A stretch of DNA of 41,412 bases, taken from positions 1 through 41,412 of the forward strand of contig JACRLG010000019.1 in assembly GCA_016235345.1 (NCBI GenBank). Direction: 5' to 3'. Origin of the DNA: Deltaproteobacteria bacterium. GTDB lineage: Bacteria; Desulfobacterota; Desulfobacteria; Desulfobacterales; Desulfatibacillaceae. Positions within the stretch are counted from its first letter, which is position 1. Each line of letters starts with the position of its first letter. The notes beneath the pieces are model-generated. The model was given only the letters and a program-made list of their open reading frames with translations, had not been told where the DNA came from and made no database searches. The translations under genes were made by a program, and so were the position numbers. Of the stretch, positions 1-41,412 are shown one piece after another.

Positions 1-129
1 CGCGTAGTTGTCCCACTCGTTGACGGAGTAGACCAGATCGTCGCGCACGATGTCGCTTCCGTCCTTGTTCACCGCAATCTCGTTCTCTGCGGTGTCGGGA
101 ACGCGCTTCACGCAAACCAGAATTTCCAT
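1..129 (-). CDS. etfB: Electron transfer flavoprotein beta subunit, N-terminal fragment
   Basis: This is the first 43 codons of a gene that runs off the left edge of the window. The protein starts MEILVCVKRVPDT and continues with the nucleotide-fold opening typical of EtfB, the beta subunit of the heterodimeric FAD/AMP electron transfer flavoprotein that collects electrons from acyl-CoA dehydrogenases. A GGGAGA ribosome binding site lies about seven bases before the ATG at 129. The gene is downstream of, and on the same strand as, the membrane FeS oxidoreductase at 375-2453, the expected electron acceptor for ETF. Only the N-terminus can be seen, so completeness and the partner etfA cannot be checked. 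Confidence 0.88.
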   Translation of the reverse strand, partial: MEILVCVKRVPDTAENEIAVNKDGSDIVRDDLVYSVNEWDNYA

Positions 130-148
130 GTTGTGTCTCCCTTGGAGG

Positions 149-291
149 CTTAAAGTTTTTTTGCGGGGGAGGGAGGGGAAACTTTTTCTGAAGAAAAAGT
201 TTCCCCACACTTCCACCCCAGCCGATCTACGATCGTCCGGGGACCCCGGTCTCCCCCGCGCCCCCTCCCACCCCTTCAAAAAGACTTTAAG
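149..291. repeat. Imperfect palindromic intergenic element with an inner hairpin
   Basis: The gap between etfB and the FeS oxidoreductase is almost entirely a palindrome. The left arm (149-177, CTTAAAGTTTTTTTGCGGGG onward) matches the reverse complement of the right arm (263-291, ending GACTTTAAG) at about 25 of 29 positions. The middle holds a separate perfect 14-bp hairpin at 175-206. Such arrangements are typical of small non-coding repeats or of RNA processing and attenuation signals inside an operon. No second copy was noticed in this window. Confidence 0.7.
175..206. terminator. Perfect 14-bp hairpin upstream of etfB
   Basis: GGGGAAACTTTTTC (175-188) and GAAAAAGTTTCCCC (193-206) are perfect complements with a 4-base loop. 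The stem holds A and T runs but no separate U-tract follows on the minus strand, so it may be an attenuator, processing site or stability element between the FeS oxidoreductase and etfB rather than a full terminator. Confidence 0.5.
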
Positions 292-374
292 TCAAGTGGG
301 TAAGGGGTTTTCTCCGTGATTTTCGCCAACTTTGACTTCAAGGCCCGGCCTTATATCCGGGCCTTTTGACGTGC

Positions 375-2453
375 CTACGCAATGTGCTGGTCTACAAGCT
401 CAACAAGATCAATGACTTCCATGATGCCTTCAAGTCCCGAAGTCTTGATGGCGTCTTCTATGTTCACCTTGCAGAAGGGGCAAGCCGTGACCACCACGTC
501 GGCTCCGGCGTCCTTGGCCATTGCCACGCGCACCTTGCCCATGCGGGTCTCTTCCACCGGCTCGTAGAAAAGCATCAAGCCGCCGCCGCCGCAGCAGAAG
601 GAGCGGTCGCGGCACTTTGTCATGTCAACCCTTGTAAGGCCGGGGATGGCGTCCAGCACCGCGCGCGGGTCTTCGTACAGGCCGTTGTGGCGGCCAAGGT
701 AGCAGGGATCGTGATACACGTACTTCTTGCCGCTGGTCTCAGGCGTCAGCTTCAACTTGCCGGATTTCACCGCGCCAAGGATGGTGGTGGCCATGTGCTC
801 CACTTCGCAGATGCCCTCATAGTCCTTTTTAAGGGCGTTAAACGCGTGGGGGTCGGCGGTGACGATCTTTTTCGCGCCGGAGGCCGCTATCATCTCGGTG
901 TTGTGTTCCTTCAGGCTCTGGAACAGGCTTTCCTCGCCGAAGCGACGCACCTCGTGGCCGGAGTCCTTCTCGGCAGGGCCGAGAATCGCTGCTTCCACCC
1001 CGGAGGCCGCAAGCACGCGGGCGGTGGACTGGGCGATTTTGCTGATCTGGTCGTCGAAGGAGGTGATGGAGTCAACGAAATAAAGGGTCTCGCAGGTCTC
1101 GCCCTTTTTCACATCAACAACGCTGATGGGCATGTCCTTGATCCACTCGCTGCGCTTCTTCTCCATCTTGCCGTAGGGGTTGCCGCGCTTTTCCAGGGCC
1201 GAGAGGGGCTTCTGGAGGCTCTGGGGCACCGCGCCCTCGTCCACCATTCCGCGCCTGAGGTCCACGATCTTGTCTATGTACTCGATGAAGATGGGGCACT
1301 CGGCCTCGCAGGCTCCGCAGGTGGTGCAGGACCAGATTTCATCCTCTGAGAGGATGGTGCCGATGAGATTGTCGTTGGCCTCGGCCTGGCCCTTCAGGGG
1401 GAAGGCCTTGAAGAGCTTGTCCCGGCACTTGATGGAGATGAACCTGGGGGAAAGCGGGCGGCCCACGGTGCGGGCCGGGCACTGGTCGGAGCAGCGTCCG
1501 CAGTCGGCGCAGGAATAAAAATCCAGGATGTGCTTCCAGGTGAAGTCCGTGAGTTTTTTCACGCCCACTGATTCCAGGGCTTCCAGCTCCTCGGCTGTGA
1601 GGCCGTACTGGATGGGCTTTATGGTCCCCTTGGTGAGCTTTGCAAGCCACACGTTGGGAATGGAGGTGATGACGTGGAAATGCTTTCCCAGGGGAAGCAG
1701 GTTCAAAAAGGTGAAGAAAATTATTTCGTGAACGAGGTAAGCCCATACGTTGATCACGGAGAGCTTGGACACCGAGGTGAAGGAAAGCGCGTGGCTCACG
1801 AACCATGGAATCGTGAAGGGAACCAGAAGGTGCGGCTCCTGCCCGGCCTTGACCGTGGCCGCCGCGAGGCTGCCTTCAAAAAAGCCGTCGGCCAGCATGA
1901 GGCCGGAGATCATGCAGAGGATGAAAACCGCCTCCGCCGTGTGGTCGTGGCCCAGTTCCTTGGGCACGGCGTAGCGTTCGGGCTTTATTACGCCCCGGCG
2001 CACAGCGGCGATGACGCAGGCCACCAGAACCATGGTGGCCGCAAGGTCCTTGGTGACGCTGTAGACCCCGCCCAGAATCTGGCCTTCGCCCACTATTGGC
2101 AGGGCGAAGCCTTCGGTCACGCCCAGAAGGACCAGGGTGATGGAGCGGAGCGACAGAATACAGAACCCGGCGAAAATCATTATGTGCAGAACGCCTGCGC
2201 TCCAGTAGCGGGGCTGGCGGTACTGGCCTATGGCGAACTTGACCATGTGCCAGGTGCGGGCGATTACGCGGTCAAACCGTGGGTCCTTGCGGGACAGATA
2301 CAGAGGCTTGATCCGGTTGACGATTATATAGGTGAAAAGGCAGGCGGCCACCACGGGAATAAGCACCGCGAGAATGATCACGGGTATTCCAAGGATGGTG
2401 GCCTGGGCCGGTGGGGGGAGTAGGTTTACTGCATGGGCTGCGGCTGGATCCAT
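375..2453 (-). CDS. Membrane-bound heterodisulfide-reductase-like FeS oxidoreductase (ETF:quinone oxidoreductase type)
   Basis: The 692-residue protein has an N-terminal membrane domain of several hydrophobic helices (about residues 20-260, NarI-like cytochrome b fold). Two [4Fe-4S] ferredoxin motifs follow near residues 318 and 376 (CADCGRCSDQCP and CTTCGACEAECP), then a soluble part ending in one clear CCG domain (HDPCYLGRHN, CCGGGG near 618, ACPFC). The first CCG-like half appears to lack its cysteines. This architecture is known from FeS oxidoreductases encoded beside etfBA in sulfate reducers and syntrophs, where they are proposed to move ETF electrons to menaquinone. The ATG at 2453 has AAAGGAG six to seven bases upstream. 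It should be co-transcribed with etfB, 245 bases downstream across a hairpin region. The family is secure; the electron acceptor is inferred. Confidence 0.85.
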   Translation of the reverse strand: MDPAAAHAVNLLPPPAQATILGIPVIILAVLIPVVAACLFTYIIVNRIKPLYLSRKDPRFDRVIARTWHMVKFAIGQYRQPRYWSAGVLHIMIFAGFCILSLRSITLVLLGVTEGFALPIVGEGQILGGVYSVTKDLAATMVLVACVIAAVRRGVIKPERYAVPKELGHDHTAEAVFILCMISGLMLADGFFEGSLAAATVKAGQEPHLLVPFTIPWFVSHALSFTSVSKLSVINVWAYLVHEIIFFTFLNLLPLGKHFHVITSIPNVWLAKLTKGTIKPIQYGLTAEELEALESVGVKKLTDFTWKHILDFYSCADCGRCSDQCPARTVGRPLSPRFISIKCRDKLFKAFPLKGQAEANDNLIGTILSEDEIWSCTTCGACEAECPIFIEYIDKIVDLRRGMVDEGAVPQSLQKPLSALEKRGNPYGKMEKKRSEWIKDMPISVVDVKKGETCETLYFVDSITSFDDQISKIAQSTARVLAASGVEAAILGPAEKDSGHEVRRFGEESLFQSLKEHNTEMIAASGAKKIVTADPHAFNALKKDYEGICEVEHMATTILGAVKSGKLKLTPETSGKKYVYHDPCYLGRHNGLYEDPRAVLDAIPGLTRVDMTKCRDRSFCCGGGGLMLFYEPVEETRMGKVRVAMAKDAGADVVVTACPFCKVNIEDAIKTSGLEGIMEVIDLVELVDQHIA

Positions 2454-2470
2454 AAAATTCTCCTTTGCCT

Positions 2471-2498
2471 CGTTTATTACTGACCGTTTATTACTGAT
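2471..2498. promoter_or_regulatory. Tandem 14-bp direct repeat ahead of the FeS oxidoreductase
   Basis: CGTTTATTACTGAC is followed directly by CGTTTATTACTGAT, 13 of 14 identical, 18 to 45 bases upstream of the start codon at 2453. Tandem repeats in this position can be activator or repressor sites or a local duplication. It does not match an operator that I recognise. Confidence 0.4.
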
Positions 2499-2683
2499 AT
2501 TAAGAGCCCGTTGAATGACTCCGGCTTGACGAAATCAAGCGATTGAAGCTGAACGATCTTTTGTTGCGTAAGGCCAAAACGGCCACGGCCCGCCGGGGGC
2601 CGGAAGAAAACCTTCAAGGCGAACCGGAAGCCGCCAAACACGGTTCTTGCGGCCATTTTTTCCGCAACCGGGCGGAGCGAAGG

Positions 2684-2712
2684 AGGGGATTGTCCCCTTT
2701 ATCCTTTTTTTT
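2684..2712 (+). terminator. Terminator-like hairpin with T-run in a divergent intergenic region
   Basis: AGGGGA TTG TCCCCT (2684-2698) is followed by a T-rich tract to 2712. It points rightward, towards the DUF2889 gene, and no plus-strand gene lies before it. It could be a leader attenuator for the genes from 2893 or a chance structure. The rest of the 440-base gap (2454-2892) shows no convincing gene. Confidence 0.35.
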
Positions 2713-2892
2713 AAAAAATGAAACCGCGTTCAGCTAACAAAACCGACAATTTCTTGTCAAGGATAAAAGGCCCTCACCGACGCTTTGCGTCAAAGTGTTA
2801 CGTTGCGAAACACGGGTTGTCGTGATATGGAAATCCGTAAAAATTCCGTCTTGTTTCAAATTCCCCTATTTTCCCCGGCACATGGAGGAAAA

Positions 2893-3528
2893 ATGCCAGA
2901 GAACAGCCAGGCCCCGGATGGCGCGGGCCGGTCCTTAAAAGAACTCGCAGTCGGCAAAAGCCCTCTTCATCAGCGCAGGATAAGCGTTTCGTCCTACCCG
3001 GTGGAGGGCTTCAGGGTGCTGGTGGAAGGATGGCTGAACGACGAACGCCTGGTTCCCATCTACCGGCACTGGGACTCGAAACCACGCGATGAAGGCCCGG
3101 TCCACGGCCTTTGCATAAGGATGCTGGTGGGAAGCTATCCTCTCACCATCCTGGACGCCGAGGCCGAAATGCCCACCACGCCCAATTCCCAGTGCACAGC
3201 GGCCCAGGAGGGGATAAAAAAGATAATCGGGCAGGAGATACGTTCCGGCTACAGCGAGCGCATAAGGGACCTCATAGGCGGGGCCGCAGGCTGCACCCAT
3301 CTGACGCACCTTGCGGTGGTGATGGGGCCCGCCGCCCTGCACGGGTTCTGGACCCTCTACGCCCAGAACCCCAGGCCCGCCCCGAAATCCTTCGAGGAGG
3401 TGGAGGGGCTTGAGTACCTCATCAACTCCTGCCACCTCTGGACCCCGGACGGCCCCTACATAGCGGAACTGAAAGAGATGATAAAAACCCTTGCCAGGGA
3501 AGGGGAAAAACATGGAAAAAACGCATGA
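2893..3528 (+). CDS. DUF2889 domain protein
   Basis: The protein has 211 residues from the ATG at 2893, which follows GGAGG by about five bases; upstream in-frame starts lack a ribosome binding site. The body matches DUF2889: an N-terminal beta-rich half containing VEGWLNDER, then the RDLIGGAAGCTHLTHL segment with the conserved Gly-Cys-Thr-His motif in the C-terminal half. DUF2889 has no established activity; related genes are found in aromatic or acyl-CoA catabolic clusters. Here it is the first gene of a three-gene set with two small cupins and overlaps the next gene by 17 bases, so the three are probably co-translated. Function unknown. Confidence 0.8.
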   Translation: MPENSQAPDGAGRSLKELAVGKSPLHQRRISVSSYPVEGFRVLVEGWLNDERLVPIYRHWDSKPRDEGPVHGLCIRMLVGSYPLTILDAEAEMPTTPNSQCTAAQEGIKKIIGQEIRSGYSERIRDLIGGAAGCTHLTHLAVVMGPAALHGFWTLYAQNPRPAPKSFEEVEGLEYLINSCHLWTPDGPYIAELKEMIKTLAREGEKHGKNA

Positions 3529-3907
3529 CACGCGCGTTCCCTACGCCTCGGCCCTACCCTACACGGCGGCGGACGGAAGCCTCGTGAGGGAGCTTTTTCA
3601 CCCGGAAATCCACGGGGAGGTTTCAACCAGCCTGGCCGAAATGGTTGTGGCCCCGTTCGGGGAGTCCGCCCTCTACACCCATCCGGGCTCGCACCTTACG
3701 GTGCATTTTCTGGAAGGCCGGGGCTCCATGCGGGTGGGGGCCAGGGTCTTTCAGACAAACGAGCGCGACACCGTCTGCGTTCCGGCAAAAACCGCCTGGC
3801 AGGTCCAGAACTCCGGCGACTGTTTCTTAAGGTTCCTGTGCTTTTTCTCGCCTTTTCACAAACATTCCGAAACCATCATCGTCTCGGCGAACGGAAAGCA
3901 ATCATGA
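3512..3907 (+). CDS. Small cupin-fold protein
   Basis: This 131-residue protein appears to be a single-domain cupin. It has a beta-sandwich pattern with ALYTHPGSHLTVHFLEGRGS around residues 50-70 and a second strand block near VCVPAKTAWQVQNSG. The usual cupin HxH pair is only partly present (HPGSH), so metal binding is uncertain. The ATG at 3512 lies inside the end of the DUF2889 gene and is preceded by AGGGGAAAAAC. Its stop overlaps the next start as ATGA. The pairing with a second, better conserved cupin suggests a small-molecule binding or isomerase-like role, but no substrate can be named. Confidence 0.7.
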   Translation: MEKTHDTRVPYASALPYTAADGSLVRELFHPEIHGEVSTSLAEMVVAPFGESALYTHPGSHLTVHFLEGRGSMRVGARVFQTNERDTVCVPAKTAWQVQNSGDCFLRFLCFFSPFHKHSETIIVSANGKQS

Positions 3908-4254
3908 AAATAATTCATTACACCGAAGAAACGGAAAAGGTTTTCGAGGGCGACGCGGTAAGAGGCGTCACGGGCCGGGTGCTGATAGGAAAGGCCGACC
4001 AGGCGCAGAATTTCTGCATGAGGCTTTTTTCCGTGGAGCCAGGGGGCTTCTCGCCAAGGCACAGCCACGAATGGGAGCATGAAATCTTCTTCCACTCCGG
4101 CCAGGGGGCTGTGTGGGACGGCGATGGCTGGACCCTGGTGGGTCCTGGTGTGGCGGCCTTCATTCCGGGAGGGGCCGAGCACCAGGTGAAAAATGCCGGA
4201 AACGAGCCTTTGATATTCGTGTGCCTGATACCAAGCGGTGTCACTGAATTGTAA
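3904..4254 (+). CDS. Cupin 2 domain protein
   Basis: This 116-residue cupin has a clear metal-binding set: HSHEWEHEIFFHSGQG (motif 1, two or three His plus Glu, around residues 58-70) and PGGAEHQVKN (motif 2 His, near 95). It starts at the ATG of an ATGA overlap with the previous cupin, which indicates translational coupling. Small cupins of this type act as dioxygenases, isomerases or sensory binding proteins, and the sequence alone does not decide. No obvious terminator follows. Confidence 0.82.
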   Translation: MKIIHYTEETEKVFEGDAVRGVTGRVLIGKADQAQNFCMRLFSVEPGGFSPRHSHEWEHEIFFHSGQGAVWDGDGWTLVGPGVAAFIPGGAEHQVKNAGNEPLIFVCLIPSGVTEL

Positions 4255-4571
4255 CCTGGGGGATCCGGGCTGCGTTGTTACGGAAGATCAATCTGAGCGG
4301 CCAATGGGGATCTGTAATGAACCCCCGTTCAGCGAATGGCTGTTTCAGGCGTCTGCAAGTAAAACCCCGGAATGATTTTTTGCCCTTGCCGCTAACACCA
4401 TCTTCCTATTGCAAGTAAGTCCAAGTTGGGATATGAAAAGGCCCACGGCGTCCTGTCCAAAGGCAGGGGGGAAACGGCCATCGCCCCTTAGGGGCGCTTG
4501 CGTCCATCCCGTTGCCCGAACCCAGGCAGGGCCTGCGGCCAATACCAACATCCATGGAGAAGGAGGGTTTC
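4255..4571. other. Intergenic region, no gene recognised
   Basis: This 317-base gap holds a small perfect hairpin, CGCCCC TTA GGGGCG (4482-4496), and several GC-rich pairings just ahead of the zinc-ribbon gene. I compared it by eye with common riboswitch consensus patterns (TPP, SAM, cobalamin, c-di-GMP-I, fluoride) and found no match. Confidence 0.4.
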
Positions 4572-4751
4572 ATGAGCACTCCCCAACACTGCCCCGGCTA
4601 CGAACAGTTCAAAAACCTCAAGTCCTTCACCTGCAAATGCCCCAAGTGCGGCAAGGAGCTGGAGATTTTCTCGGACGAGTTCGACAAGGCCCACAAGTGC
4701 AAGGGCTGCGGCGAGGCCATAGACTTCACCCAGTGCAAGCTGGACCAGTAA
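4572..4751 (+). CDS. Small zinc-ribbon protein
   Basis: The 59-residue protein starts at the ATG at 4572 behind GGAGG. It is dominated by two CxxC pairs (CPKCGKELEIF and CKGCGEAIDF, about residues 25-50), a zinc-ribbon or rubredoxin-like knuckle, with an additional Cys near the C-terminus. Charged residues between the knuckles and the lack of a signal peptide point to a small cytoplasmic metal-binding protein. It stands alone between the cupin set and the PerR-like gene and is followed by a GC-rich hairpin. No function is known to me. Confidence 0.7.
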   Translation: MSTPQHCPGYEQFKNLKSFTCKCPKCGKELEIFSDEFDKAHKCKGCGEAIDFTQCKLDQ

Positions 4752-4757
4752 TTCTTG

Positions 4758-4789
4758 AAGGCCCCGTTCCACCTTCGGAGCGGGGCCTT
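4758..4789 (+). terminator. GC-rich hairpin after the zinc-ribbon gene
   Basis: AAGGCCCCGTTCC pairs with GGAGCGGGGCCTT across a 6-base loop, with one G-T pair. It begins seven bases after the stop codon. There is no U-tract, but the position and stability suit a transcription end or mRNA 3' stabiliser. Confidence 0.6.
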
Positions 4790-4997
4790 GCGGCAAAACC
4801 GGCCCGCCGCTGGCAGCGCCGGAAACGCCTTGTAAATTCAGCGAGATGAAACCTTTTCGCGGGAAGCCGGACCCGCTGCCTGCTCTCAATATGCCAAACT
4901 TCCTTTTTCGGCGGCCCGCTTTCCGGTGAACGCTTCTCCTTTGGCTTTGAAATTAAAGAGCCGTTTTCGCGTCAAGACCGCGAAGGAGATTTTTTTC

Positions 4998-5026
4998 TTG
5001 ACCTTTCTGAAATAATAACTATTATC
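4998..5026 (+). promoter_or_regulatory. Promoter with overlapping Fur/PerR-type operator ahead of the perR-like gene
   Basis: A -35 like TTGACC (4998-5003) and a -10 like TATTAT (5020-5025) are 16 bases apart. The -10 lies inside the inverted repeat ATAATA-AC-TATTAT (5012-5025), an AT-rich palindrome of the Fur/PerR box type. A regulator bound here would block its own promoter, so autoregulation is the straightforward inference. Confidence 0.65.
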
Positions 5027-5048
5027 AATACGAATAGGGAATTTGAAC

Positions 5049-5459
5049 TTGCATACCCAAAGAGCCATAAGAATGACGCGACAACGAAGAGTCATAATGG
5101 AAGAGCTTCAGAAGGTGCACTGCCATCCCACTGCGGACCAGGTTTACGAGCTTGTCCGCAAGCGCCTTCCGAGAATCAGCCTGGCCACGGTTTACAGGAA
5201 CCTGGACGTGCTTTCCGAGTCCGGCGCAATCCTGAAGTTGGAGTTGGGATGCACCCAGCGAAGGTACGACGGCGACATCAGCCCCCACTACCACGTAAAA
5301 TGCGTGAAGTGCGGCAAGGTGGGCGACGTGTTCGTTCCTCCCATCAATGTTCCCGAACTGGGGCCGGTGGCCGACTTTTCCGTTCAGGGTCACAAGGTCG
5401 AGTTCTTCGGAATATGCGACGAATGCGCGGGAAAGAACGGGCATCGCCTGGATTCCTGA
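5049..5459 (+). CDS. perR: Fur-family regulator, PerR-like
   Basis: This Fur-family repressor of about 136 residues has an N-terminal winged helix (MTRQRRVIMEEL, then the recognition region RISLATVYRNLDVL). Its C-terminal dimerisation domain has a regulatory metal site (HYHVKCVKCGKVGD) and a second CxxC (CDECAG), giving the Cys4 structural zinc site typical of PerR and Fur. Start choice is unsure: TTG at 5049 has AGGGA eight bases upstream, TTG at 5043 is too close to it, and ATG at 5073 would trim the N-terminus. PerR is favoured over Fur because rubrerythrin, desulfoferrodoxin and a rubredoxin-like gene follow, the known PerR targets in Desulfovibrio. Peroxide sensing would be through metal-catalysed oxidation. 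Confidence 0.82.
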   Translation: MHTQRAIRMTRQRRVIMEELQKVHCHPTADQVYELVRKRLPRISLATVYRNLDVLSESGAILKLELGCTQRRYDGDISPHYHVKCVKCGKVGDVFVPPINVPELGPVADFSVQGHKVEFFGICDECAGKNGHRLDS

Positions 5460-5515
5460 AAGAGGGGTCTTCCTTAAGCGCCCTTCAATATATGTCCTTG
5501 TGAGCATGACGAACC

Positions 5516-5542
5516 CATGATATGATAAGCCGTCGTATCATG
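5516..5542. promoter_or_regulatory. Inverted repeat between perR and rubrerythrin
   Basis: CATGATATG (5516-5524) and CGTATCATG (5534-5542) are near-perfect complements spaced nine bases apart. It is 57 bases after the perR stop and about 130 before the rbr start. It has no U-tract, so an operator is as likely as a terminator. Confidence 0.4.
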
Positions 5543-5670
5543 AAGCCCTTCCTCTTTCTTCAGGCATCCACGGTAATTTCACTGTGAACCCCGTCCCTCA
5601 AAGCGCCAGTCGTCGAACAGGGGGACGCCCTCTTTCTTTCAACACACAGGACCCCTAAAGGAGCACCGCC

Positions 5671-6246
5671 ATGCCGAGCATCAAGGGAACCGAAACGGAA
5701 AAGAACCTCCTGAAATCATTCGCCGGCGAGAGCCAAGCCCGCAACCGCTACACCTACTTCGCTGGACAGGCCAGGAAGGACGGCTACGTCCAGATCGCCG
5801 ATATCTTCGAGGAGACCGCCAACCAGGAAAAAGAGCACGCCAAGCGCTTCTTCAATTTTCTTGAAGGCGGCGAGCTTGAGATCACAGCAGCCTTTCCGGC
5901 TGGCGTGATCGGAACCACCCTGGAAAACCTCCTTGCCGCAGCCGAGGGCGAAAACTACGAGCAGACCGTCATGTACCCCGGATTCGCCAAGGTGGCGCGT
6001 TCGGAGGGTTTCCCGGACATCGCAGCGGTCTGGGACAAGGTCTCCGTGGCCGAGCGCCAGCACGAAAAGCGCTACCGCGACCTCGCCGCCAACATAAAGG
6101 CGGGACGGGTCTTCAAGCGCGAAAAACCCGTAACCTGGCGCTGCCGCAACTGTGGCTACCTCCACGAAGGAACCGAGGCCCCGGACCAGTGCCCGGCGTG
6201 TGCGCATCCGCAGGCCCATTTTGAACTCCTCGGCGAAAACTGGTGA
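5671..6246 (+). CDS. rbr: Rubrerythrin
   Basis: This 191-residue classical rubrerythrin reduces hydrogen peroxide in the cytoplasm of anaerobes. The N-terminal four-helix diiron domain carries the family ExxH-type ligands (SFAGESQARNRYTYFA near residue 20, ETANQEKEHAKRF near 52, and AVAERQHEKRY-like helix near 130). The C-terminal rubredoxin domain has two CxxC knuckles (CRNCGYLHEG and CPACAHPQ). AAAGGAG sits 7-8 bases before the ATG. It follows perR directly, as expected for a peroxide-responsive regulon. Immediately at its stop codon a long palindromic repeat begins. Confidence 0.95.
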   Translation: MPSIKGTETEKNLLKSFAGESQARNRYTYFAGQARKDGYVQIADIFEETANQEKEHAKRFFNFLEGGELEITAAFPAGVIGTTLENLLAAAEGENYEQTVMYPGFAKVARSEGFPDIAAVWDKVSVAERQHEKRYRDLAANIKAGRVFKREKPVTWRCRNCGYLHEGTEAPDQCPACAHPQAHFELLGENW

Positions 6247-6370
6247 CAGGCGGCCTGAAAACGCGAGCTGCTGTGTCAGGCGTCACCGAAAAGTCGGTCA
6301 CGTACAAAAGAGTACGCTCCCTCCTTTTCGGCTCGCCTTCCTTGCATCTCATCGTTTTCAAACCGCCTGT
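6246..6370 (-). repeat. Palindromic intergenic element, copy A (inverse orientation)
   Basis: ACAGGCGG-cc-TGAAAACG (6246-6263) pairs with CGTTTTCA-aa-CCGCCTGT (6353-6370). The interior carries the family core in reverse orientation (GCTGCTGTGTCAGGC, GGTCACGTAC, centre GTACAAAAGAGTACG, CTTGCATCTCATCG). It begins on the last base of the rbr stop codon. Confidence 0.85.
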
Positions 6371-6889
6371 CCGTGATTAAATTCAAGCGGGGTGACCTCC
6401 ATGGTTTTTGATTCATAGCTTATGACGTGGCCGGGAAGATGCATGGGGGATTAATTCCGATGACCCTGAAAAGAAACCGGAACCTCAGATTCCGAAGCAT
6501 CTTTTCCGGCCCCTTTAATTCCGGTTTGGGCGGCGTTTGGGTCAATAAGTTGCGGACGGAAAAATGTCCATTGTTTCCGGCATATTCCACTTGTTGCAAT
6601 GGCCTTGCGGCATAACGGCCCGGCCCGCTTCATCCTTTCCCGGCCCTGTTTCGGTATTCGCAGTTCCGAGCCATTGCTTGGTCTGATATTTTTTTCTTAA
6701 ATATCAGATTGTTAAGTATTGGTACAATTTGTGCTCTATAGATTCAGGTATGTTTCGGGTTTGCAGAGCAGGAAGCGGTGCGGCGATGCATGGCGTGAAT
6801 CCGCCGGCAGGTTCCTGCATACCAGACAACCGACGGCCAATGAGTCCTTCTTTAACAAGCAGACAACAACACACCAGGGAGACATGACC
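6371..6889. other. Intergenic region ahead of desulfoferrodoxin, with an AT-rich inverted repeat
   Basis: No gene is supported in these 519 bases. TCTGATATTT (6682-6691) and AAATATCAGA (6699-6708) form a perfect 10-bp inverted repeat with a T-rich loop, about 180 bases upstream of the desulfoferrodoxin start. This could be an operator or part of a promoter region; AT-rich sequence resembling -10 boxes follows at 6710-6740. Confidence 0.4.
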
Positions 6890-7264
6890 ATGGCAGCGAG
6901 AGGCGAAGTCTACAAGTGCGCGATTTGCGGAAACATCGTGGAAATGATGGTGGCGGGCGGCGGCGAGCTGGTCTGCTGCGGCCAGCCCATGGACCTCATG
7001 GTGGAAAACACCGTTGACGCGGCCAAGGAAAAGCACGTGCCCGTCATCGAAAAAACCGCCGACGGCTGGAAGGTCAAGGTGGGCGCGGTGGCGCACCCCA
7101 TGGAGGAGAAACACTACATCCAGTGGATCGAGCTTGTGACGGCAGACACCACCTATATAAAGTTCCTCGCCCCCGGACAGGCTCCCGAAGCCGAGTTCTG
7201 CGTCAAGGCCGACAAGGTGACCGCAAGGGAATACTGCAACCTGCACGGCCTCTGGAAAGCCTGA
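6890..7264 (+). CDS. dfx: Desulfoferrodoxin (class I superoxide reductase)
   Basis: The 124-residue protein reduces superoxide to peroxide. The N-terminal desulforedoxin domain has Cys10, Cys13, Cys29 and Cys30 (CAICG and VCCGQPM), forming the FeCys4 centre. The catalytic FeHis4Cys centre is built from [21 protein letters not shown] and the C-terminal YCNLHG. The ATG at 6890 is preferred over that at 6884 because AGGGAG is eight bases away from it. Peroxide made here would be removed by the nearby rubrerythrin, and electrons could come from the rubredoxins in the same island. A hairpin at 7315-7350 follows. Confidence 0.95.
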
Positions 7265-7314
7265 CAGGCTGCGGCAAAAACCGGACTAATCTGAAAAGCC
7301 CCAGGGCTTGCCTT

Positions 7315-7350
7315 GAAACGGCGCGGTGAAGAAATTTGCCGCGCCGTTTC
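7315..7350 (+). terminator. Hairpin between desulfoferrodoxin and the rubredoxin-like gene
   Basis: GAAACGGCGCGG (7315-7326) pairs perfectly with CCGCGCCGTTTC (7339-7350). It is 50 bases after the dfx stop and 22 before the next start. It lacks a U-run, so partial termination or mRNA processing is likely. Confidence 0.6.
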
Positions 7351-7372
7351 GGTAACAAAGGAGTCTCAAGCC

Positions 7373-7531
7373 ATGAACCCCACTTTCAAATGCACCAACT
7401 GCGGCTATACCCTGGAAGCGCCGTCGCCGCCCAAGGAATGCCCGTCGTGCCACGAAAAATGCGAATTCGTGGACGTCACCTGCTACATACCCGAATGCGG
7501 GACAGGCCCGAAAGATGAGCGACTCGGCTGA
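7373..7531 (+). CDS. Rubredoxin-like small zinc/iron-knuckle protein
   Basis: The protein has 52 residues from the ATG at 7373, behind AAAGGAG. Two CxxC knuckles ([10 protein letters not shown] and [10 protein letters not shown]) give a shortened rubredoxin fold, and a C-terminal tail ([12 protein letters not shown]) adds two further Cys. Similar rubredoxin-like proteins (rdl) are encoded with rbr and perR in Desulfovibrio. Its last 17 bases overlap the start of the DUF255 gene. It may be an electron carrier to rubrerythrin or desulfoferrodoxin, or a structural zinc protein; the extra cysteines leave this open. Confidence 0.75.
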
Positions 7532-9347
7532 CAGGCCCAGAGCCCAAAACCGGCTGGCCGGGGAAAAAAGCCCCTATCTTCTCCAGCACGCGGAAAACCC
7601 CGTGGACTGGTTCCCGTGGGGCGAGGAAGCCTTTGCCGAGGCGAGGCGGCGGGACGTCCCGGTCTTCCTCTCGGTGGGCTACTCCGCCTGCCACTGGTGC
7701 CACGTAATGGCCCACGAGTCCTTCGAGGACGCGGACATCTCGCGGCTTTTGAACAGCCGGTTCGTATCGGTGAAGGTGGACCGGGAGGAGCGCCCGGACA
7801 TCGACCACCTTTACATGGCTGTGTGCCAGGCCCTCACGGGCCGGGGCGGCTGGCCCCTTTCAGCCTTTCTTCTGCCGGACGGCCTGCCCTTTTTCGCCGG
7901 GACCTACTTTCCGCCCCGCTCGAAATTCGGCATGACCGGCTTTTTCGAGCTTCTTGGAAACATCTCGGTTCTCTGGCGGGACGACCGCACCCGTGTCGTA
8001 ACCTCGGCGGGCAACATCGCAAAGGCCTTTCAGCCCCCTGCCGCAAACCCCGCCCGGCCCGACCGGAAAATTTTCGCGGCGGCCCGCAATCAGCTTGCGG
8101 CGGCTTTCGACAAGGCAAACGGCGGCTTCGGACAGGCTCCCAAGTTTCCCACCCCTCACCAGATCACCTTTCTGCTGGCTCACCACGCCCAAACGGATGG
8201 CGGCGACGCAGAAGCCCTTGAAATGGCCCTTTCCACCCTGGATCATATGGACCGGGGAGGCATCCACGACCACCTTGGAGGCGGCTTCCACCGCTACAGT
8301 GTGGACGAAAAATGGCTGGTCCCGCATTTCGAGAAGATGATCTACGATCAGGCTGGCCTTGCGGACGCTTATCTTTCGGCCTTTGAACTCACCGGGGACG
8401 GGCGTTGGGCGGAGGTCGCCAAAGACATCTTCGGCTATGTTCTGCGGGACCTGACAAGCCCCGAAGGGGCCTTTTTCTGCGCGGAGGACGCCGATTCCGA
8501 AGGCGAGGAGGGGCTTTTTTACGCCTTCACCCAAAAGGAGTTGAAAGAGGTTCTGGGCGAGAATGACGGGGCTTTCGCCGTGCGCTTTTTCGATGTGAGC
8601 GAGGCCGGCAACTTCGAGAAGGGAAAAAGCGTCCTCTCGGTTCCGGTTTCCCCCGGGGAATTCGCACGGCTGGAAAACATCGAACTTTCCGCCTGCCTTT
8701 CAAGGATCGAATCCGTCAAAAAGCGCCTCTACGAAGCCCGGAACCTTCGGCCCCGGCCACTTCTGGACGACAAGGTCTTAACCGGCCTGAACGGCCTCAT
8801 GATGGCGGCCCTGGCCCACGGCGCGAGGGCGCTTTCGGACGACAGCCTCCTTCAGGCCGCCAAACGGGCCGCCAGGTTCATCGAAAACAGCCTCGTCGAT
8901 TCCGCCGGTCGGCTCCTCAGAAGGCATCGCGGCGGCGAGTCGGCCATACCGGCCTTTCTGGAGGACTACGCTTATTTCACCTTGGGTCTCATCGAAATCC
9001 ACCGGGCTGGCGGCGGCGGAGAATACCTTGAAAAAGCCCTTCATTATCACTCGGAGACCTTAAGGCTCTTCGGGGACGAATCGGGCGGTGGCGGGCTTTA
9101 TCTTTCAGGGCTCGGCAACGAGCCCCTTTTCGCCCGAAACCGGGACGCCTACGACGGGGCCGTTCCATCCGGAAATTCCGTGGCGGTGGAAAACGGCCTC
9201 GTGCTTTCGGAGATTTCGGGCGACCCGGCTCTTAAAGAGCGTGCCCTGTCCATCGCGGGCTGGTTCGCGGGCGAGATGGAAGCCCATCCCACGGGCTTTT
9301 GCCACATGCTGAAAGCCCTTTACCCGGCCTTGGGAAAGGATGCGTGA
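7515..9347 (+). CDS. DUF255 thioredoxin-domain protein (YyaL/SPATA20 family)
   Basis: The 610-residue protein opens with the hallmark [22 protein letters not shown] thioredoxin-like domain follows with the redox motif C59-HW-C62 ([14 protein letters not shown]) and [13 protein letters not shown]. The remaining 400 residues form an alpha/alpha-barrel resembling glycan epimerases ([28 protein letters not shown]). The family is widespread from bacteria to man, but its biochemical role is unproven. It is somewhat shorter than many homologues (about 680). The start ATG at 7515 lies within the rubredoxin-like gene, which suggests coupled translation and a link to thiol or redox maintenance. Confidence 0.9.
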
Positions 9348-9349
9348 AA

Positions 9350-9979
9350 ATGCGGAAACTGGCGTTTCTCCTTGTCATCGCCCTTGTGGCGGTTCCCCTC
9401 TACTGCCTCCACGCCAGGCCGCCTGCCGGCGAGATAAGGGAGTACCGGGGCAGAAAGCTGGACTCCTTCGAACGGTCCTACGACAACTCCATCAAGGGCC
9501 CCCAGAAGGTGGACCCGGCAAGCTACCGCCTTGCCGTGACCGGCATGGTGAAAAGCCCGCTTTCCCTCACCCTCAACCAAGCTTTGGCCTTCCCCCCGGT
9601 GGAGAGGGCCATCACCCTTTTCTGCGTGGAGGGCTGGAGCGAGCACCTGCTTTTCAAGGGGATAAGGCTTGCCGACCTTTTCAAAAAGGCCGGGGTGAAG
9701 TCCGGCGCGAAAACCGTGATTTTCCGGGCAGCCGACGGTTACAGCTCGGCCTTGTCTTACGATTTCGTCGTCAAAAACGACATCATCCTTGCTTATTCCA
9801 TCAACGGACGCACCCTGGACGAGGCGCGCGGGTTTCCTTTTCAGGTTGTCGCACAGGAAAAACTAGGGTACAAGTGGGTAAAATGGGTGACATCGGTGGA
9901 GCTTTCGGACAAGCCCTTCAAAGGCTACTGGGAGCAGAGGGGCTACTCCGACGAGGCGGACGTTGAGGGCCGGGATTGA
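9350..9979 (+). CDS. Exported molybdopterin-dependent oxidoreductase (sulfite-oxidase-type Moco domain)
   Basis: The 209-residue protein has an N-terminal hydrophobic signal (about residues 3-22) and a single Moco domain of the sulfite oxidase/MsrP superfamily. The likely molybdenum-ligand cysteine is C92 in LFCVEGWS, with further family segments GIRLADLFKKAGV and EKLGYKWVKWV. No dimerisation domain of eukaryotic sulfite oxidase is present. The signal begins MRKLAFLL without a visible twin-arginine motif, which is odd for a Moco enzyme. The start overlaps nothing but is two bases from the DUF255 stop. A tri-haem cytochrome c follows, the obvious electron partner in the periplasm. Substrate unknown. 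Confidence 0.82.
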   Translation: MRKLAFLLVIALVAVPLYCLHARPPAGEIREYRGRKLDSFERSYDNSIKGPQKVDPASYRLAVTGMVKSPLSLTLNQALAFPPVERAITLFCVEGWSEHLLFKGIRLADLFKKAGVKSGAKTVIFRAADGYSSALSYDFVVKNDIILAYSINGRTLDEARGFPFQVVAQEKLGYKWVKWVTSVELSDKPFKGYWEQRGYSDEADVEGRD

Positions 9980-10014
9980 AGGGCAGTCAAAACAGGCATG
10001 GGAAGGGCGCGGCC

Positions 10015-10392
10015 ATGAAGAAATCGCTTGCTGTTTTCGTGATCGTCTTCTTTTTAGCGGCGGCGTTGGCTGCCCAAAACGAAGCGGCCCCAAAAATGCC
10101 GGAACCCGACAAGGCCCCGAAAAAGGGCGCGGCCCAAATCGTGGTAAACGGAGGCCCCAAGGGCGACATCGCCTTTCCCCACGCAAAACACCAGGACACC
10201 CTGAAGGACTGCAGCCTCTGCCACGCCCAGTTCGCCCGTGAACCGGGGGTTATAGTGAAAATGAAGGCGGCGGGCTCCCTGGAGCCCAAGGCCGTGATGA
10301 AGGCCTGCATCGCCTGCCATAAAAAAGGCATGGAGGCCGGTCAGAAAACCGGCCCGACTTCGTGCGTAAAATGCCACGGCACCGCCCAGTAG
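10015..10392 (+). CDS. Periplasmic tri-haem cytochrome c (cytochrome c3/c7 family)
   Basis: The 125-residue protein has a signal peptide (MKKSLAVFVIVFFLAAALAA) and three CxxCH haem motifs: CSLCH, CIACH and CVKCH. Distal histidines are available in IAFPHAKHQ. This fits the class III c7-type cytochromes with three bis-His haems. The ATG at 10015 is preceded by GGAAGGGC. It follows the Moco oxidoreductase gene by 35 bases, so the two are probably a periplasmic enzyme and electron-carrier pair. Confidence 0.88.
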   Translation: MKKSLAVFVIVFFLAAALAAQNEAAPKMPEPDKAPKKGAAQIVVNGGPKGDIAFPHAKHQDTLKDCSLCHAQFAREPGVIVKMKAAGSLEPKAVMKACIACHKKGMEAGQKTGPTSCVKCHGTAQ

Positions 10393-10438
10393 GCGGTATT
10401 GCGAATCAACCACATAAACTTTTAAAGGGAGATACATC

Positions 10439-10597
10439 ATGGACAAATACGTATGCACGGTCTGCGGCTATGTTTACGATCCCGGCAAGGGCGACCCCGA
10501 AAACGGAATCCCCCCCGGAACCGCATTCGAGAAGCTGCCCGAAGACTGGACCTGCCCGGTCTGCGGCGCGGGCAAGAGCGATTTCGAGAAGGAATAG
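10439..10597 (+). CDS. Rubredoxin
   Basis: The 52-residue protein is a textbook rubredoxin: [19 protein letters not shown] near the N-terminus and [18 protein letters not shown] at the C-terminus, which supply the four iron-ligand cysteines. AAAGGGAG precedes the ATG by about eight bases. Rubredoxin donates electrons to flavodiiron proteins, rubrerythrin and superoxide reductase, all encoded in this island. A strong hairpin closes the transcript seven bases after the stop. Confidence 0.97.
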
Positions 10598-10604
10598 CGG
10601 AACA

Positions 10605-10634
10605 GGGACGCCGCTTTTAACCGGGCGGCGTCCC
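10605..10634 (+). terminator. Hairpin after rubredoxin
   Basis: GGGACGCCGC (10605-10614) and GCGGCGTCCC (10625-10634) form a perfect 10-bp stem, followed by a weak T-containing stretch. A probable transcription end for the preceding block. Confidence 0.7.
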
Positions 10635-10670
10635 CAGTCTTTACCAGCCTGTTGAAAAGGCTGGAATTAA

Positions 10671-10791
10671 AGCCCGCCGAAAAACGATGAGTTGCAAGGC
10701 TAAACTACAAGCCAATGAGTAAGCGTACTAAAAGTACGTGACGGAATTGGCTTTGAAGTGCAACAAAGCAAATCGCGTTTTTCGGCGGGCT
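10671..10791 (+). repeat. Palindromic intergenic element, copy B
   Basis: AGCCCGCCGAAAAACG (10671-10686) pairs perfectly with CGTTTTTCGGCGGGCT (10776-10791). The inside holds GATGAGTTGCAAGG, AAGCCAATGAG, the centre GCGTACTAAAAGTACGTGAC, and GGAATTGGCTTTGAAGTGCA. A small hairpin CCAGCC/GGCTGG (10644-10664) lies just left and may belong to the unit. Confidence 0.85.
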
Positions 10792-10808
10792 GTTACCGGA
10801 GAAAAACC

Positions 10809-11063
10809 ATGCCCCCCAAGATCGTCGTCTTTTCAATGGCCACCTGCCCCTACTGCATATCCTTGAAGGGCTTCCTCAAGGAAAAGGGCCTGGAGTACAC
10901 GGACTACGACGTTGAGCACGATCTCGACAACTACGCGCTCATGAAAAAAATGGCCCCGGGAATCCGCACCGTCCCGGCAGTGGTGATAAACGACGGGGAA
11001 AAGATTCTCACCGGCTTCGAGCGCGCCGAATACGAGGCGGCCCTGGCCGAAACCGGAGCCTGA
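10809..11063 (+). CDS. Glutaredoxin-like protein
   Basis: The 84-residue thioredoxin-fold protein has an active site C13-PY-C16 (FSMATCPYC) and the cis-proline segment RTVPAVVINDG, typical of glutaredoxin/NrdH-type proteins. The ATG at 10809 follows GGAGA. It is two bases upstream of the thioredoxin reductase gene, so it is probably the reductase's substrate, a minimal thioredoxin system that would not need glutathione. Confidence 0.88.
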   Translation: MPPKIVVFSMATCPYCISLKGFLKEKGLEYTDYDVEHDLDNYALMKKMAPGIRTVPAVVINDGEKILTGFERAEYEAALAETGA

Positions 11064-11065
11064 CC

Positions 11066-11995
11066 ATGGAAAACGACAGGGCGGTCTACGACGTGGTGAT
11101 CCTGGGCGGCGGCCCGGCGGGCCTGTCGGCTGCGGTTTACGCGGCCCGCAAGATGATGAAGGCTGTCATCGTTTCCGGCAACATGGGCGGCCAGGTGGCC
11201 TCCTACTACGACATCGAAAACTACCTGGGCTTTTCCATGGTTGAAGCCGCCGACCTCATAACGAGGTTCGAGCGGCACGTGGACAGATTCGGCCTTGAAA
11301 AGGCGGTGGGCGCAAAAGTCATTTCCGCCGAGCTTGACGGGCCGGTGAAAAGGCTCGTCACCGAAAACGGCAGGGAGTTTCTTTCGCGCACCATTATAAT
11401 AGCCACCGGCAAACGCCCAAGGCCCTTGAACGTCCCTGGCGAGCAGGAACTCACCGGACGCGGCGTGGCCTACTGCTCCACATGCGACGCCCCCCTTTAC
11501 AGGGGCTCCGCCGTGGCCGTGGTGGGCGGCGGCAACTCGGCCCTGGAAGCTGTGATAGACCTCGCCAAGGTGGCAACCAGGGTCACCCTGGTATCCCTCA
11601 CCCCCCTCACCGGCGACCCCATCCTGATAAAAAAGGTGAATGAATTCGGGAACCTCGAAATTCTCACCGAACACGAAACCCTGGCCGTGCTTGGGAGCAA
11701 AAACGGAGTCACCGGCCTGCACATAAGAAAAATAGGCGATGAAAAGGCCCGCGACATCGCGGTGGAGGGCATTTTCATCGAAATCGGCCTTCTGCCCAAC
11801 TCCGAGCTTTTCGGGGGCAGGATGGAGTTGAACCCGGGAGGCGAAATCGTGGTGGACGCAAAGTGCCGCACCAGCGTCAAGGGGATTTTCGCCTGCGGCG
11901 ACGTGACGGACGTTCCCTACAAGCAGGTGGTGATAGCGGTTGGCGAGGGAGCGAAAGCGGCGCTCGCCGCCCATGAATACTTAATAAGAGGATGA
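11066..11995 (+). CDS. trxB: Thioredoxin reductase
   Basis: This 309-residue low-Mr thioredoxin reductase has FAD-binding GGGPAG at about residue 14, the redox-active C137-ST-C140 (YCSTCDAP), the NAD(P)H site VVGGGNSALEA near 153, and the C-terminal FAD motif GIFACGDVTD. The C-x-x-C is CSTC rather than the commoner CATC. It follows the glutaredoxin-like gene by two bases and precedes the flavodiiron gene by 13. It should recycle the adjacent glutaredoxin or thioredoxin-like proteins, including perhaps the DUF255 protein. The NADPH or NADH preference cannot be read from sequence. Confidence 0.94.
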   Translation: MENDRAVYDVVILGGGPAGLSAAVYAARKMMKAVIVSGNMGGQVASYYDIENYLGFSMVEAADLITRFERHVDRFGLEKAVGAKVISAELDGPVKRLVTENGREFLSRTIIIATGKRPRPLNVPGEQELTGRGVAYCSTCDAPLYRGSAVAVVGGGNSALEAVIDLAKVATRVTLVSLTPLTGDPILIKKVNEFGNLEILTEHETLAVLGSKNGVTGLHIRKIGDEKARDIAVEGIFIEIGLLPNSELFGGRMELNPGGEIVVDAKCRTSVKGIFACGDVTDVPYKQVVIAVGEGAKAALAAHEYLIRG

Positions 11996-12008
11996 GGGTT
12001 TTAAAAAA

Positions 12009-13205
12009 ATGAAACAGCCCATCGAAATCGCCCCCGGTATTTTCTGGGTCGGGGCGGTTGACTGGAACATACGGGATTTTCACGGCTATTCCACCGAGCG
12101 CGGCACCACCTACAACGCATATCTTCTGATGGACGAAAAGCCCGTCCTGATCGACACGGTGAAGGAGCCCTTTGCGGGCGAGATGCTGGAGAGGGTCTCC
12201 CAGGTCATAGCGCCATCGAAGGTCTCGCACATCATTGCCAACCACGGCGAGATGGACCACTCCGGCGCGCTTCCCGCCCTGGTGAACGCGGTGGGGCCGG
12301 AAAAGCCCGTAATCTGCTCCAAGATGGGGGCCAAAAGCATAGCGGCCCACATGGCAGGCTTGAACCTTACGCCCGTTGCGGACGGGGGGACGCTCAACAT
12401 CGGCAGGCGCACCCTGAGTTTCCTGGAAACCAGGATGCTCCACTGGCCGGATTCCATGTTCACCTACGCGCCGGACGAGCGCATCCTCTTTTCCAGCGAC
12501 GCCTTCGGCCAGCACTACGGCGGCCCGGAGCGCTTCGACGACGAAATCGGCGACGCCATCATGCCATTTGCGAAGAAGTATTTCGCAAACATCCTGCTTC
12601 TTTACGCGCCCTTGATCGAAAAGCTCATCGCAAAGGTGACGGAGATGAAGCTCGCGGTGGACATGATCTGCCCTGACCACGGCGTCATGTGGCGCAAAGA
12701 GCCTGGAAAGATCATTTCGGCCTACGCGGACTGGAGCGCCCAGAAGCCGGCGAACAGGGCCGCCGTGGTGTACGACACCATGTGGAAGAGCACGGAGAAG
12801 ATGGCCCACGCACTGGTCGAGAGCTTAAACCGGGAAGGCGTGGCGGCGAGGCTTCTGCATCTAAGGGCCAACGATCGAAGCGACGTCATGACCGAGGTCT
12901 TCGATTCCGGCATCGTGGCCATGGGCTCGCCCACCTTGAACAACGGCATGTTCCCGACGATGGCGGATTTCCTGTGCTACATGAAGGGCCTGAAACCCAA
13001 AAACAAGATCGCCGCTGCTTTCGGCTCCTATGGATGGAGCGGCGAGGCGGCCAACCTGGTGCATCAGGAGCTTTCGGGCGCGGGCTTTGAAATGGCCGAT
13101 TCCGCCCTTCGCGCCCTGTTCGTGCCCAACGCTGACGCCACCCAGGCCTGTTACAATCTTGGAAAGAAGCTGGCGGACTTACTGAAACAGAAGATGGCGT
13201 CATGA
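12009..13205 (+). CDS. fprA: Flavodiiron protein (rubredoxin:oxygen oxidoreductase type)
   Basis: The 398-residue class A flavodiiron protein reduces oxygen to water (some members reduce NO). The N-terminal metallo-beta-lactamase domain carries the diiron motif H79-x-E81-x-D83-H84 (NHGEMDHSG), a downstream FSSDAFG segment and DMICPDHG. The C-terminal flavodoxin domain starts near residue 255 (AVVYDTMWKSTEKMA) and includes GSPTLNNGMFP and FGSYGWSG. Electrons come from rubredoxin, encoded upstream at 10439. The ferredoxin gene overlaps its stop by four bases. Confidence 0.95.
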   Translation: MKQPIEIAPGIFWVGAVDWNIRDFHGYSTERGTTYNAYLLMDEKPVLIDTVKEPFAGEMLERVSQVIAPSKVSHIIANHGEMDHSGALPALVNAVGPEKPVICSKMGAKSIAAHMAGLNLTPVADGGTLNIGRRTLSFLETRMLHWPDSMFTYAPDERILFSSDAFGQHYGGPERFDDEIGDAIMPFAKKYFANILLLYAPLIEKLIAKVTEMKLAVDMICPDHGVMWRKEPGKIISAYADWSAQKPANRAAVVYDTMWKSTEKMAHALVESLNREGVAARLLHLRANDRSDVMTEVFDSGIVAMGSPTLNNGMFPTMADFLCYMKGLKPKNKIAAAFGSYGWSGEAANLVHQELSGAGFEMADSALRALFVPNADATQACYNLGKKLADLLKQKMAS

Positions 13206-13396
13206 AAATCCCCATCATCGACCGCGCCGAATGCACCGACTGCGAGGGCTGCATGGCCATGGCCCCCACGGTGTTCGCTAAAAACGAAGCGGGGATCATC
13301 GAGGTTCTGCCTCTTCCGTCCTATCCCGAAGACGAGGTTGACGAGGCCATCAAGAACTGCCCCTGCAGGTGCATAAGATGGGAGGATGAACCTTGA
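13202..13396 (+). CDS. Single-cluster ferredoxin
   Basis: The 64-residue protein has CTDCEGCM at residues 11-18 and a C-terminal NCPCRCIRWE, a one-cluster ferredoxin pattern like D. gigas ferredoxin I. The C-terminal block supplies the remaining ligand next to a proline. It starts with the ATG of an ATGA overlap with the flavodiiron gene, so it is translationally coupled and may feed or accept electrons in the same pathway. A [3Fe-4S] or [4Fe-4S] cluster is possible. Confidence 0.88.
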   Translation: MKIPIIDRAECTDCEGCMAMAPTVFAKNEAGIIEVLPLPSYPEDEVDEAIKNCPCRCIRWEDEP

Positions 13397-13755
13397 GCGG
13401 ATCGCCCGAAAAACCGGTGGTCTTTTTCGTTTTTCGTGAGGAGGCCGTCTGCTTCGTGCACGTTCTTTTGAACGCCCTCGATTTTTCCCAAAAGGGCCGC
13501 CTTGCAAGGATCGTGATGGAAGGCCCGGCTGTGAAGCTGGTCGGAAGCCTGGAAAAGCAGGAAAGCCAATTCCACTCCCTTTACATGAAGGCCAAAAACG
13601 CCGGGCTGATCGACGGGGCCTGCATGGCCTGCTCCCGCCAGTTCGGGGTTAACGACGAAATCGTCAAATCGGGCCTTCCACTTCTTTCGGACATGAACGG
13701 GCACCCCGGAATTCTTCCCTACATCGAGCGTGGTTTCGAGGTGCTGATTTTCTGA
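13393..13755 (+). CDS. DsrE-family protein
   Basis: The 120-residue protein starts at a TTG with GGAGG seven bases upstream, and overlaps the ferredoxin by four bases. It has the DsrE/DsrF-like Rossmann-type fold: VVFFVFREEAVCFVHVLLNAL, RIVMEGPAVKLV, and the cysteine motif GACMACSRQFGV, where homologues bind or transfer sulfur. Related soluble DsrE-like proteins are common in sulfate reducers. Its place between ferredoxin and the HEAT-repeat gene suggests a redox or sulfur-trafficking accessory; the partner is unknown. Confidence 0.75.
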   Translation: MSGSPEKPVVFFVFREEAVCFVHVLLNALDFSQKGRLARIVMEGPAVKLVGSLEKQESQFHSLYMKAKNAGLIDGACMACSRQFGVNDEIVKSGLPLLSDMNGHPGILPYIERGFEVLIF

Positions 13756-14501
13756 TGAAACCATTCATCTTCGACATAAGCGGCCGGGCCCTTAAAAAAA
13801 AGGTGCAGGGCCTTCTTCTGTCGCCGGACTGGCTTTCGGCCAAAAAGGCCCTGGAAAGCCTGCCAGCCCGGAAAGCCGTCAACCCCCTCACCGGCTTTCT
13901 GTGCAGCAGCGACGAAAACGTTCGCTGGCGGGCGGTGGAAGCCCTGGGCATCGTGGTTTCGCATCTTGCCAAAAAGGAGCCGGAATCGGCCAGGGTTGTT
14001 TTAAGGCGGCTCCTGTGGATGCTCAACGACGAGTCGGGCGGGATCGGCTGGGGAGCGCCCGAAGCCATCGGGGAGATTCTCGCCCGTGACGGCGGACGCC
14101 TTGCCGAGGAATTCGGGCGGCTGCTGGTCTCCTACGTCAATCCTTCGGCCAACTTTTTGGAGCACCCGGCGCTTCGCCGGGGGGCCCTGTGGGGAATAGG
14201 CCGCCTTGCCCAGGTGAGGCCGGATATAACCCTGGCGGCCACGGACGACCTTTACTCGCTTTTGTCCGACCCCGACCCGGCAAACCGTGGACTTGCGGCG
14301 CGCGCCCTGGGGCTGATGGCCGCGCCGGGGGTTTCTGACGGCCTTTGCAGGCTCTTGTGCGAGCCTTTTCCCGTAAACGTGTGGGAGGATGGTCAAATCC
14401 GGCACGTAACCGTGGCCGGGCTCGCAAGAAAGGCCCTGGCCTCCGCCCGCCCGCTCGGTTATACCGGGGAAAGCAGGCCCCCCGGTTCGGACAAGCCCTG
14501 A
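13755..14501 (+). CDS. HEAT-repeat protein, DVU0298 family
   Basis: The 248-residue protein is made of helical repeats. Its N-terminus (MKPFIFDISGRALKKKVQGLL) and repeats such as NVRWRAVEALGIVVSHLA and PANRGLAARALGLMA resemble the DVU0298 family of HEAT-like proteins in sulfate reducers. No catalytic motif is visible, so a scaffold for protein-protein contacts is probable. Its start codon shares one base with the DsrE stop, and its own stop shares one base with the next ATG. Confidence 0.78.
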   Translation: MKPFIFDISGRALKKKVQGLLLSPDWLSAKKALESLPARKAVNPLTGFLCSSDENVRWRAVEALGIVVSHLAKKEPESARVVLRRLLWMLNDESGGIGWGAPEAIGEILARDGGRLAEEFGRLLVSYVNPSANFLEHPALRRGALWGIGRLAQVRPDITLAATDDLYSLLSDPDPANRGLAARALGLMAAPGVSDGLCRLLCEPFPVNVWEDGQIRHVTVAGLARKALASARPLGYTGESRPPGSDKP

Positions 14502-15259
14502 TGCGCCTGAAAGACCGCCTGGAAGAGCAATACCGGCATTACAACCACCGGGATTTCGTCCACCCGGACCCCCTGGAATTCCTCTTTCGCTACGATGACG
14601 TGAATGACCGCGAGGTGGCGGGCCTCATAGCCTCGGCCCTGGCCTACGGAAAGGTGGAGCGCATCCTGGTCTCAGTGGAGCGAATCCTGGCCCCAATGGG
14701 CGGAAATCCCAGGCGCTTTCTGATGGAGTCCGGTGAAGCCAGGATCGCGCCAGCCTGCGAGGGCTTCGTCCACCGGTTCTGCAAGGGGGATGACATGGCG
14801 GCCTATCTTTGCGCCATGCGGGGGGTGCTTGAAAAATACGGCTCCATTGAGGCGGCCTTTTCATCGGGAGCCAAGCCGGGCGATGTTAACGCGCTTCCCG
14901 GCCTTTCCGCCCTTTTCCGGGCCTTTGTGGAGGCCGGTTTTCCGGAAAAAAACCACCTCATGCCGGACCCCGGGGCCGGAAGCCCGGTGAAAAGGCTGAA
15001 TCTTTTTTTGCGGTGGATGGTGAGAAAGGACGCCGTGGACCCCGGCGGATGGGAAACGGTGAAACCGAGCCAGTTGATAGTGCCGCTCGACACCCACCTT
15101 CACAGGGTGGCCAGGGAGCTTGAACTTACGGGCCGAAACGCTGCCGACATGAAAACCGCCCTTGAAATAACCGAATCCCTTGCCAGGTTCTGCCCGGAAG
15201 ACCCGGTGCGCTACGATTTCTCCCTCACCCGCCCCGGCATCAGGGGCAGGAGGGATTGA
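14501..15259 (+). CDS. TIGR02757 (DUF2400) family protein
   Basis: The 252-residue protein has the family landmarks NHRDFVHPDPLEFLFRY, EVAGLIASALAYGKVERI, KRLNLFLRWMVRKD and PLDTHLHRVARELELTGR. TIGR02757 proteins have a helical fold distantly related to HhH-GPD DNA glycosylases, and their activity is unproven. The start ATG at 14501 shares its A with the previous stop. It ends the plus-strand island; the next gene is convergent, nine bases away. Confidence 0.85.
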   Translation: MRLKDRLEEQYRHYNHRDFVHPDPLEFLFRYDDVNDREVAGLIASALAYGKVERILVSVERILAPMGGNPRRFLMESGEARIAPACEGFVHRFCKGDDMAAYLCAMRGVLEKYGSIEAAFSSGAKPGDVNALPGLSALFRAFVEAGFPEKNHLMPDPGAGSPVKRLNLFLRWMVRKDAVDPGGWETVKPSQLIVPLDTHLHRVARELELTGRNAADMKTALEITESLARFCPEDPVRYDFSLTRPGIRGRRD

Positions 15260-15268
15260 CCCGTCTCA

Positions 15269-15880
15269 TCACATCCCGGTGAAAAGATTCTTCGCCCACA
15301 GGGCGGCTGACTTCCGGTTCACGAAATCCCCCTCCTTGATGTCCTCCAGCATGAACATTTCCACGAGCATGAAGGCCTTGCGTAAAAAGGAAAGGCGCGA
15401 AAAATCGAGCCTGCCGTTGAAAAAGGCCACGCTTTCGGGCCTCAGTTCCGGGTAGCGCTTGCGGAAGCGTTTCACTGCGTAATGGGGAGTGTGGAAATAT
15501 TCGTAAAAATTGAGCCACCCCGGAGAACGGTCCACCCCGGAGAGGGTGGGATCGATGAAGACGGGGATTGTCGGGGCGGCAAGGCCTTCTTCCACGGGAA
15601 TCGTGAGGCAGGTGAAGAAAAGGGCCAGCGGGCGGGCGGCCAGGGCTTCGCGGCTGGCCCTCAGAAACCGGCGCATCGAAAATGTTGTCCTGCCCAGCCA
15701 CAGGGGGCAGCCAATCACAACCGCGTCAAAGCCTTCCAAGGACCCGCCTTTTTCGGAGAACTCCCCCGCCTTCCGCACCGAGGCCTTCCAGCCGCGCTTC
15801 ACCAGGGCCTCGGCCACGGCCCTTCCCACGTCCTCGGAAGCCCCTGAAACGGAATCGTAAACCACAAGAACCTTAGGCAT
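15269..15880 (-). CDS. Flavodoxin-domain protein
   Basis: The 203-residue protein has the flavodoxin FMN phosphate loop (VVYDSVSGASEDVGRAVA, residues 5-22) and a second FMN-loop region (VVIGCPLWLGRTTFSMRRFL). The long C-terminal extension after residue 150 (EYFHTPHYAVKRFRKRYPE) resembles HemG-type menaquinone-dependent protoporphyrinogen oxidase. That assignment is tentative, since quinone-linked flavodoxins vary. It is 15 bases downstream of the serine hydrolase and probably shares its transcript. Confidence 0.72.
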   Translation of the reverse strand: MPKVLVVYDSVSGASEDVGRAVAEALVKRGWKASVRKAGEFSEKGGSLEGFDAVVIGCPLWLGRTTFSMRRFLRASREALAARPLALFFTCLTIPVEEGLAAPTIPVFIDPTLSGVDRSPGWLNFYEYFHTPHYAVKRFRKRYPELRPESVAFFNGRLDFSRLSFLRKAFMLVEMFMLEDIKEGDFVNRKSAALWAKNLFTGM

Positions 15881-15895
15881 TCAAGTCGCCTTCCT

Positions 15896-17305
15896 TCACA
15901 TTTTGAGCGCCGCGCCCAAGAGGCGGTTCACCCTGCTTCGGGCCTCGCCTCCCCCCGGAACCTGGGGGCAGTGGCGGGAAATGGCCGCCAGGAGCCTGGC
16001 GTGGGGCAAAAGGTGCGAGCCCAGGAGGGGCTTTCCGGTGGAGAGAAGCGATCCCACCGTGTTCCTTCGCCGGTCGGCCCAGCAGAAGCTGTTGATGAAG
16101 CCCCAGTGGCCGAAACATTCCCTGGTGAAGGGGCCGTACATGCCGACGGGGTCGTTTCCCAGCATGAAGCCCGCGCTGTAGCGCATGGGCAGAAAGAGCA
16201 TCCGGTCGAATTCCTGGGGCCTCGCCTCTATGGTGGCCCGGCGCACGGTGAGCGGCGAGAATATGCGCACGCCGTCAAGCTCGCCGTAATTGAGAAGCAT
16301 CTGGAAGAAGCGGCTGGCCTCGTCGGCGGTGGAATACATGTTGCCGGAGGGGATTATGGCCTCCATGAAGCGCCGGTCGTTGGAAACCTTCACCACCTCC
16401 TGCCATGACGCGGAAAGCACCCTTTTCACGAAAACATTGATGGGGGCGATGACCGGAAGCCCGGTATAATAATTGGTGGCCGCGTCCCCGATCCGGTCCG
16501 GCGGAAGGCCGTAGTTGAACGTGGAAAAACCCATGGGCTTCTGGATGTTCTCGGCCAGGAATTCCCTTATGTCCTTGCCGGTCACCTTTTTCACTATGGC
16601 TCCCAGTATGAAGCCGCCTGTGATGGCGTGGTAGGCCGCGTGGGCCCCGCTCTGAAGAAGCGGCTTCGCCTCGCACAACACCCGCGAGCATTCCTCGAAA
16701 TCGAAAAGAATATCCGGGTCCGTTTTTCCGGGAACCGCAGGGAAGCCCGAAAAATGGGAAAGGACCTGGAAGATGGTGGTGTTCTGTTTTCCGTGGGCTG
16801 AAAATTCGGGGATGTAATAATCCACCGGGTCCGAAAGCCTTATCTTCCCCCACTCCACCAGAAGATGGATGCACATGGCGGAAACGGCCTTGGACGCGGA
16901 GAACAGGCAGATGGGCGTCTCCGGCGTGGCCGGAACCTTTACTGCGTCCGGCGGGTCTCCGGGCCCGGCCCCTCTGGCGTAACCGATGGCCCTTTTGAGC
17001 ACCACCTTCCCGTTGCGCCTGAGGCAGAAGGACAGGGCCGGATGCATCCCGCTCCTGTACAGACCCTCCACCGCCTTCCAGATGGCATCCACGCTTTTGC
17101 GGTCCATTCCGGTCTCGGCGGGGTCGGCTTCTTCTGCTGGATCGTAGGTAATGAGATCTGATATGTCTTCTGGTACGTGAATGCCCTTGTTCAGGCAGGA
17201 AAGGGGGGCGGCCACGGGGAACACGGCGGCCCTTGCAGCGGTTCTGGCCACGGCCTGCCCTGCTGCGAAGGGCAGGGAAGCAATTTTTCTGGCGCCTGAA
17301 TGCAT
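15896..17305 (-). CDS. Beta-lactamase-fold serine hydrolase
   Basis: The 469-residue protein has the class C beta-lactamase/esterase fold: nucleophile motif S136-A-S-K139 (CLFSASKAVSAM), the Tyr motif around AYHAITGGFILGAIV, and the HWGF segment in place of KTG. Known relatives include EstB-like carboxylesterases and D-aminopeptidases. No clear signal peptide is seen, although residues 10-35 are Ala-rich. GGAGG precedes the ATG at 17305. It lies between the CooC-like ATPase and the flavodoxin on the same strand. Lactamase activity is unlikely. Confidence 0.82.
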   Translation of the reverse strand: MHSGARKIASLPFAAGQAVARTAARAAVFPVAAPLSCLNKGIHVPEDISDLITYDPAEEADPAETGMDRKSVDAIWKAVEGLYRSGMHPALSFCLRRNGKVVLKRAIGYARGAGPGDPPDAVKVPATPETPICLFSASKAVSAMCIHLLVEWGKIRLSDPVDYYIPEFSAHGKQNTTIFQVLSHFSGFPAVPGKTDPDILFDFEECSRVLCEAKPLLQSGAHAAYHAITGGFILGAIVKKVTGKDIREFLAENIQKPMGFSTFNYGLPPDRIGDAATNYYTGLPVIAPINVFVKRVLSASWQEVVKVSNDRRFMEAIIPSGNMYSTADEASRFFQMLLNYGELDGVRIFSPLTVRRATIEARPQEFDRMLFLPMRYSAGFMLGNDPVGMYGPFTRECFGHWGFINSFCWADRRRNTVGSLLSTGKPLLGSHLLPHARLLAAISRHCPQVPGGGEARSRVNRLLGAALKM

Positions 17306-17401
17306 TGTGCCTCCATTCTCGAAAGTGGCGGGGATTGGCCCTGACCCGGCCCGCCTGTTTTTCCGGAAAGCGGCCTGCGTTTTTGTGGTGACGCCGGCTT
17401 T

Positions 17402-18199
17402 TCAGCCCAAGGGGTGGAAGCCGGGCAAGGGCTGCGACGATTTCTCCGAAAATGAGCCGACGAATTCGGCGAGGCTGGCCACAGCCAAAGGTTGGGACGA
17501 AATGGCGCGGCCTTCCAGGGAATCCAGGAAGATCGAGTCATCGTTCGGCAAAACGGCCACGATTTTATCCTGGGGCAGCTTGGCCCTTAAGGCGGCCTCG
17601 ATTCTTTCATCGGCCTTGTTCAGCACAAGCCGCATGGGAACCCCCGCCTGGGCGGCCATGCCCGCCAGTTTGTCCGCCATGAGCACTGATTCGTGGGTGG
17701 GGTCGATCACGGCCAGGATAAGCCCGCAGCCTGCGTCAACCCCGCGCCCCAGATGTTCCACCCCTGCTTCGGTGTCCACGATGACGAAGGTGTCCGGCCC
17801 CTCTTCCAGGTTGGCCAGGAATCGCTTGGTGAGGGCTCCTATCATGCAGGCGCAGCCCTCGCCGAAGTGCTTCACCTTGCCCATGACCAGAACCTTCACG
17901 CCGGCGACTTCCGAAAGGCAGGTCGCCGGGATGTCGGAAACGGTAAATTTCCTGTTGATGATGGGGATGAGATTCATGTCGCTCGCCTGGTTCATCTTCT
18001 CCCGGACCCCGGCGCGGCCCCCCAGGTTTTCCAGGAGCACTTCGGGAGTCTCCACGCCCGCGAGCCTTGATAGGCCGAAGTTGGATTCGTCGGCGTCCAC
18101 CAGAAGAACCGGCCTGCCCATCCGGGCCAGGTTCTTGGCCAGAAGCGCCGCAAGCGTGCTCTTGCCGCTGCCGCCCTTGCCGCAGATCATGATCTTCAT
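17402..18199 (-). CDS. CooC/MinD-type nickel-insertion ATPase
   Basis: The 265-residue protein starts MKIMICGKGGSGKSTLAALL, a deviant Walker A of the SIMIBI class with the signature lysine early in the loop. VLLVDADESNFGLSRL, the C-x-C motif (EGCACMIG near residue 110) and VIVDTEAGVEHLGRG follow, a combination found in CooC, which inserts nickel into CO dehydrogenase. No CO dehydrogenase gene is in the window, so its client is elsewhere or it serves another enzyme. GGAGAAAATTC precedes the ATG at 18199. Confidence 0.85.
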   Translation of the reverse strand: MKIMICGKGGSGKSTLAALLAKNLARMGRPVLLVDADESNFGLSRLAGVETPEVLLENLGGRAGVREKMNQASDMNLIPIINRKFTVSDIPATCLSEVAGVKVLVMGKVKHFGEGCACMIGALTKRFLANLEEGPDTFVIVDTEAGVEHLGRGVDAGCGLILAVIDPTHESVLMADKLAGMAAQAGVPMRLVLNKADERIEAALRAKLPQDKIVAVLPNDDSIFLDSLEGRAISSQPLAVASLAEFVGSFSEKSSQPLPGFHPLG

Positions 18200-18336
18200 G
18201 AATTTTCTCCAGAAAGTATGAAAGGTACCAGATATCGCCTCTTACCCGAATCTGCGGTCGAACGCAAATCAAACATACATGGCGGCAGGTCGGGCGCTGT
18301 TGAAAGTGGGCAGTCGGCAATAGAAGACTTGGAAAC

Positions 18337-18637
18337 CTGGGTGGCGCGGCAGTTCGCGCCATCCCAGCCTCCTCCGCTCCCCAGGGCGCGCGGAAGCGAT
18401 GAAATGCAAGAAAGGCGAGGAGTGCGGGAAGGACGCGTACTAAAAGTACGCGACGCGCCGCACGACGAAGCCTGACACAGCAGTTTGCACCCTTTCAGCC
18501 TCCTCCGCTTCCCAGGGCGCGCGGAAGCGATGAAATGCAAGAAAGGCGAGGAGTGCGGGAAGGACGCGTACTAAAAGTACGCGACGCGCCGCACGACGAA
18601 GCCTGACGCAGCAGTTCGCGCTTCCGCGCGCCCTGGG
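18337..18637 (+). repeat. Palindromic intergenic elements, tandem copies C and D plus a fragment
   Basis: Two direct copies with a 131-bp period (18365-18495 and 18496-18626) are nearly identical over about 120 bases. Copy D is complete: CCCAGGGCGCGCGGAAGCG (18511-18529) pairs perfectly with 18619-18637, around the centre GCGTACTAAAAGTACGC. Copy C has the same left arm at 18380 but no matching right arm. Just left, CTGGGTGGCGC/GCGCCATCCCAG (18337-18367) with CAGTTCGCG in the loop looks like a leftover right end. Confidence 0.88.
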
Positions 18638-19301
18638 GAGGTGGGGGCGGGGGGGGAGGTTACCCTCCCCCCCGCGCTAACAGAGGGATATGGGGGATTT
18701 TGCGCACGAGGCGCGGGGGAATCGGTGAGGAAGATGGAGGCGAACGGCAGAGACCCTTTCGGGAGCGCTGCCGCTCACCTGACGCCGCATCCGGTGAAAC
18801 CTTGGCTGCTAAAATCCGGCGAGGGCTGCAATCGTTTCAAGTGAACCCAGGCCCCTTCGCCCGCAGCCGAATTTGCCGGGAATCCCGGCCCCGTGATCGG
18901 CGATTATGTCAAATATGGCAAAGGGAGTTTTGTGAGGCGTACTCCCTTTCCTGTGTTTCGGTCCCGGCCCCCTACGCTTCCTCTTTGCGAAGGACTTACG
19001 GAAAAGCCGACCGGGATTTACGCCGTAACCCCGGACTCCGCCTTCCCTCGCCGCCTCGGATACGTTGAGGACCGGGCTTTGACTTTTTATAAAGCAAGAC
19101 TTGTGCCACCCGTACAGGAAGTGGAAAACACCGTAAAATCAGGCATGGAATTTTTTTTGAGGGGGTCTGAGCGGGGCTTGGTCCTATGGACTCCATATAT
19201 AATTTATTGGAAAACAATACGGCGGATCAAAACCCGGATTTTTTCAGGTTCCGACATGGACGGAAAGGCCAGGGGGCTTGACGATGGAAAAACAAGAAGG
19301 A
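18638..19301. other. Gene-free region with two hairpins
   Basis: No open frame here looks coding. A very GC-rich near-palindrome of G and C runs (18648-18674, GGGGGGGGAGG then CCCTCCCCCCC) lies at the left. AAAGGGAGT (18920-18928) pairs with ACTCCCTTT (18941-18949). With 18200-18637 this is the longest non-coding stretch in the window, about 1.1 kb. It sits between two minus-strand transcription units. Confidence 0.5.
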
Positions 19302-20777
19302 TTATTCACCGGAATATCTGCTGGTTATGCGATGCTTGCGTAGAAGCTCATAAAGGCGTGGGGCGGAAAGGCCGGAAAGGGCTGCGGCCCGTTTGACCTC
19401 GCCCTCCGTCCTGGCAAGAAGCTCCACCAGGTAGCGTTTTTCTGCGTCTTCCACCATGGTGCGGCGGAAATCCTGCCATTTGAGGGGCATGGTCTCGGCG
19501 CTTTTAGCCGTCTCGTCCGGGGCCGTGGGAGAGGACGGGATTTCGCTGATGCCCGCTTCCTTTTTTTCCTGGACGGCGGGGGCGTGGCTTTCGATTTTTG
19601 TGAAGGCGCTCCTTGCCAGGGTGGCCCGGATGGAGGCGGGCAGGTGCCTTGCGAAAAAGAGGGGCTCGTCCTGGGCTTCGGCGAAAACGCTTTCCATGGC
19701 GTGCTGAAGCTCCCGCACATTTCCGGGCCAGGGATAGGATTCAAGATCCTTAAGAAACATGGGGGAAAGTTTTTTCTTTTCCGTCCCGGTTCTCCGGGCC
19801 TCCCTTTCAACGAAGTTCTCCACCAGGGGCAGGATGTCGTCCACCCTGTCCCTTAAGGCCGGCAGGTGGATGGTGACGGCCTGGAGCCGGAAAAGAAGGT
19901 CTTCCCGGAACTTGCCCTCGGCGGCCATGCGGGCCAGGTCTTTATTGGTGGCGGAAATGAGCCGGAAGTCGCTTTCCACCTCCTCCACCTCGCCTATGGG
20001 GCGGAAACGCCTTTCCTCAAGCACCCGCAGGAAGGCCTTCTGCAGGGGGAGCGGAAGGTCCCCCACCTCGTCGAGAAACAGGGTGCCCTGATGGGCGTGC
20101 CGGACAAGGCCGGTTTCAGCCTTGTGCGCCCCGGTGTAGGCCCCCTTGGCGTGACCGAAAAGAAGGCTTTCCGCAAGGGTCTTGGGAAGGGAGCCGCAGT
20201 CCACCACCACGAAATTTTTGTCCGCGCGCGGGCTGTTTTCGTGGATGAGGCGAGCGAACATCTCCTTGCCCGTGCCGGTTTCGCCGTAGATGAGTACGTG
20301 GGAGTCGTTTTTGGCGCAGCGCGCGGCCAGGGACAGGCAGTTGTTGAGGGCCGGGCTTCTGCCCACTATCCCCCGCCGGTTCAGCTTGTCCACCGGGTCG
20401 CTCAAAATTTTCTGCCGCCGGTATTGAAGGGCGTTTTCGAGGGCCAGGACAAGTGAATCCATTGAGGCGGGTTTTTCGATGTAATCCCAGGCATCCGCCT
20501 TGATGGCCCGCTCTGCTGAATCGGGGTCGGCGTAACCCGTGACCACTATGACTTCCGGGCGGGAGGGCACGGTTTTCAGGAGAGGAAGGTATTCCAGGCC
20601 GTTGCCGGAAGGAAAGCGCACGTCCAGAAACACCGCGTCCGGCCCCATTTTGATGGCCTTTTCCAGGCCTTCATCGAGGGTGTGGATGCAAACGACTTCG
20701 TGGCCCTTGTCCCTGAATATGCGTTCAAGGATGGCGCAGATGGCCACATCGTCATCTATAACGAGGAGTTTTGCCAT
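19302..20777 (-). CDS. Sigma-54-dependent response regulator
   Basis: The 491-residue NtrC-type regulator has a receiver domain with phosphoacceptor D52 (VFLDVRFPSG). A AAA+ domain follows with Walker A GETGTGKE near 170, the sigma-54 contact loop as GAYTGA (Tyr in place of the usual Phe) and VDCGS. The C-terminal Fis-type helix-turn-helix reads GEVKRAAALSGLSAPRLYELLRKH. The start is set at MAKLLVIDDD where the receiver begins; an upstream extension is possible. The histidine kinase gene ends 83 bases upstream on the same strand, so the pair is a probable two-component system. The target promoter is unknown. Confidence 0.93.
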   Translation of the reverse strand: MAKLLVIDDDVAICAILERIFRDKGHEVVCIHTLDEGLEKAIKMGPDAVFLDVRFPSGNGLEYLPLLKTVPSRPEVIVVTGYADPDSAERAIKADAWDYIEKPASMDSLVLALENALQYRRQKILSDPVDKLNRRGIVGRSPALNNCLSLAARCAKNDSHVLIYGETGTGKEMFARLIHENSPRADKNFVVVDCGSLPKTLAESLLFGHAKGAYTGAHKAETGLVRHAHQGTLFLDEVGDLPLPLQKAFLRVLEERRFRPIGEVEEVESDFRLISATNKDLARMAAEGKFREDLLFRLQAVTIHLPALRDRVDDILPLVENFVEREARRTGTEKKKLSPMFLKDLESYPWPGNVRELQHAMESVFAEAQDEPLFFARHLPASIRATLARSAFTKIESHAPAVQEKKEAGISEIPSSPTAPDETAKSAETMPLKWQDFRRTMVEDAEKRYLVELLARTEGEVKRAAALSGLSAPRLYELLRKHRITSRYSGE

Positions 20778-20860
20778 AGTATGATGCCAACTTACCCCGA
20801 TAACGACAAAAAGGTCAACACTTTTCCCAAGATATCCCAGGTATAAGCCCAAGGGCCTTT

Positions 20861-23491
20861 TTAAGGGGTTTTCACCACTGACACCACAAGGCGTTCAAGT
20901 TCCATGACCGATATGGGTTTTTGGGCGATTATGCTTACGCTTTCGTCGTCAAGGCCGGGCGGGGCCGGGGGGGCGTCCGGGCCTTTCAAAAGAATCACCG
21001 GTATTGAAAGGCCCCGCCTTTTAAGTTCCCTTGCCAGGGCCAGACCTGAAAGGAACGGCAGGGCATGGGAGGCGACTATCACGTCGAAGGCCGAAGGGTC
21101 TGCGAGGATTCTTGCCAGGGCTTCGTCGCCGTTTCGCTCCAGGCTCACCCAGTGGCCCATGCCGGTTAAAAGCCGGTACATGGAATGGCCCAGGTCGCCG
21201 TCCTCTTCGGCCAGAAGTATGTTCGCGCCGCCGCCGTTGAGTTCGCCAGGTTCGGCCCCGGCCCCTTCCTCGCTGGCCAAGGGAAGGAAAACCTGGAAAG
21301 TGGTCCCCGCGCCGGGCTTTGAGGCAACCTTGACGAAGCCGCCCATCTCGCTAACCAGGCCGTGTACCACGGCAAGCCCAAGGCCCGCGCCCTCTCCTGG
21401 GTTCTTGGTGGTGAAGAAGGGCTCGAATATGCGCTCCATGACCTCCTGGGGCATTCCGGGGCCGTTGTCCGAAACAACGAGGCACAGGAAGGCGTCCCCT
21501 CCGTCCTTTTCTTCGGCGGTGGCAAGGCTCACGAAAAGCTCGCCGCCCTTGTCCCTCATGGCCCACAGGGCGTTGTTGCAAAGGTTGGCCGTCACCTGCT
21601 GGATGGCCGAAGGGGTTGACAGCACCCTGTCGTTTTTGATGGTTTTTTCAAAGCCGATGCGTATGTCCCGACCCGCCGTGGAAAGAATGATCTTGATGGT
21701 TTCCTTGATGACCGGCGACACGGAAAGGACGGCGGGCGCGTCGGCGGCCCCCCTGCTGAAGGACAGAAGCTCCCGTATCAGGTCCCTCGCCCGCCTGCCG
21801 CTTTCCAGGGACATGGCAAGGGCGTCGTAGGAGGAGTCTTCGGGCGGAAGTTTTTTCAGGCAGTATTCGATGTTCAGCAACATGCTCATGAGGATGTTGT
21901 TGAACTCGTGGGCCACCCCGCCCGCAAGTGCGCCCACCGCCTGCATCTTGCGCATGGCGGCCACCTTGCGGGAAAGGTTTTCCTCGAAGGTGACGTCCCT
22001 GAAGGCTGCTATCACGCGCCCGACCTTTCCCTCCGGGCCGGGCATGGGCGAGAACAGGGCGTCCAGGAAAAGCGCGCCTTCCGGGTGTTTGACCGTGAGG
22101 CGGCAGGAATGGGGCTGGCTGGTATCGAACACCTCGGCAACCCTTCCGCATTCCTCTGCAAAGTCGCAGTGGGGCAGGAAATCCCCGAACACCCGCCCAA
22201 GGGCCAGGCCCCTGACCTCGCTGCGCCTGATTCCGAGCGATTCCAGGGTTTCCCGGTTGGCGTCTTCCACGATAAGCCCTGGGCCTATGACCAGTATCTC
22301 GTCCCTCATGCTCTGAAAGACGCTTCTTACGTACTCCTCTCCCCGGCGTAGGGTCTCCTCCATCTCCTCCCGCCGCTCGATGTCCAGCGAAAGGGCCTGG
22401 TTGGCGCGGGCCAGATCGCCGGACATCTCCTCCACCCTCTCCACCATCCTGTCAAAGGCGCTGGCCAGGGCTCCTATCTCGTCCTTCCTTTTCATGTTCA
22501 GCCGGGCCGAAAGATCGCCTTCGCCTTCTATAAGAAGGGCGTGGTCCCTTATCCGGGTTATGGGCGACAGCACGACCCTTCGATTGAGGATCACTATGGC
22601 TGCAAAACAGGTCAGAAAAGCGGCGAGGGTGAAAAAAAGGGCAAAGGCCAGGACCCTCATGCCGCGCTGGTGGAGGCTGCGGTCAAGCTCTGCGGTAAGA
22701 AAGAAGTCCCTTTTTCCGCCAAGGTCCGGAAGCCGGGTTTCCACCACGAGCCTGTCTGCGCCGGTGCGGGATATGGTGTAGCTTCGGCTCCCTGCCTTTA
22801 TTGTCTCGGCCTTGGGATCAGGGCCGGTTCCGAAAACTGCGCTGCCCGGCAGAACGGAAAATTTCACCCGTGTCTGTTCCGAAATCCGCCTCACCGCCCG
22901 GTCATCCAGAAAGGCTCCCATGATGATGGTGCCCCTGGAAGGCCCGCTGTCGTTGCTGGTGACAATGGGCTGGGCAGCCGCAATGAGGGGACCCTTCTGG
23001 GTGTTCAATACGCCGGACCGGGAAGCGCCGGGCATGGCGGGCGAATCATCATCCCACTGCGGGCAAAGAAGGGGGTGATCCTTTGGAAGGGCCTTTTCGG
23101 GGAACTCGTTAAGGGACGGTATCCAGTGATCCTCCGGGGTCAATATGCCGCTCCACACCACCTGCCCTTCCGTATCGACGAAATAGATCAGGTTGGCCCC
23201 GGTTGTGGAAAAGGTGTTTTCCAGAAGGTTCGATTCCACGTAAGACCTGTTGCGGTCCTTCATGAAACGCCAGGTGTCGTCCCATGCCCCCCAGTCGCTG
23301 GCCACTGCGGCCAGGTGACCGGTTTCGCTCTCTATGGCCCGGATCACCCGCTCCATGTTCCTGGCCGCGTCTTCCGCCTCAAGCGCGGAAAAGCTGGTAA
23401 GGACGACCCTGGACAGAAACAGGGCCTCCACCACGGCAAGAACGCAGAAAGCCGCCACAAGCACGAGAGCGGTTTTGCGTCGGATGGTCAT
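20861..23491 (-). CDS. Hybrid-like membrane histidine kinase with CHASE4 sensor and pseudo-receiver
   Basis: The 876-residue protein has a transmembrane helix at about 8-28, an extracytoplasmic CHASE4-like domain (residues 30-275, LIYFVDTEGQVVWSG), a second helix near 285-305, HAMP, coiled coil and PAS (about 390-505). HisKA carries H528 (AGGVAHEFNNILMSML), and the ATPase domain has NLCNNALWAM and DNGPGMP. The C-terminal receiver-like domain (about 755-876) has Ser808 where the phospho-Asp should be (FDVIVASHALP), so it cannot be phosphorylated there. It lies between a ferredoxin and the response regulator and probably phosphorylates that regulator. The ligand is unknown. Confidence 0.9.
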   Translation of the reverse strand: MTIRRKTALVLVAAFCVLAVVEALFLSRVVLTSFSALEAEDAARNMERVIRAIESETGHLAAVASDWGAWDDTWRFMKDRNRSYVESNLLENTFSTTGANLIYFVDTEGQVVWSGILTPEDHWIPSLNEFPEKALPKDHPLLCPQWDDDSPAMPGASRSGVLNTQKGPLIAAAQPIVTSNDSGPSRGTIIMGAFLDDRAVRRISEQTRVKFSVLPGSAVFGTGPDPKAETIKAGSRSYTISRTGADRLVVETRLPDLGGKRDFFLTAELDRSLHQRGMRVLAFALFFTLAAFLTCFAAIVILNRRVVLSPITRIRDHALLIEGEGDLSARLNMKRKDEIGALASAFDRMVERVEEMSGDLARANQALSLDIERREEMEETLRRGEEYVRSVFQSMRDEILVIGPGLIVEDANRETLESLGIRRSEVRGLALGRVFGDFLPHCDFAEECGRVAEVFDTSQPHSCRLTVKHPEGALFLDALFSPMPGPEGKVGRVIAAFRDVTFEENLSRKVAAMRKMQAVGALAGGVAHEFNNILMSMLLNIEYCLKKLPPEDSSYDALAMSLESGRRARDLIRELLSFSRGAADAPAVLSVSPVIKETIKIILSTAGRDIRIGFEKTIKNDRVLSTPSAIQQVTANLCNNALWAMRDKGGELFVSLATAEEKDGGDAFLCLVVSDNGPGMPQEVMERIFEPFFTTKNPGEGAGLGLAVVHGLVSEMGGFVKVASKPGAGTTFQVFLPLASEEGAGAEPGELNGGGANILLAEEDGDLGHSMYRLLTGMGHWVSLERNGDEALARILADPSAFDVIVASHALPFLSGLALARELKRRGLSIPVILLKGPDAPPAPPGLDDESVSIIAQKPISVMELERLVVSVVKTP

Positions 23492-23544
23492 GGCTTTTCC
23501 TTTTCAGAGAAAACCCGACCCGGAGGCGCCGGGCAACCTTGTTG

Positions 23545-24354
23545 TCATATGTCCACCAGGTTCAGTATGTGCTCCTCCGGCCTGCCCGGAAAAAGGGCGG
23601 GGTCCACAGTAAGGCTTATGGCCGTTTGTGGGCAGGTCTCGACGCACCTTCCGCAGCCCCTGCATTCGTCTCCGATTTCCGCCCTGCCGTCCGACAGGGT
23701 TATGGCGTGGGCGAAACACGCGTCAACGCATGAGCCGCAGCCGATGCAATCCTCGCCCACCGAAACGCTAACGCCCGGAGCCTTGTGGATTTTTCCGGCA
23801 AAGCGCTCGCCCACGTAGGGAAGGCCGCGCGTAATGCAGCAGCAGGGGCAGCAGTTGCATACGGTGAGGAGTTTCTCTCCGGGGCCGATGCCGAGCCAGA
23901 CCGTATCGAGCTTGCTCCTTCCCACAAAATGGATGAGCCCGGCCTCACGGCACCGGGCCAGGTGCGCCCGTGCCTCGTCCTTGGTGACGAAGCGGCCCCA
24001 GCCCGGATTGATGTCACGGGTGGCCTCGCCCATGAAAAGGCAGCCGTACTTCACGGGGTAATCCCTGCACTCCATGCTGGTGCGGCAAATGCAGAAATCC
24101 ATGAGGAAAAGGTGTTCGGCCTTGTCGATCAGATGATCGGCCAGGGCGGATGGAAGCACCGTCTGGCCGGGGTCTTCCACGTTTTGGTTCACCGTCACCA
24201 CCTGGTCCCGTGGCAGGCAGACCAAATGATCCCCCTCGAAAAGAAAATGCTCAACGATCCGCCCGAAAACGGGAAGTTTGGCCGCAGCCATCTTTTTTTC
24301 ATCGCGGATGAAGGTCTTTTTGATGAAGCCGATGAGCCAGTCGGGTCGTGACAT
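23545..24354 (-). CDS. Ferredoxin-type FeS protein with cysteine-rich N-terminal domain
   Basis: The 269-residue cytoplasmic protein has two C-terminal [4Fe-4S] motifs, CIGCGSCVDACF and CRGCGRCVETCPQ (about residues 205-245), followed by a conserved tail. The N-terminal part contains FCICRTSMECRDYPVKYGCLFMG and the dense cluster CNCCPCCC near 170, which may bind another cluster or metal. Proteins of this layout are found in sulfate reducers, but the role is not known. AGGAGAAAGC precedes the ATG. The gene is 53 bases upstream of the histidine kinase on the same strand, so it may supply a redox signal to it; that is inference. Confidence 0.8.
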   Translation of the reverse strand: MSRPDWLIGFIKKTFIRDEKKMAAAKLPVFGRIVEHFLFEGDHLVCLPRDQVVTVNQNVEDPGQTVLPSALADHLIDKAEHLFLMDFCICRTSMECRDYPVKYGCLFMGEATRDINPGWGRFVTKDEARAHLARCREAGLIHFVGRSKLDTVWLGIGPGEKLLTVCNCCPCCCITRGLPYVGERFAGKIHKAPGVSVSVGEDCIGCGSCVDACFAHAITLSDGRAEIGDECRGCGRCVETCPQTAISLTVDPALFPGRPEEHILNLVDI

Positions 24355-24429
24355 GCTTTCTCCTGATCGCAGTGGAATTCCTGCCCAATTTTAACCGAAT
24401 GATTGCAGGCTCGCGCCTTGCGGGGCTAA

Positions 24430-24575
24430 CAGTCCAATGAAAAAGCTGTATAGAACGCCTGGATAAAACGATGAAATGCAAGGAAGGCGAACGGCGCGGG
24501 GATGAATAGTACTTTTCGTACATGACGACCCGCGCCGTGAAGCCTGACACAGCAGTTCGCGTTTTTAGACGGGCG
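24430..24575 (+). repeat. Palindromic intergenic element, copy E
   Basis: Inner arms ACGGCGCGGG (24491-24500) and CCCGCGCCGT (24529-24538) are perfect around AGTACTTTTCGTAC. Outer arms CGCCTGGATAAAACG and CGTTTTTAGACGGGCG are imperfect. It carries GATGAAATGCAAGG (24470s) and CCTGACACAGCAGTTCGCG (24543-24561). It ends exactly at the stop codon of the oxidoreductase at 24576. Confidence 0.85.
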
Positions 24576-25688
24576 TCAGACGCCCCCTCCGAAGCGGCGT
24601 ATGAACCTCCTGTCGATATAATCCTTGAAAACAAAGGCCCATTTTCCTGTGGCGGCGAAGCCCCGCTTGAAAAAAAGCCCCCGTCCGTCCCCCAGGTTGA
24701 AGACGAGAAGGTACGGCCCGCCCGGATCAAAGGCGGAAAGCGGCCCGCCGGAAAGAGCGGCCAAAAGATTATCGTATAATACACGATTCTGACGAACCGC
24801 GTAAACACCCACTTTTGCAAGAGGCCGGGGAAGAAAGGAGATGCAGTCTCCGGCCCCGAAAATCTCCGGGTGCTCCGGGCACTGTAAAAAAGAGTTTACA
24901 AAAAGAGCGCCCGCTTTGTCCACCAAAAGGCCCGACTCCCTCAAAAATGCCGGAGGCTCCACCCCCCAGGCGAGGAAAATGCAGTCCGCCGGGATTTCCC
25001 GCCCGTCATCCAGAACGGCCCTTCCTCCGTTCACCGCAGCGAGCCTCGCTCCTTCCTCCACCCTGATCCCGAAACGGTTCATCTCCCGCGCCCCCAAGCG
25101 CCGGACCCTGGGCGGAAACCCTTGAAGAAGGCCGGGGTCGGCAAGAACCGTGATTTCCGCCCCCTTGCCTGAATCCCGCCCAAGGCGCGCCAGGGCGCAG
25201 GCGATCTCGAAGCCCGCAGGCCCGCCCCCCGCCACGGTGAAGCGAGGTTTTTTAACGGTTTCAAGGAGGTCGAGAACCCTCTTTCTTGCTGCGGCGAGGT
25301 TTTCCAGGGGCTTTACGGGAAAGACATCGGGAGTGGACTTGTCGATTCCCCGCCAGGGGACCCGGCTTCCGGCGTTCATGGAGCAGACGTCGTAGGGAAG
25401 GATTTGGCCGTTATCGAGGTGGAGTTTCCGGCCTTTTGGGTCCACGCGCGCAACCGATGCTTCGATGAACACGGCTCCGCCGGTTTCGGCCATGCGTTTT
25501 ACGTCGAAGCGGATATGTTCCGGCTCGTAGGTTCCGGCCAGCATTCCCGGCCCCATGCCGGAATAGTGGTGGTGTCGGGAAGGGCTTACGAGGCTCACCT
25601 TAAAACCCGCCGAAACCAGCTTCGCCGTGTTCAAAAGGGTGGTAAGGTGGGCGTGGCCGCCCCCCACCAGAACAAGATGACGGGACAT
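24576..25688 (-). CDS. FAD-dependent oxidoreductase, SelD N-terminal-domain type (TIGR03169-like)
   Basis: The 370-residue protein begins MSRHLVLVGGGHAHLTTL, the GGGHAH opening of the pyridine nucleotide-disulfide family that is fused to selenophosphate synthetase SelD in some bacteria. Here it stands alone. A second nucleotide motif (VAGGGPAGFEIACALARLG, near 165) and the C-terminal FGAGDCISF near 295 support FAD and NAD(P)H binding. There is no CxxC near the first motif, as in NDH-2 and sulfide:quinone oxidoreductases. The ATG at 25688 is preferred; a TTG five codons earlier lies within the same frame. The substrate is unknown. Confidence 0.78.
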   Translation of the reverse strand: MSRHLVLVGGGHAHLTTLLNTAKLVSAGFKVSLVSPSRHHHYSGMGPGMLAGTYEPEHIRFDVKRMAETGGAVFIEASVARVDPKGRKLHLDNGQILPYDVCSMNAGSRVPWRGIDKSTPDVFPVKPLENLAAARKRVLDLLETVKKPRFTVAGGGPAGFEIACALARLGRDSGKGAEITVLADPGLLQGFPPRVRRLGAREMNRFGIRVEEGARLAAVNGGRAVLDDGREIPADCIFLAWGVEPPAFLRESGLLVDKAGALFVNSFLQCPEHPEIFGAGDCISFLPRPLAKVGVYAVRQNRVLYDNLLAALSGGPLSAFDPGGPYLLVFNLGDGRGLFFKRGFAATGKWAFVFKDYIDRRFIRRFGGGV

Positions 25689-25773
25689 GGGCTGCGCTTC
25701 CAATATTTTTTGTCGGAGATGCTTAAACCGGAGGAAAACTTTTTAACCACATGAAAAAAAGGCTAAACGCGAA

Positions 25774-25926
25774 GCCTGAATAAAAACGATGAACACGTCG
25801 CGCGAAAAGCCAATGAGCAAGCGTACCCGCCCAAGAAATCACAGAGTTCTTGGGCTAAATCAGAATGTTCGTACGTGGCGGAATTGGCTTTGAAGCCGGG
25901 CACCGCAGTTCGCGTTTTTAGACAGG
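25774..25926 (+). repeat. Palindromic intergenic element, copy F, with nested hairpin
   Basis: GCCTGAATAAAAACG (25774-25788) pairs with CGTTTTTAGACAGGC at the right. Inner arms AAAAGCCAATGAGCAAGCG and GTGGCGGAATTGGCTTT flank the centre. The centre holds GCCCAAGAA (25829-25837) and TTCTTGGGC (25847-25855), an extra hairpin also seen in copies G and I. Confidence 0.85.
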
Positions 25927-25999
25927 CTGTTAAGACGGAGCCGGGGGAAGGCGCGCCCCCCCCGGCTTGAAGCGAACATGAATCGGGACCGGGATAAAA

Positions 26000-26671
26000 T
26001 CAGTCCCTGAAAACCAGTTTTCCGCCGAAGAACCCGGCGGCTCCCCCAGCGCCCAGAACCGCAAGGTGGGTGACCACGAAGGGCATCCACTTTCCGGCTG
26101 TGATGAGCACGTTATGGTCCTTCAGCATCCAGAAATAGAGCACCGCGCTTCCCAGGGTCACCAGTCCGCCGCAGGCCATCTTGGTTATGAAGACCGAGGT
26201 GAAAGCGCCGTTGTATTTCTTCTTCCAGTCAAGGTACCCGGAAAAAAGCACCAGGGGCATGGAAAGCATCACGAAGAGAAGGTTGAACTCAACAGCGTAG
26301 CTCAACTTGTCGCTTTTGAGAAGAACCGCCAGAAGCGCCATGGCGAAGGAGACCGGAACCACGCCGTTCGGTATGTGCACAAGTATGGGGTGGGCGTGGT
26401 GGCGTATCATGAGGTTCTTTACGGTGTCGAAAAGCGCCTGGGCCGTGGTCTTGGGGCCTTCGGCGGGGCTTAGGGTGCGGCTTGACTCATCCGACACGAA
26501 TTCAGCTTCTATGGCGGGCCCGGCGATTTCGGCTGCGGCTTCGGCGGCTGGGGCCTCCGTTTCCGTCACTTCCACGAACTTGGAGCGGTCTGCTCCGCAC
26601 ACCGGGCATTTTTCAGGCGGCTCATCCCCCTCGTGAATGTAGCCGCATACAGTGCACTCCCATTTTCTCAT
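26000..26671 (-). CDS. Rubredoxin-type knuckle fused to DUF2231 membrane domain
   Basis: The 223-residue protein starts at the ATG at 26671 behind GGGAGAG. The first 35 residues form a rubredoxin-like domain ([17 protein letters not shown]). An acidic Ala/Glu-rich linker follows, then four hydrophobic helices (about residues 120-223) with the DUF2231 pattern [18 protein letters not shown]. The His-rich loop could bind haem or metal. The knuckle likely shuttles electrons at the membrane. Gene order (divergent from copA) does not tell the role. Confidence 0.8.
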
Positions 26672-26823
26672 GTCTGATCTCTCCCGTTGAAATAAATTGG
26701 ACTGATGAAAAAGGCCCCGCAAAAGCGGGATGTGTCCTTCATGGAAATTAAGCCTTTTGCTTTTTACCAATAAAGTATTATTTATTCAAGGAAGTAAGTG
26801 CCATCAAATATGAAGGAGGCCAC
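26672..26823. promoter_or_regulatory. Divergent promoter region between the rubredoxin-DUF2231 gene and copA
   Basis: These 152 bases serve two starts facing away. They contain the AT-rich inverted repeat AATAAA-GTATTA-TTTATT (26769-26786), a possible operator, and AAGGAGG just before the copA ATG. No copper-regulator consensus was recognised. Confidence 0.4.
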
Positions 26824-29268
26824 ATGGACAGCCTGCGCTACGAAATTCCGGTTCTGGGCATGACCTGCGCCAACTGCGCCAAATACATCGAACGGGCTGT
26901 GGGAAAACTGCCGGGCGTCATAGGGGCCGACGTCAACTTCGCCTCCGAAACCCTTGCCGTCACCTTTGACCCTTCCCAGGTGAAACTGGCCGACGTGGTG
27001 GAGAAGGTACGCAAGGCCGGATACGATGTCGTGACCAAAAGCGCCGAAATCGCCGTGACGGGCATGACCTGCACCAACTGCGCCGCCGGAATCGAGAGGG
27101 CCGTGAACCGCAAGGTGAAGGGAATTCTGAGGGCCTCGGTGAACTTTGCGGGCGAGACCCTTTCCGTGGAGTACGTCCCTGCGGTTTCGGGCCTTGACGA
27201 TATTTTCGCGGCGGTGCGGGGCGCGGGCTTCAACGTGGTGGAGACCGTGGATGGCGGCTCGCCCGGCGACGCCGAGGCTCTGGCCAGGGCCGCCGAAATA
27301 AGGGACCAGACCGGAAAATTCCTGGTGGGAGCCTTCTTCGCCCTGCCCCTTTTCGTCTTTTCCATGAGCCGGGATTTCGGTCTTTTAGGCCACTGGTCAC
27401 ACGCGGCCTGGGTCAATTACCTCTTTCTGGCCCTTGCCACCCCGGTCCAGTTCTACACCGGATGGGACTACTACGTGGGGGGATACAAGAGCCTTAAGAA
27501 CGGCGCCGCCAACATGGACGTGCTGGTGGCCCTGGGCTCGTCCGTTGCCTACTTCTACTCCATCTCGGTGCTGGTGTTTCCGGCCCTTGGGCAACACGTG
27601 TATTTCGAGACCTCGGCGGTCATCATAACCCTCATAAAACTCGGCAAGATGCTGGAGGCCCGCACCAAAGGGAAGACCGGCGCGGCCATAAGGGGCCTTC
27701 TGGCCCTTTCCCCGGACACCGCCACGGTGGTTCGGGACGGGGAGGAAACCACGGTCCCCGTAAGCCAGGTAAAGGTGGGGGACATAATCGCCGTGCGCCC
27801 CGGAGAGCGCATCCCGGTGGACGGAACAATAATTTCAGGCGGCTGCCCGGTTGACGAGTCCATGCTGACCGGCGAGTCCATACCTCTTGACAAGGCGGAG
27901 GGCGACCGGGTGGCCGCCGGGACCCTTGCGGTTTCGGGCTATTTCCGCTTCCGGGCCGACCGGGTGGGGGCGGACACCGCGCTTTCCCGCATAATAGAGA
28001 TGGTGCGGGCGGCCCAGGGCGGCAAGGCCCCCATCCAGGCCCTTGCAGACCGGGTGGCGGCGGTTTTCGTGCCGTCCGTAATCGGGGTGGCGGCCCTTAC
28101 CTTCATCCTTTGGCTGGTTTTCGGCGGAAACCCGGTGGAGGCCCTCATCCGCATGGTGGCGGTCTTGGTCATCGCCTGCCCCTGCGCCCTTGGACTTGCC
28201 ACGCCCACCGCCGTCATGGCCGGAGTCGGGCGCGGGGCCAGGGCCGGAATCCTCTTCAAGAGCACCCTCGCCCTTCAGGGGGCGGAAAAAACCGACACCG
28301 TGGTTTTCGACAAGACCGGCACCCTCACCGTAGGCAGGCCCTCTGTGACGGACCTCATCCCCTTCGGCCCCCTGTGCGAGAGCGAGGACGAGCTTCTGGC
28401 CTTGGCCGCGTCCGCCGAAAGGGGCTCCGAGCACCCCCTTGGCCGGGCCGTGGTGGCGGCGGCGCTGGAAAAGGGACTGACGCTTCTGGAGCCTTCCGAG
28501 TTCGCTGCGGTTGCCGCAGGCGGGGTGACGGCGATGCTGGACGGGGCGCGGGTCCTGGTGGGAAAACCGGGCTTTCTGGCCGAATCGGGAGTGCCTTTGG
28601 CCACGGCGAAGGAGCTTTCCGAAAAACTCGCAAGCCAGGGCAAGACCGTGATGGCCGTGGCCAAAGACGGAAAGCTCTTCGGCCTCATAGCCCTTGCAGA
28701 CACTTTGAAGGACGACGCGGCCCGGGCGGTCAAGGAACTTATGGACATGGGCCTTCACGTGGTTCTTCTCACCGGCGACAACGCCACGACAGCCAGGGCT
28801 GTGGCGGGCTCCCTTGGAATAAGCGAGGTTCTTTCGGAGGTGAAGCCGGATGAAAAGGCGGCGGCGGTGAAGAGCCTTCAGGAAAAGGGGCGGGTTGTGG
28901 CAATGGTGGGCGACGGCATAAACGACGCCCCCGCCCTGGCCCAGGCGGACCTTGGAATCGCCATAGGCAGCGGCACGGACGTTGCCGTGGAAAGCGCCGG
29001 GGCTGTGCTGTCTTCGGGCAAGCTCATCGCCGTGGCGAGCGCAATAAGGCTTTCGCGGGCTGTGATGAAAACCATAAGAATGAATCTTGCCTGGGCCTTC
29101 GGCTACAACATAATCCTCATCCCGGTGGCCGCCGGGGTATTGGCCCTCATCCCCGGAACCCCCGGATTCCTGGCCCATCTCCACCCCATCCTCGCCGCCG
29201 CCGCCATGGCCTTTTCCAGCATCTCGGTGGTCTTGAACAGCTTAAGGCTTTCGAGGAGGAGGCTGTAG
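26824..29268 (+). CDS. copA: Copper-transporting P-type ATPase
   Basis: This 814-residue P1B-type ATPase exports copper from the cytoplasm. It has two N-terminal HMA domains with GMTCANC and GMTCTNC, eight membrane helices, TGES, the transport motif C452-P453-C454 ([11 protein letters not shown]), the phosphorylation site D496-KTGTLT, the P1B HP dipeptide (SEHPLG) and GDGINDAP at 696. AAGGAGG lies five to six bases before the ATG. All catalytic motifs are intact. The divergent DUF2231 gene shares its upstream region. Confidence 0.96.
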
Positions 29269-29426
29269 AAGCCAACCTCAACTTCAAACTTCCTCCTTTG
29301 ACATCTTTGTCTACGCCCTGCGCAGCTTCATCGCCGGAGAGCAGCCGAACCTTGACTGGTTGGTATAAACCTATTAGTTTATTCTTATAAGGCTTACGTT
29401 GGGGAAGCGTGGAAAGGTGGATTATA

Positions 29427-29990
29427 ATGATACTATATAAAAATATTTTAAATTTATTTATATTGCCAATGTATTTTTTCAATATTATTACAAGTAATAT
29501 TATCCCTATTAACAATAAAGAATTAATTTTTAATGATTCCCAATTAAAAACTACAATAGCTGAAATGGAAAAATTAATTAAAAGCTTTGACAATAATATC
29601 AAAATAATGATCCAATTTACTGATTCACAATATGAATTAGATAACGATGAAAAAACTAACTTTTTGAGTTATTTAAATAGCAAAACTTTTATGCTCAACC
29701 CTTATAATTGTGGTAACTCAAAGTCTAAAACAACAATGCCAATATTGCCAACTTTAACTATAACAATATTTGAAATTCAGAACAAATCATATATTAAATC
29801 ACTTTCAATATATTATATTAGACGTAATGAGTCAGATAATATTATCGATTCGTTATTCTTTATCACAAAAACTCGTAATTGTTATGAAATTAGAGGTAAA
29901 AATGCTCGTGATTTTATTAGTGATATCTTTACCATCATGGGAATGACCCTAAACAGTATGAATCATCTCGGGTTTTCCATCATCGTGTAA
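29427..29990 (+). CDS. AT-rich orphan protein, unknown
   Basis: The 187-residue protein has a hydrophobic N-terminus (FILPMYFFNII, possible signal peptide or anchor) followed by a soluble part rich in Asn, Ile and Lys. The ATG at 29427 has AAGGTGG six bases upstream. Base composition and codon use are strikingly AT-rich, unlike every neighbour, so recent transfer is likely. No catalytic motif or family was recognised. The 158 bases after copA end in AT-rich promoter-like sequence, while the region just after 29990 returns to mixed composition. Confidence 0.65.
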   Translation: MILYKNILNLFILPMYFFNIITSNIIPINNKELIFNDSQLKTTIAEMEKLIKSFDNNIKIMIQFTDSQYELDNDEKTNFLSYLNSKTFMLNPYNCGNSKSKTTMPILPTLTITIFEIQNKSYIKSLSIYYIRRNESDNIIDSLFFITKTRNCYEIRGKNARDFISDIFTIMGMTLNSMNHLGFSIIV

Positions 29991-30074
29991 GAAGGCAGAG
30001 CTAATCTGTTTTCAATTACACGTAAACGCCAAGGATAGTAGAGCGTATACTGACCAGTCACCAATGCCGACCGC

Positions 30075-31016
30075 TCAGGCTTCCCTCACCCTTACAACAA
30101 GGTAAAGGTCGCCCCTGTTGCCGCCCAAGGCGCGGCCCTTGCCGCGAAGGCGGAGGCGGCGGCCCGTGGTGATTCCGGCCGGGATCGTGACCTTGAGGAC
30201 CTCCGGCCCTCCGGCCTCGTCCACCGTGATGCGGGCGGTGAGGCCCCGGTCGGCGTCCTCCCTCGAAAGAACCAGGTCCCGTGAAACATCCAGGGATTGA
30301 TCGTAACCGCCATTGGACGGGGAATCTCCCGAAGCATTCGAGCCAGCCGAAGTCCCTGAATCGTCGGCTTCAGCGCCCGTATTCGGGGCAGCGCCCGTCC
30401 CGCCGCTGTTCCGGGCGGCGCTTCCGGCTCCCTGCCCAGCTCCGGATGTTGACGGGTCGGGAATGGCCGGAGTTACGGCTTTCGTGAAAAGCTCCCAGGC
30501 CTTCGAGCCCATGCGGGCGAAAAGGCTTGGCTTTTTCACCGGGCCTGGCTTGGGATTGAGCGCGCGGTTGACGTCCCTGAGCGCCAAGCCGATAGTTCCC
30601 ACCATGAAGATGCTGTTTACCAGAAAACCGCCCTTGCCCGCAAAAAACGTGCGGTTGACAAAATTGGGGTCGCTTCGAAGGCCCGCCTTCTCGAACTCCT
30701 TGAAAAGATCGTCGAAGACCTTGTTCAAGTGCGGATTCGAGAAAAGGTCCTTGAAAATCTCCTCCTGGGTGTAGGAAAAGCCCGCCCCGGGCCGCTGCCT
30801 GTCGAAACCCGCAGCGTGGGCGAAATCGTACTGGCGGCGCTTCACCGGGTCCATAAGAACCGCGTAGGCCTCACTCACCTGCCGGAAGCGCTCGCTTGCC
30901 CCGGGGTCGTCCGGGTTCCGGTCCGGGTGGTATTCCATCGCAAGTTTACGAAAGGCCCGCTTTATGTCGTCGTCCGAGGCGTTTTTTTCAACGCCCAGAA
31001 CCTTGTAATAGCTCAT
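30075..31016 (-). CDS. DnaJ-domain protein (CbpA-like)
   Basis: The 313-residue protein has an N-terminal J domain with H30-P31-D32 (MEYHPDRNP) that stimulates Hsp70, then a Phe-rich region, a short hydrophobic stretch ([14 protein letters not shown]) and a Ser/Gly/Ala-rich linker (about 185-240). A single C-terminal substrate-binding-type domain follows ([19 protein letters not shown]). The Cys-rich zinc region is absent, as in CbpA or type III J proteins. The ATG at 31016 is preferred because GGAGG is five bases upstream; 31019 is possible too. It is divergent from rpsB. Confidence 0.85.
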
Positions 31017-31130
31017 CATTCCCTCCGCTGGATTGGTCGGGCGCAAGGCCCTTCTACTTTACGTTATTTCAAAGCGCCCCCCCTGTCAAAAGAAAGAAAC
31101 AAGGAAAGAAACAATCCCAAATCAAAATTC

Positions 31131-31159
31131 TTGCACCTTGAAATTTCCTTTGCTATACA
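31131..31159 (+). promoter_or_regulatory. Strong sigma-70 promoter of the rpsB cluster
   Basis: TTGCAC (31131-31136) and TATACA (31154-31159) have exactly 17 bases between them. They lie about 180 bases upstream of rpsB, leaving a long leader. Confidence 0.75.
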
Positions 31160-31253
31160 AAAGTGTTTGACGTCCACGGGGAATAATTCTTCGCGGAAAG
31201 TCAAATCAACCCCGGCCCTCTTTGGAAATATCTCAGAGAGGACATATCTCACG

Positions 31254-31307
31254 CAGCCGTTGGGCAGGTTCCGCCGATTCGGCGGTCGCCCGGAATAAAA
31301 ACGGCTG
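31254..31307 (+). promoter_or_regulatory. Structured rpsB leader RNA, likely S2 autoregulation site
   Basis: Nested pairings are visible: CAGCCGTT (31254-31261) with AACGGCTG (31300-31307), GGGC (31262-31265) with GCCC (31288-31291), and CCGCCG with CGGCGG (31271-31285). The structure ends about 30 bases before the rpsB start. Ribosomal protein leaders, including that of rpsB in E. coli, bind their own product to repress translation; this role is inferred here. Confidence 0.55.
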
Positions 31308-31336
31308 CGGCGGAAAAAACCGAAAGGAAGAACACC

Positions 31337-32170
31337 ATGCCGCATGTTACAATGAAGGAGCTTCTGGAAGCAGGCGTCCACTTCGGACACCAGACCAACC
31401 GCTGGAACCCCAAGATGAAGCCCTACATCTTCGGGGCCAGGAACGGCATCTACATCGTCGATCTTCAAAAAACGGTGCGCCTGTTCCGCATAGCCTACGA
31501 CTTCATTTCAGACGTCGCCGCAAACGGCGGAAACGTGCTTTTCGTGGGCACCAAGAAGCAGGCCAGGGAAACCGTCTACGAAGAGGCCAACCGGGCCGAG
31601 ATGTACTACGTCCACAACCGGTGGCTGGGCGGCATGATGACCAATTTCCAGACCGTGAAAAAGGGCATCGACCGCTTGAATTACTTAAACAGCATCATCG
31701 TGGACGGCTCCATCGCCCGCTTCCCCAAGAAGGAGGCCCTAAAGCTCGAAAAGGAGCGCGTGCGCCTGGATTCCAACCTTGGCGGCATAAAGAGCATGAC
31801 CAAGCTCCCGGACGCTCTTTTTATAATCGATCCCAAGAACGAGGACATCGCGGTCAAGGAAGCAAGCCGCCTTGGCATCCCCATAGTGGCCGTTGTTGAC
31901 ACCAACTGCGATCCCGACCTCATCGACTACCCCATTCCGGGCAACGACGACGCCATCCGGGCCATCCGCCTCATCACCGGCCGCGTGGCCGACGCCTGCG
32001 TGGAAGGCCGGGCGCGTTGCGCGGAACGGCGCACCGCCGAGACCGACAAGGCCTCCGATGACATGGCCGCCGCCGAAGCCGCCGCCGAAAAGGGCGCCAT
32101 CGACGACGAAGGCCCGGTGGTCAGCCGCAAGAAGGGCGCATCCAGGCGCGACGAAGATTCCGACGACTGA
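31337..32170 (+). CDS. rpsB: 30S ribosomal protein S2
   Basis: The 277-residue S2 has canonical start [20 protein letters not shown] and signature regions [11 protein letters not shown] and [12 protein letters not shown], with [20 protein letters not shown] near 205. An acidic, Ala-rich tail extends past residue 240. AAAGGAAG precedes the ATG. It heads the conserved rpsB-tsf-pyrH-frr cluster. A long palindromic element separates it from tsf, unusual for genes normally co-transcribed. Confidence 0.98.
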
Positions 32171-32197
32171 TAGGCCCTCTTTTCAACACAAGCCGCT

Positions 32198-32362
32198 TAG
32201 GGGCTTTTTCCAAAAAAACTTTTGCATTCGGTTGCGCCTTCATCCCCGCCGACTGTGTTGCGCTCCTTGCGAAATACGTTAAGTATTCCTCAGTTGCGCG
32301 CCTAGTCGGCGGGGCGAATTCACAACCTCGATGCCACAAATTTTTTTCGGAAACAGCCCCTA
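32198..32362. repeat. Palindromic intergenic element, copy J (divergent subfamily)
   Basis: Outer arms TAGGGGCTTTTTCCAAAAAAA and TTTTTTTCGGAAACAGCCCC pair imperfectly. Inner arms CCCCGCCGAC (32244-32253) and GTCGGCGGGG (32305-32314) are perfect, around AATAC-GTTAA-GTATT (32273-32287). The plan resembles the other elements but the sequence differs. It lies between rpsB and tsf. Confidence 0.8.
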
Positions 32363-32446
32363 AAAAGCCTCGAAACGATCCGTCAATTTTCCCGGCGGGA
32401 GGGCCTTGAACGCCCTCCCGCCGATCTCGATACAAAGGAGAGAATC

Positions 32447-33046
32447 ATGGCGAACATATCCGCCGCAGATGTAAAGAAACTGCGCGAAGCCACGGGCGCG
32501 GGAATGATGGACTGCAAGGAAGCCCTTTCGCAGAGCGAGGGCGACTACGAGAAGGCCGTGGATTTCCTTCGCAAGAAGGGCCTCGCCACCGCAGCCAAGC
32601 GCGCCGGGCGCGCCACCAGCCAGGGCGTCGTATATTCATACATCCACATGGGCGGCAAGATCGGCGTTCTGGTGGAAGTGAACTGCGAAACCGATTTCGT
32701 GGCCCGCAACGACGAATTCCTGGCCTTCGCCAAGGACGTGGCCATGCACATCGCCGCAGCCGCGCCCCTGGCCGTGAGCGCCGAGGAGGTTTCCCCGGCC
32801 ATAATCGAGAAGGAAAAGGAAATCTACAGGGGCCAGGTCCTGGAAATGGGCAAACCCGAAAAGATGGCGGACAAGATCGTGGAGGGCAAGCTGAAGAAGT
32901 TCCTCCAGGATTCCTGCCTGCTCTCCCAGCCTTTCGTGAAGAACCCGGACATCTCGGTTCAGGACTACCTTACCCAGCTCATCGGAAAGACCGGCGAAAA
33001 CTGCTCGGTCCGCCGCTTCTCACGGTTCGTCCTGGGTGGTGACTAA
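32447..33046 (+). CDS. tsf: Elongation factor Ts, short form
   Basis: The 199-residue guanine-exchange factor for EF-Tu begins [24 protein letters not shown] and includes the core motif [10 protein letters not shown]. It is shorter than the E. coli protein (about 280) and resembles the compact form of Thermus and others, with one main core subdomain. AAAGGAGAGAATC precedes the start. Its stop is one base from the pyrH start. Confidence 0.97.
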
Positions 33047-33047
33047 C

Positions 33048-33767
33048 ATGGGCGGAGCTCGCTACAAAAGGGTGCTTTTGAAGCTCTCCGGCGAGGCCCT
33101 GATGGGTAACCAGGGCTTCGGCATCTCAGCCGAAGTCCTGTCCTATCTGGCCGACGAAATCCGGGGCCTTTATGATCTCGGCATCCAGCTCGCCCTTGTA
33201 ATCGGAGGCGGCAACATCTTCCGGGGCGTGGAATCGAGCTCTTTGGGCATGGACCGCACCGTGGCCGATCACATGGGTATGCTGGCCACGGTCATAAACT
33301 CCATCGCCCTTTCGGACGCCCTGGAGAAAAAGGGCATCCAGACCCGCATCCAGAGCGCCATAGCCATGCACGAGGTGGCCGAGCCCTACATCCTGCGCCG
33401 GGCCTTGCGGCACCTGGACAAGGGCCGGGTGGTAATCTTCGCGGCTGGAACAGGAAACCCGTACTTCACCACGGATACGGCGGCTGTGCTCCGGGCCCAG
33501 GAAATTCACGCGGAAATCCTTTTAAAGGCCACCAAGGTGGACGGCCTTTACGACTCGGACCCGGAAAAAAACAGCGACGCCAAGCCCATCTGGAAAACCA
33601 CCTACATGCACGTCCTGGAAAACAAGCTTAGGGTCATGGACATGACCGCCATAACGCTTGCCATGGACAACAACCTGCCAATAGTGGTTTTCAACCTAAG
33701 TGGCCAGGGCAACGTGAAAAAAATTATCTGCGGACAGGCCATAGGGACCTATATAGGCAACGACTAG
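33048..33767 (+). CDS. pyrH: UMP kinase
   Basis: This 239-residue hexameric bacterial UMP kinase makes UDP. It opens [16 protein letters not shown] and has [22 protein letters not shown] and [15 protein letters not shown], with the C-terminal part AIGTYIGND. The ATG at 33048 is preferred over an overlapping GTG at 33036. A palindromic element begins directly after its stop. Confidence 0.97.
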
Positions 33768-33930
33768 CAGGCTGTCGAAAAACGCGAACTGCTGTGTCGC
33801 GCATCAAAACCAATTTCAGTCACGTACGAACATCCTGATTTAGCCCAAGAACTCTGCAATTTCTTGGGCGGGTACGCTCCTTTATTGGTTTCTTGCGCTT
33901 CTTGCATTTCATCGTTTTTCATCAGCCTGT
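33768..33930 (-). repeat. Palindromic intergenic element, copy G (inverse), with nested hairpin
   Basis: CAGGCTGTCGAAAAACG (33768-33784) pairs with CGTTTTTCATCAGCCTG (33913-33929). Core in inverse orientation: GAACTGCTGTGTCGCGC, CAGTCACGTACGAACATC, then the nested hairpin GCCCAAGAA/TTCTTGGGC (33843-33869) and CTTGCATTTCATCG. It starts at the base after the pyrH stop. Confidence 0.88.
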
Positions 33931-34041
33931 CAAATCGGAGTTTTTCAACAGACTTTTAGCCTCTTTACCGCCAGGGGCTGTTACCGGGACAGCCCCGCAA
34001 GTTCACGTTCCCGGCCACCCATCGAGATAGGGGGTGCACTT

Positions 34042-34599
34042 ATGCTGGAAAAAATTTACGCAGAAACCAAAGAGAGCATGGAAAAGGGCCTTTCTGTCCT
34101 GAACCAGGAATTGAACCGCGTCCGCACCGGGCGGGCCTCCCTGTCCCTTCTTGACGGGGTAAGGGTGAACTACTACGGAACCCCCACCCCGGTGGCCCAG
34201 ACCGCCTCGGTGGCTGTCCCCGAAAGCCGCCTCATCACCATCGCCCCCTGGGACACGTCTTTAATCCACGAGATAGAAAAGGCCATTTTAAAAAGCGACT
34301 TGGGCCTTACCCCCACCAACGACGGCAAGGTGGTGCGCATCTCCATTCCGCCCCTCACCGAGGCCCGGCGCAAGGACCTGTGCAAGACCGTGGGCAAGAT
34401 CGGCGAAGATCAGAAGGTCACCATAAGAAACATCCGCCGCGACGCCAACGAAGTGGTGAAGGCCCTGAAAAAGGACGGCAAGATCAGCGAGGACGATCTT
34501 TTCAAGGCCCAGGAAAAAATCCAGAAGATCACCGACGACTACATCAAGAAGGTGGACGAGACCGCTTCCAAGAAAGAAAAGGAAATCCTTGAGTTCTGA
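34042..34599 (+). CDS. frr: Ribosome recycling factor
   Basis: The 185-residue factor releases ribosomes from mRNA with EF-G. It shows LNRVRTGRASLSLLDGVRVNYYG, the central PxxxxR-type segment VRISIPPLTEARRKDL and VRNIRRDAN-like helix (TIRNIRRDANEVVK), and the C-terminal helix DDYIKKVDETASKKEKEILEF. The start ATG is at 34042 after an interrupted GGGGGTG-type region. uppS begins within its last 11 bases. Confidence 0.97.
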   Translation: MLEKIYAETKESMEKGLSVLNQELNRVRTGRASLSLLDGVRVNYYGTPTPVAQTASVAVPESRLITIAPWDTSLIHEIEKAILKSDLGLTPTNDGKVVRISIPPLTEARRKDLCKTVGKIGEDQKVTIRNIRRDANEVVKALKKDGKISEDDLFKAQEKIQKITDDYIKKVDETASKKEKEILEF

Positions 34600-35347
34600 G
34601 CCAAAACCCGGAGCCCTAAGCTTCGGTCTCGACCCCCTGCGGCTTCCCCGGCACGTTGCCGTCATAATGGACGGCAACGGCCGCTGGGCCAAGAAGCGCC
34701 TCCTGGCCCGGACCAACGGCCACGAAAGGGGGGCCGACACGGTAAGGGCCATAGTGCGCACCAGCCGGGAGATCGGCATCGGGTATCTCACCCTTTACGC
34801 CTTTTCCACCGAAAACTGGCAGCGGCCCAAGGCCGAGGTCGCGGCCCTGATGATGCTTCTGGCCCGCTTTCTGAAATCCGAAAAGAACGAGATGCTGGAA
34901 AACGGCATCCGGTTGAACATCATCGGCCAGATTGACCGCCTTCCCGAAAACGTCCGCTCAGTCATCGACGAAACCCTTGAAGCCACAGCCCGCAACAGCC
35001 GCATGGTGCTGACCCTGGCCCTTTCCTACGGCAGCCGCGAGGAAATCGTAAGGGCGATGAAATCCATAGCCTTCGATGTAAAGGCCGGGCTTCTCGACCC
35101 GGAAAACGTCGATGATGCTGAAATAACCAGACGCCTCTACACCTTTGGCATCCCCGACCCCGATCTTCTCATACGCACCAGCGGAGAGATGAGGATTTCC
35201 AATTTCCTCCTCTGGCAGATAGCCTACTCGGAAATTTTCATAACACCCACGCTTTGGCCGGATTTCGGCAGGGACGAATACGTCTCCATTCTGAAGGATT
35301 ACGGAACCCGCGAGCGCCGCTTCGGCATGACCGGCGACCAGTTGTAG
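34589..35347 (+). CDS. uppS: Undecaprenyl diphosphate synthase
   Basis: The 252-residue cis-prenyltransferase makes the lipid carrier for cell-wall synthesis. It contains VAVIMDGNGRWAKKR, YAFSTENWQRP and RTSGEMRISNFLLWQIAYSE. The TTG at 34589 overlaps frr and has AAGGAAA upstream; an internal start at GTTGCCGTCATAATGG would remove the catalytic N-terminus. It is followed by a 94-base gap and a gene not usually found in this cluster. Confidence 0.96.
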   Translation: MSSEPKPGALSFGLDPLRLPRHVAVIMDGNGRWAKKRLLARTNGHERGADTVRAIVRTSREIGIGYLTLYAFSTENWQRPKAEVAALMMLLARFLKSEKNEMLENGIRLNIIGQIDRLPENVRSVIDETLEATARNSRMVLTLALSYGSREEIVRAMKSIAFDVKAGLLDPENVDDAEITRRLYTFGIPDPDLLIRTSGEMRISNFLLWQIAYSEIFITPTLWPDFGRDEYVSILKDYGTRERRFGMTGDQL

Positions 35348-35441
35348 CCGAAAGTCGGAATGCCCTTGCTTTCTTGCGGCTTCTCCCGTTCCGGCTTGCA
35401 AAGGCGGACTTTTTTCATTATCTTCCCAAGATTGACGGATC

Positions 35442-35825
35442 ATGAAAGCCAAGGATCGTTTTTTCGTATCCGATGATGGCATAATAGAGGATGTGCTGGA
35501 AAAGCTCTTCTGGGTCGTGGGGCCGGACAAGAACATGTCCTTCAACCAGGCCAGGGCATGGGCGTCCAACCTGACCACAAGGGGCCTCAAATGGCGGCTT
35601 CCCACCATCAAGGAGCTTCAAAGCCTTTTGGACCTTGAAAACAAGCCGTCCAACATCTATAAGATTTTCAAGCTCTCGGCCTGGTACGTGTGGAGCGGCC
35701 AGGAGCAGGGCCCGACAACGGCCTGGGCCTACTTTTTCACCCATGAGGCCGAGGACTGGAGCACCAAGTCGGCCTCCCACGGGTTCCGGGCCATTGCCGT
35801 CCGTAACTCCGACAAGCCAGATTGA
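35442..35825 (+). CDS. DUF1566 (Lcl C-terminal-like) protein
   Basis: The 127-residue protein shows the DUF1566 signature: WVVGPDKNMSFNQARAWA, WRLPTIKELQSLLD and a C-terminal AYFFTHEAEDWSTK and HGFRAIAVRN. The domain resembles formylglycine/C-type-lectin-like modules of unknown activity, often on surface or exported proteins, but no signal peptide is visible here. Only a weak ribosome binding site precedes ATG 35442. It is not part of the conserved uppS-cdsA set and probably arose by insertion. Confidence 0.75.
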   Translation: MKAKDRFFVSDDGIIEDVLEKLFWVVGPDKNMSFNQARAWASNLTTRGLKWRLPTIKELQSLLDLENKPSNIYKIFKLSAWYVWSGQEQGPTTAWAYFFTHEAEDWSTKSASHGFRAIAVRNSDKPD

Positions 35826-35859
35826 AACGAAAACGCCCCGGTTGACCCAAGGAGGAGCC

Positions 35860-36963
35860 ATGCGCAGGTCTCGGTTCATTTTCATGGTTCTCGCAGCCAC
35901 GGTTCTCGCCGCTTCCTGCGACCCGTCGGCCTTCGGCCCTTCCGGCACAGATTCCCGCAGTATGGCCGTTAATCTGTCCAAGGTGTCAGCCGAGCTTTCC
36001 CGATCCGGTTTTCAGCTCACCCTGCCCGGCCCCTTTGACTTAAAGCCCGCCAGCATAGCCCGGACGTCGGCAAAGGGCGTGGAAATGATGGAGCCGCCGC
36101 CCGCCATCATTCCGGTTTCCGCCAAGCCCAACAGATTCAACACCCTTTCCACCAACATCCTTTTAAAATCCGGCGAACTGGCCGGGCTTTTCGGGGCCGG
36201 TTCCGCAAGAGCCCAGGCCGTCCTGGACCGCGCTGGCATAACCGACGTCCTGATGAGCCTCACCGGGGTGACGGTGAAAGACGCCGGGAAGGAATTCCAC
36301 ACCGATAAAATTGCGCTCTCCCTTCTTTCGGAATCCTATCTCGAAGCCCTTGCCGGGGCCGCCGACTCTGCTGACGGCGAGGTCTTCCTTCTGGGGGGGG
36401 TCGTGGAGTGCAGGGGCGCGACCTTCCGCATGTTTTTCACCGACTCGGCCAAATTCAATGCGGCCAGGGACGAGCTGGTAATGCTCTTCGGCGCATCCAA
36501 TGATTTCGAGAAGATAGGCCGGAAGGAGGCCACCCTTTCGGTCATAAGCGGAAAGCCCATGACCGTGGCGGTGAAGCGGGTTTACGGCGAAATGATGGAC
36601 AAGGCCCTTGTCATGCAGGCGTCATCCCCCGCCTACACCATAAGGATGAGCGGCATAGACGATTACGGCTACGCCTTTGTAAACGACCAGGAAATCCTGA
36701 GCGGGATCGACGACGATTCAGGCGAAACCTCCATAAACGCCTATCTCAAGCCCGGAGAAAACCGGATCGTATTCCAGCTTGTCAACGATGGCGCGGACCT
36801 TGCATACAGGGTTTCCGTAAGTGCCGACGGGCGCGGGGTGGACTGGGCCTGGGAAAAGGCCTGCGGAGTCAAGGGCGTAAAGGGCTGCTCGCGCCAAAAG
36901 GGAATGTTTGAGGAAAAATGCGTGGTGGTGTGCGACGGCTCCATGCGCTGCCGCATAAAATGA
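35860..36963 (+). CDS. Putative exported lipoprotein, orphan
   Basis: The 367-residue protein opens MRRSRFIFMVLAATVLAASC, a signal peptide ending in a lipobox (LAASC, acylated Cys20). The body has no recognised domain. The C-terminal third (KINAYLKPGENRIVFQLVND-like segment, actual SINAYLKPGENRI) resembles beta-sandwich carbohydrate-binding or jelly-roll folds. It ends with several Cys in a CRIK tail (CGVKGVKGCSRQKG, ..CVVVC..MRCRIK), perhaps two disulfides. GGAGGAGCC precedes the ATG. Function unknown; the gene between uppS and cdsA may be envelope related. Confidence 0.7.
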   Translation: MRRSRFIFMVLAATVLAASCDPSAFGPSGTDSRSMAVNLSKVSAELSRSGFQLTLPGPFDLKPASIARTSAKGVEMMEPPPAIIPVSAKPNRFNTLSTNILLKSGELAGLFGAGSARAQAVLDRAGITDVLMSLTGVTVKDAGKEFHTDKIALSLLSESYLEALAGAADSADGEVFLLGGVVECRGATFRMFFTDSAKFNAARDELVMLFGASNDFEKIGRKEATLSVISGKPMTVAVKRVYGEMMDKALVMQASSPAYTIRMSGIDDYGYAFVNDQEILSGIDDDSGETSINAYLKPGENRIVFQLVNDGADLAYRVSVSADGRGVDWAWEKACGVKGVKGCSRQKGMFEEKCVVVCDGSMRCRIK

Positions 36964-36976
36964 TTCCAGCCATTTA

Positions 36977-37140
36977 ACAGCCCGTTGAAAAAGGCTATAT
37001 ACGCAGCCTGGATACCATTCTGAATATTGGCGATGAAGTGCAAGGAGTGCGAAAAGCCCAGAGTCACTCGTACTTAATGCACGTGACGGAATTGGCTTTG
37101 AAGTGCGAACACTGCCGGATCGCGTTTTTCGACAGCCTGT
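36977..37140 (+). repeat. Palindromic intergenic element, copy H
   Basis: ACAGCCCGTTGAAAAA at the left pairs imperfectly with CGTTTTTCGACAGCCTGT at the right. The core is GATGAAGTGCAAGGAGTGC, AAAAGCCCAGAGTCACTCGTAC, CGTGACGGAATTGGCTTTG, then GGATCGCG. It ends six bases before the cdsA ribosome binding site. Confidence 0.82.
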
Positions 37141-37152
37141 AAAGGAATGATA

Positions 37153-37977
37153 ATGCCCCCTTCCGCCCATGCCCGGCGCTGGATCACCGTGGCCATAGTC
37201 GTCCCTGTTCTCGTGGTTTTCTTTCTCAAGGCACCCGCTTACGCAGTCTGCGCGCTTGCCTCTCTGGTCACCGCGCTGGCCCTGTGGGAGTACCACAACC
37301 TTTTCTGCAACGTTAAAGCCCCTCACAAGGACTTCGGATACTGGCTCGCCGTGGGCCTTTCCGCCCTGATCCTGGGCTCGGCCCTGGCCGGTTCCTTCGA
37401 GGGCATGTTCATGGCCCTGTGGATGACCTTTCTCGCCTTTTCCGCCCGCGCCCTTCTTGGCTACAACCGGGGCAAGCCGGGCTTCGAGAAGCTCACCGTC
37501 GAGGCCGTGGCCATTTTATACATCCCAAGCCTCATGGCCGCCCTCATCCTCATCCGAACGGGCAACCGGGGCGTTACCTGGCTCTTTTTCACGCTTTTCC
37601 TTGCCTTCATCTCCGACACCGGGGCCTTTTACGCTGGCCGCTTTTTCGGCAAACACAAGCTCATCCCCAAGATAAGCCCGGCCAAGACCGTCGAGGGCTC
37701 CCTTGGAAGCATAGCCGCCGACATCGTGGTTGTGGCGGCCTTCAAATTCCTCGTGATGCCGGAGCTTTCATGGCCCTTGGGCGTTGCGCTGGCCGTGTGC
37801 GCGGCGGTCGCCACCCAGATGGGCGACCTTTTCGAGTCCATGATGAAGCGCTCCTGCGGGGTGAAGGATTCCGGGATTTTCTTTCCGGGCCACGGCGGAA
37901 TGCTGGACCGGATTGACGGGATGCTCTTTACGGGACCGGTGGTTTACTGCTTTCAGCTAATTCATACATATCTTTAA
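37153..37977 (+). CDS. cdsA: Phosphatidate cytidylyltransferase
   Basis: The 274-residue polytopic membrane enzyme makes CDP-diacylglycerol. It has about eight hydrophobic segments and the family signature SMMKRSCGVKDSGIFFPGHG followed by GMLDRIDG at the C-terminus. The ATG at 37153 has AAGGA six bases upstream, better than the in-frame ATG at 37147. The stop TAA shares bases with the left arm of a palindromic element. Confidence 0.96.
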   Translation: MPPSAHARRWITVAIVVPVLVVFFLKAPAYAVCALASLVTALALWEYHNLFCNVKAPHKDFGYWLAVGLSALILGSALAGSFEGMFMALWMTFLAFSARALLGYNRGKPGFEKLTVEAVAILYIPSLMAALILIRTGNRGVTWLFFTLFLAFISDTGAFYAGRFFGKHKLIPKISPAKTVEGSLGSIAADIVVVAAFKFLVMPELSWPLGVALAVCAAVATQMGDLFESMMKRSCGVKDSGIFFPGHGGMLDRIDGMLFTGPVVYCFQLIHTYL

Positions 37978-38134
37978 GCGGTCTGAAACCGCGATCTGCT
38001 GTGTCAGGCATCACCAAAAAATCGGTCACGTACAAACATCCTCATTTAGCCCAAGAACTCTGCGATTTCTTGGGCGGGTACGCTCCCTCATTTTTGGCTC
38101 GCCTTCCTTGCATATCATCGGTTTCAAACCGCTT
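37976..38134 (-). repeat. Palindromic intergenic element, copy I (inverse), with nested hairpin
   Basis: AAGCGGTCTGAAACCG (37976-37991) pairs with CGGTTTCAAACCGCTT (38119-38134), with one G-T. The core is inverse (ATCTGCTGTGTCAGGC, CGGTCACGTACAAACATC, CCTTGCATATCATCG). The centre carries GCCCAAGAA (38049-38057) and TTCTTGGGC (38067-38075). Confidence 0.88.
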
Positions 38135-38197
38135 GCAGCATCGTGCGAATTTAAAAGCAAGGTGCTTGAGCCCGGATTTGGCGATTAGGATTAAGAT

Positions 38198-39367
38198 TTG
38201 GCTGACATCATAAAAAATATCAGCATCCTGGGTTCCACCGGGTCCATCGGGAAAAACGCCTGCCAGGTGGTGAGGAGCTTTCCCGAAAGGTTCCGGGCGG
38301 CGGCCCTGGCCTGCTCCACCAGCGTGGAGGCTTTGGCCGAACAGGTGAGGGAATTTTCCCCCTTGATCGCCGCAGTGAAGGACCAGGAGCACGCCGAAAA
38401 GCTCACCCGGCTGATACCCAAAGGCAAAACCCGGATACTGTGGGGCCAGGAGGGTTATCGAGAGGCCGCGTCCCTCGATGAAACCGACGTCGTGCTTTCC
38501 GCCATGGTGGGGGCAGCCGGGCTCCTTCCGACCCTTGCGGCCATCGAGGCCAAAAAGACCGTGGCGCTCGCCAACAAGGAAACCCTTGTCATGGCGGGTT
38601 CCATTGTCATGAGACGGGCGGCGGAGTTGGGCGTATCCATCCTGCCTGTTGATTCCGAGCACTCGGCCATTTTCCAGTGCCTTCTGGGCCAGGACAGAAA
38701 GGCCCTTTCGGCCCTCATTCTCACCGCTTCGGGAGGGCCATTCCGCAATCTTTCCGCCGCCGAACTAAGGGACGTCACCCCGGCCCGGGCGCTCGATCAC
38801 CCCACCTGGAAAATGGGCCCCAAAATCAGCGTGGATTCGGCCACCCTCATGAACAAGGGCCTGGAAGTCATCGAGGCCCGCTGGCTTTTCGACGTCCCCG
38901 CAGAAAAGATAAGGGTGGTGGTGCACCCGGAAAGCATCGTCCATTCCCTTGTCGCCTTCCACGACGGGGCGCTCATGGCCCAGTTGGGCCCGCCCGACAT
39001 GAAGGGCGCCATCGCCTACGCCCTAAGCTATCCCGAACGCCTGCCCCTTTCCCCTGAACCCTTAAGCCTGGCGGCCCTTGGCGCGCTTCATTTCTCGGAA
39101 CCGGACACCGTGCGCTTTCCCTGCCTTCCGCTTGCCTTCAAGGCCCTGAAAGCGGGCGGAGCGGCCCCGGCGGTGCTGAACGCCGCAAACGAAACGGCGG
39201 TTTCCGCCTTTCTTCAGGGCCGCATCGGCTTCACCCGCATTCCGGCCCTTATCGACGAGGCCCTTTGCGCCCACGTCCCGGTTTCGGCTCCGGGCCTTAC
39301 GGAAATCCTGGCTATAGACCAAAAAACCCGCCTGGAAACCGAGAGCCGCATCAAAAACTTTTCCTGA
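38198..39367 (+). CDS. dxr: 1-deoxy-D-xylulose-5-phosphate reductoisomerase
   Basis: The 389-residue NADPH enzyme of the MEP isoprenoid pathway opens with ISILGSTGSIGKNACQVV and includes NKETLVMAGSIV, LPVDSEHSAIFQCL, TASGGPF, HPTWKMGPKISVDSATLMNKG and the C-terminal domain. The start is TTG 38198 behind TAGGATTAAGAT; no ATG fits as well. A copy of the palindromic repeat separates it from cdsA. Confidence 0.95.
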   Translation: MADIIKNISILGSTGSIGKNACQVVRSFPERFRAAALACSTSVEALAEQVREFSPLIAAVKDQEHAEKLTRLIPKGKTRILWGQEGYREAASLDETDVVLSAMVGAAGLLPTLAAIEAKKTVALANKETLVMAGSIVMRRAAELGVSILPVDSEHSAIFQCLLGQDRKALSALILTASGGPFRNLSAAELRDVTPARALDHPTWKMGPKISVDSATLMNKGLEVIEARWLFDVPAEKIRVVVHPESIVHSLVAFHDGALMAQLGPPDMKGAIAYALSYPERLPLSPEPLSLAALGALHFSEPDTVRFPCLPLAFKALKAGGAAPAVLNAANETAVSAFLQGRIGFTRIPALIDEALCAHVPVSAPGLTEILAIDQKTRLETESRIKNFS

Positions 39368-39392
39368 ATCATTGTTCACGGGGAACGGCGGG

Positions 39393-39695
39393 ATGAAAAA
39401 AAGTGAGCTGGAAATTATTCCCGGAGTGGGAAAAAGCATCGCGGCGGACCTCGAACGCCTCGGAATCAGCCGAGTGGCCGATCTTAGAGGGCGCGACCCC
39501 CAGGAACTTTATGATCAACTGCGCGAGCTTTCGGGCGGGAAACTCGACCGCTGCGTACTCTACGTCTTCCGCTGCGCCGTCCATTTCGCGGAACATTCCG
39601 GCGACCATTTTAACGAAAATTCCCCGCCCGACCCGGAACTTCTGAAGTGGTGGAACTGGTCGGATGAGAACCTTAAAAAGTGCGGTATCACCTGA
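39393..39695 (+). CDS. Helix-hairpin-helix protein, Cdd1 family
   Basis: The 100-residue protein has an N-terminal HhH motif (IPGVGKSIAADLERLGI, residues 7-24) and the Cdd1 signature region GRDPQELYDQLRELSGG, DRCVLYVFRCAVHFAE and the C-terminal DPELLKWWNWSDENL. Members are of unknown function and may bind DNA. It lies 25 bases after dxr, where rseP is often found in other bacteria. A weak GGGG sequence precedes its ATG at 39393. Confidence 0.85.
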   Translation: MKKSELEIIPGVGKSIAADLERLGISRVADLRGRDPQELYDQLRELSGGKLDRCVLYVFRCAVHFAEHSGDHFNENSPPDPELLKWWNWSDENLKKCGIT

Positions 39696-39714
39696 CCATG
39701 AAAATCCATCGATA

Positions 39715-39749
39715 TTGACTTATTGTGGCAAATTTGATACATTTATAAT
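39715..39749 (+). promoter_or_regulatory. AT-rich promoter of the AIPR gene
   Basis: A perfect -10 TATAAT (39744-39749) is preceded by TTGTGG (39723-39728, 15-base spacer) or TTGACT (39715-39720, 23-base spacer). The region is clearly AT-rich compared with the dxr side. Confidence 0.5.
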
Positions 39750-39792
39750 ATCCTAATAAAGAAGCAAATTTACCCAAATATAGGATGATAAA

Positions 39793-41343
39793 ATGGCAAG
39801 CAACCAAAGGATACTTCTTGATCAGGTTTTAGAGCAAAAGCGTCAAGAACTTGCACCAACAGCTACCCAAGCGTATTATTTTGAAATTTTCACTGCAGAA
39901 CAGATCCTTAAGGATTATGACCTTTCTTATGATGAAATTGAAGCGGGGAATACAGGTGGCAGTGGAGATGGAGGTATTGACGCCTTCTATTCATTCGTGA
40001 ATGGCGAGTTAATCCAAGAAGATAGTGACTTTTCTGCTGCGAAAAAGAATATCACCATCGAACTATATATTATTCAATGCAAAACGAGCACTGGGTTCTC
40101 TGAGACTGCGATTGATAAACTGATCTCGACTACGGAAGATTTGTTTGACCTATCTAAGCCGACTTCTGACCTTAAAACAGCTTATAATGAGAGCCTGCTT
40201 GTGGCTATTGAGCGATTTAGAGATATATATCAATCCCTTGCGTCCAAATTCCCCCAACTCCACATGAACTATTTTTATGCCACGAAAGGCGATGAGGTTC
40301 ATCCAAACGTACAGCGAAAAATCACTCGGCTTGAGAGCACAGTAAAAAACCATTTCTCCTCAGCCGAATTCAAATTCAAGTTCCTTAACGCGTCTGAATT
40401 GCTTCAATCGGCATGGCGAACACCTACCACATCATATGAACTTAACCTTTCAGAGAATCCAATTTCCTCAACGGGTGCCGTAGCATTTGTATGCTTGGTA
40501 TCCCTTAAAGATTTTTTTAAATTTATTACTGACGCACAAGGGCATTTAATAAGATATATATTTGAGGCTAATGTCAGGGACTACCAGGGTAAAACAGAAG
40601 TAAATGAACAGATTCAAGCATCCTTAAACTCAGTGCCATGTGAAGACTTCTGGTGGCTGAATAATGGGATTACCATTCTATCAAGTAAGGCTACCCAAAG
40701 CGGTAAAGCTCTAACCATCGAAAATCCAGAGATTGTTAATGGCCTGCAAACTTCAACAGAAATTGCCAACTATTTTAAAATATGCAACACAGAAAAAGAG
40801 AACAGAAACCTATTGGTGCGCGTCATTGTACCAAATCAGTCTGAAAGTAGGGACCGAATTATCAAAGCGACCAATAGCCAGACAACTATACCGCCAGCCT
40901 CGCTAAGAGCTACTGACAAGATACACAGAAACATTGAAGAATATCTAAAACCTTTAGGGCTATATTATGATCGCAGAAAAAATTTTTATAAAAACGAAGG
41001 CAAACCGATCAATCGCATTATCAGTATACCTCAGATTGCACAAGCAGTTATGGCAGTGCTTCTAAAGCAACCGGATATGGCCAGGGCACGTCCTTCATCG
41101 CTAATCAAGAGAGATGAAGAATATTTTAAACTGTTCAACCCAACATACCCAATCGAAATATATCGTACTTGCACTGAACTTATGAAAAAAACCGATCTTT
41201 TTTTAAATACGCATAGTCTTTCATCGACAGATAAGAACAATCCTGAATCCGTGACGCCTTCGTTACACACCTGTTTTCATGGTCTTGGGGGTGTCAATTT
41301 TCGAAGTTTCTCTGCCTTGACGATCCTGGAAAGGCGAATTTGA
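39793..41343 (+). CDS. AIPR-family anti-phage protein with PD-(D/E)xK-like N-terminus
   Basis: The 516-residue protein has the AIPR (abortive infection phage resistance) core: WWLNNGITILSSKA near residue 290, ENPEIVNGLQTSTEI near 315, LLVRVIVPN and IIKATNSQT. The N-terminal 110 residues carry GGSGDGGIDAFY with D63 and LYIIQCKTS with Q95-x-K97, a Mrr-like PD-(D/E)xK nuclease pattern. Many relatives are longer, and the last 35 residues (after HSLSSTDKNN) do not read like the family, so it may be cut short. It has lower GC than its neighbours and its own AT-rich promoter, consistent with a transferred defence gene. Confidence 0.85.
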   Translation: MASNQRILLDQVLEQKRQELAPTATQAYYFEIFTAEQILKDYDLSYDEIEAGNTGGSGDGGIDAFYSFVNGELIQEDSDFSAAKKNITIELYIIQCKTSTGFSETAIDKLISTTEDLFDLSKPTSDLKTAYNESLLVAIERFRDIYQSLASKFPQLHMNYFYATKGDEVHPNVQRKITRLESTVKNHFSSAEFKFKFLNASELLQSAWRTPTTSYELNLSENPISSTGAVAFVCLVSLKDFFKFITDAQGHLIRYIFEANVRDYQGKTEVNEQIQASLNSVPCEDFWWLNNGITILSSKATQSGKALTIENPEIVNGLQTSTEIANYFKICNTEKENRNLLVRVIVPNQSESRDRIIKATNSQTTIPPASLRATDKIHRNIEEYLKPLGLYYDRRKNFYKNEGKPINRIISIPQIAQAVMAVLLKQPDMARARPSSLIKRDEEYFKLFNPTYPIEIYRTCTELMKKTDLFLNTHSLSSTDKNNPESVTPSLHTCFHGLGGVNFRSFSALTILERRI

Positions 41344-41412
41344 ATGGTTTTATAGCTTTGATCGCCGATTATTGTACGTGAAGGCCGAATTTCACCAATT
41401 TCCGGGCATGTC

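Follow-up and report, generated by a model that had tools for sequence, protein, structure and literature searches.

In the accessible part of a hypothesis paper (PMC3506569), a HEPN domain is ascribed to the N-terminus of AIPR proteins. Among the proteins to which AIPR can be compared, GmrS and DndB have been placed in the ParB superfamily (PMC4619093 and PMC10853773, in the available portions of both); the word AIPR is absent from the main text of a 2025 survey of the ParB-CTPase fold (PMC12704722), and no statement that AIPR has a ParB fold was found in the portions of the AIPR literature at hand, other papers of which may have one. In the available part of a further study (PMC10359306), insertion sequences were described as disabling CRISPR-Cas as well as 12 other kinds of defence cluster. 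As in those cases, an insertion sequence has entered a predicted defence gene here and most likely put it out of action; the difference is that the cases given there for other systems involve IS1 and IS10, whereas here an element of the IS1380 family lies in an AIPR gene.

The gene lies at the right-hand end of the window, i.e., the whole 41,412-nucleotide stretch of DNA that was analysed, which is also the whole of contig C19 of the assembly. We are highly confident that a stand-alone AIPR gene of the AbiU type, probably acquired horizontally and about 562 codons long, was split after codon 483 by a 1664-bp IS1380-family insertion sequence, this degree of confidence applying only to the disrupted-gene part of the reading. 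Its final 79 codons are found on contig C28, where they adjoin the opposite end of the element. The window gene is a predicted defence gene broken, and most likely inactivated, by an insertion sequence, a case of ordinary gene decay, and its truncation is damage to a member of the AIPR/AbiU family, not a separate family.

The open reading frame at 39793-41343 on the + strand starts with ATG and encodes 516 amino acids. It matches Pfam AIPR (PF10592) with an E-value of 2.1e-38 (133 bits against a cut-off of 25) and the PADLOC AbiU profile PDLC02357 with an E-value of 4.3e-190, residues 4-483 of the protein corresponding to positions 1-463 of the 537 in the profile. It is therefore an AIPR gene of the AbiU type, and both the family and the truncation that the first-pass annotation had proposed for it are borne out; the start of 39715 given there was not, as the gene is present but its ATG lies 78 bases downstream. 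The profile still scores the broken gene as AbiU because most of the gene remains. Set against AbiU and AIPR proteins, the two pieces of the gene belong to the family over their whole length and keep its conserved residues, the difference being that the window copy is cut after residue 483 by the insertion sequence. Around the spacer upstream of the gene, 7 promoter-like sites were counted against 3.9 (sd 2.0) in shuffled sequences, so the match listed below is weak. The features are as follows.

39696..39792, + strand: AT-rich spacer (27% GC) upstream of the AIPR gene
39715-39743, + strand: weak promoter-like match, TTGACT, 17 nt, TACATT
39793..41241, + strand: 5' part of the AbiU-type AIPR gene, codons 1-483 (PF10592; AbiU profile 1-463 of 537; 79% identity to the full-length proteins of loci L026/L056)
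39793..40422, + strand: predicted N-terminal PD-(D/E)XK nuclease-like domain, residues 1-210 (residue conservation; homologue model)
39979-39981, 40075-40077 and 40081-40083, + strand: codons of the predicted catalytic residues D63, Q95 and K97, respectively
40462..40887, + strand: AIPR core, residues about 224-365, with a predicted ParB/sulfiredoxin fold (window residues 215-440 folded alone; homologue model)
41237..41241, + strand: ACAAT, the left of the two copies of the 5-bp target duplication (found again on C28, just past the right end of the element)
41242..41343, + strand: 33 codons derived from the insertion sequence plus stop, fused to the AIPR frame
41242..41412, no strand assigned: left 171 bp of the IS1380-family insertion sequence, to the contig end

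Relatives of the gene were found by alignment-based scans of genome and viral contigs, whereas single-protein scans of the same contigs found none. The family is patchy; a match to the window AIPR protein was present in 16 of the 96 relatives searched, the AbiU profile matched in 27 of 395 genomes of the phylum, and 120 of 72,556 plasmid records matched, 39 of them covering at least 80% of the query. D63, Q95 and K97 do not vary among 12 aligned proteins, of which the window protein is one, nor among the 62 sequences of a structure alignment. Across a set of 93 loci, D63 is conserved in 89 of the 89 that have a letter there, Q95 in 88 of 90 and K97 in 90 of 90, these loci not all being independent (judged by lengths and places, the viral loci L184 and L195 apparently come from the same contigs as L108 and L171, respectively) and the genome loci among them being the best-scoring 80 of 403, a choice that favours intact genes. 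The structure alignment took 61 of the 93 loci, with L104, L107, L112, L113, L158 and L169 left out as broken or cut, and 26 others left out by eye on grounds of likeness, start codon or unusual length.

An AlphaFold model of a homologue from Binatia (L105; 62 sequences, mean pLDDT 87) was used to compare the N-terminal domain with known folds. Residues 1-210 of this model were aligned by VIA-align, which only re-examines Foldseek's own list, with FokI at Z 9.0 (rmsd 3.0, 137 aligned), with MspJI at Z 8.6 and with HamA, chain A of Hachiman HamAB, at Z 6.7, and the six best rows were restriction or nicking endonucleases; unrelated RNA polymerase subunits also reached Z of about 5. Foldseek alone gave no match for the whole L105 model at an E-value of 0.001 or better, Pfam Mrr_cat matched the window protein at an E-value of 0.22 only, and a sequence search for a solved chain in the PDB returned one chance row (E 0.25) and nothing by profile. 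Taken together, the predicted structure suggests, with moderate structural support, that the N-terminal domain is a PD-(D/E)XK nuclease like those of FokI and MspJI. The N-terminal 210 residues of AIPR would share this fold with FokI, MspJI and the HamA protein of Hachiman, and differ from these in having no sequence match to a solved chain. The nuclease-like N-terminus read from the sequence by the first-pass annotation is in keeping with both the conserved D...QxK and the folds listed as closest to the homologue model, including the alignment of L105 residues 1-210 with FokI.

An N-terminal HEPN domain, as given for AIPR proteins in the accessible part of PMC3506569, would make the intact AbiU-type AIPR proteins HEPN-type RNases instead of PD-(D/E)XK nucleases. 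We consider this unlikely, as the N-terminal domain is modelled as alpha/beta, with predicted strands at L105 residues 64-69, 88-97, 155-164 and 192-198 in place of the all-helical fold of HEPN, D63, Q95-x-K97 and E104 are conserved in it, and FokI and MspJI are the nearest of the folds listed for it; the HEPN member named in the available part of PMC3710099 is AbiU2, a different protein.

Predicted models also point to a fold for the AIPR core. Residues 228-366 of L105 were aligned by VIA-align with the ParB-like protein PadC at Z 6.6 (rmsd 3.2, 96 aligned). When window residues 215-440 were folded with the matching parts of 61 relatives (pLDDT 83), 14 of the 16 entries listed for the window core alone were ParB, Noc, KorB, PadC, SspE or sulfiredoxin, with a best Z of 5.7, and the first entry of another name had Z 3.6; all ParB Z values for the core are below 8, the highest being 5.7 for the core folded by itself and 6.6 within the whole model. 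In the window core model, N316-G317-x-Q319 is placed where a strand meets a helix, and N361-S-Q363 where a helix ends; we take these to be the places of the ParB GERR and ENxxR motifs. Profile-profile comparison of AIPR with GmrSD_N gave a probability of 0.4% (score 16.3, with a reversed control at 15.9) and of AIPR with DndB a probability of 0.1%, with the reversed control higher, against 88.5% for the positive control, GmrSD_N with DndB; the best short alignment of AIPR with GmrSD_N placed IVNG-x-Q on (I/V)DGQQ. The models thus suggest, with moderate structural support that profiles do not confirm, that the AIPR core has a ParB/sulfiredoxin fold. As compared with GmrSD, SspE and DndB (PMC4619093 and PMC10853773, in their available portions), the likeness lies in this predicted fold and in a short motif, N/D-G-x-Q, between a strand and a helix; AIPR differs in the predicted PD-(D/E)XK domain in front of its core, and sequence profiles give no link. 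A GmrSD_N (DUF262) match elsewhere in the same genome (C28:1848-2273; L206) lies far from the AIPR locus.

The AIPR sequence of the window reading frame stops after codon 483 (base 41241), and the last 33 residues are encoded, from 41242 onward, by the left end of the insertion sequence. A foreign C-terminal tail of 35 residues after about 41235 had been noticed earlier and read as possible junction sequence; the tail is real and that reading holds, but it is 33 residues long, and the junction, whose cause had not been named, is with an IS1380-family element. The window ends 171 bp inside this element, the likeliest reason being that the genome has more than one copy of it; it was found at least twice in the assembly, once complete. 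Window positions 41242-41412 are identical to C28:123579-123749 in 170 of 171 bases, the single differing base, at element position 139 in the copy next to the 5' part of the gene, being near the contig end and a possible error. The complete copy on C28 is 1664 bp long. Its inverted ends measure 13 bp (CCTGAATCCGTGA), and its opposite strand encodes a transposase of 440 residues that matches NCBIfam NF033539 (IS1380 family) with 338 bits against a cut-off of 180, and also PF13701. Short inverted ends (13 bp) and a short target duplication (ACAAT), as expected of the IS1380 family, are present, as read from two contigs.

Beyond position 483, 91 of the 93 related loci continue for at least 69 residues, and 87 of the 93 related open reading frames are 557-692 residues long; the segment past the break carries a nearly invariant A-K pair (A541 K542 of L105). 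The remaining two loci end early and are themselves broken, L112 by an IS3-family element and L158 by a likely frameshift, with the remainder in another frame. A search for full-length homologues that end at the same residue as the window protein, which would have spoken for a natural end, found none in the 93 loci. It is thus quite improbable that the 516-residue product is a working variant with a new C-terminus gained from the element: the frame does stay open for 33 codons past the break and both modelled functional domains lie upstream of it, yet what has been lost is kept in those 91 loci, the nearly invariant A-K pair included, while the fused tail is insertion-sequence sequence and no aligned relative has such a tail. 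The truncated product, which would retain the nuclease-like domain and the AIPR core but lack the predicted helical tail at the C-terminus, is most likely inactive, even if the shortened protein could still be active.

A search of the genome with the window protein returned a second match, covering tail residues 469-516 only, on C28. Directly after the right end of the C28 element stands ACAATGTGAAATTC..., translated as VKFYIAMCASQVALND...PRRT and followed by a stop. This piece of 79 residues matches positions 464-535 of the AbiU profile (E 1e-8), abutting on the profile with positions 1-463 covered by the window piece, and the two pieces sum to 562 residues; the flank to the right of the element, as found on C28, begins with the end of the same AIPR gene. 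ACAAT stands on each side of the break, at 41237-41241 and just after the element on C28. The nearest relative found, a full-length protein of the same phylum that is 79% identical, has an uninterrupted TDKNNIKFYIMMCASQ across the break point, i.e., TDKNN-IKFYIMMCASQ against TDKNN and VKFYIAMCASQ in the window and C28 pieces.

A genome-wide profile search at an E-value of 0.001 gave only these two pieces and no intact AbiU copy. The flank to the left of the C28 element, AGATTA, does not match ACAAT, and a partner contig for it was not found by element copies and a pattern search of the assembly; this mismatch implies that two copies of the insertion sequence were joined, either by the assembler or by real recombination in the chromosome, and the gene is broken in the available sequence whichever of the two joined them. 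To the left of the complete copy (L005:7552-8578) there is a fragment with a sub-threshold match to RHS repeats (E 0.4), along with a stretch of 21% GC. Synteny was compared between ten stretches from relatives and 40 kb of C28 and the window: a genome of the same genus has kept the dapA side, but the AIPR site could not be placed in the ten stretches. It is very unlikely that the cell has an unbroken gene and that the junction is an assembly error at a contig end, as might be thought from the end of the window contig, 171 bp into the element, and from the unmatched other flank of the C28 copy, given that element sequence is present at both AIPR ends, each with its own matching copy of ACAAT, that a random misjoin is not expected to give exact inverted ends at the same codon together with a 5-bp duplication, and that the profile search of the genome found no intact copy.

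Other AIPR genes have been broken in the same manner as the gene described here. In a genome of the same order (G069, contig C23; L063:5841-9036), an IS4-family element of 1473 bp interrupts the AIPR gene and has a target duplication of 10 bp, AATAACACCT. The gene of the Nitrospirae locus L112 (8001-10370), which is 70% identical to that of the window, stops at residue 368 at the IS3-family element, and no C-terminal remainder was seen past that element. Together with the window these make three independent insertions by three families of insertion sequence, a count that comes without a control rate and for which no excess is claimed.

With regard to its genomic setting, the gene differs in composition from its surroundings, third-position GC being 0.37 in the 5' part and 0.44 in the 3' piece versus 0.66-0.82 in nine other window genes and the putative dapA. 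Pfam matches identify the neighbours to the left as rpsB, tsf, pyrH, frr, uppS, cdsA and dxr, along with a Cdd1 gene. uppS and cdsA are usually neighbours; in the window, a 442-residue open reading frame without a PADLOC match (35635-36963) lies between them. To the right, on C28, the end of the AIPR gene is followed by a gene that we read, by its sequence, as dapA, and then by others. The defence island that the first-pass annotation had thought might continue past the right edge found no support there: in 10 of the 23 open reading frames (of at least 170 amino acids) in the next 20 kb of C28, PADLOC matched mad8 twice, both times weakly (E 3.9e-6 and 4.6e-7), and we rejected these as defence genes and read them as shared ATPase domains. 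Run on 10 chosen open reading frames of the window, PADLOC found no convincing defence gene and matched none except that at 19305-20852, where the RtcR/CARF_AAA_HTH models scored 4.8e-95 (residues 151-509) and SduA weakly (8e-6); this gene, 19 kb away, was likewise rejected and read as a sigma-54-type activator that shares AAA and HTH parts. With such neighbours, and with no convincing defence gene among the 10 open reading frames given to PADLOC on each side, the AIPR gene seems to have been acquired on its own and to sit among housekeeping genes, not at the margin of an island.

Clustering of open reading frames around 80 loci (the best-scoring of 403) identified no fixed partner gene. The commonest neighbour cluster touches 9 of these 80 loci, a count that has no background rate; it has one Vsr-like member, and the members printed look like cytosine methyltransferases. 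The nearest intact AbiU relative (L056:2670-13470) lies beside PADLOC matches to Helicase_II/MzaC, Vsr and a type II cytosine methyltransferase, as well as an ATPase-like protein that has no PADLOC match and that we take to resemble MORC by sequence. On a plasmid of Lactococcus cremoris (L098:3986-7038), the AIPR gene is followed by a hypothetical gene of 341 residues, which we presume could be an AbiU2 partner.

For the intact relatives, it appears to us almost evenly balanced, if slightly against, that they work as one-protein restriction-like switches, as the predicted models would allow. We infer the substrate of the nuclease, its trigger and an abortive outcome: the middle AIPR domain, with a predicted ParB/sulfiredoxin fold as in GmrSD, SspE and DndB, would recognise a nucleotide or some feature of the invading nucleic acid and thereby free the PD-(D/E)XK nuclease at the N-terminus to act on phage DNA, perhaps on host DNA too. 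More tentatively still, AIPR may be a single-chain, nucleotide-gated restriction-like enzyme in which a PD-(D/E)XK nuclease is joined to a ParB/sulfiredoxin sensor with the motifs N-G-x-Q and N-S-Q in a nucleotide pocket, and to a helical C-terminal tail that control would require, i.e., a PD-(D/E)XK counterpart of GmrSD and SspE, perhaps costly to its host and hence repeatedly disrupted by insertion sequences.

The predicted defence gene of the window is not to be counted as active in this genome. The main interest of the locus lies in the architecture that it suggests for AIPR, as the two-domain model makes the family testable, through the predicted catalytic residues D63, Q95 and K97, through a candidate nucleotide pocket formed by N316, G317, Q319, N361 and Q363, and through the tail that the insertion has removed here.
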